Shown: piece after piece, positions 1-27,825 of the stretch
Position numbering within the stretch: the stretch's first letter is position 1
Layout: the number at the start of each line of letters is the position of its first letter
DNA from: a virus
Length of the DNA: 27,825 nt
Direction: 5' to 3' (one strand)
IMG/VR virus record: IMGVR_UViG_3300042475_002930
Coordinates: 1 to 27,825 of that record
Translations under genes and position numbers: made by a program
The notes under the pieces: generated by a model
Told to the model about the DNA's origin: nothing
What the model saw: the letters and a program-made list of their open reading frames with translations, nothing else
Database searches by the model: none

Positions 1-302
1 AGCGTCAGTTGCAGTCCATCAACCGACAGCACCTGCATGTATCCAAGACCCTGAATCGATACGAAGAACTGGCCAGCAACCGATTCTGGCAGAAATTGGG
101 TATTATCTACGAAAACAAGGACGCTCGCGCCAAGAGCCGGAACAAAAAACGAGGCTGTCGTGTAGGTGAACGAATCGATTCCGTTCGTGCCATTCGTACC
201 GTTGGCTCCCGCAGCCCCTTGAGGGCCGGGGATATTCACGACTACCGGCTCGGAGTCGCAAGGCTGGCAGCAGCCGGATGAAGAAACAAGTTGCGACGGC
301 AT
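1..302 (-). CDS. Collagen-like phage virion protein (partial, 5' part only)
   Basis: The minus strand reads open from an ATG at 302 to the left edge, giving 100 residues of an incomplete protein. After a short cysteine-containing start (SGCCQPC) comes a Gly-X-Y stretch (GPQGAAGANGTNGTNG, about residues 26-41), then a beta-rich part that looks like a tail or appendage domain. Gly-X-Y segments of this kind are common in phage tail-fibre and head-decoration proteins, where they form a trimeric stalk. The start is supported by AAAGGAAAATT just upstream. The gene is divergent from the terminase gene, with only 54 bases between the starts. The virion role is inferred; the exact part is unknown because the C-terminus is outside the window. 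Confidence 0.75.
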   Translation of the reverse strand, partial: MPSQLVSSSGCCQPCDSEPVVVNIPGPQGAAGANGTNGTNGIDSFTYTTASFFVPALGASVLVFVDNTQFLPESVAGQFFVSIQGLGYMQVLSVDGLQLT

Positions 303-356
303 AATTTTCCTTTCGCAGAACCTCAAGTCCAGCGAGAACTATTGCAAGGCCAAACT

Positions 357-2042
357 ATGGCAGAGCAAGCGTCCGAGCATCAACTTATTCAGCACAAGTA
401 TGGAATTCGTTCACCGGTCAAGATTCCTGACCTAGAACTTGAACTTTACGCATTCCGAAACCGACTCCAGCCAAACGAGGGTGGATTGGGTACTTTCGAA
501 CATTTTCGGAATGCGACGAAAATGCTATGGCCAAAGCTAAGCTGGAATCCGTGGCTGGAAGCTCAGGTCGAAAGCCTCTGCGAGCATGATTACGTCGGTT
601 GGGCTGGATGCGGTGCGAGCGGAAAGACCTTTGGCGCAACGCTTTTCGCAACAGTCTGGTGGCTGTCTAACCCCGCAAAATCGACCGTCGTTCTTACGTC
701 CACAACCGCGAAAATGATCCGCAAGCGTATGTGGGCCAATCTTCAGGATCTTGTTCGAAAATCGCGCGGATTTCCCGGCAACATGGTCGATTCGAAGATG
801 GCGCTTCAGGCCATCAAAGGCGACGACCGTCATTCGATTTCAGCCATTGCCGTCGCCGAAGGCAACACTTCGAAGGCTGTGGCCAACATTCAGGGTATTC
901 ACGCCGAGCGAGTGATGGTCATCATCGACGAAGCGACGGATACGCCCGAAGCAGCTTTCGAGGCTTGTACCAACCTTTCCAAGGGTTGCCGCGAGTTCAA
1001 GATGTTGGTTATCGGTAATCCGGCATCGAAGTACGACCCACACGGTCGATTCTGCACACCGGCAAAGGGTTGGCGCAGCGTAACGATTGAAGATCAGCAT
1101 TGGCTGACCGAGCGTGGCATGTGCCGACGATTTGACGGCATGAAGTCGCCCAACATCAGCGAAGGGCGAACGAAGTACCCATACCTTATAACGCATGATC
1201 AGGTGTTATCCGCTATGCGACATGAGGGTGAGCAGAGTCCTACATTCTGGAAATACACGCGCGGATTCTGGAGTCCTGACGGCATGGTCAAGACGGTGTT
1301 GTCCGAATCACTGATCGAGACGCACACACCTACAAGAAAGTTGGTGTTTACTACGAATATTCAGTCGGTAGCCGGTCTTGACCCAGGATTTGGCGGCGAC
1401 AGATGCGTTCTCCGCTTTGCCAAGGTTGGCACCGCTAACGATAAAATTAGCATACTTTTTGGCGATGTGGTTCAGATATCTCCAAATGCACAACTAACTG
1501 AGCCTGTTCACTACCAAATAGCCAATCGGGTCAAAGAGGAGTGCGGCAAGCGGGGCGTGTCGCCCGACAAGTTCGCTCTCGATTCAAGCGGTGAAGGTGG
1601 CGGTCTTGCGGACATTCTGACTCGCGAATGGGGTATTGTTCATCGCGTTGAGTTCGGCGGCTCTCCATCGGCCATTCCGGTCAGCGACGAGGATAGTCGG
1701 CCATGCAATGAGGCATACGACCGCAAAGTGACGGAACTTTGGTTCTCGATGCGTAAATGGGTTGTCGAGGAGCGAGTTGGTGGAATGGACATCGAGACGC
1801 TGCAAGAGTTCTGCGCGCGCATGTTCGACGATTCCAAGCGGAAGATATCCGTCGAATCGAAGACTGTGATGAAGCAGCGAACCGGCAAATCGCCTGACTT
1901 GGCCGACGCAGCTACAGTCTTGCTTGATCTAGTTCGAAAAACCGCTGTCCTCGAACCGCGAGCAACCAGAATGGACAAAGTCTGGGAAAAGCTCGTTCGG
2001 GACGCCGATTCAATCTACCACGACGAATCAATCGAAGAATGA
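357..2042 (+). CDS. terL: Terminase large subunit
   Basis: ATP-driven DNA-packaging motor with a headful or end-cutting nuclease. The 561-residue product has a Walker A motif GCGASGKT (residues 84-91), a hydrophobic Walker B strand ending in DEA (VMVIIDEA, 186-193), and a C-terminal RNase H-like nuclease domain with acidic residues in AGLDPGFGG (D342), LDSSGEGG (D409) and LADAATVLLD (D517). Length and domain order fit the family. An in-frame TTG at 291 would add 22 residues but overlaps the divergent gene at 302, so the ATG at 357 is preferred; no Shine-Dalgarno precedes it. The stop overlaps the next start as ATGA. A candidate small subunit lies about 15 kb away on the other strand. Confidence 0.95.
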   Translation: MAEQASEHQLIQHKYGIRSPVKIPDLELELYAFRNRLQPNEGGLGTFEHFRNATKMLWPKLSWNPWLEAQVESLCEHDYVGWAGCGASGKTFGATLFATVWWLSNPAKSTVVLTSTTAKMIRKRMWANLQDLVRKSRGFPGNMVDSKMALQAIKGDDRHSISAIAVAEGNTSKAVANIQGIHAERVMVIIDEATDTPEAAFEACTNLSKGCREFKMLVIGNPASKYDPHGRFCTPAKGWRSVTIEDQHWLTERGMCRRFDGMKSPNISEGRTKYPYLITHDQVLSAMRHEGEQSPTFWKYTRGFWSPDGMVKTVLSESLIETHTPTRKLVFTTNIQSVAGLDPGFGGDRCVLRFAKVGTANDKISILFGDVVQISPNAQLTEPVHYQIANRVKEECGKRGVSPDKFALDSSGEGGGLADILTREWGIVHRVEFGGSPSAIPVSDEDSRPCNEAYDRKVTELWFSMRKWVVEERVGGMDIETLQEFCARMFDDSKRKISVESKTVMKQRTGKSPDLADAATVLLDLVRKTAVLEPRATRMDKVWEKLVRDADSIYHDESIEE

Positions 2043-2668
2043 GCAAAGCTACCGGATACAGGGTTCTCAACGAACACATGGTCATCCCCGGCGGATGGCA
2101 TTACCGAGTTCCTGAGACTGGCATTGAAATCATGGGCGGATCATGGCCGCAGCTCCATGAGTTCGTCCGCAACCATTACACGGCGAACGCGATTCCAATT
2201 CCAAGCAACCTCGACACTTTAATCACCGAATATGCGTGTCGTAACGGTGCCGACTGCGCTTACAACGAGGTTGAACTTCCAAAACCCGAAGGTCGAAAGT
2301 CACTCCAGATCGGAGATGTCATCCGATTCAGCATGAGTTTGCTTCATGGCCTGACTGTTGGCGGCGGAAAAGTCGATCAGGCGGAGGCAAATCGACGCGC
2401 CAGCATCTGCTCAGGCTGTCGCTTCAATCGCAAACCACTTGGATGCACCGGATGCAACGCTCGCGTCCTCAAGGAGGCTGTAAAAACCTTCTCGCAGCAC
2501 GGCAATACGCCGTATGACGAGCAGGTTCAGAGCTGTGAATTTTGTGGTTGCTTTATCAGAAGCATGGTGTGGTTTCCCATTGAAACACTCCATAAATTTA
2601 CGGACGCTACAGAGAACGAAAACCTTCCGGCTCACTGCTGGAAAAAACGACCATGTACGGAAACCTAG
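2039..2668 (+). CDS. Cysteine-rich putative zinc-binding protein
   Basis: A 209-residue protein of unknown function between terminase and portal, overlapping both (ATGA with the first, 16 bases with the second). Its C-terminal half has paired cysteines: CSGC (124-127), CTGC (136-139), CEFCGC (166-171) and HC at 199-200, with C67 and C73 further upstream. This pattern suggests one or two small zinc-binding units. The N-terminal half has no recognised motif. Position in the packaging/head operon suggests a role in DNA packaging or head assembly, but that is inference from context only. It is not a recognisable small terminase, because no helix-turn-helix is evident. Confidence 0.8.
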   Translation: MSKATGYRVLNEHMVIPGGWHYRVPETGIEIMGGSWPQLHEFVRNHYTANAIPIPSNLDTLITEYACRNGADCAYNEVELPKPEGRKSLQIGDVIRFSMSLLHGLTVGGGKVDQAEANRRASICSGCRFNRKPLGCTGCNARVLKEAVKTFSQHGNTPYDEQVQSCEFCGCFIRSMVWFPIETLHKFTDATENENLPAHCWKKRPCTET

Positions 2669-4902
2669 CCCAACTGCCGCTTGAAACCATCAACGAAAAC
2701 GGCAAAGCGCCTGAAACGCGCATAGCCGATGCGGCATCAGCTCGCGAAATTTTCCAGAAGCTGATCATGGCCGATCAGTTGCGGAACGTGACGCGCGCCA
2801 AGTTGCGCGGTCTTGTTGATGGTAACCCTCCGTACAATCCTGCCGAACTGCGTCGTAACAACCAAGCGTTCCGAACCAATGTGAACTTCCGTGAATCGGA
2901 AGCGTTCCTCACGTTGGCCATGTCTGCCTTCTACGATGTGTTCGCCGAGGTTCCGACCTACGCCAACATTCGCACCGCTTACGGCAACGACATGGATAAG
3001 CGGGAGGAGTGGTCGAAGATCATTACCGAGGAATTCGACCGTCTCCAGAAGATGGACAAAGACTTCGACTACCTCATGCAGCTCTCGCAGCGTGAGATGG
3101 TCCTTATTGGCGATGGCCCGTTGATTTTCGAAGACAGCACCGATTGGCGGTGTAAGGCTATCATGGCGACGGATCTTCTCGTTCCAGATGGAACCAAGTC
3201 GAACGTCAGCGACTGGAAAGTGGCTGCTGTCCGAACCCGCATGGGTGTCGATGATCTTTTCGAGAAGATTCAAGACGAGGAAGCCGCTCGCGCCGCCGGT
3301 TGGAACGTGGATTACGTTCGCCAGCGTATTCGCGCTGCGATGCCCGAGCCGTATCGCTCCGGCGTCCAATACGATTGGGAGTTCTTCCAGCGTCAGCTTC
3401 GCTCGAACGACATCACGTTCTCGGCTCGCTCCGAAGTGGTCTTGATGTGCCACATCTTCTACAAGGAGTTCGATGGTCAGATCAGCCATGTCATCATCGA
3501 TGAGCGTGACAGCGAGGACTTCATGTACAAGAAGCTGCGACGCTTCAGCCGGTGGGAACAGGTTATCCATCCGATGTACTACGACCGTGGCGATGGCGAG
3601 CATCACGGCGTCAAAGGCTTGGGCATCAAGATGCTCCAGGCGATGGAACTGAAGAATCGTCTGCGTTGCTCGATGGTTGATAGCGCATTCGCTCGCACCC
3701 AGATTCTCTTCCGCCCTCTCAACCCGAACGCTCTGAGCAAGACGAGCGTCGTTCAGCAAGGACCGTATGCCATTCTCCCGCCCGACTACGAAGTCATTCA
3801 GCAAAACATTGCTGGCGTTCTGGACGCTCCTATGGCGGTCAACGCGGACCTTGAGAATGTTCTTCAAGGCAACCTCTCTCAGTATCGCCAATCGCTCAAC
3901 AAGCCGTCGGGCAATCCTCGTACTGCCACCGAAGTCCAAGCCATCGTGGCACAGCAGTCAGCAATCGGTAAGACGCAGTTGAGCCGGTATTACAACCAGT
4001 TGGATTCTTTCTTCGAGGAGCGGTACAACCGCGCCTCAAACCCCAATCTGAACCCGATTACAAAGTCGGACAAAGACGCCATCGAATTCCAACGTCGATG
4101 CAAGGAGCGTGGTGTTCCTGTTCAGGCGATGATAGACATCGATTACGTTGAGGCGACTCGCACGGTCGGCCAAGGTTCTCAATTCGCGAAGCAGCAGCTT
4201 CTCGGGACTTTGCTCGGTCTTGCCGGTTCTCTTCCCGAAGGCGGAAAAGTCAACCTGCTCAAGGACTACATCGCCGCTCAGGTTGGCCAACAAATGGTGG
4301 ATCGTTATCTGCCTACTCAGATGCAGTCTGCTCGCGTTCAAGATCAGGCCGCTCTTGCCGTGCTGGAGCATTCCTCGCTGCGCCAAGGCAACATGGCAAT
4401 CGTCACCGATACGCAGAACCACATCGTTCACATCGACACGCATCTTGCTGCCGCGAACGAGGCTGCTGCATCGCTTCAACAGGGTGGAAATCCGCAGGAG
4501 ATTGTCCTCTTCCTCCAAGGCATCGGTCAGCACGTTCAGCAGCACTTGCAGCGCCTGTCCACCGATCCTTCACGCCGTCCGCAGGTCGAGGCTTACACGC
4601 AGCAGCTCCAGATGCTTAGCCAGACCATCGAGCAGCTTGGCCAGTTGATTCAGGAACAGGCTCAGGCAATGGCGCAGCAACAGCAGGCAATGGCGATTCA
4701 GCAGGGTGTCGATCCGAAGACCGCTGTTCTCAACGCTGAAGTTCAGGCAAAAATCGCTCGCCAGAATGCCGAGGTTATGGCCAACATCCAGCGTCAGAAC
4801 ACGAAGGCGATGGCAGACCTGTCGCGCCGGAATGCGAAGACCACCGCTGATATTCAGCGAGCGAATGCAACTGCCGAGTCTAACTTGGCGCGTCAGGGAT
4901 GA
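2653..4902 (+). CDS. Portal (head-tail connector) protein
   Basis: Predicted dodecameric ring at the capsid vertex through which DNA is packaged. At 749 residues it is as long as large P22- or podovirus-type portals, and it sits directly after the terminase. The body is rich in aromatic and charged residues and has no transmembrane segment. The last ~170 residues are almost wholly helical and Gln/Ala-rich, ending in four 11-residue repeats (A699-M709, A710-M720, A721-T731, A732-E742, then a half repeat), which could form a long helical barrel. The ATG at 2653 lies inside the previous gene and the stop overlaps the next gene as ATGA. Assignment rests on position, length and overall character rather than one diagnostic motif. 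Confidence 0.8.
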   Translation: MYGNLAQLPLETINENGKAPETRIADAASAREIFQKLIMADQLRNVTRAKLRGLVDGNPPYNPAELRRNNQAFRTNVNFRESEAFLTLAMSAFYDVFAEVPTYANIRTAYGNDMDKREEWSKIITEEFDRLQKMDKDFDYLMQLSQREMVLIGDGPLIFEDSTDWRCKAIMATDLLVPDGTKSNVSDWKVAAVRTRMGVDDLFEKIQDEEAARAAGWNVDYVRQRIRAAMPEPYRSGVQYDWEFFQRQLRSNDITFSARSEVVLMCHIFYKEFDGQISHVIIDERDSEDFMYKKLRRFSRWEQVIHPMYYDRGDGEHHGVKGLGIKMLQAMELKNRLRCSMVDSAFARTQILFRPLNPNALSKTSVVQQGPYAILPPDYEVIQQNIAGVLDAPMAVNADLENVLQGNLSQYRQSLNKPSGNPRTATEVQAIVAQQSAIGKTQLSRYYNQLDSFFEERYNRASNPNLNPITKSDKDAIEFQRRCKERGVPVQAMIDIDYVEATRTVGQGSQFAKQQLLGTLLGLAGSLPEGGKVNLLKDYIAAQVGQQMVDRYLPTQMQSARVQDQAALAVLEHSSLRQGNMAIVTDTQNHIVHIDTHLAAANEAAASLQQGGNPQEIVLFLQGIGQHVQQHLQRLSTDPSRRPQVEAYTQQLQMLSQTIEQLGQLIQEQAQAMAQQQQAMAIQQGVDPKTAVLNAEVQAKIARQNAEVMANIQRQNTKAMADLSRRNAKTTADIQRANATAESNLARQG

Positions 4903-5630
4903 AAAACATACACTTCGTTCACGGTCTTCACGACGACGGATTCAACATCTGCGAACGCATCGCAATCGCTTCAGCATGGATGAACAATCCTGACTGGAGC
5001 GTTTTTCTTTGGACTCCACAAGAGCCTACCGGCGAGCAGTGGGAAAAGCTCAAATCGAAGGTTCCGGTTCGCTTGATGCCAATCGGAAATCCGAAAACAT
5101 GGAACGGTAACAACATCCCGCAGCATCAGCATCGCGCAGACCTGATTCGGCACACCGTTCTGTACGCAATGGGCGGCGTCTACGCTGACACGGACACCAT
5201 CACGGTTGCTCCGTTTCCAGAAGACTGGCTAAACCATGACACTGTAATCGGTCGTGAATTCTGCGGGGACGAGCCGACCATTGGCCTTTGCAACGCAATC
5301 ATGTTCTCGCAGATGCACAGCCGGTTCCAATGGAAGTGGCTTCAGAAGTGGCAGGAGTTTGACGGGGGAGGGTGGAACGAGATTTCTGTCCAGTATCCGT
5401 GGAAACTGCACAAAGAAAATCCGGGGTTAGCCAAGGCTGTTGATTTTGAAATGCTTGGGTTCATGCATTGCGGCTCACATAGGTATTGGGATGGAATCCA
5501 CTCTCTGGATGGCTGTTCCATTGCCCACTTGTGGCGCACCTACCATGACCAAAAAATGCGCGCACTCACTGAAGCGGAGATTCTAAAACGCGAAAACACT
5601 TACTGTCTGCATGCTTCAAAATATCTTTGA
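4899..5630 (+). CDS. DXD-type glycosyltransferase (OCH1/GT32-like)
   Basis: A 243-residue predicted sugar transferase using a nucleotide-sugar donor and a divalent metal. The diagnostic core is HRADLIRHTVLYAMGGVYAD followed by TDT: the D97-T98-D99 motif after GGVYA is the metal/nucleotide-sugar site of the DXD sugar-binding family (GT32 and relatives). The N-terminus (IHFVHG, FLWTP) matches the first strand of the family. No signal peptide or membrane anchor is seen, so it would act in the cytoplasm. It is the first of five consecutive glycan-related genes and is coupled to the portal by an ATGA overlap. The acceptor is unknown; host surface glycan, phage DNA or a virion protein are all possible. 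Confidence 0.88.
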   Translation: MKNIHFVHGLHDDGFNICERIAIASAWMNNPDWSVFLWTPQEPTGEQWEKLKSKVPVRLMPIGNPKTWNGNNIPQHQHRADLIRHTVLYAMGGVYADTDTITVAPFPEDWLNHDTVIGREFCGDEPTIGLCNAIMFSQMHSRFQWKWLQKWQEFDGGGWNEISVQYPWKLHKENPGLAKAVDFEMLGFMHCGSHRYWDGIHSLDGCSIAHLWRTYHDQKMRALTEAEILKRENTYCLHASKYL

Positions 5631-6177
5631 TCGAATCTACCTGACAGACGAGTGGAATGGAGGATCTGGCCCAGGTTCTCAGCCACAAAACACCGCAAAA
5701 TACGTCAAGTTTCTCAACTCGTTCATCCGAGAAAACAAGATCAAGTCGATCTTGGATGTCGGCTGCGGAGACTGGCAGTTGATGTCGATGATTGATCTGT
5801 CTGGGGTTCGCTACAAGGGCATCGATGTCAGTCCGGTTGCGACGGCATTCGCGAAATCAAAAGCTCCGCTTGGAACCGACATCAGCACCGATAGCATCGA
5901 AGACATTCAAGAATCGTTCGACCTCGTTCACATCAAGGATGTCTTGCAGCATCTTGAGTTTTCAGAGTGCCGAAGGATTCTCGAAATCATCTCCACTCGT
6001 CACAAGTCGGCATTGATCGTAAACGAACATCCCGGTGCATCGAACGACATTCAAAACGGTCAGTTCAGGCCGCTGAGCATTACCGCAGAGCCTTTGTGTT
6101 GGCCACGGTCCACGGTCATCAAGGTGTTCACGAATCCTCTTTTCAGAAAGTCAGTCACCTATATCCACTCAAAATGA
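5611..6177 (+). CDS. Class I SAM-dependent methyltransferase
   Basis: A 188-residue Rossmann-fold methyltransferase. Motif I is LDVGCGDW (48-55), the acidic end of strand 2 is GIDVSP (D72), and strand 4 is seen in FDLVHIKDVLQHL, all typical of the small Methyltransf_11/25 type. It overlaps the glycosyltransferase upstream by 20 bases and the next methyltransferase by ATGA. Enzymes like this often methylate sugars or lipids in polysaccharide clusters, and the neighbours suggest a sugar substrate. That is inferred; no residue here fixes the substrate. Confidence 0.88.
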   Translation: MLQNIFDRIYLTDEWNGGSGPGSQPQNTAKYVKFLNSFIRENKIKSILDVGCGDWQLMSMIDLSGVRYKGIDVSPVATAFAKSKAPLGTDISTDSIEDIQESFDLVHIKDVLQHLEFSECRRILEIISTRHKSALIVNEHPGASNDIQNGQFRPLSITAEPLCWPRSTVIKVFTNPLFRKSVTYIHSK

Positions 6178-6797
6178 GCAGCCAATACGATGCGCTTAGA
6201 AATTTTGTCGCCGACCAATTTCCGAAAATGGGCGGTTGGTGCGACGTTGAAAAAGGATTTCAAATCGGAAAGCTGGTCATCGACAGCAAGCCGCAACGAA
6301 TCGCTGAAGTTGGAGTCTTCGAAGGCAAATCCACATTAGCACTGGCCTACGCCTGCAAGCTCAATGAAAGCGGCTCCGTCTACGCTATTGATTCTTGGAA
6401 GAAAGAGGACTGCATCGACGACGAGAACAGCGGCAATCAAGAGTGGTGGTCGAAAATCAATCTTGAAGGCCACTACGAGGCTTTCGTTGGCCACTGTGTT
6501 CGCGCGCAGCTTGTGAAACACATCCAATTCTGCCGCATGTCCTCATGGGATGCGTCGCGATTCCTGCCCGACATGGACATGGTTCACATCGACGCCAATC
6601 ACGCCGAATGGCCGTCTACGAGCGATGTCGTCAACTGGCTTCCGAAGCTCAAGGTTGGCGGTTACATCGTGATGGACGATGTGAATTGGGAATCGACGCA
6701 GACTGCGATTCGATTTGTGGAAAAATACTGCACCCTGATTCAGCGGTATGACCTCAAAGAAAGCGTATTTTCAATTTATCAAAAGACCAAAAAATGA
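6174..6797 (+). CDS. Class I methyltransferase of the Methyltransf_24 / cephalosporin-hydroxylase-like type
   Basis: A 207-residue protein with a SAM-binding loop AEVGVFEGKSTLALA (from A44), a second strand with YAIDSW, and VHIDANHAEW (D140, H143) followed by GGYIVMDDVNW. The combination of EVGVFEGKST and HIDANH is characteristic of the methyltransferases often found with glycosyltransferases in polysaccharide clusters and giant-virus or phage genomes. The acidic pair in MDDV may bind a metal, as in related O-methyltransferases. The start at 6174 is chosen because it gives an ATGA overlap; the frame is open further upstream inside the previous gene. It differs from the preceding methyltransferase and is not a duplicate. 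Confidence 0.88.
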   Translation: MSSQYDALRNFVADQFPKMGGWCDVEKGFQIGKLVIDSKPQRIAEVGVFEGKSTLALAYACKLNESGSVYAIDSWKKEDCIDDENSGNQEWWSKINLEGHYEAFVGHCVRAQLVKHIQFCRMSSWDASRFLPDMDMVHIDANHAEWPSTSDVVNWLPKLKVGGYIVMDDVNWESTQTAIRFVEKYCTLIQRYDLKESVFSIYQKTKK

Positions 6798-7393
6798 TTC
6801 CAATTGTCATCACCCAGCGCGGCTCTAAACGCATCGATTTTGTAAAAGAAAGCCTCAAGAAAGCTGGAATTGAAAAGTTCAAGTTCTTCCACGGTCTGAA
6901 CGGTGCAAAGTCTGGGCTTAAGGCAACGATTCCGTACATCGAAGATGATCCGATAAATCCCTACTACATCTGCGCCAAGCACATCGGATGCACCATGTCG
7001 CACATCATGCTCTGGAGTGCGCTTGAGATGTCCGAAGGTGAGAACTACTGGTTGGTTCTTGAGGACGACGTTGTTTTCCGAGATGGGTGGAAAGAGGCAA
7101 TCGAGCTTGCGCTGAAGGAGGCTCCAAAAGATTGGGACATGATTTTTGCCGGATCATGCTGCTCCGCCGGTCGTGTTGAGGAAAAAGTTGGCCACAACTT
7201 GTATCGCTGCCATCCGCTTTGCACTCACGCCTATCTTGTTCGACGGAAAGCGTTGAAGCCACTTCTTGAAACTACTGTCGAAATTTCGGCGCACATTGAT
7301 TTGCTTATCTACTTCAAAACGAGGCATCTTTTGAACTCTTACTCCATCCTCCCAAGGGTGGCCGACCAGTTCGAAACTGAGATTCCAGATTGA
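6794..7393 (+). CDS. Glycosyltransferase family 25 (LPS-type) protein
   Basis: A 199-residue transferase resembling the LPS beta-1,4-galactosyltransferase family. It starts with a strand followed by RGSKRIDFVKESLKKAGI, then GCTMSHIMLW, then LVLEDDVVF (E90-D91-D92), the order expected for GT25: the GCxxSH helix and the LEDD metal site. Later DWDMIFAG and CTHAYLVRRKAL also fit. There is no membrane segment. It is coupled to the previous gene by ATGA. Different from the DXD enzyme upstream, it could add a second sugar to the same glycan. Acceptor unknown. Confidence 0.88.
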   Translation: MIPIVITQRGSKRIDFVKESLKKAGIEKFKFFHGLNGAKSGLKATIPYIEDDPINPYYICAKHIGCTMSHIMLWSALEMSEGENYWLVLEDDVVFRDGWKEAIELALKEAPKDWDMIFAGSCCSAGRVEEKVGHNLYRCHPLCTHAYLVRRKALKPLLETTVEISAHIDLLIYFKTRHLLNSYSILPRVADQFETEIPD

Positions 7394-7407
7394 TTGGCGA
7401 ATTCAAA

Positions 7408-8751
7408 ATGAAAGACATCATCCGAGAGCTGTCTCTTAAAGCACTCAAGCGATTTGCAAATGGCGGTGATGGCCAAGCGGATCTTCTGAATGAAATTGAA
7501 GATCTGAAACGAACGCTTGAGATTCGAACCAAAGAACATGAGGAGCATTTGACCGAGGTCCGCGAGGAACGCGATCATTGGCTTTCTCTCTACGACGAAA
7601 TCAAATTCGCAGCAGAATTCCTAATGAGCTACGCAAAAAATGACGTTCCCAAGTTGGCCGAACAGGTTGACTGGGAGGTAGGCAAAATTGTCCTGCCTGA
7701 AGAAACTGGAACCTATTACTTCAATCCGGCGATTACGCAAGATCCTGACGGAAAGATCCTGCTCTTTGCGCGTCGTTGTCGAAACAAGCGAGAGAAAGAT
7801 GAGGATGCCTATGTTGAGAAGAACGACATTGTCATCTTCGAACTCAGCCAGAACCTGCGAGCCACCAAGAAAGCACTCGCAACGCTGGTTTCGCATTATC
7901 CGAATGAGCAGTTCGAAGACCCGCGTGTCGTTAAGTTCGGCGACAAGTATGGACTAAGCTGCTGCACGTTCGTCCCATTCAAGTCGTACGCGCACCAGGG
8001 GATGTTCCTGCTCGATAAGCAGTTCCTAAACGTCGGTCGTTTCGATCCGATCTACGGCAACAACTACGCGCAGGCCATGATCAATGATGGCCATGAGAAG
8101 AACTGGCTCTACTTCGTTCACGACAACGCGCCACACATGGTGTATTCGGCCAATCCTCATGTCGTAGTGCGCCTTAATGGGCGTCTTGAGAAGGAAGCTG
8201 AATACGTTACCGACGAGTTCAACCCTCTTTGGAAGTTTGGAGAGGTCCGAGGCGGTTCAAACCCAATCTACGTTGACGGTCTGTACTGGACCTTCTTCCA
8301 CAGCTCTTTGCCGTGGATAAACAAGAAACGTCGCTACTACATGGGCGCATACGCATTCGAGGCAAAGCCTCCATTTCGCATCGCTCGGATGACGACTTTG
8401 CCGATCCTGACCGGAACAAATCAGCAAGACTGGTGGCCGGGGCTTCCGGCGGTCGTCTTCCCGTGTGGCGCATTCTACGACAGCGCGAAGAATCAATTCG
8501 TCGTCTCGTACGGCATCAACGATGTTGATTGCGGCTACATCAAGCTGCCTCTCGTTGACATGCTTGAGATTACGAAGGTCATTCGACCGAAGCGCGATGT
8601 CGTCAACAAGGAGAACCCAATAAAACTCGACGAGGTTCTCGATCCGATTCCCCAAAGGCACAAACTGAAACGAAACAAGAAAACAAAGTATGATCAACTG
8701 GCTAAGAGGCTCGAAGAAGGAGAATCCGAAGAACCTGCTGGAGCTGCCTGA
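7408..8751 (+). CDS. GH130-like five-bladed beta-propeller protein with N-terminal coiled coil
   Basis: A 447-residue protein. Residues ~20-75 form a charged coiled coil (NEIEDLKRTLEIRTKEHEEH and on). The rest resembles the glycosidase/phosphorylase five-bladed propeller of GH130: FNPAITQDPDGKILLFAR, EDPRVV (170-175), VVFPCGAFYD (F351-G354) and SYGINDVDCGYIKL (Y368-C375). GH130 enzymes phosphorolyse or hydrolyse beta-mannosides; related inactive propellers bind sugars. The C-terminus is a Lys-rich, Glu-rich tail. A TTG at 7390 is in frame, but the ATG at 7408 is preferred. As part of the cassette it could trim or bind the glycan made by its neighbours, and the coiled coil suggests an oligomer or a virion-attached form. 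Catalytic competence cannot be judged here. Confidence 0.78.
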   Translation: MKDIIRELSLKALKRFANGGDGQADLLNEIEDLKRTLEIRTKEHEEHLTEVREERDHWLSLYDEIKFAAEFLMSYAKNDVPKLAEQVDWEVGKIVLPEETGTYYFNPAITQDPDGKILLFARRCRNKREKDEDAYVEKNDIVIFELSQNLRATKKALATLVSHYPNEQFEDPRVVKFGDKYGLSCCTFVPFKSYAHQGMFLLDKQFLNVGRFDPIYGNNYAQAMINDGHEKNWLYFVHDNAPHMVYSANPHVVVRLNGRLEKEAEYVTDEFNPLWKFGEVRGGSNPIYVDGLYWTFFHSSLPWINKKRRYYMGAYAFEAKPPFRIARMTTLPILTGTNQQDWWPGLPAVVFPCGAFYDSAKNQFVVSYGINDVDCGYIKLPLVDMLEITKVIRPKRDVVNKENPIKLDEVLDPIPQRHKLKRNKKTKYDQLAKRLEEGESEEPAGAA

Positions 8752-9013
8752 CATCAATCTGTCCGACTGGCAGACCGATGGCCAACAGGCTGAACTCGCT
8801 CAAATTCTGCAAAATCCGATTCTTCGCATGGCATTACGCATCGTTGCCGAATCAATGCCGGTTCCAATGCCGTCACATGGCAGTAAGGAATCGGACATTA
8901 TTTTCGCTGCCGGTGTAACCGCTGGCTACGCGCATTGTCTTGAAAACCTTCGTAAATTGGCGGTAATTGAAACAGCGAAAGAACCAGAAGCGACATTCGA
9001 TAAGCAATACTAA
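8690..9013 (+). CDS. Small conserved phage structural-operon protein
   Basis: A 107-residue protein overlapping the propeller gene by 62 bases and ending 6 bases before the scaffold-like gene. It contains LAQILQNPILRMALRIVAES and GVTAGYAHCLENLRKLA; I recognise this pairing (NPI..AL, then GYxxCLxNLRxLA) from small proteins found between portal and scaffold genes of podovirus-like phages. The function of those proteins is not known to me. It is predicted soluble and mostly helical. The long overlap could indicate translation coupling, or that the glycan cassette was inserted just upstream and its last gene was extended into this one. Confidence 0.75.
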   Translation: MINWLRGSKKENPKNLLELPDINLSDWQTDGQQAELAQILQNPILRMALRIVAESMPVPMPSHGSKESDIIFAAGVTAGYAHCLENLRKLAVIETAKEPEATFDKQY

Positions 9014-9019
9014 CAAATT

Positions 9020-10204
9020 ATGGAAGAACCACTGAACTCACCTCTCACCAACAACGGAACAACCCCCGACTTCGGCAGCTCGTTCATCGACGCTTTCAAG
9101 GCAAGTGGCATTGATGACGCCGCATTGGCTGATGAGTCGGCCAATTCTGCCTCGCAGGTTACGGAAGAGCCGAAGGCTAAAACTCAGAAGCCAGCCTCAA
9201 AGTCCGCAGACGCCTCCAAGCTCAGCAAGGCTGAGATGGATATCGAGCGGATGTTCGGTACGAAAAAGCAGCAGGCTGAGGCTCCGACTTCTACGGACGC
9301 TGATTCCGATATTCCCGAGACGATCAAGTCCACGAAAGCCGCTGATGCTTTCCGCAAGATCAAGGAAGAGAAGGCTTTGCTGGCCAAGCAGTTGGATGAG
9401 CTGAAGTCTGGAAAGACTGCCAATCCGAACTACGAAGCGCAGCTCAAGACATTGCAGGAAGAGCGTGATGCGCTTTCCGAGCGTGTTCGCATCCTCGATG
9501 TCGAGCGTCACCCTGAGTTCGTCAAGAAGTACGAAGGCAAGATTAGCGGCGTCTTTGATTCCGTGAAGAACCTTGTTGGAACTGACGGGGAGCGACTTGT
9601 TGATTTGCTCAAGTCGCCCGAGAGCGATTATCGCAACTCGCAGATTGATGACATTGTCGAAGGTCTTTCACCGTCCAAGAAGGCAAAGCTCGGTGCGCTG
9701 ATTGTGAAGTACGAAGAAATCAATGGCGAACGCGCGTCAGAGATTTCCGAGGCGAAAGCTGATTACGACGCCATCATCTCGAAGTACCAGCAAGACAACG
9801 AGGAGGGTACTAAGGCTGCGTTAGAGTCGGCCACCAAGACCTGGGCTAAGGTGAGCGAGAATGCTCGCGCGCTTGAAATCTTTGAACCGCGCGAAGGAGA
9901 TGAGGAATGGAACACCGAGTTGAATGGCCGACTGAGTCTCGCCCAGCAGATCTTCAACGGCGAGAACAGTGAAGAAGACCTCGCCAAGGCGGCTCTGTGG
10001 GCCGCTGCCGCGCCAAAGTACCGCGAACTGCTCTATGCTCAGGTCGAGGTGAACAAACGCCTGCAAGCTGAACTCTCAAAGTATCGCGGAAGCGAGCCTG
10101 GAGTTACCTCGAAAGCGACATCTGGAGGTTCCAGGCCTGCCAGCACAAACGCCGCGAAGAGCGAAGACTTTGTCGCCAGTGTGATGAAGTCGCTCGGACG
10201 CTAA
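9020..10204 (+). CDS. Probable capsid scaffold protein
   Basis: A 394-residue, highly charged, mostly helical protein. Residues 1-100 are low complexity (Ser/Ala/Lys/Glu), the middle (about 105-170) is coiled coil including FRKIKEEKALLAKQLDEL, and the C-terminus is Ser/Gly-rich ending in a short helix VASVMKSLGR that could be the capsid-binding hook. This composition, and its place after the portal, match scaffolding proteins of podovirus-like phages. A small-terminase or head-tail role is less likely. No protease motif is seen. There is no Shine-Dalgarno (AATACTAACAAATT before ATG). A terminator follows at 10212. The capsid protein it would assemble is encoded on the other strand 4.3 kb away. 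Confidence 0.75.
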   Translation: MEEPLNSPLTNNGTTPDFGSSFIDAFKASGIDDAALADESANSASQVTEEPKAKTQKPASKSADASKLSKAEMDIERMFGTKKQQAEAPTSTDADSDIPETIKSTKAADAFRKIKEEKALLAKQLDELKSGKTANPNYEAQLKTLQEERDALSERVRILDVERHPEFVKKYEGKISGVFDSVKNLVGTDGERLVDLLKSPESDYRNSQIDDIVEGLSPSKKAKLGALIVKYEEINGERASEISEAKADYDAIISKYQQDNEEGTKAALESATKTWAKVSENARALEIFEPREGDEEWNTELNGRLSLAQQIFNGENSEEDLAKAALWAAAAPKYRELLYAQVEVNKRLQAELSKYRGSEPGVTSKATSGGSRPASTNAAKSEDFVASVMKSLGR

Positions 10205-10211
10205 AACAATT

Positions 10212-10250
10212 ATCCCCCGATGGTTCTCGTTACCACCGGGGGATTTTCGT
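10212..10250 (+). terminator. Intrinsic terminator at a convergent junction
   Basis: ATCCCCCG (10212-10219) pairs perfectly with CGGGGGAT (10237-10244). Inside it, TGGT pairs with ACCA after one mismatch, leaving a TCTCGTT loop. TTTTCGTTT follows on the plus strand. It ends the terminase-to-scaffold transcript; the minus strand reads into the same stem followed by AATTGTTTTA, so it may also stop the opposing transcript. Confidence 0.88.
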
Positions 10251-10259
10251 TTAAATCAC

Positions 10260-10403
10260 TTATCTACGGTAAGGACCGCTTCCGCTCGGAACCGGCTTTG
10301 CAACCGGTTTAATCGGAGGCTTCGGCGGAGGAGACTGCTTGTAAGGTCCGCTGCCGCCAACCTTAACAGACGGCGAACCTTTGTATGGTGCGTTATTGCT
10401 CAT
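10260..10403 (-). CDS. Small proline-rich protein
   Basis: A 47-residue reading frame, the last gene of the long minus-strand operon. The sequence is built from Pro, Lys, Gly and Ser, with the motif PYK or PYR three times (APYKG, SGPYKQ, SGPYRR) around a central PPPKPPIKPVAKPVP segment. No function is recognised. It is supported by an ATGA overlap with the upstream gene (stop at 10400) and AAAAAGGCAAAATT before the ATG, much like the leader of the gene starting at 302. Proline-rich, basic and unstructured, it could bind nucleic acid or act as a linker peptide; this is speculation. Confidence 0.6.
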   Translation of the reverse strand: MSNNAPYKGSPSVKVGGSGPYKQSPPPKPPIKPVAKPVPSGSGPYRR

Positions 10404-10666
10404 AATTTTGCCTTTTTCCGCATCCTATGCTGATAACCGATCTTCTGAAAGCTGGTTTTTTCGCGCTTGAATCGAGCTTTCTCCGCGCTGCTCATCTCCA
10501 TTGTCGTCTTTGGAGTCTTCTCGCTCACACGCTTTGTTGGCCTACAAGCGGGATATCCAGCGCGCTCTTCTCCCTCCTGACGACCGCACGGCTTGCCGGT
10601 CTTGATGTCCACCCACTTCTCGGCGAACCAGCGTCCAAGACCGCCTCTGACTTTCTTATCTGACAT
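10400..10666 (-). CDS. DUF5872-like protein
   Basis: An 88-residue basic protein with the family signature KVRGGLGRWFAEKWVDIKTG, then KPCGRQEGEERAGYPACRP and KRVSEKTPKT. I recognise this arrangement (WVD-KTGKPCGR, YPACRP, KTPKT) as DUF5872, a domain of unknown function seen in phages and some eukaryotic viruses. The two conserved cysteines and the many Lys/Arg suggest nucleic-acid binding. Start chosen at the ATG at 10666 (MSDKKV), which overlaps the previous gene by 11 bases; an in-frame GTG at 10705 would lie deeper in that gene. Its stop overlaps the next start as ATGA. Confidence 0.82.
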   Translation of the reverse strand: MSDKKVRGGLGRWFAEKWVDIKTGKPCGRQEGEERAGYPACRPTKRVSEKTPKTTMEMSSAEKARFKREKTSFQKIGYQHRMRKKAKL

Positions 10667-10814
10667 CGGCAACCTTGTATTTGCCGCCGCGCTTCTTGTA
10701 CTCACGAACGAGCCAAGCGTTGGCGTATGCTGATGGATAAACGTCGAACTTCGCTTTGGCGGCGGACTTCATCTTGCTGTAGAGCGAAGTGTTGGTTGGG
10801 ACGTTCTTTTTCAT
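10656..10814 (-). CDS. Small conserved basic phage protein
   Basis: A 52-residue protein containing KFDVYPSAYANAWLVREYKK followed by RGGKYK. I recall this FDVYPSAYANxWxVxxYKxRGGxY block from short phage and giant-virus proteins, often next to DUF5872 as here. It is strongly basic and probably binds nucleic acid, but its function is unknown. AAGG lies close to the ATG (GAAGGAATG). The start overlaps the upstream stop as ATGA and the stop lies inside the DUF5872 gene. Confidence 0.75.
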   Translation of the reverse strand: MKKNVPTNTSLYSKMKSAAKAKFDVYPSAYANAWLVREYKKRGGKYKVADVR

Positions 10815-11041
10815 TCCTTCGGCAATGCGTACCAACCCTCATGTATCGTAATCCGGTTCTGACTACGCACCGATTTGCCGCTCGCGTCAACGACCCAAAC
10901 CTTAGCCTTAACGTCCTCAGCGAGGCGTACAGGCTCACCGTGGGGGACGTAAATCACTCGGCTCGCGCAGCTCACGCTCATGCTCGCGCACACGATCAAG
11001 AAGAGAACGCTTAAGATCAGGTTGTTTCTTGGCGTCTTCAT
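10811..11041 (-). CDS. Small secreted or lipoprotein; possible outer-membrane spanin
   Basis: A 76-residue protein with an N-terminal signal: basic MKTPRNN, a hydrophobic stretch LILSVLFLIVCASMS and then SVSCAS, an imperfect lipobox with C25. The mature part (VIYVPHGEPVRLAEDVKAKV, then IHEGWYALP) looks like a small beta-rich periplasmic protein. Its first 107 bases lie inside the upstream 59-residue gene in the +1 frame, the same geometry as Rz/Rz1 lysis genes. With two holin-like genes just upstream, an o-spanin role is reasonable. Against it, the lipobox lacks the usual Leu at -3 and the mature part is not proline-rich. It could instead be an unrelated lipoprotein. Confidence 0.65.
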   Translation of the reverse strand: MKTPRNNLILSVLFLIVCASMSVSCASRVIYVPHGEPVRLAEDVKAKVWVVDASGKSVRSQNRITIHEGWYALPKE

Positions 11042-11114
11042 TTGTTGTGTCTTTGGTCGTCAGCGCATGAAGCCAGATGACCAGCTTCATAACGAGGTCG
11101 GCCAGGAAGTTCAT
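10935..11114 (-). CDS. Small membrane-anchored protein; possible inner-membrane spanin
   Basis: A 59-residue protein with a hydrophobic N-terminus (FLADLVMKLVIWLHAL) and a highly charged tail with heptad-like spacing (KRSLLDRVREHERELREPSD). One membrane helix followed by a charged helix is the plan of an i-spanin, though at 59 residues it is very short. The start at 11114 gives an ATGA overlap with the holin-like gene upstream. The 76-residue secreted protein begins inside it in the +1 frame. It could also be a third small membrane protein of the lysis group. The spanin reading depends on context. Confidence 0.6.
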   Translation of the reverse strand: MNFLADLVMKLVIWLHALTTKDTTNEDAKKQPDLKRSLLDRVREHERELREPSDLRPPR

Positions 11115-11293
11115 TCCGTCTGTTTGGCGGCTGATTGCTTGTTCTTCCACATAGACCAAGCGACGCCAGAAATGCTGACAGCAGCACCGGCCAATTCAGC
11201 AACCTGATCGGCGCTGGCCAACCCTTTAGCAACGATGAATCCACCGGCAGCGGTCAGGATATGGCGGAGAAGGGAGGAGATATTAGCGTTCAT
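11111..11293 (-). CDS. Pam3-gp28-like putative holin
   Basis: A 60-residue membrane protein: SSLLRHILTAAGGFIVAKGL, then ASADQVAELAGAAVSISGVA and WSMWKNKQ. The pattern LRHxLTAxGGFxVAKGLxxADQVxEL followed by a second hydrophobic helix ending in W-x-x-W and lysines is the one I associate with the Pam3-gp28 family of putative phage holins. Two short helices with a basic C-terminus fit a class II-like holin that would permeabilise the inner membrane at lysis. Start at 11293 chosen for the ATGA overlap with the upstream gene; the next gene is also coupled by ATGA. Confidence 0.78.
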   Translation of the reverse strand: MNANISSLLRHILTAAGGFIVAKGLASADQVAELAGAAVSISGVAWSMWKNKQSAAKQTE

Positions 11294-11484
11294 TTGTCGT
11301 TTTTGAGTTTGCGATAAAGTTCGACTGCTTTGACGGCGCAAGTTAGAAGCGCAGCAAACGCGCCAAGTGCCAATGACGCAGTCTTGAGATGAGGATCGGA
11401 GAATACCGCGTTCCCCAAAATGCCGATGGCCGGACCACCGACGCCTATTGAGATATCTCGAATGAAAGCGTGGTGGTCCGTCAT
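11290..11484 (-). CDS. Small two-helix membrane protein (holin or antiholin candidate)
   Basis: A 64-residue protein with two hydrophobic segments (SIGVGGPAIGILGNAVF and ASLALGAFAALLTCAVKAV) and a charged C-terminus (LYRKLKNDK). It directly precedes and overlaps the Pam3-gp28-like gene. Pairs of adjacent small membrane proteins in phage late operons often act as holin and antiholin. I do not recognise a named family. The start at 11484 lies 8 bases after the stop of the previous gene and has no Shine-Dalgarno. Confidence 0.65.
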   Translation of the reverse strand: MTDHHAFIRDISIGVGGPAIGILGNAVFSDPHLKTASLALGAFAALLTCAVKAVELYRKLKNDK

Positions 11485-11492
11485 CGTGGTGG

Positions 11493-11651
11493 TTAGTTAG
11501 CGAGCGAAGCCTGAGCCTTGGCGGCGTCGAGGATCAGATCGTAGAGAGGAAGTCCGGCTTTCACATTGTTGATGTTGCCAGCCTTCATTGCGATTTCCAC
11601 GAGTTGCAGCAGGGTGTTCGCTTGTTCGACGGTCAGTTCAATTTTAATCAT
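11493..11651 (-). CDS. Small helical phage protein of unknown function
   Basis: A 52-residue protein (MIKIELTVEQANTLLQLVEI, then AMKAGNINNVKAGLPLYDLI, then LDAAKAQASLAN). It is mostly amphipathic helix. I recall very similar small proteins (IELTxEQxNxLLxLIxxAVKAGGL) near tail-fibre and lysis genes in many phages, with no known function. The ATG overlaps the preceding stop as ATGA, and its own stop lies 8 bases before the next start. Confidence 0.72.
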   Translation of the reverse strand: MIKIELTVEQANTLLQLVEIAMKAGNINNVKAGLPLYDLILDAAKAQASLAN

Positions 11652-12079
11652 GCCGCCGGAGCATCCGAAACAACCGGCTGTTCGTCAACAGCGGCGACAG
11701 GAGTTTCCGCATTGACGAGCGGCGGCTCCACCTGAGGCAGCATCGGAGGAACGATCATCACCGGCGGCAACCACGGCAGCGGAGGAGCGATGACCGGAGG
11801 GTTGATCTGGTTCTCGATTTGCGCGGTGACATTGGCTTCGATGGCGGTCTTATCGACGCCATTGGCGTAGCACCAGCCGAGGACTTGAGCTTCGGTCAGA
11901 TCCTCGTATGGCGTGAACGAACCGCTCGGCGGAGCGAACGAGCATGAGCCGTAGCAAGTTCCGCTGAACGATTCCTGCGAGCCGTTGCAACGCCAGTCGG
12001 CGGTGATGACGACATCGGTGAGAGTGCCTTCGACTTTGCGGACGAGAAGGCGTTCGATGATCCAAGAGAGGGTAATCAT
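11648..12079 (-). CDS. DUF7936-like phage protein with proline-rich tail
   Basis: A 143-residue protein. Residues 1-50 (MITLSWIIERLLVRKVEGTL, then TDVVITADWRCNGSQESFSG) and the block FTPYEDLTEAQVLGWCYANG resemble the DUF7936 group of phage proteins found next to tail-fibre genes; members commonly have a C-terminal helix such as EANVTAQIENQINPPV, as here. The last ~50 residues are Pro/Val/Ala-rich and probably disordered. It may be a minor virion or fibre-associated protein, by position after the fibre gene. It starts 6 bases after the fibre stop. Confidence 0.72.
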   Translation of the reverse strand: MITLSWIIERLLVRKVEGTLTDVVITADWRCNGSQESFSGTCYGSCSFAPPSGSFTPYEDLTEAQVLGWCYANGVDKTAIEANVTAQIENQINPPVIAPPLPWLPPVMIVPPMLPQVEPPLVNAETPVAAVDEQPVVSDAPAA

Positions 12080-12085
12080 GGGATA

Positions 12086-13333
12086 TTAGGCGAGGGTCAG
12101 GTTGGCAACACGGGTAACACCATCGGAGCCGCGATAAGAGAAGCGGAGGTTGGTGTTGCTGGTGGCGTTGACGGTAAGCTGGCCGTTGGTGGTCAGCGTT
12201 GCGGGGGTGTTTGAAGACAACAGAATCAGATTCCCGCTCGCATCGAGGGTCATTGCTGCCGTCGCGAATGTGGTAATCGGATTGTTCGCGGTTCCTGAAG
12301 CCGCAACAAACCATTGGTGAACGCCAGTCTGTAAATTGTAGTAAGTAGCTGGTCCGGTTCCCTTGTACTCCCAACGCGCATCGGTGTTGTCGAAGTAAGC
12401 GTTGTGGGTAATACCTCCGCTGAAAACGCCTAATCCGCCAGATACAATATCAATAGCTCTTACGCTAGATGTCCACGCACTCGGGGTAACGGCTATGCCC
12501 ACGTTGCCCGCGGAGTCGATCAATAAACGAGTAGCAACAGCCGTTTCATCTCCGATCAAAAACTGACCGGATGTGTTGGATGCTACAACGTATCTTCGAC
12601 CTGAACCACCGTTGGAGTTGAGCTGAAGTTGAGCAGAATTGCCGTTGGAGGCTTGAACGAAAACCATTCCGTATCCGCTCGCGCCTTCAACCTGAATGCG
12701 TCCATCCGTGGTTCCACGAGCGTGGATGTTGAACGTAGGACTAACCCCCACGCCCAGCCCCGTGGAGTTCAGGCGCATGGCTTCGGAGCTGTTGATAATC
12801 CAGCTCAAATTCTCAGACGCAGGGTTTCCCATTCCACAGTTCTGATACCAGAAACCGTACATTGGAACAGTCGAAGAGAATCCGGTTGAAACAGGAGTTT
12901 GAATGTAAGCTGAAGCAACTGGAGCAGTAGGATCAGTGGTCCTAAGAAACAACGCACCAGCACCGGCGGCTCCACGAACATCAAGCGGAAGAATTGGACT
13001 CGCCGTGCCAATGCCGACACCAGTAGTGGTCGTAGTAAGACGAGTCGTCCGCACCGTCAGATCGCCGGTGATGGTGGCGGAGCCAGCGGTGACGAGTCCG
13101 GCAACGGTCAGCGCATCGGTGGTCTTATTGTAAACCAGACCGGCATCGCCTGCCAGATTTGTTCCGCCATCATTGAAGATGACCTGAGTCGTCGCGCCGG
13201 GAAGGGCGACACCACCGCCAAGAGCGGTGTATATCTCCGTGAAGTTCTGGTTGGTATAATCGAACGAAGTGCGAAGCGGAGTTCCCGTTCCGTCGTTCGG
13301 AGCTGTTCCGATATTGATCGTTTGCTTTGCCAT
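12086..13333 (-). CDS. Tail fibre / tailspike-like protein
   Basis: A 415-residue beta-rich protein. The N-terminus (MAKQTINIGTAPNDGTGTPL, then RTSFDYTNQNFTEIYTALGG) is a common start in phage fibre proteins that mount on the virion. It is followed by repeats of the type DALTVAGLVTAGSATITGDL and VGIGTASPILPLDVRG, typical of fibre shafts; VGIGTASP-, LGVGVSPTF- and VGIAVTPS-type turns mark successive repeats. The C-terminus (FSYRGSDGVTRVANLTLA) lacks the classic chaperone protease. It is likely a receptor-binding or side fibre. No Shine-Dalgarno is evident at 13333. Confidence 0.85.
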   Translation of the reverse strand: MAKQTINIGTAPNDGTGTPLRTSFDYTNQNFTEIYTALGGGVALPGATTQVIFNDGGTNLAGDAGLVYNKTTDALTVAGLVTAGSATITGDLTVRTTRLTTTTTGVGIGTASPILPLDVRGAAGAGALFLRTTDPTAPVASAYIQTPVSTGFSSTVPMYGFWYQNCGMGNPASENLSWIINSSEAMRLNSTGLGVGVSPTFNIHARGTTDGRIQVEGASGYGMVFVQASNGNSAQLQLNSNGGSGRRYVVASNTSGQFLIGDETAVATRLLIDSAGNVGIAVTPSAWTSSVRAIDIVSGGLGVFSGGITHNAYFDNTDARWEYKGTGPATYYNLQTGVHQWFVAASGTANNPITTFATAAMTLDASGNLILLSSNTPATLTTNGQLTVNATSNTNLRFSYRGSDGVTRVANLTLA

Positions 13334-13363
13334 GTGGGTGTATCCTAAAAGGTTTGTTAATGG

Positions 13364-13573
13364 TTAGATAAATTCGGTCATGTCCGCCGTGATGATCGTA
13401 CTGTCCGCCGTAATCACGGTGTTATCAGCGGTAATATCCGCCGTTCCACCAAGAATCGACGCCTCCCAAAGTAGGCCAATCTCCAGCAGAATGCGTTCGC
13501 GCGGACTCTTGCATGAAGCTCCTTGAGCCTCCGCAATCAATTCAGCCGCTTCAGTGCAGGAGATGATAGGCAT
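13364..13573 (-). CDS. Small virion-associated protein sharing an N-terminal module with its neighbour
   Basis: A 69-residue protein. Residues 1-30 (MPIISCTEAAELIAEAQGAS, CKSPRE) match the start of the 145-residue protein encoded just upstream (MPNITCDEAETLINEAASLG, CRSPRE), including two cysteines and the SPRE turn, so both carry the same helical module. The C-terminus is a short repeat in which ITAD recurs every 7 residues (ITADNTV, ITADSTI, ITADMTE), which looks like a beta-strand stack. Role unknown; by position it is a fibre or baseplate component. Confidence 0.7.
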   Translation of the reverse strand: MPIISCTEAAELIAEAQGASCKSPRERILLEIGLLWEASILGGTADITADNTVITADSTIITADMTEFI

Positions 13574-13579
13574 GAGATT

Positions 13580-14017
13580 TTAGAACGGATGCGAAGTGAT
13601 GTACCAAGCCGTCCCGTCCGATATGATGGTAATGGAATTCCACTGCGGGGACAGCACATGAGTCAGCGCGCCATCAATCGTCTCAGACGCATAGGCATCA
13701 ACCGTAACCGTGTTCGCGCCGCTATTGATGCGCTTGAACACATAGATGCGGCCAGGAACCAACGCAACCGGAGGAAGCGTCAGCGTAATCGAACCTCCAG
13801 CGGCATTGCAGACAAGCAGATAATCACCGCTCACCACATTGCCAGTTGCGCTAACGCTCCGATACGCGCCGCGCGTCGCACCGCCGCCAGCCAGATACGT
13901 CGCGATGCGATTCTCAAGGGCCAGCTTGGCCAACTCTACCTCACGGGGCGAGCGACATCCCAGCGACGCCGCCTCATTGATCAGCGTCTCCGCCTCGTCG
14001 CATGTGATGTTTGGCAT
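13580..14017 (-). CDS. Putative fibre-tip or appendage protein
   Basis: A 145-residue protein with a helical N-terminal module (CDEAETLINEAASLGCRSPR) shared with the downstream 69-residue gene, then a beta domain (about 55-145) with the order SGDYLLVCNAAGGSITLTLP, GRIYVFKRINSGANTVTVDA, then SPQWNSITIISDGTAWYITS. I recognise this ITLTLP, YxFKRxNSGxNTVTVxA, SITIISDGTxWYI pattern from beta-rich domains of phage fibre and appendage proteins. It is probably a virion surface component. No Shine-Dalgarno precedes it. Confidence 0.75.
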   Translation of the reverse strand: MPNITCDEAETLINEAASLGCRSPREVELAKLALENRIATYLAGGGATRGAYRSVSATGNVVSGDYLLVCNAAGGSITLTLPPVALVPGRIYVFKRINSGANTVTVDAYASETIDGALTHVLSPQWNSITIISDGTAWYITSHPF

Positions 14018-14030
14018 ATCGGTTTATAAT

Positions 14031-14318
14031 TTAAGCCATCGGGCCGCGTCCGCGCTGCATCACCTCAGCGATGAAACCGCCGCCGCCAGGAGTAGATTCC
14101 TCCATCTCCTCGCCCTCCTCATACTCCTCCTCGCCTCTCTCGGCCATCTTCTTACCCTTAGACTTCTTCTCGTAACCGGGTATGGCCATGCCATCAATCT
14201 CGATGACCTCCGCCTTTCCGTTCTTACCAAGAACGATAGTCGCCATCGTCTGGAAAGCCTCGCCTTCCTTCAAGTTCTCGGGGATTTCGACGCCTTTGGG
14301 AATGGTAAATACCGGCAT
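14031..14318 (-). CDS. Small acidic phage protein
   Basis: A 95-residue protein. The first half (MPVFTIPKGVEIPENLKEGE, then AFQTMATIVLGKNGKAEVIE) is a small beta-type domain. The second half is low complexity: a Lys-rich stretch, then a Glu-rich run (EEEYEEGEEMEE), then GGGG and a basic tail. It is the first gene after the two terminators that follow the capsid gene. I recall small proteins with IPxGxxxPEGxKEGExFxxxATx next to capsid genes, but no function is known to me. A decoration or head-completion role is possible. Confidence 0.68.
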   Translation of the reverse strand: MPVFTIPKGVEIPENLKEGEAFQTMATIVLGKNGKAEVIEIDGMAIPGYEKKSKGKKMAERGEEEYEEGEEMEESTPGGGGFIAEVMQRGRGPMA

Positions 14319-14323
14319 GAAGC

Positions 14324-14352
14324 GAGCATCAGACTCATGGCATGTATGTCAA
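14324..14352 (-). promoter_or_regulatory. Weak promoter candidate for the fibre/lysis transcript
   Basis: A perfect -35 TTGACA on the minus strand (14352-14347) sits right after the T-run of the 14355-14390 terminator. Seventeen bases on is ATGCTC, a poor -10. A new start here would explain how genes below 14318 escape the terminators. GATTGACA also occurs upstream of the capsid gene at about 15975. The -10 mismatch keeps confidence low. Confidence 0.3.
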
Positions 14353-14354
14353 TC

Positions 14355-14390
14355 AAAAACCCCCCACCAGCCTTTCGGGCCGATGAGGGG
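14355..14390 (-). terminator. Intrinsic terminator (second of two after the capsid gene)
   Basis: On the minus strand CCCCTCATCGGCC pairs along all 13 positions (with three G-T pairs) with GGCTGGTGGGGGG across a CGAAA loop, followed by TTTTT. It is a textbook terminator, 75 bases downstream of another one. Confidence 0.88.
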
Positions 14391-14458
14391 CTGCTCCAAC
14401 AACGGAGCTGTGAGACAAACAACCTATGAGATAATCCGGTGGCCACAATCGCCGAAAA

Positions 14459-14492
14459 GAAAAAACCCGCAAGCATTTTCACGCCTGCGGGT
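14459..14492 (-). terminator. Intrinsic terminator after the major capsid gene
   Basis: On the minus strand ACCCGCAGGC pairs with GCTTGCGGGT (10 pairs, one G-T) around GTGAAAAT, followed by TTTTTTCTTTTC. It lies 52 bases past the capsid stop codon and would end or attenuate the capsid message before the fibre genes. Confidence 0.9.
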
Positions 14493-14543
14493 CTTTTGAA
14501 TGCTTAGCGTCAGATGATCCGCGAAGCGTGAGCGTTTGCAGCG

Positions 14544-15782
14544 TTAGCTGCAAATGATCTGGGTCAAAGCTCCGGTGCAACGACGGAAGATGATGGTCAT
14601 GCCCTGGTTGGTGAAAACAGGCTCAGAAGCGTGAATGAACTCAGCGTAATGCTGACCCTTCTTCTCCAACGGATCTTCGCAGTCCGTATTGAACTTGTAG
14701 GCACCCGTCACCCACTGCCACTCGCCCATGTAGTTGGTCGGCATCCAGCTCAAATCACCAACACGGTTCACAGGACGCACGATGTGCGACTTGAACACAT
14801 ACGGGGTGACGATGAACGCAGCCTCGAACGGGGCGGTCGTCCAGCTCGAGTTGACGCTGAACACCGTACCCTTGGTGCCACTGGAGCTGGTAAACGGCTG
14901 AACCAACGTGTACTTGCCGCCAGCGTAGGTGAAGCGGGGCGGGAACAGATTCGGAACGTGCCGGAAGTTCTTAATCACCCGATTCGCGCCAATGCGCTTA
15001 AGCAACTCAGCGCCGCTGCCGCTGCCCATATCAGCCTGACGCAGATCCTCACGGAACGCGGGGTTGTTCTGAGCGATGCGCTGCGAAGCCTCCAGACCGA
15101 TGTAGAGCGGGAACACCGGGCCGTCGCTGCTGTAGCTGATGAAGCCAGAGCTATCAGGATTGGTAGCGCCGTTGCGGATCAGCGTGGCGGCGGCGACATC
15201 GAGCATCTCCTGAGTCAGCTCGGAGGTGGACTGATTGAGCGCCTGACCAGCGGAGCCGGTCTGAATCCAGGGGAACTCATTCACGCCAGACGGAATCGTC
15301 TCAACCTGAGTGAAGGACGAGTCGGCCACAGCCTTGATGGCGAACTTGGCGAAGGTGTTCTGGTAACGAGTCTCCCAAGAACGCTGCGCGCGGATCGAGA
15401 GCTTCTCCAAGTACACGCGCAAGAACGCCTCGACGCGATGGTCGAAGGTCAAATCGTCCTTACACAGGAGCGGACCTTTGAGGGCGAAACGCTCAGGACT
15501 CCAGGTGACGGCATTAAAACCGACCGGAACGTCATTGTAGGTGACATCGCAAGCGCCACCGTTCTCGCCGCTGGCGAGCGTGATGGCCGACCACTCCTCA
15601 GCCGCAGTCGGCTCGATGCTGGTCGTGTTGTACGAGGTCTGGGTCAGACCAGTACCCTGAGGATACTCGCCGCGCTCAATCATGTTGAGCCACATCGAGC
15701 GGTACGAGGCGCGTTTATAGACGTCCTGCGCGAGCGACTCAGTAGCCACTGCGAAGGCGTTGAAGACATTAGGACAAGACAT
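14544..15782 (-). CDS. Probable major capsid protein
   Basis: A 412-residue protein with no signal peptide. It is likely the main shell protein, by length, by its own strong terminator and separate leader, and by character: a helical N-terminal arm (NVFNAFAVATESLAQDVYKR), a long helix region (LRVYLEKLSIRAQRSWETRY), a Gly/Ser-rich middle and a beta-rich C-terminus (WMPTNYMGEWQWVTGAYKFN, then HASEPVFTNQGMTIIFRRC). I recognise the sequence type from uncultured phage capsid proteins, but there is no single diagnostic motif. It is encoded opposite to terminase, portal and scaffold, which is unusual. No Shine-Dalgarno; a ~200-base leader precedes it. Confidence 0.72.
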   Translation of the reverse strand: MSCPNVFNAFAVATESLAQDVYKRASYRSMWLNMIERGEYPQGTGLTQTSYNTTSIEPTAAEEWSAITLASGENGGACDVTYNDVPVGFNAVTWSPERFALKGPLLCKDDLTFDHRVEAFLRVYLEKLSIRAQRSWETRYQNTFAKFAIKAVADSSFTQVETIPSGVNEFPWIQTGSAGQALNQSTSELTQEMLDVAAATLIRNGATNPDSSGFISYSSDGPVFPLYIGLEASQRIAQNNPAFREDLRQADMGSGSGAELLKRIGANRVIKNFRHVPNLFPPRFTYAGGKYTLVQPFTSSSGTKGTVFSVNSSWTTAPFEAAFIVTPYVFKSHIVRPVNRVGDLSWMPTNYMGEWQWVTGAYKFNTDCEDPLEKKGQHYAEFIHASEPVFTNQGMTIIFRRCTGALTQIICS

Positions 15783-15979
15783 GAGATTATGAAATTAAAC
15801 CGACGTTATCTGCGTTATGGTTGGCCATCTATCCACCACACGGTGGCTGATTATCCAACCTACTACATGCGGAGTGTCATTGCCGCTTAGACGGTTTTGC
15901 GATGGCTGACCAAGCCTCCGCATTGCTTAAGGTCGTTACGCGCACTGACGCACAAGGGCGACTAAAGTGTCAATCACAA
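15783..15979 (-). promoter_or_regulatory. Leader and probable promoter region of the capsid gene
   Basis: About 200 bases between the nuclease-like gene and the capsid gene. On the minus strand TTGACA (15973-15968) is a good -35 but no clear -10 follows at 17-18 bases. A small hairpin, CCACC-ACAC-GGTGG on the plus strand (about 15835-15848), lies in the leader. A 42-codon minus-strand frame (15795-15923) fits here but shows no protein-like features. A long leader for the most abundant late message would be expected to carry control signals; none is certain. Confidence 0.35.
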
Positions 15980-16504
15980 TTAGTAATTGGCCTCAAACTC
16001 ATCGGTCAGCTCCGACTGCTCCGCCATGTAGCTCTTGTATCCACAAAGTAGGCCAAGTTTGTGGGGTTGGATAATATGCTCCTTCGCGATGACTCCACGG
16101 AATGTGTACGGACCTGGGAAGGTTCCTGTCATCAGAGCGTAGAAGTCCACTCCGTCGGTTTTCGATCCTTTGCGCGCATCGACCAATAGCTTTCCATTGT
16201 CGTACTTGGTCGTTTTCACATCGACGCGAAATCCCGGTGGTGGCGGGACAAGCGCGTCATAGAGCGGATGCGGAGGATTACGATCCGTATCCAAATCAGG
16301 ATAAACATTGAACAGCTTGCAGAAAGCCAGCTCGCCGCAGATTCCCTCAAGATCGACCGTATGTGGATCTTCCGCGCTGATCTTCAGGTTCACCACATTG
16401 AAATATCGATTCTTACCATTTCGATTCTTGGCTACGAAATGGGCGAGCTTACGCTCCGCTGTTGAGAGAGAAATACTTTGACCAATTTTGATTTTGTTTA
16501 ACAT
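15980..16504 (-). CDS. PD-(D/E)XK nuclease-like protein
   Basis: A 174-residue protein. Motifs in order are LEGICGELAFCKLF (E53, E58), LYDALV (D83) and RVDVKTTKYDNGKLLVD, in which D95-V96-K97 is the D-x-K core, followed by VDFYALMTG. The acidic residue on a helix, then D and DxK on adjacent strands, is the PD-(D/E)XK nuclease plan shared by resolvases, restriction enzymes and some phage exonucleases. Substrate is unknown. In this position it might process DNA ends for packaging or degrade host DNA. The in-frame TTG at 16510 is an alternative start; the ATG at 16504 is preferred. Neither has a Shine-Dalgarno. Confidence 0.72.
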   Translation of the reverse strand: MLNKIKIGQSISLSTAERKLAHFVAKNRNGKNRYFNVVNLKISAEDPHTVDLEGICGELAFCKLFNVYPDLDTDRNPPHPLYDALVPPPPGFRVDVKTTKYDNGKLLVDARKGSKTDGVDFYALMTGTFPGPYTFRGVIAKEHIIQPHKLGLLCGYKSYMAEQSELTDEFEANY

Positions 16505-16510
16505 GGTCAA

Positions 16511-16679
16511 AAAGGCGGAAAATTTTTGAGGGGGGTATCGTAAACGAAGCCCACCCCAAAAGGGGGCGGTCGGTCGGCTCCGCCATGCTCTATTCTCCAG
16601 CCAAAAACAATCCTTTTATGTCATTAGCTTATCTAATCCAGTCTATTAGTCAGCCCGTCTTGTACAATCACTGTTATAT
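16511..16679 (-). other. Intergenic region with GC-rich hairpins
   Basis: The 169 bases between the HTH gene and the nuclease-like gene hold a CCCC-AAAA-GGGG hairpin (16554-16565) and GGCGG...CCGCC (about 16565-16584), without a T-run. A 44-codon minus-strand frame starts at 16586 after a good GGAG and runs into the nuclease gene in another frame; it has no recognisable features. The hairpins may protect or attenuate the minus-strand transcript. Confidence 0.35.
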
Positions 16680-17123
16680 TCACTCTTTCCCAGTTTCTCC
16701 CGTGACTTGAATTTCTGCGATTCGATCCGGCATCGATCCGAGTAAATTGATCGAAACGGACGCCGCTTCACCTTGTTCGGACCATCCGAACACAAGCGCC
16801 GACCGTTTGGCAACGCTGCCCAGAATAGTCTCTCTCACGCTTTCGTCCTTTATCCCGTCCAACGAATAACCTTCGATCCTTTCAAGCGTCGATGCCGCAT
16901 CGGCTGCGAGTTTCGAACGGACTAGTGCGGAGAGGCTTTCTAGGGAAACTGTTTCTTTAGAGGAAACAGTGTTCCGCATCTCCTTCCTCACCTTGGGCAA
17001 TCCTTCCCTTGAGGCTTTCGAAAGTAGAGTTGACTGATTCAATCCCAAGTCGCTTGAAATCGCTTTCCATGTTTTCCCCGCAAGGTAGAGGCTTTTGGCT
17101 TTCGTCCACTGTTCACTTGTCAT
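16680..17123 (-). CDS. Helix-turn-helix protein; possible terminase small subunit
   Basis: A 147-residue protein whose N-terminus (WTKAKSLYLAGKTWKAISSD, then LGLNQSTLLSKASREGLPK) is a clear helix-turn-helix with the spacing seen in phage small terminases (LYLAGxxxxxIAxxLGVxxxTxxxxAxREGW). The middle is helical (SLESLSALVRSKLAADAAST, then LERIEGY) and the C-terminus includes SVAKRSALVFGWSEQGEA and VSINLLG. Small terminases recognise the packaging start and feed the large subunit. It heads the minus-strand operon, 133 bases from the divergent early gene, so a transcription regulator is the main alternative. If it is TerS, it is unusually far from TerL. Confidence 0.55.
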   Translation of the reverse strand: MTSEQWTKAKSLYLAGKTWKAISSDLGLNQSTLLSKASREGLPKVRKEMRNTVSSKETVSLESLSALVRSKLAADAASTLERIEGYSLDGIKDESVRETILGSVAKRSALVFGWSEQGEAASVSINLLGSMPDRIAEIQVTGETGKE

Positions 17124-17192
17124 GTCTAGTACCTTGCAACGCTAGGTAGCCTTTCGCAATCCCCGTTTCCAACCCCACGGGCTTTAACCAGG

Positions 17193-17212
17193 TTCCAAAA
17201 AAAAGTTTGGAA
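17193..17212. promoter_or_regulatory. Inverted repeat next to the early promoter (operator candidate)
   Basis: TTCCAAA (17193-17199) and TTTGGAA (17206-17212) are perfect inverted copies separated by AAAAAG, ending 7 bases before a -35 box. It could be an operator for a dimeric regulator serving both divergent units, or the A/T-rich tract could act as an UP element. The HTH protein transcribed away from this site is a natural candidate binder (inference). Confidence 0.5.
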
Positions 17213-17219
17213 AAGTTTA

Positions 17220-17249
17220 TTGACGCCTCGCCCCGCCCCGATCTATCGT
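17220..17249 (+). promoter_or_regulatory. Promoter of the early plus-strand region
   Basis: TTGACG (17220-17225), 18-base spacer, TATCGT (17244-17249), with A/T-rich DNA upstream. The ATG of the next gene is only 8 bases after the -10 box, so the transcript would be leaderless or nearly so. The same TATC-type -10 followed by TCAACC occurs at 19326. Confidence 0.6.
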
Positions 17250-17256
17250 CAACCCA

Positions 17257-17646
17257 ATGAAAGAAAACCTACTCACCGCCGTCGCCGACAGCGTGGCAAC
17301 CGGCCTTCCCGTTGACGTTGCCATTCCGGACGCCAACGTTGACGCTGCAATCGCCTTCCTACGCTCCCGTTTCATGGACGTTGATTGGGACGGTTTCCCC
17401 AATCGCGTCACTATCTTCGGAGATGACCAACGCATCGAAGGCGACGAAGACGCCGGACTTTGGGTTTTAAATCTGGTCATCCCTTCGACTGCCTTGGTAG
17501 CAACCTTCCGCAAGCCAAACGGTGAAACCGTCACCGATTCCCTATCTTATCACGAGCCAATGACCGACGCGTTGGATGCGGCCCGTGAAGATGCCCATCG
17601 ATACGGATGGGCTTTCGTCTCCCTTCAAGCCGTCAACGCAATTTGA
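17257..17646 (+). CDS. Unrecognised small protein, first gene of the early region
   Basis: A 129-residue acidic soluble protein (MKENLLTAVADSVATGLPVD at the start, then alternating helix and strand, with VTIFGDDQRIEGDEDAG in the middle and ALDAAREDAHRYGWAF near the end). No family is recognised. It starts 8 bases after a -10 box, without a Shine-Dalgarno. Small acidic proteins expressed first in phage early regions often bind host enzymes; nothing in the sequence proves that here. Confidence 0.72.
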   Translation: MKENLLTAVADSVATGLPVDVAIPDANVDAAIAFLRSRFMDVDWDGFPNRVTIFGDDQRIEGDEDAGLWVLNLVIPSTALVATFRKPNGETVTDSLSYHEPMTDALDAAREDAHRYGWAFVSLQAVNAI

Positions 17647-17650
17647 ACCC

Positions 17651-17758
17651 ATGAAACGCTCCACCCTCAAACGCATCATAATTGCAGCTGCAATCATCTC
17701 TCTCATCCTCATCCAAGCTTATCTAGAGTCTTCCCTAGGCTTCACTCCAAACCATTAA
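17651..17758 (+). CDS. Small single-pass membrane protein
   Basis: A 35-residue frame (MKRSTLKRIIIAAAIISLIL, then IQAYLESSLGFTPNH): a basic start, one hydrophobic helix of about 17 residues, and a short polar tail. It starts 4 bases after the previous stop with the leader AACCC and ends 4 bases before the next gene, so it fits the tight spacing of this operon. The orientation would be N-in. No family is recognised; its small size limits confidence. Confidence 0.55.
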   Translation: MKRSTLKRIIIAAAIISLILIQAYLESSLGFTPNH

Positions 17759-17762
17759 TCCC

Positions 17763-18452
17763 ATGACCAAAAACCTCCTATCTATCGACACAAACGCCAA
17801 GACCGTCAAAGGTCAGCGCAAAGGCTACCTGACCGGAATCCTCTACCTTGCGCCGGGAAAACTATCTGGCCTCATTAATGTCTGTCCCAATGCGTCCGTC
17901 GCTTGTGACAACCTTTGCCTATACTACGCCGGACGCGGCGCTTTTAACTCTGTTCAGCAAGCGCGTACAGCAAAAACTATTTTCTACGTCAAAGACCGTG
18001 AGGCCTTTCTTGCGACGCTGACCGAAAACGTGGCTTCGGTCATCCGAAAGGCCAAGGCAAAGCGCATGCATCCTGTCATCCGATTAAACGGGACATCCGA
18101 TATCGGTTGGGAACGCTACACGGTCATCCAAGCGTTTAAAACGACCCGTTTTTACGACTACACCAAAAATTACGACCGCATGGTGTCGTTCCTAGATGGA
18201 AAACTTCCGTCGAATTACAGCCTGACCTTTTCCCGATCCGAAACCAACGAAACCCAATGCCTCGAGGTCTTGAAGCGTGGTGGCAACGTGGCGGTCGTTT
18301 TCCGAAAGTCTTTGCCGACGCATTGGAACGGATATCCGGTCATTAATGGCGACGAAAACGACCTCCGGTTTCTCGATCCTAAAGGCGTGGTCGTCGGCCT
18401 GACCGCGAAAGGTAAAGCAAAAACCGACACGACGGGATTCGTCGTCGGTTGA
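17763..18452 (+). CDS. Gp88-family phage protein
   Basis: A 229-residue protein with the sequence plan I associate with the 'gene product 88' family of phages: NAKTVKGQRKGYLTGILYLA, then VCPNASVACDNLCLYYAGRG (C41, C48, C52), FNSVQQARTAKT, VIRLNGTSDIGWE, FYDYTKN, LTFSRSETNE, VAVVF, and a C-terminal NGDENDLRFLDPKGVVVGL with KGKAKTDTTGFVV. The three cysteines close together suggest a metal or iron-sulphur site; I know of no proven function. The end of the gene forms a stable hairpin that includes the stop codon. No Shine-Dalgarno (CATTAATCCC before ATG). Confidence 0.85.
   Translation: MTKNLLSIDTNAKTVKGQRKGYLTGILYLAPGKLSGLINVCPNASVACDNLCLYYAGRGAFNSVQQARTAKTIFYVKDREAFLATLTENVASVIRKAKAKRMHPVIRLNGTSDIGWERYTVIQAFKTTRFYDYTKNYDRMVSFLDGKLPSNYSLTFSRSETNETQCLEVLKRGGNVAVVFRKSLPTHWNGYPVINGDENDLRFLDPKGVVVGLTAKGKAKTDTTGFVVG
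18422..18450 (+). terminator. Hairpin over the end of the Gp88-family gene
   Basis: AACCGAC (18422-18428) pairs with GTCGGTT (18444-18450) and GACG with CGTC inside, with a two-base bulge and a GGATT loop. No T-run follows, so it is either a weak or Rho-assisted terminator or a 3' end protector. The pairs fall in codons, which also shape the C-terminal residues. Confidence 0.4.
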
Positions 18453-18483
18453 CGGTCCGCTTCAATCTATTCGAAAGAGTAGG

Positions 18484-18512
18484 TTGACGCGTCTCTTCAA
18501 TCAAAACATCCA
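18484..18512 (+). promoter_or_regulatory. Weak promoter candidate
   Basis: TTGACG (18484-18489), 17-base spacer, CATCCA (18507-18512). The -10 is poor but is one base different from TATCCA used at 22964. A start from here would give a leader of about 8 bases for the gene at 18527. Confidence 0.3.
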
Positions 18513-18526
18513 ATCCACTCAATCCA

Positions 18527-18760
18527 ATGTTAAACCGATATCCTGGTCAGTGTGTCCAATGCCACGAATACGTTCCCTCAGGCTTAGGAACCGTCACAAA
18601 ACGCAATCGCGCATGGCGCATAGACTGCAATGCATGCACCGGCCGCATGCCCGAAAACTCCGGCCTGGTTTGCGTCAAACTATCCTCCGGTTGGACAGGT
18701 ACGCGCAATGCGCGCGGTCGTTGTGAAGATGCACCATGCTGCGGCTGCTGCTCTTTCTAA
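18527..18760 (+). CDS. Small zinc-ribbon-like protein
   Basis: A 77-residue basic protein with C9-x2-C12 and C34-x2-C37, the spacing of a zinc ribbon, with YVPSGLGTVTKRNRAWRID between the pairs. The C-terminus is also cysteine-rich (RCEDAPCCGCCSF). A nucleic-acid-binding role is likely for the ribbon part; the function of the C-terminal cysteines is unknown. It starts right after a CAATCC leader element, which fixes the start codon choice. Confidence 0.7.
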   Translation: MLNRYPGQCVQCHEYVPSGLGTVTKRNRAWRIDCNACTGRMPENSGLVCVKLSSGWTGTRNARGRCEDAPCCGCCSF

Positions 18761-18784
18761 GTCTCAATCCACTCATCCAATCCA

Positions 18785-18967
18785 ATGAAACTCGTTGAAT
18801 TCCTACGCGCGCGCGCATTTGAAGAGCCGTTCCTGATGCATTCTGAAAAGTGGCAGTTCGTCACGATCAGACGCGCGGACGGAGCCGAAGACATCGGTGT
18901 TTATCGGTTCTCCACGGACCTTTGTTACGACTACGCAGACTTCCGCGCGCTGTTTAATCTCCAATAA
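18785..18967 (+). CDS. Unrecognised 60-residue protein
   Basis: A small soluble protein (MKLVEFLRARAFEEPFLMHS, then EKWQFVTIRRADGAEDIGVY, then RFSTDLCYDYADFRALFNLQ) with no recognised family. The central WQFVTIRRADG...IGVYRFSTD looks like a pair of beta strands. It lies in a row of small genes that share the CAATCC leader and have arginine codons rich in CGC. Its real status is supported by the leader copy and the absence of any competing frame. Confidence 0.65.
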   Translation: MKLVEFLRARAFEEPFLMHSEKWQFVTIRRADGAEDIGVYRFSTDLCYDYADFRALFNLQ

Positions 18968-18985
18968 ATCATCCAATCCAATCCA

Positions 18986-19273
18986 ATGAAAACCGTTGAC
19001 GATAGAAACGAAGAGCAAAAGAAAACTCACATTTGGGCAATTGTTGCCAAGGACCGCGCCATGTCCTATTGGGGCGGTGCGACGGGCGGTGTCTCACGCT
19101 GCGCGTGGGCTGTTCCATTCGCAGATTTGGACAAGGTAGACAGATGGGTACGCGCGCGCAGCGACATGTCCCATGTGCGGCCGGTTGCGCTGTCAAATTA
19201 CCGCGCGCCGAAAGGCACGGCGCATCTTCATATTTACGCGGTCGACCAGAATCATCCGGCGGTAAACCGTTGA
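18986..19273 (+). CDS. Unrecognised 95-residue protein
   Basis: A small protein with no recognised family. It holds HIWAIVAKDRAMSYWGGATG, then SRCAWAVPFADLDKVDRWVR and GTAHLHIYAVDQNHPA. The middle could be a small alpha/beta domain in which strands end in WAIVAKD, CAWAVPF and LHIYAVD. It follows the third CAATCC leader copy and ends shortly before a promoter candidate at 19302. Confidence 0.65.
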   Translation: MKTVDDRNEEQKKTHIWAIVAKDRAMSYWGGATGGVSRCAWAVPFADLDKVDRWVRARSDMSHVRPVALSNYRAPKGTAHLHIYAVDQNHPAVNR

Positions 19274-19301
19274 CCCATCCTCCGCGCGCCATGCCGCAAG
19301 C

Positions 19302-19331
19302 GTGACGCGAAAGGGTAGGCCAATCTATCCG
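19302..19331 (+). promoter_or_regulatory. Promoter candidate with short leader
   Basis: GTGACG (19302-19307), 18-base spacer, TATCCG (19326-19331), then TCAACCAATCC and an ATG at 19348. Spacer length, the CAATC before the -10 and the TCAACC after it match the promoter at 17220 closely, which suggests a shared factor or recent common origin. Confidence 0.5.
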
Positions 19332-19347
19332 TCAACCAATCCGAAGC

Positions 19348-19947
19348 ATGAAAACAATCCATCAAATCATCCGCGAAATCCAATTCTTCGACCCTGCAAT
19401 CCGCGCATTTGACGCGCACGACCTACCGCAATCCGTCCGCGCGTACCTGCACCATAACTACCGCATGGACGCGCGCCTGACGGACGAGGAGCAACAACTA
19501 GTCGAAACCTCTTTCGAACATTTCGCCGACAATCTGCGCGAATCATTTCAGGACGACCCAAGGCCTGACGCAACTCGCTTCTATCTTTTCGACGATCTTA
19601 GCCTGTACGTCAGAACCAATGCCGGACCAGAATTATGGGCCGACGCGCAAGTGTTCGTCGTGGAGCGAATCCTGCCAGCTATGCGCCTGACGCGCCTGGA
19701 GGCTGACTTGATGCGTGAAATCGGAATGGACGAGCAGGTGTCGGAGGTTCGCGACGACTTTTTCTCCTCCTTCGCGCATATCCTGCACCGCGACTGCGGC
19801 ATCCCGCATTGCGACGCGCGGGAGCATTGGAACGCCTGGAGCCGCCAAGCTCCCGATTCGCTGACGGAGAAACTAGAACTGGGCGGCGGCGAATCAGGCC
19901 GCGCGGAAGGCATTCGTTTCGCGTCTGAGTACACCGTTAACGCCTGA
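19348..19947 (+). CDS. Unrecognised 199-residue protein
   Basis: A mainly helical, acidic protein (MKTIHQIIREIQFFDPAIRA at the start; LTRLEADLMREIGMDEQVSE and SSFAHILHRDCGIPHCDARE later). C-x-x-x-x-x-C near HRDCGIPHCD is the only striking cysteine pair. No family is recognised. It follows its own promoter candidate and uses many CGC and GCGC-containing codons, like its neighbours. Its position suggests an early or middle function. Confidence 0.7.
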   Translation: MKTIHQIIREIQFFDPAIRAFDAHDLPQSVRAYLHHNYRMDARLTDEEQQLVETSFEHFADNLRESFQDDPRPDATRFYLFDDLSLYVRTNAGPELWADAQVFVVERILPAMRLTRLEADLMREIGMDEQVSEVRDDFFSSFAHILHRDCGIPHCDAREHWNAWSRQAPDSLTEKLELGGGESGRAEGIRFASEYTVNA

Positions 19948-19954
19948 AAACACC

Positions 19955-20269
19955 ATGAAATCCCAATTCACCCCCGCCCCCTGGCTAATTCGATTCGAAG
20001 AGGATCGATTCGACTCGAAACTGTCTGTCCTTGAGGTCATCGATGGAAGCGATGCGTCATTGAATCATCCGCAGGGCGAACTTGTTCTTGCGCGAGTCAA
20101 TGTCAGCGCGTTTGCGCCGCACATGGACGAACCGCTTGCCAACGCTCGCCTAATCGCCTCCGCCCCCGATCTTCTCTCCGCTCTCGAACGTCTCGCGCAT
20201 CCAATGGCCGACGACGACGACCTGGACTACGCGCGCAAAATCATTGCCAAAGCGAAAGGCCAACAGTGA
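19955..20269 (+). CDS. Small phage protein with ANARLIASAPDLL motif
   Basis: A 104-residue protein. The segment DEPLANARLIASAPDLLSAL is the widespread phage motif 'ANAxLIAxAPxLLxAL', found in many short early proteins of unknown function; the N-terminus FTPAPWLI is also typical of them. The rest is acidic. The stop overlaps the next start as GTGA. The function is not known to me. Confidence 0.78.
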   Translation: MKSQFTPAPWLIRFEEDRFDSKLSVLEVIDGSDASLNHPQGELVLARVNVSAFAPHMDEPLANARLIASAPDLLSALERLAHPMADDDDLDYARKIIAKAKGQQ

Positions 20270-20469
20270 ACCCCGATTCAAAAGACTTCAGGGCTGGCTT
20301 TGCTGTAGGCTTTATCCATGAGGACCTGCCGTCCCACTGGCGTGCGGAAAACGAGCGCAAGGCGTCAATGCCGCATGAGGACAACCATACGCGGGATTAC
20401 TGGTCTGGCTATCTTCGCGGCATGGAGTTTCGAAAACTAGATGACGACAGCGGCGATTCGACCCGCTAA
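20266..20469 (+). CDS. Unrecognised 67-residue protein (GTG start)
   Basis: A small protein (GTG-initiated NPDSKDFRAGFAVGFIHEDL; later DYWSGYLRGMEFRKLD). The paired 'FRAGFAVGF' and 'YWSGYLRGMEF' look like two related G-containing helices, as in small phage proteins of unknown role. The GTG is chosen because it overlaps the previous stop (GTGA); the only internal ATG would leave too little of the protein. Confidence 0.62.
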   Translation: MNPDSKDFRAGFAVGFIHEDLPSHWRAENERKASMPHEDNHTRDYWSGYLRGMEFRKLDDDSGDSTR

Positions 20470-20494
20470 AAAACTCCCACGCGCGAACAAAACT

Positions 20495-20860
20495 ATGCAT
20501 CCCCTCCTTCTATCCGCCCTCATTCAGGTCGAATCCGGTGGAAACGATCAGGCCCGTGGCCGTCACGGCGAGCTTGGCGCGCTTCAGATCAAATCGATCA
20601 TGGTTCGCGATGTGAACCGGATCATGGGGACGCACTACGCGCACCAGCAGGTAACCAACCGCGCCATCTCGATCTTCATCGCGGAAAGCTATTTCGCGCA
20701 CTATGGCAAACACCTCAGCGACGAAAGTCTCGCTCGGATCTGGCAAGGTGGGCCAAAAGCCCTTAGAAGATCATCCACGCGCGCGTATGGAAAACGGGTC
20801 ATGCGAAAGCTCCGCTCGATGGATGAATTCACTGAAAAGCCCACTTTCACCGCACGGTAA
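20495..20860 (+). CDS. Lysozyme-like (SLT-type transglycosylase) endolysin
   Basis: A 121-residue peptidoglycan-cleaving enzyme. SALIQVESGGNDQARGRHGE holds the catalytic Glu (E13) in the ESGG context of lytic transglycosylases, followed by GALQIK, then DVNRIMG, and ARIWQGGPKAL, the order seen in phage SLT/goose-lysozyme-like proteins. There is no signal peptide, so it would need a holin to reach the cell wall; the holin-like genes are on the other strand 9 kb away. The start at 20495 is preferred because the conserved fold begins at once; an ATG at 20441 would add 18 residues and overlap the previous gene by 29 bases. Confidence 0.85.
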   Translation: MHPLLLSALIQVESGGNDQARGRHGELGALQIKSIMVRDVNRIMGTHYAHQQVTNRAISIFIAESYFAHYGKHLSDESLARIWQGGPKALRRSSTRAYGKRVMRKLRSMDEFTEKPTFTAR

Positions 20861-20874
20861 AACAACAGAAACCA

Positions 20875-21108
20875 ATGAAACTAACCATTCAGTCCAAAAC
20901 CAACGCCCAAACGATTGTCGATCTGTTCAACGCAATCATCACCGGCGAATGCGAAGCTCAGGGCGTCAAACCGCTCTCTATTTACGACGAGGACAAGCAT
21001 ATCTGCTCCATCACGGACGCGGACGGCAATCAAATCCTTGAGCTGATCATCGAACGCGAGCAGGGCGACAAGCTGGTTCAAACCGGCGAACCGGAGGATG
21101 CGCCGTGA
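20875..21108 (+). CDS. Unrecognised 77-residue protein
   Basis: A small acidic protein (MKLTIQSKTNAQTIVDLFNA, then IITGECEAQGVKPLSIYDED) with a beta-alpha start and a beta-rich middle (HICSITDADGNQILELIIE). No family recognised. It begins after AACAACAGAAACCA without a Shine-Dalgarno, and its last codons carry GGAGG that serves the next gene, which overlaps it as GTGA. Confidence 0.65.
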   Translation: MKLTIQSKTNAQTIVDLFNAIITGECEAQGVKPLSIYDEDKHICSITDADGNQILELIIEREQGDKLVQTGEPEDAP

Positions 21109-21449
21109 TTACCGGAACGAACGGACCCTACACTGGGTACGAAATCCAAATGATCGTCGAAAAGAAATATCGGGACGACTCGTTGAAGGCTCGGAATTTA
21201 TCTTTGGCCGAGTTGCTGGAAAGGCTGGAATCTGTGCGTAAACGGAATTTGGACGCAATCGCTGGCGAGTCAGCCACACGCCTCGCGCATGTGTCCGCTG
21301 CATTATCCTGCCTTGAAGACGCGCTTTTCTACGTCCGCATGTATCGGTCAGCCGATAATACAGGCGAGGGCGAAAAGCGACGCCAGGAGCTGATCGACGA
21401 CTCGGAAATGATCATCAACCTGATTCGCACCGGAGGACTCTACCCATGA
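21105..21449 (+). CDS. Unrecognised 114-residue helical protein (GTG start)
   Basis: A mostly helical protein (ARNLSLAELLERLESVRKRN, then SATRLAHVSAALSCLEDALF) with no recognised family. GGAGGATGCGCC before the GTG is a good Shine-Dalgarno at useful spacing, and GTGA overlaps the previous stop, so the start is well supported. GGAGG near its end serves the next start. Confidence 0.68.
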   Translation: MITGTNGPYTGYEIQMIVEKKYRDDSLKARNLSLAELLERLESVRKRNLDAIAGESATRLAHVSAALSCLEDALFYVRMYRSADNTGEGEKRRQELIDDSEMIINLIRTGGLYP

Positions 21450-21703
21450 TCCGCAATCTATTCGCCCCGCCCCGCTTTAAGGTTCAAATCAGCGGCGCGA
21501 TTGGCTGGAGCGATTTGAAGGAACGGGTCGTCCGTTTCGAAACGCTCGAATACGCGACGCGCAAGGAGGCGGAAACGACAGCGCGAGAACTGAACCCCGG
21601 CGAGTACACTCAGGGCCGCATCCGCGTCGTCCCGGTCGAAGTGCCGGAGGATTACGATGTGTATCCGGTCGTGGAGCGAGTGAGCGAAAAGCATTCAACA
21701 TGA
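21446..21703 (+). CDS. Unrecognised 85-residue protein
   Basis: A small protein (MIRNLFAPPRFKVQISGAIG, then WSDLKERVVRFETLEYATRK, EAETTARELNPGEYTQGRIR). The pattern of strand, helix with EAET, and strand ending in RVVPVEVPED looks like a small alpha/beta fold such as is seen in phage proteins that resemble DUF1508/YegP-like domains, but this is not secure. GGAGGACTCTACCC precedes the ATG, and ATGA overlaps on both sides. Confidence 0.68.
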   Translation: MIRNLFAPPRFKVQISGAIGWSDLKERVVRFETLEYATRKEAETTARELNPGEYTQGRIRVVPVEVPEDYDVYPVVERVSEKHST

Positions 21704-22557
21704 GTGATACATGGATACTTCCAAAGCAGTTACACACCTTGGCCTATGCGCTGGATACGGAGGCATTGAGCTTGGACTTAAACGAGCAATCCCAAGTCTG
21801 CGCTCAATCGCTCTTTGTGAGGTCGAAGCCTTTGCCATTGCGAACCTGGTTGCGAAAATGGAAGCGGGACAACTGGAGCCAGCACCTGTTTGGCCGAATC
21901 TTAAAACCTTCCCTTGGCAATCGTTTCGCGGATGCGTGGATATCCTCACTGGCGGCTACCCATGCCAGCCCTTTAGCGCGGCAGGAAAACGACAAGGAGC
22001 AGACGACCCGAGACATCTCTGGCCATACATCGCAAGAGGAATTCGGATTCTTCAGCCAAGACTCTGCTTCTTTGAGAACGTCGAAGGACATATCTCGCTG
22101 GGGTTGTCCGACGTCATCGAAGACCTGGCAGGAATGGGTTATCGAACGACGTGGGGCATATTCAGCGCGTCTGAATGCGGTGCGCCTCACCAACGCAAGC
22201 GGGTGTTCATCTTGGCCAACCGCATCGGCGCGGGATGGGAAGGATTCGCCGGGAGCATGGATGTATGCGGTGACGGATCGGAATCGGGAGGATCAGTTGG
22301 CCAGAAAGGTTTACGCGGTCGAGTTTGGCCGAGCCGTCCTAGCGGAGACAACCGATGCGAATGGGAACCACCCCGTGTCATCGACATATCGCCTGAATCC
22401 GAGATGGGTGGAGACATTGATGGGGATACCCGTTGGATGGGTTATGCCCACTGGGAATCCCTATCGGATTACGAGCGGCTATGCCACGCGCATGACAGCC
22501 GCATCGACGAACTTCGTCTCCTCGGAAACGGTGTCGTCCCAGCTACCGCCGAGTTAG
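21700..22557 (+). CDS. Alternative-frame protein overlapping the cytosine methyltransferase
   Basis: A 285-codon frame lying across nearly all of the Dcm gene in another register. It begins with an ATGA overlap to the previous gene, the coupling used all through this genome, so translation is plausible. It looks like a genuine family: LHTLAYALDTEALSLDLNE, RSKPLPLRTWLRKWKRDNWS, SLRTSKD, ASGCSSWPTASARDGKD (166-182) and LNPRWVETLMGIPVGWVMPT (232-251). I recall similar 'SSWPT.TARD...LNPRWVE.LMG.P.GW' proteins in phages, often overlapping or beside Dcm genes; LNPRFVEWLMGxPxGW is also known in stand-alone proteins. The function is unknown, perhaps assisting target recognition. If the frame is only a by-product, its motifs would have to be dictated by the Dcm codons. 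Confidence 0.5.
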   Translation: MSDTWILPKQLHTLAYALDTEALSLDLNEQSQVCAQSLFVRSKPLPLRTWLRKWKRDNWSQHLFGRILKPSLGNRFADAWISSLAATHASPLARQENDKEQTTRDISGHTSQEEFGFFSQDSASLRTSKDISRWGCPTSSKTWQEWVIERRGAYSARLNAVRLTNASGCSSWPTASARDGKDSPGAWMYAVTDRNREDQLARKVYAVEFGRAVLAETTDANGNHPVSSTYRLNPRWVETLMGIPVGWVMPTGNPYRITSGYATRMTAASTNFVSSETVSSQLPPS

Positions 22558-22601
22558 CGTATCGAACTCTTGCGCGAGAACTTGTCGAAAATCACGGATA
22601 A
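21711..22601 (+). CDS. DNA cytosine-5 methyltransferase (Dcm-type)
   Basis: A 296-residue enzyme transferring methyl from SAM to cytosine C5. The motifs occur in order: I, HLGLCAGYGGIELGL (10-24); IV, GGYPCQPFSAAG with catalytic C85; VI, FFENVEGH (E122-N123-V124); VIII, HQRKRVF (160-166); X, LLGNGVVPATAE (270-281). The stretch between VIII and X is only about 100 residues and poorly conserved, so the target-recognition domain is small. The role is probably protection from restriction or DNA marking. No partner endonuclease is evident. The DNA also codes in another frame from 21700. The start lies 8 bases after the previous stop. Confidence 0.92.
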   Translation: MDTSKAVTHLGLCAGYGGIELGLKRAIPSLRSIALCEVEAFAIANLVAKMEAGQLEPAPVWPNLKTFPWQSFRGCVDILTGGYPCQPFSAAGKRQGADDPRHLWPYIARGIRILQPRLCFFENVEGHISLGLSDVIEDLAGMGYRTTWGIFSASECGAPHQRKRVFILANRIGAGWEGFAGSMDVCGDGSESGGSVGQKGLRGRVWPSRPSGDNRCEWEPPRVIDISPESEMGGDIDGDTRWMGYAHWESLSDYERLCHAHDSRIDELRLLGNGVVPATAELAYRTLARELVENHG

Positions 22602-22634
22602 CTTTTCCGTTGGCCAATCTGAGCATCCAAAACC

Positions 22635-22892
22635 ATGTCATTTCATCGAATCGATTCTAGCGCGGTCATGGGCGAAACCGTCCGTAGAGCCGCAAAACAC
22701 CTTCCGAACGCTCTACGGGCCGTTTCCGCTCCATTAAACAGCATTCTCGAATGTCGATTGAGCGATACAAACGCGTTCCAACCCTTATTCCGAAACGGAA
22801 GCGGCACCGCCCTCAAAGGCGGGGAGCAAGCTTTCCGATTTCGGAATAAGCCTCTCCCCTTTTTTAGAAAGGGGAGGCTTATCTTTAGATGA
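22635..22892 (+). CDS. Doubtful 85-residue protein over a hairpin region
   Basis: An open frame after GCATCCAAAACC and ATG, a leader like other genes here. The first ~45 residues (MSFHRIDSSAVMGETVRRAA, then KHLPNALRAVSAPLNSILEC) could be a real helical protein. From residue ~50 the codons pass through the strong inverted repeats at 22784-22882, giving repeated PLFRN/FRFRN/PFFRKG-like peptides, which suggests RNA structure rather than protein drives the sequence there. The frame may be a gene with a structured 3' end, or noncoding DNA. No family is recognised. Confidence 0.35.
   Translation: MSFHRIDSSAVMGETVRRAAKHLPNALRAVSAPLNSILECRLSDTNAFQPLFRNGSGTALKGGEQAFRFRNKPLPFFRKGRLIFR
22784..22882 (+). 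promoter_or_regulatory. Competing hairpins (attenuator-like) before the recombination operon
   Basis: CTTATTCCGAAACGGAAGC (22784-22802) is an inverted copy, with small gaps, of the segment 22830-22850 (GCTTTCCGA...TCGGAATAAG). A CCGCC...GGCGG hairpin (22807-22822) lies between. The second segment's ATAAGCC (from 22846) also starts a strong hairpin, ATAAGCC-TC-TCCCCTTT (22846-22862) pairing with AAAGGGGAGGCTTAT (22868-22882). The two pairings share 22846-22850, so the RNA could switch. The last hairpin lacks a long T-run (CTTTAG). It may end the upstream operon, regulate, or be part of an origin. Confidence 0.55.
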
Positions 22893-22940
22893 GCTAGGTA
22901 GACCAAGGATAACCAAGAAATAGCCATTGGTAGATTTCCG

Positions 22941-22969
22941 TTGACAAGAGGACAAAGTAGAGTTATCCA
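22941..22969 (+). promoter_or_regulatory. Promoter of the 22979 gene and recombination operon
   Basis: TTGACA (22941-22946), 17-base spacer, TATCCA (22964-22969). The ATG at 22979 is 9 bases after the -10 box, so the message would be leaderless or have a leader of about 2-3 bases. A consensus -35 at ideal spacing makes this the best promoter in the window. Confidence 0.65.
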
Positions 22970-22978
22970 TTTTCCACC

Positions 22979-23425
22979 ATGAGTTACCTTCCAAATGGTT
23001 CGACGCTAAGGGCGACGTTCCGAGAGATGCCGCCGAAGAGGCACAACCTGACCCTCGAAAAGTCGGAGTTACTGGCCTACATCGTCGAGACGATTGGCGG
23101 TGGTGTTGCCGAGGCGAACCGCGCGTTCAATTCGATGCGGAACGTGAAGAGTCAGGTCTTGGTCTTTGATCGGATCGAACGGGTCTGGCATGGTTGCGAC
23201 TGGAAGCCGTCCGATGAGGAGGCGCAGAAGGATCTTGAATCGCGCAAGCTGTCGGATATCCGGCGGGAAATCGCCCAGCTTTGGAAGGCCATCAATGCCC
23301 TGCGTAAGGCGAGGCAGCGGGGAAGGAGGAGGCAGAAGGAGGAAAAGCAATCAGCCACAACTGAACCAGAAGCCTCTTCGGCAAATGATCTAGCCGCAGA
23401 CCTAAAGGAAATTTTCGGAAACTAG
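22979..23425 (+). CDS. Unrecognised 148-residue protein
   Basis: A basic, helical protein (MSYLPNGSTLRATFREMPPK, then RHNLTLEKSELLAYIVETIG; a Lys/Arg-rich coiled coil in the second half, then a Ser/Glu-rich linker and NDLAADLKEIFGN). The mid region with VLVFDRIERVWHGCDW is the most distinctive part. No family is recognised. It is the first gene after the promoter at 22941 and probably the first gene of the recombination transcript. The basic coiled coil suggests nucleic-acid or protein binding (inference). Confidence 0.7.
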   Translation: MSYLPNGSTLRATFREMPPKRHNLTLEKSELLAYIVETIGGGVAEANRAFNSMRNVKSQVLVFDRIERVWHGCDWKPSDEEAQKDLESRKLSDIRREIAQLWKAINALRKARQRGRRRQKEEKQSATTEPEASSANDLAADLKEIFGN

Positions 23426-23440
23426 TAAACCCTGACAACT

Positions 23441-23869
23441 ATGGAAACAAACCAGCAATTCGTACCCATCGAAAAATTTGAGAAGCTCTCAAAATTCCTT
23501 GAGAAAATCTCCAATCGCCTCACCGAAATCGAAGCTGAGAACAAGAGAATCGTGGAGCAACTAGAATCCGGTGGTAACACCGACATCGACACCTGGGAAG
23601 GCTTCGGGCCGAAGCCAGAGCGTCAGCCGTTCAATCCGAACGCCGAAACGTACACCCTGGAACTCCGCAACGGCCCGTACACGATCCGACGCGACGACGG
23701 CGAATCCGACAAGGAATGGCAACGGCGCAAAGAACACCTCATGGACCAACGTGTCACGTTCCTCAATGGCAGCGGACAGAACGGAACACCGGAGCAGGTG
23801 GCCTACCTCCAAAGAATCGAGGCACGACTAGGCCGAAAAATTTTCCAATATCCTCTTGCAACGACTTGA
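23441..23869 (+). CDS. Unrecognised protein with N-terminal coiled coil
   Basis: A 142-residue protein: a coiled coil at 8-45 (FVPIEKFEKLSKFLEKISNR, then LTEIEAENKRIVEQLESGGN), a beta-like middle (ETYTLELRNGPYTIRRDDGE) and a helical end (PEQVAYLQRIEARLGRKIF). Short phage proteins with this plan exist near recombination genes, but I can assign no function. It begins 15 bases after the previous stop with CCCTGACAACT before the ATG and no Shine-Dalgarno. Confidence 0.68.
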   Translation: METNQQFVPIEKFEKLSKFLEKISNRLTEIEAENKRIVEQLESGGNTDIDTWEGFGPKPERQPFNPNAETYTLELRNGPYTIRRDDGESDKEWQRRKEHLMDQRVTFLNGSGQNGTPEQVAYLQRIEARLGRKIFQYPLATT

Positions 23870-23896
23870 GACAACTGCAACACTACGTCCGCAACA

Positions 23897-24004
23897 ATGA
23901 CCAATTTTCTGCAATCGGGAATAGTGCGCGAAGGAGAACTCGCGACGGGGTTTTTAATTGGATTTTTATCCCTGATTAAACACCCGATTGCAGTCGATTT
24001 TTGA
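23897..24004 (+). CDS. Possible 35-residue protein
   Basis: A short frame (MTNFLQSGIVREGELATGFL, then IGFLSLIKHPIAVDF) that fills the otherwise empty 135 bases before the excisionase-like gene. Its TGA is immediately followed by that gene's ATG. It has a hydrophobic stretch, GFLIGFLSLI, long enough to touch a membrane but short for a full helix. Its fit between the neighbours supports it; its size and lack of family do not. Confidence 0.4.
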   Translation: MTNFLQSGIVREGELATGFLIGFLSLIKHPIAVDF

Positions 24005-24271
24005 ATGAAAGTTTATACGGCCAAGGCCACAGCAGCGATGCTCCAAATCTGCACCGAGACGCTAAGGCGAATCGTTCGCAATGACGGCATCCAGCATAGG
24101 AGAATTGGCCGACGAATCCTTTTCACGGAAGCCGACATCGCGGCGATTCTTGAGAGTCGAGCAATGACCGGAGCTGTGAATCCGTACGCAAAGAAGACAA
24201 ACAAACAACCGCAGATAGAGAACACAACCTATGAGCAACCAAGCAGCAACATTGACGGTAATCGCGCCTAG
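24005..24271 (+). CDS. Excisionase/MerR-like helix-turn-helix protein
   Basis: An 88-residue DNA-binding protein. Residues 1-55 (MKVYTAKATAAMLQICTETL, RRIVRNDGIQHRRIGRRILF, TEADIAAIL) form the winged helix of the HTH_17 / excisionase family: helix, TLRRIVR recognition helix, and the RRIGRRILF wing. Such proteins act as phage regulators or excisionases; no integrase is visible here. The C-terminus is polar and disordered. It overlaps the annealing-protein gene by 41 bases, so it may control or share the recombination transcript. Confidence 0.78.
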   Translation: MKVYTAKATAAMLQICTETLRRIVRNDGIQHRRIGRRILFTEADIAAILESRAMTGAVNPYAKKTNKQPQIENTTYEQPSSNIDGNRA

Positions 24272-25061
24272 CCAGCCTCAACCGCTGGAGCAGCCGCAAT
24301 CAGGAGCAGAGTTCTATTCCCAGGCATGCACGTCGCTGGACGCCGTGAAGCAGCTTGGCGAGTGGATGGCACACTCTGGACTCTTTGGTCTGACCAAACC
24401 GGAGCAAGGATTCGTTCTAGCTCTTGAGTGCATCGCCAGTCGCCAAACGCCGCTGACGTGGAAGAAGTCCAATCACGTCATCAATGGCCAGATAGCCATG
24501 AAGTCCGAGGCGATGCTGTCCGGATTGATGGATGCGGGTTGGGAAATTGATTGGGTGCAATTTGACTCTCAAGCGGCAATCGCTGATTTCTGCAAAGGTC
24601 AGAAGAAAGTCAGAATTTCATTCACCGCAGAAGACGCGAAGCTGGCCGGACTGCTTCCTGCGAAACCCGGCAGCGGATGGCAGAAGTTCCCGGCGGCGAT
24701 GATGCGCGCACGTCTGGTGAGTCTTGCCACCAGGATGCTCGACCCTCGTATTACGCAAGGTCGATATTGCGTGGAAGAAGTGGCCGACTTCTCCGCCACC
24801 CCATCAACACCCGCTCAACCCACTCAAACGCGCCAGACAGTCAATGTGACGCCGGAATCAACCTTCTCGCTTGTAGAGAAACTGGAGCAGATTCTTGAGC
24901 CACATTCTGACATCGCCAATGCGTTCCTGCTCTCGAAGAACCTCATCAAGGAAGGTCAGAACTTCCGCGATGTCTCGACCAAGGTGGCCAACATGATCGT
25001 CTCCGATCCTGATGGCTTCATCGCCAAGGCCAAAGCGTTCTCAGCCCCGACAATCGAATGA
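24231..25061 (+). CDS. RecT-like single-strand annealing protein
   Basis: A 276-residue phage recombinase that would anneal single strands. Diagnostic features are AHSGLFGLTKPEQGFVLALE, ASRQTPLTWKKSNHVINGQI, AMKSEAMLSGLMDAGWEIDW, and WQKFPAAMMRARLVSLATRM followed by YCVEEVAD; the 'GLFG...Q...LALE...PL...NHVI.GQ...K.EAMLS...' and 'K.P..M.RAR..S...R' series is the one I know in RecT/Redbeta-type proteins of phages. The N-terminal ~25 residues are low complexity and the C-terminal third is helical. Directly coupled (ATGA) to the exonuclease gene, it forms a classical RecET-like pair. Confidence 0.85.
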   Translation: MSNQAATLTVIAPSQPQPLEQPQSGAEFYSQACTSLDAVKQLGEWMAHSGLFGLTKPEQGFVLALECIASRQTPLTWKKSNHVINGQIAMKSEAMLSGLMDAGWEIDWVQFDSQAAIADFCKGQKKVRISFTAEDAKLAGLLPAKPGSGWQKFPAAMMRARLVSLATRMLDPRITQGRYCVEEVADFSATPSTPAQPTQTRQTVNVTPESTFSLVEKLEQILEPHSDIANAFLLSKNLIKEGQNFRDVSTKVANMIVSDPDGFIAKAKAFSAPTIE

Positions 25062-25852
25062 GCATTCTAAACCGACACATCAATTACGACATGCCAGCCG
25101 AGAAGTATCACGCCGTTGACGCTCTCTCCAAAAGCATGATGTCCAAGATCCTTAAGTCACCGGCGCATTACAAAGCCGCGCTGGACGAGCATCAGGAGCC
25201 GAGCAAGGCTATGCAGCTTGGCACGGCGATTCATACCGCTGTTCTCGAACCGCATCTGTACTCGCAGGTTGTCGCCGTGATTCCTCCGGACATCGACGGT
25301 CGTACCAAGGAAGGCAAAGCGTGGAAGGAGCAGCACAAGTCACGCATTCACCTGACGCATGCCGAGGACATCGATGTGCAGGGAGTCGCGAACAGCGTTC
25401 GAAAGCATCCGTTCTGGGACATCATTCATCTCAACCACAAGATCGAAGCCAGCGTGTTTGCCGAGGACGAGGAAACCGGCATTCCCCTCAAAGCTCGCCC
25501 CGATCTTTGGGTCGAGGACCATACCCTGGTCGATGTGAAAACAACGGACGACGCATCGCCTGAAGCGTTCAGCCGCACAATCACCTCGTTCGGCTACCAC
25601 ATTCAAGCCGCTCACTATCTGGCGATGACCGGAGCAGAGTCTTTCATCTTCGTTGCTGTCGAACGCAAGGCTCCGTATGCCGTTGGCATCTACCGGCTCG
25701 ACATCGAATGGCTTCAGGCCGGTGAGAACCTTCGTAGGAAGGCAATCTCAACGCTCCACGAATGCCGCGCACTGGACAGTTGGCCATCCTACCCAACGAC
25801 GACCATCACACTTTCATGCCCAAAATGGGTGCTGAATAAATCGGAAAACTAA
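25058..25852 (+). CDS. RecE/YqaJ-like PD-(D/E)XK exonuclease
   Basis: A 264-residue nuclease, partner of the annealing protein. Motifs are SKSMMSKILKSPAHYKAAL, GTAIHTAVLEP (55-65, with H59), GIPLKARPDLWVED (D149) and LVDVKTTDDASPEAF (D159-x-K161), then GYHIQAAHYL (Q-x-x-x-Y). This is the PD-(D/E)XK arrangement with an N-terminal GxxxH motif, as in RecE C-terminal (DUF3799) exonucleases that chew 5' ends to give single-stranded DNA. The start overlaps RecT by ATGA. No Shine-Dalgarno is needed for coupled translation. Confidence 0.88.
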   Translation: MSILNRHINYDMPAEKYHAVDALSKSMMSKILKSPAHYKAALDEHQEPSKAMQLGTAIHTAVLEPHLYSQVVAVIPPDIDGRTKEGKAWKEQHKSRIHLTHAEDIDVQGVANSVRKHPFWDIIHLNHKIEASVFAEDEETGIPLKARPDLWVEDHTLVDVKTTDDASPEAFSRTITSFGYHIQAAHYLAMTGAESFIFVAVERKAPYAVGIYRLDIEWLQAGENLRRKAISTLHECRALDSWPSYPTTTITLSCPKWVLNKSEN

Positions 25853-25863
25853 ACCTAACAATT

Positions 25864-26286
25864 ATGTTCAAAGTCAATCGTAAGGACGCCGGAGGCAGCT
25901 ACATCAATGCTGAAGGCGAGTACACTGTCACCGTGATGAAGGTCGAGGAAACGCTCGACGCCAAGGGCCGCGAGGTCTGCAAGGTGACGTTCGCAACCGA
26001 AGACGGATCGAGCATCGCCGACCGTTTCATCAACCAGGAGAACGTCTGGTTCCGTGTGAACCAGCTTGTCGCCGCCACCAACCACAATGTGCCGGATGGA
26101 ACCGAGGTGGACTTCCTCGGCAAGAAGGGAAGCTACGCCAACTTCCTCAAGTCGATGATCGGTCTTGAGCTTACAATCGTCGTTCGCGCTGAAGAGTACG
26201 ACCTGAATGGCGAGAAGAAGAAGGCGTATCGCATCAAGGCGATGAAGCCTGCCGTGGCCACGGCCCCAGAAGAAAAGCCGTTCTAA
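25864..26286 (+). CDS. Probable single-stranded DNA-binding (OB-fold) protein, DUF669-like
   Basis: A 140-residue beta-rich protein (MFKVNRKDAGGSYINAEGEY, TVTVMKVEETLDAKGREVCK, VTFATEDGSSIADRF, then SYANFLKSMIGLELTIVVRA). The layout, EGEYTVxVxKxExx.Kg...KVtF..., resembles DUF669-type proteins that accompany phage recombinases and bind single strands. It ends in TAPEEKPF: acidic residues followed by Pro-Phe at the very C-terminus look like the SSB tail that recruits partner enzymes (inference). Its gene follows the exonuclease by 11 bases with AACCTAACAATT, no Shine-Dalgarno. Confidence 0.75.
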   Translation: MFKVNRKDAGGSYINAEGEYTVTVMKVEETLDAKGREVCKVTFATEDGSSIADRFINQENVWFRVNQLVAATNHNVPDGTEVDFLGKKGSYANFLKSMIGLELTIVVRAEEYDLNGEKKKAYRIKAMKPAVATAPEEKPF

Positions 26287-26302
26287 TCCAAAACAGGGAG
26301 GG

Positions 26303-26325
26303 GTGCGTATTCCCTGATAACGCAC
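26303..26325 (+). other. Small hairpin between the SSB-like gene and thyX
   Basis: GTGCGT (26303-26308) pairs with ACGCAC (26320-26325) across an 11-base loop ATTCCCTGATA. It lacks a T-run, so it is not a standard terminator. It sits 31 bases before the thyX start, whose leader (ACGCATCCAATTCGTATCC) lacks a Shine-Dalgarno but carries ATCCAA. Confidence 0.4.
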
Positions 26326-26355
26326 AACCAATTCTAACGCATCCAATTCGTATCC

Positions 26356-27003
26356 ATGAAAGTCAAACTTGTAGCTATCACAAAACCCCTTGTCGGCGAC
26401 GGGACAATGACCGCGTCCGATTTCATCACGTTCGCCGCCCGTGTCAGCAATCCGAGCAATCAGATGAGTCTGCTCACCGCTCCAAAACTACTGGCCTACT
26501 GCATCAGGCATGGCCATTGGAGCATCTTTGAACAGGCGAGCATGACGGTCGAGATTCAGACGAGTCGTGCTATCTCCGCCCAGATCATTCGCCATCGCAG
26601 CTTCTGCTTCCAAGAGTTCAGCCAGCGATATGCACCGACCGATACTGCCGAGCTGGTTGAGCTTCGCACCCAGGACCGTGTTAATCGCCAGGGAAGCGGA
26701 GAGGTTTATCCGCAAGAGTGGGCCAACGAAGTTGTCGCCAAGTCGGTCGATTTGGCTTTCAGGACATATCGAACGCTGATCAATGAGGGTGTGAGCCGAG
26801 AGACTGCTCGGATGGTTCTTCCGCTCTGCACTCACACGACACTCTACATGACCGGCAACATCCGCTCATGGATTCATTACTTCGAACAGCGTTGCGCCAA
26901 GGGTACGCAGAAGGAGCATCGCGACATCGCCGAGGCTATCCGCGACACGATTTTCGCTGTCGAATTCCCGCACATTCACAACGCATTGCAGGAGGCGAAA
27001 TGA
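26356..27003 (+). CDS. thyX: Flavin-dependent thymidylate synthase ThyX
   Basis: A 215-residue enzyme making dTMP from dUMP with FAD, NADPH and methylene-THF. The signature RHRSFCFQEFSQRYA matches the ThyX motif RHRxxSxxxxSxR, except that the first serine is cysteine (RHRSFC). The later ALxLP-type part is seen in SRETARMVLPLCTHTTLYM, and SWIHYFEQRC is typical. Length and motif order are normal. It supplies thymidine for phage DNA, independent of the host. The next gene overlaps as ATGA, with GGAGG inside its last codons. An SOS-type regulator site is not visible. Confidence 0.95.
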   Translation: MKVKLVAITKPLVGDGTMTASDFITFAARVSNPSNQMSLLTAPKLLAYCIRHGHWSIFEQASMTVEIQTSRAISAQIIRHRSFCFQEFSQRYAPTDTAELVELRTQDRVNRQGSGEVYPQEWANEVVAKSVDLAFRTYRTLINEGVSRETARMVLPLCTHTTLYMTGNIRSWIHYFEQRCAKGTQKEHRDIAEAIRDTIFAVEFPHIHNALQEAK

Positions 27004-27194
27004 GCGAAAACCAGTCAGAGACTGTGCGTCTCACGTTCAAAGGACTGCTGTCCATCTACCTTCCTGAGAAGACGATGATGGAGGTCTACAACGCAACCGA
27101 ACTGTGCTGCCGAAGGAACAACTGGGGCATCGCAATCGACGAGAGCAACCGGCTGGATTTTGTTCCGATGGTGAAAGTGGAGGAATCGAAATGA
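27000..27194 (+). CDS. Unrecognised 64-residue protein
   Basis: A small protein (MSENQSETVRLTFKGLLSIY, then LPEKTMMEVYNATELCCRRN, NWGIAIDESNRLDFVPMVKV). It begins with an ATGA overlap to thyX and a strong AGGAGG 4 bases upstream. It is a beta-alpha-beta-like short protein. Genes of this kind next to thyX are often unknown small phage proteins; no family is recognised. GGAGG near its end serves the following gene. Confidence 0.7.
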   Translation: MSENQSETVRLTFKGLLSIYLPEKTMMEVYNATELCCRRNNWGIAIDESNRLDFVPMVKVEESK

Positions 27195-27412
27195 GCGACA
27201 CCCCAATATCAGACAGCACTCCGCACAACGTAGCCGATCTTGGCATGCTGTGCAGGAGGATCGAACGCGAACTCCATGCGGCAAACTCAATCATCCGTCA
27301 GCAGCAATTGTTGGATGAGGAGAACCTGCGGTTAAAAGAGCGCATCAAGCGGCTGGATGAGTTGTTGTGGTTGAGTCAGCCAGTTTGCGAAGCCAAGGAG
27401 GCCAAGCCGTGA
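27191..27412 (+). CDS. Small coiled-coil protein
   Basis: A 73-residue helical protein (MSDTPISDSTPHNVADLGML, then CRRIERELHAANSIIRQQQL, LDEENLRLKERIKRLDELLW) ending in KEAKP. The helical part LRLKERIKRLDELL is shared with the last gene of the window (ELRERIKRLETAG), and the KEAKP end is shared with the next gene, so these are related small genes. The first part resembles short phage proteins with SDTPxTD...CRxLERELxxA. The ATG overlaps the previous stop (ATGA), with GGAGG upstream. Confidence 0.72.
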   Translation: MSDTPISDSTPHNVADLGMLCRRIERELHAANSIIRQQQLLDEENLRLKERIKRLDELLWLSQPVCEAKEAKP

Positions 27413-27657
27413 GCGATTGGATATTAAATCCAGAATGGGAACACGCACAGTTTGTGTCGATTTCTGAACTTAGAGAATGTGAGAGGAAACTGAAAGCATC
27501 CGATGAAAATGTCAGACAACTGAAGATTATCATCAGCAGAGCATCAACCGCTTTCTTCTGTGATGGATCAGACGGTCAGGTTGCATCGAGAATGTGGACG
27601 ATACTAGAGGAGGCTAGGAAACCAACGCTATCTGATGAGAAGGAGGCCAAGCCGTGA
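27409..27657 (+). CDS. Small coiled-coil protein (GTG start), sibling of its neighbours
   Basis: An 82-residue protein starting with GTG (SDWILNPEWEHAQFVSISEL, then RECERKLKASDENVRQLKII, then a Cys/Asp-containing part and EARKPTLSDEKEAKP). AAGGAGG 7 bases upstream and a GTGA overlap with the previous stop fix the start. The same C-terminal KEAKP and the same 20 bases across stop and start occur at the previous gene's end. No function is recognised. Confidence 0.7.
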   Translation: MSDWILNPEWEHAQFVSISELRECERKLKASDENVRQLKIIISRASTAFFCDGSDGQVASRMWTILEEARKPTLSDEKEAKP

Positions 27658-27825
27658 GCCATATTGTCGATGCCCATGTGGCCTACTGCAAAACGATAAG
27701 CGAACTTGATCGGGACAAATCAGAGCTTCGTGAACGTATTAAGCGGCTGGAGACTGCTGGCAATGAACTCCGCAACTGCGCCTCATACATCGGAACAGTT
27801 GCGTCTGGAGAAGGTTCAGTAATTC
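27654..27825 (+). CDS. Small coiled-coil protein (partial, 3' end outside)
   Basis: An open frame from a GTG at 27654 to the right edge, 57 codons, incomplete. AAGGAGG upstream and GTGA overlap support the start. SHIVDAHVAYCKTISELDRD is followed by KSELRERIKRLETAGNELRN, which resembles the coiled coil of the gene at 27191. The end of this frame (ASYIGTVASGEGSVI) is outside the coil. It continues the row of small related proteins. Confidence 0.65.
   Translation, partial: MSHIVDAHVAYCKTISELDRDKSELRERIKRLETAGNELRNCASYIGTVASGEGSVI

Follow-up and report, generated by a model that had tools for sequence, protein, structure and literature searches.

Exchange of glycosyltransferase–methyltransferase cassettes between a presumed portal gene and a GH130-like propeller gene in a group of uncultured bacterial viruses

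Gene content of the locus

The window, by which we mean the whole stretch of DNA analysed, comprises 27,825 nucleotides (positions 1 to 27,825 of IMG/VR record IMGVR_UViG_3300042475_002930). The genes considered here are the following.

291–2042, plus strand: TerL, terminase large subunit; match to phrog_2 (PHROGs, E 8.3e-24)
2653–4902, plus strand: presumed portal, 749 aa; named from its order after TerL, size and conservation (~86–100%); constant left-hand neighbour of the cassette
4899–5630, plus strand: GT32-type DXD glycosyltransferase, 243 aa; PF04488, 1.2e-13; ATG overlaps the presumed portal stop
5611–6177, plus strand: MT1, class I methyltransferase, 188 aa; Methyltransf_11, 8.7e-8
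6174–6797, plus strand: MT2, Methyltransf_24/O-methyltransferase-like, 207 aa; PF13578, 2.1e-19
6794–7393, plus strand: GT25 glycosyltransferase, 199 aa; PF01755, 7.9e-15
7408–8751, plus strand: GH130-like propeller with an N-terminal helical region of ~85 aa; PF04041, E 4.3e-10, 39.5 bits; right-hand neighbour of the cassette
8690–9013, plus strand: short conserved ORF that overlaps the 3' end of the propeller gene; synteny kept
9020–10204, plus strand: 394-aa acidic protein, the "scaffold" of the first-pass annotation; synteny kept
14544–15782, minus strand: candidate major capsid gene, 412 aa, named by position only

TerL, the presumed portal and the five genes that follow it are tightly packed in one polycistron; in the ORF list with corrected starts, intergenic gaps did not exceed 14 nt anywhere from TerL (291) to 10204. 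The start of MT2 was placed at 6174 from the ATGA overlap with MT1 and from the relatives, the GTG at 5967 being too early. For the propeller, the most likely start is the ATG at 7408 (conserved MKDII), in place of the TTG at 7390. The families that the first-pass annotation had given to the five enzyme and propeller genes were all confirmed by Pfam. The GT32 motif GGVYxDTD was kept in 31 of 31 relatives and the MT1 motif DxGCG in 21 of 21.

The names portal, scaffold and capsid are presumed from position. For the first two they rest on order and size; searches with the presumed portal and the "scaffold" gave no significant profile match in Pfam, PHROGs, NCBIfam or PDB. Alignment of the presumed portal with two annotated portals using hhalign gave no match either.

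Variation and exchange of the cassette

Relatives were collected in two scans, from which the best 80 of 162 and the best 80 of 139 were used; some loci represent the same contig twice, and counts are on distinct sequences where stated. In 75 distinct relatives, 10 gene sets made from nine protein families (clustering at 50% identity) were found in the interval that separates the presumed portal from the propeller, the exchanged cassette having two to five genes. GT25 was the one enzyme type shared by all 75; at least one methyltransferase was also found in every one of these distinct cassettes (75/75), and exactly two glycosyltransferases in 71. Nine of the 75 related cassettes carried a Glyco_transf_7C-type glycosyltransferase, where the window has GT32 instead. 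When we walked outward with a divergent portal, the same tight group and a few new contigs were recovered.

The site itself is fixed. The first-pass annotation had considered that relatives might carry these genes elsewhere as an ordinary moron; GT32 was at this site in all 51 viral matches and is therefore not a moron placed elsewhere. The corresponding counts were 11 of 12 for the GT2 family and 64 of 68 for the MTx family, and the five off-locus matches were remote homologues (26–42%) in other viruses. The survey of the site covered 127 loci, not deduplicated.

The exchange of whole cassettes, which the first-pass annotation had missed, is seen when cassette type is placed on gene trees. 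The portal tree, with 67 of the 75 distinct cassettes, required at least 26 changes of type, and the propeller tree, with 71 of them, likewise at least 26; incomplete genes had been left out of both. The junctions are sharp and lie at the presumed portal stop codon and the propeller start codon. In the pair L144/L147, for example, identity was 96.6% for the portal ends and 94.2% for the propellers, as against 54.6% for the cassettes. Propeller identities are depressed in the pairs L027/L031 and L009/L010, in each of which one contig ends inside the gene. On seven core-gene trees with 35 common rows of the 75, 15–17 changes were counted on each, compared with ~20.8 when labels were shuffled; cassette type was tracked by none of these core genes, and thus no target was indicated. 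The tail fibre is hypervariable (33 clusters in 39), and comparison of cassette type with tail-fibre type gave nothing usable (496 pairs, from 32 of the 39 loci that have a fibre).

The cassette might be only drifting accessory cargo at a recombination hot spot, with no shared function in the particle. The very fast turnover agrees with this, as does a cassette GC below that of the portal in 75 of 75 cases, but the genes are under strong purifying selection: median dN/dS was 0.05–0.08 for the cassette families, like the 0.06 of the portal (at most 250 random pairs per family, dS 0.1–1.2 kept, as few as 4 pairs for GT2). Since every family is conserved in this way, the gene set is far beyond chance. 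The enzyme classes, GT25 with a methyltransferase, are moreover always the same, and no empty site was found among the 61 loci of one portal scan, in which the shortest insert was ~1.2 kb (19 other loci were too short). We therefore regard drifting cargo as highly improbable.

The GH130-like propeller

The propeller, counted by the first-pass annotation as one of five cassette genes, is instead a constant core gene beside the swapped cassette, being present in 61 of 61 testable portal-scan loci. Its PF04041 score lies above the cut-off of 26, as did those of 11 of 12 records. A check of the GH130 catalytic aspartate had been suggested, and the EDPR motif proved invariant in 80 of 80 distinct propeller sequences; HMMER paired it with the EDPR of 7fip, a mapping from sequence and not from structure. 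In BT3780, according to passages in PMC4599007, the catalytic Asp142 is preceded by an essential Glu141. The Asn and the C-terminal Asp of that enzyme have plausible counterparts in the propeller, as judged by eye. Around the basic residues of the phosphate site and the paired Glu region the HMMER alignment is too weak for a phosphate site to be assigned.

The propeller thus resembles GH130 mannoside phosphorylases and beta-mannosidases in its Pfam score and its EDPR, whereas it differs from them in its N-terminal helical extension and its phage setting, and its NCBIfam scores of 38 and 33 bits lie far under the equivalog cut-offs of 550 and 450, respectively. AlphaFold models reached a pLDDT of only 38.8 and 42.7. 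The propeller probably carries out a step common to all cassette types, in which a shared sugar, perhaps of the mannose type, is added, trimmed or turned over. It could also be an unrelated structural protein, which counts against the reading of the locus given below.

Possible role of the cassette

We favour, with a probability of roughly 0.6, a late-expressed locus for virion glycosylation that switches between types. In this reading a cassette supplies one to three methyltransferases together with a pair of cytosolic glycosyltransferases (in rare cases a single one), a GT25 always among them. Jointly they would assemble a short glycan carrying O-methyl groups, attached to a structural protein whose gene lies in that operon or a neighbouring one. 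Recombination in the conserved flanks, the presumed portal and the propeller, would replace whole cassettes, so that close relatives would carry different glycans. The virion reading of the first-pass annotation is retained here, since a place within the head and packaging operon suggests that the enzymes act late, and on virions. Its suggestion of a methylated disaccharide likewise agrees with two glycosyltransferases accompanied by methylases.

The closest known arrangement is that of Corndogvirus (mycobacteriophage cluster O), in which the order is portal, O-methyltransferase, two glycosyltransferases, GT25 and head genes; in Catdawg these genes, with short overlaps, run portal, O-MT, GT, GT, GT25, protease, capsid. 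Gene order and the short overlaps agree between the two, the genes of Corndogvirus directly following the portal in the virion operon and those of the window the presumed portal; the portal and scaffold of the window are named by position only. The Corndogvirus set includes a Methyltransf_24/TylF methyltransferase, a GT2/7C-type glycosyltransferase and GT25, from the same Pfam families, and the window likewise has GT25, a Methyltransf_24/TylF-type methyltransferase and a further glycosyltransferase. It differs in GT32, the second methyltransferase and the GH130-like propeller that follows, and its group has 10 exchanged gene sets. These are different phages, and no similarity was detectable between the presumed portal and that of Corndogvirus. 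The enzymes of cluster O are reported, in passages of PMC11600133 and PMC12619734, to glycosylate the capsid and tail tube.

When the window GT25 was used for a blind tblastn search of 50,697 phage records, 36 of these gave matches, 31 of them Mycobacterium phages; the matches listed carry that glycosyltransferase in their annotation. Counting against the reading, the similarity to mycobacteriophage GT25 was 41% over only 48 residues (E 3e-4), and the methyltransferase and GT32 pairs tested showed no pairwise similarity. In an unrelated virus, an MTx homologue (42%) lies in a GT/FkbM cluster just before TerS, TerL and portal. Chlorovirus PBCV-1 (A064R and others) offers another likeness, with virus-coded cytosolic glycosyltransferases and a methyltransferase that decorate the major capsid protein with a methyl-capped glycan; glycan variants define antigenic classes (passages in PMC7019647). 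PBCV-1 is, however, a eukaryotic virus with several separate glycosyltransferase genes and a larger glycan, and those passages describe no exchange of cassettes.

The enzymes might instead act from the cytosol of the infected cell, modifying LPS or some other glycan of the host surface. This would prevent superinfection and re-adsorption to debris, and the exchange would then track the diversity of host surfaces. Pfam names GT25 for LPS synthesis, and the best full-length match of the window GT25 (27.5% over 95%), in Burkholderia phage AP3, is at the end of the tail operon in a moron-like position; the hypervariable tail fibre would also be expected if surfaces vary. A GtrA-type flippase (PF04138) was nevertheless found in none of 12 records (control positive in 8 of 14 genomes), none of the enzymes in the window has a strongly hydrophobic segment, and the place of the cassette is fixed within the packaging operon. 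Gtr seroconversion loci of temperate phages are the familiar case of phage-coded glycosylation varying between close relatives; they fit poorly as a reading of this locus, which came without a flippase in the 12 records, stands among packaging genes and always includes methyltransferases. On this evidence we consider a host-surface target unlikely.

Newly replicated phage DNA, also proposed by the first-pass annotation, is a weak candidate. Glycosylated DNA is made by some phages, as cited in a passage of PMC12619734, and a C5 cytosine methylase (PF00145) is present in the window and in 3 of 12 records. That methylase is, however, much rarer than GT25, which was in 12 of 12. The window has only ThyX, and a hydroxymethylase-type gene (PF00303) occurred in 0 of 12 related records (control positive in 9 of 14); TET/JBP (PF12851) also gave no match in the 12, but the control of that search was silent. 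The cassette families also differ from the T4 DNA glucosyltransferases, and modification of DNA to glycosylated bases seems to us very unlikely.

Virion glycosylation by a switching locus can be extended, tentatively, to a phage "serotype" locus. Recombination would shuffle glycosyltransferase and methyltransferase sets at one site, giving near-identical virions with different methylated glycans; frequency-dependent selection might maintain this diversity, and the constant GH130-fold enzyme, possibly a transferase or phosphorylase, might make or edit a core sugar for every type. Few phages, most of them mycobacteriophages investigated in relation to animal immunity, are known to have glycosylated particles. 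Virion-glycosylation loci are already known, and what is new is the comparative result, the swapped cassettes in a group of uncultured bacterial viruses. If environmental phages swap glycan cassettes at such a rate, some agent in their surroundings presumably recognises virion glycans. Near-identical phages differing in glycan genes offer a natural experiment; a likely role is suggested for glycosyltransferase and methyltransferase genes often filed as morons, and a GH130-like enzyme is brought into a phage packaging operon.

In the open-licence literature searched we found no description of an exchanged virion-glycan cassette or of this phage group; such descriptions may exist elsewhere. Phage isolates gave no DNA match and, at 1e-5, no protein match for the portal or propeller; the propeller had weak matches only, to unannotated records (E 8e-3 to 0.3), and TerL distant ones only. 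With the portal profile no relative was found in genome_contigs. The propeller matched one 4.8-kb contig (L161, 88%) in a Nitrosomonadales MAG; this may be phage DNA that was binned there.

Gene order around the cassette

The IMG/VR virus record of 27,825 bases carries a run of genes in one direction: TerL, a gene for 209 aa, the presumed portal (749 aa), GT32, MT1, MT2, GT25, the GH130-like propeller, then genes for proteins of 107 and 394 aa (GT, glycosyltransferase; MT, methyltransferase). From TerL to position 10204, neighbouring genes overlap or are separated by at most 14 nt.

291-2042 (+), TerL (phrog_2, 8.3e-24)
2653-4902 (+), presumed portal
4899-5630 (+), GT32
5611-6177 (+), MT1
6174-6797 (+), MT2 (6174 is the true start)
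6794-7393 (+), GT25
7408-8751 (+), GH130-like propeller (start most likely 7408)

The five enzyme assignments of the first-pass annotation, GT32 to propeller, are all supported by Pfam. None of the profiles searched supports the name portal, used here as a label only, or the name scaffold for the 394-aa protein. A highly conserved 412-aa gene (14544-15782, -), on the strand opposite to TerL and the presumed portal, is the likely candidate for the major capsid protein; no profile match supports a capsid role. A 419-aa open frame (14631-15890, +) lies antisense to it.

Composition and exchange of the cassette

Scans of viral contigs gave 162 portal and 139 propeller relatives, and the best 80 of each were kept. 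Where the portal scan gave at least 3.6 kb of downstream sequence, the propeller was present (61 of 61 loci), and all 58 loci of the propeller scan that reach 4 kb or more upstream contain the portal; these two flanking genes always occur together. The propeller had been counted as the fifth cassette gene, but it is instead a constant gene beside a swapped cassette. The portal-propeller interval measures 1.2-3.0 kb among relatives. The 136 loci with both ends complete contained 75 distinct cassettes, whose proteins were grouped at 50% identity into nine families, with GT25a and GT25b named apart within them, and which form ten gene sets.

Gene sets among the 75 distinct cassettes
MT2-GT25b-MTx-GT25c: 28
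GT32-MT1-MT2-GT25a (the window's type): 18
GT2-MTx-GT25c: 8
GT32-MT1-GT25d-MT3: 8
MT2-GT25b: 4
GT32-GT25d-MT3: 4
MT2-GT25b-MTx-GT25c-MT3: 2
Three further sets: 1 each

A GT25 and a methyltransferase were found in 75/75. Two GTs occur in 71 cassettes and one in 4; two MTs occur in 56, one in 17 and three in 2, the assignment of MTx as a methyltransferase being weak (Methyltransf_25, E 0.04). The GC content of the cassette was below that of the portal in all 75.

Cassette labels changed at least 26 times on the portal DNA tree (minimum 9 for ten labels; shuffled mean 38.4) and 26 times on the propeller tree (minimum 8; shuffled mean 40.0), so the labels are somewhat clustered yet turn over very fast. 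Only 33% of 55 pairs at 2-5% portal divergence had the same gene set. Differing types were also seen under one record-name number, which we take to denote the metagenome: L019 and L040 (3300037042), L029 and L078 (3300031951), L008 and L049 (3300002835). The junctions are sharp: portal conservation reaches the stop codon, where the new cassette starts, and homology returns at the first codons of the propeller. Between loci L144 and L147, identity is 96.6% in the final 1,500 bases of portal sequence, 94.2% in the propeller and 54.6% in the DNA between the two genes. Such sharp junctions and conserved flanks would be explained by homologous recombination in the flanking genes.

Purifying selection acts on all cassette families (median dN/dS 0.05-0.08, with 0.06 for the portal and 0.09 for the propeller) and catalytic motifs are retained, the GT25a pattern fitting 36 of 44 proteins (motifs were counted without GT2). 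The tail-fibre gene (12086-13333, -) and its relatives keep their first residues, the rest being hypervariable; 39 sequences gave 33 clusters at 60% identity.

Possible targets of the enzymes

We infer, with a probability of roughly 0.6, that this is a virion-glycosylation locus of a known kind; new in it are the rapidly exchanged form and the constant propeller. Glycosylation of phage DNA is opposed by ThyX in the window, by a PF00303 gene in 0/12 related records, and by the C5 cytosine methylase (21711-22601, +; PF00145, 9.6e-32), which occurs in only 3/12 records against 12/12 for the GT25 cassette; a TET/JBP search of related records gave no hit, and neither did its control. Seroconversion of the Gtr type fits poorly with a flippase in 0/12 related records and with window enzymes lacking a strongly hydrophobic segment (among 266 relatives the most hydrophobic 19-residue stretch averages 1.75, in MT3). 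Modification of LPS from the cytosol is possible.

Virion glycosylation has a parallel in cluster O mycobacteriophages. The window GT25 gave 36 matches in 50,697 phage records, 31 of them in Mycobacterium phages; the matches listed are to an annotated cluster O glycosyltransferase, present for example in Catdawg, Firecracker and Dylan. Catdawg has an O-methyltransferase, two GTs and the matched GT25, in that order and with short overlaps, between portal and capsid protease; by Pfam they are TylF/Methyltransf_24, GT2/7C and GT25, classes recurring in our cassettes. Passages of the cluster O genome paper remark on the portal-adjacent placement and propose capsid modification, and excerpts of PMC11600133 and PMC12619734, both citing Freeman 2023, describe capsid and tail tube as modified by such enzymes. 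The GT25 similarity is confined to a stretch of 48 aa, and the remaining enzyme pairs tested could not be aligned, so the two appear to share a kind of arrangement and enzyme classes, with common descent not implied. The strongest full-length GT25 match, in Burkholderia phage AP3, lies at the end of the tail genes, which counts against virion glycosylation.

GT32 relatives lay directly 3' of the presumed portal of this group in 51/51 viral matches; GT2 was at the locus in 11/12 and MTx in 64/68, the five exceptions being remote homologues in other viruses. The cassette thus holds a fixed site and is not an ordinary moron carried elsewhere, in line with the first-pass annotation. In one of these exceptions, the unrelated virus L395 (519-7582), a GT, an FkbM-type MT and the MTx homologue stand directly before TerS, TerL and portal; in L398 the domain lies near a collagen-like tail fibre gene.

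The constant propeller

By Pfam profile the propeller belongs to GH130, a family with relatives able to act as transferases (GT108); its closest NCBIfam models are mannobiose phosphorylases, with scores far under their cut-offs. The catalytic aspartate, proposed earlier as a check, has a counterpart: Glu141 and Asp142, described as essential in BT3780 in passages of PMC4599007, correspond by sequence to an EDPR motif invariant in 80/80 distinct propellers. The phosphorylases in those passages are cytoplasmic. Because inspection by eye revealed no signal peptide, the propeller is more likely a cytosolic phosphorylase or transferase than a secreted hydrolase. PHROG 28262 (765 aa, annotated as unknown function) weakly matches GT32 at one position (4.6e-5) and the propeller at another (8.2e-5), a hint that some phage may carry a natural fusion of the two.

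An uncultured Nitrosomonadales MAG (L161, 1-4830) carries a close relative of the phage segment (88% in the propeller), a weak hint at the host. One record (L048/G010, IMGVR_UViG_3300021962_000056) is 92.5 kb long, about twice the 43-47 kb of other long records, and is possibly a concatemer or chimera.

Follow-up and report, generated by a model that had tools for sequence, protein, structure and literature searches.

A phage C5-cytosine DNA methyltransferase very probably split between two overlapping reading frames

To our knowledge, long conserved same-strand overlaps have rarely been established in dsDNA phages and bacteria. In M.EcoHK31I, the beta frame reportedly (Lee, Kam and Shaw, 1995) lies inside the alpha gene, in another reading frame. 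M.EcoHK31I is a working two-polypeptide C5-methyltransferase in which alpha carries motifs I-VIII and X as well as the predicted target recognition domain, while motif IX alone resides on the smaller polypeptide (PMC3404938). In M.AquI, the beta polypeptide carries both IX and X (PMC3404938). The ShiLan domain of mycobacteriophage methylases is an out-of-frame protein inside a phage methylase gene (PMC11855218), and recognition domains in tandem have been described for Bacillus phage enzymes (PMC8936443).

The locus described here lies in a viral DNA stretch of 27,825 nucleotides (IMG/VR record IMGVR_UViG_3300042475_002930), the whole of which is called the window. The initial annotation had noticed two long overlapping frames on the same strand, and both are present as claimed: beta, of 285 amino acids (21700..22557, plus strand), and the Dcm frame, alpha, of 296 amino acids (21711..22601, plus strand), each with an ATG start. 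Beta starts 11 nt upstream of alpha, is offset from it by +1 and has 847 nt in common with it. The ATG at 21700 overlaps the stop of an upstream gene of 85 amino acids and unknown function (21446..21703, plus strand) as ATGA, again as described. Alpha has the features of a C5-cytosine methyltransferase catalytic subunit. Read directly on the plus strand, these include motif IV, PCQPFS with the catalytic cysteine (21960..21977), motif VI, ENV (22074..22082), motif VIII, QRKRVFILA (22191..22217), and a motif X region running from LRLLGNGVVPATAELAYRTL to the C-terminus (22512..22598), which is also supported by a PHROG 1008 match. Beta consists of a helical N-terminal part, one recognition cassette and motif IX. 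The cassette, WPTASARDGKDSPGAW...VSSTY (22213..22389, plus strand), sits at the target-recognition position; motif IX, LNPRWVETLMGIPVGW (22393..22440, plus strand), is coded in the beta frame only. The bases of motif VIII, read in the +1 frame, run into SSW, the start of beta's first cassette.

Elsewhere, the window encodes a terminase large subunit (291-2042), a second DNA methyltransferase-like gene (5967-6797; PHROG 2675, E 1.5e-14) and, downstream of the locus, RecT-like, exonuclease VIII and thymidylate synthase genes (24231-27003). Long antisense open frames also lie over large ORFs, at 14544-15782 (minus) versus 14631-15890 (plus) and at 2737-3939 (minus) versus 2653-4902 (plus); none of these four paired ORFs has a PHROG match.

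Alpha and beta, two proteins from one stretch of DNA, very probably make up a single C5-cytosine DNA methyltransferase. Both would be translated from neighbouring starts and bind each other. Alpha, in frame 0, would bind AdoMet and attack cytosine through its AdoMet and catalytic motifs I-VIII and the closing motif X, while beta would supply recognition and motif IX in trans. The N-terminal helical part of beta, read over the alpha catalytic domain, is probably the part that binds alpha. The assembled enzyme may protect phage DNA from host restriction. The original proposal, in which some 850 bases encode two proteins that are both made, perhaps a catalytic unit with a helper, thus finds support in the stop tests, the substitution pattern and the distribution of motif IX described below.

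Alpha matches PF00145 (E 9.6e-32 over alpha 10-173), aligns to M.HhaI 17-173 and holds motifs I-VIII and X, including the catalytic PCQ and ENV, ending in motif X (LRLLGNGVVPATAELA). The Dcm frame had been credited with all main motifs, and in this respect the initial annotation needs correction, as motif IX is absent from alpha between VIII and X and is found in the second frame. The element LNPRWVETLMGIPVGW, which had been flagged there as resembling methyltransferase-linked phage proteins, is indeed present on the plus strand, and it is this missing motif IX. In actinophage relatives such as Rita, the same element occurs in the alpha chain directly before motif X. The profile match between beta IX and monomer-type IX reaches 97% probability. 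A monomer-type profile puts the element colinearly on M.HhaI 273-307, the IX-X stretch, with a score of -2.4 bits that is not significant alone. A structure model of one monomeric relative (pLDDT 84) has M.HhaI and M.HaeIII as its best PDB matches.

Related loci were collected by scanning IMG/VR with the second frame and with Dcm (80 loci each, contigs partly shared); many came from beta as query, and one scan used alpha. All collected loci with an intact alpha were then sorted by the frame that carries IX, and stops were counted from motif IV to motif X. Where IX is found only in the +1 frame (135 loci), there are 3 stops in that frame versus 364.6 expected, and 132 of the 135 loci are stop-free. 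Where IX is in alpha (13 loci, including one with a chance second match), 61 stops occur versus 79.5 expected and the frame is open in none of the 13. The +2 frame is near its expected stop number in all groups. The three exceptions among the 135 are marine contigs with one TAA, one codon and then an in-frame ATG (TAA-AAA-ATG), so that a shorter beta with cassette and motif IX keeps its own start. The rule from these counts is that the beta frame stays open if alpha is without IX but is not preserved if alpha has its own.

This rule bears on the strongest alternative, that beta is a real overlapping protein with some other job, as a regulator, in anti-restriction or acting alone, and not a methyltransferase subunit. 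Such a role is unlikely, though beta is poor in informative domain matches beyond PHROGs named after methyltransferases. It matches PHROG 1008 (named DNA methyltransferase) with E 2.2e-18, and the C-terminus of that cluster matches alpha 260-295; searches of PDB, Pfam and NCBIfam gave no match. AlphaFold, given 71 sequences, yields a poor model of beta (mean pLDDT 50), which was read for helix content only. Against an independent role, the motif IX missing from alpha sits in beta and is kept exactly where alpha is without it. In monomeric relatives, the alpha chain itself contains LPTP-type cassettes, then IX and X, an unchanged order, and the beta of one relative, L033, has motif X in addition. 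Among the loci, no stand-alone beta lacking an overlapping alpha was established; the one case with a broken alpha, L353, is on a short contig.

A second alternative is that programmed frameshifting joins the frames into one chain, passing from VIII in frame 0 to the cassette and IX in +1 and back to X in frame 0. Some relatives do have C9/C10 or G9/G10 tracts where the frames exchange, but in the window the sequence shows no tract of this type at the junctions, and two opposite shifts would be needed. Beta, moreover, has its own ATG just upstream of alpha. In 65 of 67 distinct leaders, this ATG lies 2-14 nt upstream of the alpha ATG or GTG in a constant frame relation, and about half have a Shine-Dalgarno match of at least 4 bases. 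Selection on beta also spans its whole length, including the part upstream of any shift, and a frameshifted single chain is very improbable.

The openness of the second frame can be compared with what the Dcm protein alone would allow. When the synonymous Dcm codons of the window were permuted, the +1 frame acquired 5.7 stops on average, and not one of 1000 permutations left it free of them; under the genome's own codon usage, its openness has P = 0.002. The +2 frame holds 12 stops versus 11.5 expected. The openness is not a product of chance, which had already been judged unlikely, and the codon constraint that had been left as a possible cause is also excluded. The same permutation over 104 non-redundant Dcm homologues, outgroups included, gives 50 stops versus 531 expected in +1 and 1485 versus 1511 in +2, while the antisense frames have 576 versus 576, 687 versus 693 and 1543 versus 1334. 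Stops are thus depleted in the +1 frame only, and most of the 50 probably lie past beta's natural end or in outgroups.

The depletion persists among distant lineages. When the alphas are clustered at 80, 60 and 50% identity, 55, 20 and 9 beta-type lineages remain; these have 1, 1 and 0 stops in +1, versus 138.5, 51.3 and 20.3 expected, whereas monomer-type controls at the same levels have 51, 24 and 11 versus 64.4, 24.1 and 10.0. In the most distant comparison, therefore, nine beta-type lineages less than 50% identical have no +1 stop where 20 are expected. One further set of stop counts is zero by construction and was not used as a test. The refuting condition set at the outset did not hold: across hundreds of loci, relatives with an intact Dcm gene lack second-frame stops; the exceptions are the loci whose alpha has its own motif IX and the three marine contigs in which an ATG follows the stop. 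On the strength of these stop tests, the second frame is a real, selected protein-coding gene.

The substitution pattern differs along the overlap. Across 73 distinct sequences of the motif IX region, pairwise differences amount to 0.119, 0.043 and 0.415 at beta codon positions 1, 2 and 3; they fall mostly on beta position 3, so that LNPRWVETLMGLPVGW is preserved while the Dcm frame drifts. For the cassettes, which lie between VIII and IX, the corresponding values are 0.060, 0.055 and 0.203, and protein divergence is 8.5% for beta versus 24% in the Dcm frame; for the window's cassette type, it is 7% and 11%. Here the Dcm frame is mostly a passenger, and variation in the second frame goes beyond what Dcm codon constraint would give, since the changes in IX and the cassettes fall on the third position of the second frame. 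Purifying selection seems to act on both frames over motifs I-VIII, which is the weaker part of the evidence. By two estimators, NN/NS and SN/SS, beta w is 0.44-0.57 and 0.25-0.28, with 0.44-0.48 and 0.25-0.26 among close pairs, compared with 0.66-1.01 and 0.67-1.13 in simulated nulls without amino-acid constraint on beta and 1.4-2.0 in the +2 frame control. Simple codon-position ratios over these motifs are no different between beta-type loci and monomer-type controls and were dropped as evidence; it is accordingly the stop test and the four-class substitution test that support selection on beta over I-VIII. That the second frame is only a shadow of the Dcm gene, open through the Dcm protein and its codon usage and yielding no product, is hardly credible: shadow similarity is real, as named actinophages match the second frame weakly despite +1 stops, but the codon permutations contradict it, motif IX and the cassettes are conserved against the Dcm frame, and the frame is not preserved in controls whose alpha has motif IX.

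Within the preferred reading of alpha and beta as one enzyme, beta probably provides target recognition in addition to motif IX, since its cassettes show conservation at the level of the beta protein. In the window's family, each beta contains 1-6 W-x-T-P modules, reused in differing orders between loci (one in the window) and located between VIII and IX, where target-recognition domains sit. This position and the shuffling of cassettes favour the helper for target recognition suggested at the outset, a predicted role in which the cassettes would recognise DNA. More tentatively, and with somewhat less than an even chance, beta may be an exchangeable specificity subunit laid over a catalytic gene. 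Specificity would then change by the swapping of cassettes open in two frames, and poly-C or poly-G tracts would in some lineages switch which protein receives which C-terminus.

Several relatives differ by a single base in such tracts inside the cassettes, with C10 in L031, L032, L034, L035, L043 and L046 versus C9 in L110, L133 and L040, and G10 in L040, L061 and L068 versus G9 in L034 and L036. These one-base homopolymer differences exchange the alpha and beta C-termini, through phase variation, slippage or assembly error. Frame-exchanged relatives were considered as independent evidence of subunit exchange, and this argument is weakened because most cases are C9/C10 or G9/G10 differences that may reflect slippage or assembly error; only L033 is free of this doubt. 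In L033, where the Dcm ORF extends to 3905 and beta covers 2998-4017, X has come to lie in beta through a change of frame between it and IX, and no homopolymer tract was seen there. Some actinophage methylases extend over two overlapping ORFs in different frames, namely Llama gp74/gp75 (L160), Jarcob gp69/gp70 (L005) and Float294 gp62/gp61 (L162), and may represent either decay or working split enzymes.

The same arrangement is found in Verrucomicrobia genomes (L165-L167), on a Sphingomonas plasmid, where RefSeq calls beta a hypothetical protein, on Shinella and Roseicitreum replicons, and in Pseudomonas, Xanthomonas, Enterobacter and E. coli K1 phages or plasmids. Two Synechococcus phages also have it, one record annotating beta and the other alpha, as does an Acidovorax phage whose 'cytosine-specific methyltransferase' CDS is beta. 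The K1G and K1ind1 records list both ORFs, with the inner one named 'Mte8-like' or a second DNA methyltransferase. The overlap, 285 codons in the window, reaches about 490 in relatives. The double reading recurs in a large group of phages and prophages, most of it unrecognised, whose hosts include Verrucomicrobia, Alphaproteobacteria, Gammaproteobacteria, cyanobacteria and others, under a simple rule that places motif IX in alpha or in beta. As annotation pipelines choose alpha for some genomes and beta for others, phage methyltransferases are described with a part missing. This bears on the reading of phage methylomes, on the expression of these enzymes, since an alpha produced by itself may be inactive, and on the origin of overlapping genes.

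Among described systems, M.EcoHK31I (and M.EaeI), compared by their described features, are the closest precedent. The phage alpha likewise has I-VIII and X without IX, motif IX is on a second, smaller polypeptide here too, and this polypeptide is read, as reportedly in M.EcoHK31I, from another frame of the alpha gene, over 847 nt in the window. In contrast to the recognition domain predicted in the alpha of M.EcoHK31I, the phage cassettes are conserved in the beta frame and drift in the alpha frame. M.AquI is similar in having two polypeptides with motif IX on the smaller, but the window has its X in alpha, and the M.AquI-like order, with X in beta, occurs only in L033. Escherichia phage K1G has the same kind of overlap between ORF31 (C-specific methylase) and a nested +1 ORF30 ('Mte8-like'). 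The latter resembles beta in its WPTPTA cassette and LNPAHSRWLMG motif IX, although it is shorter and starts 88 nt inside alpha. ShiLan differs in being an inserted HNH homing endonuclease, whereas beta reads the methylase sequence itself a second time. PHROG 1008, which beta matches, is a sequence cluster with no described overlap or mechanism, and the open-access literature, to which the search was confined, yielded no description of this overlap in phages. Relative to M.EcoHK31I, the phage- and prophage-borne beta begins ahead of alpha and covers almost its entire length. What would be new is that the overlap is nearly complete, that the cassettes belong to the beta frame, that the place of motif IX follows a rule, and that the arrangement is widespread among phages.
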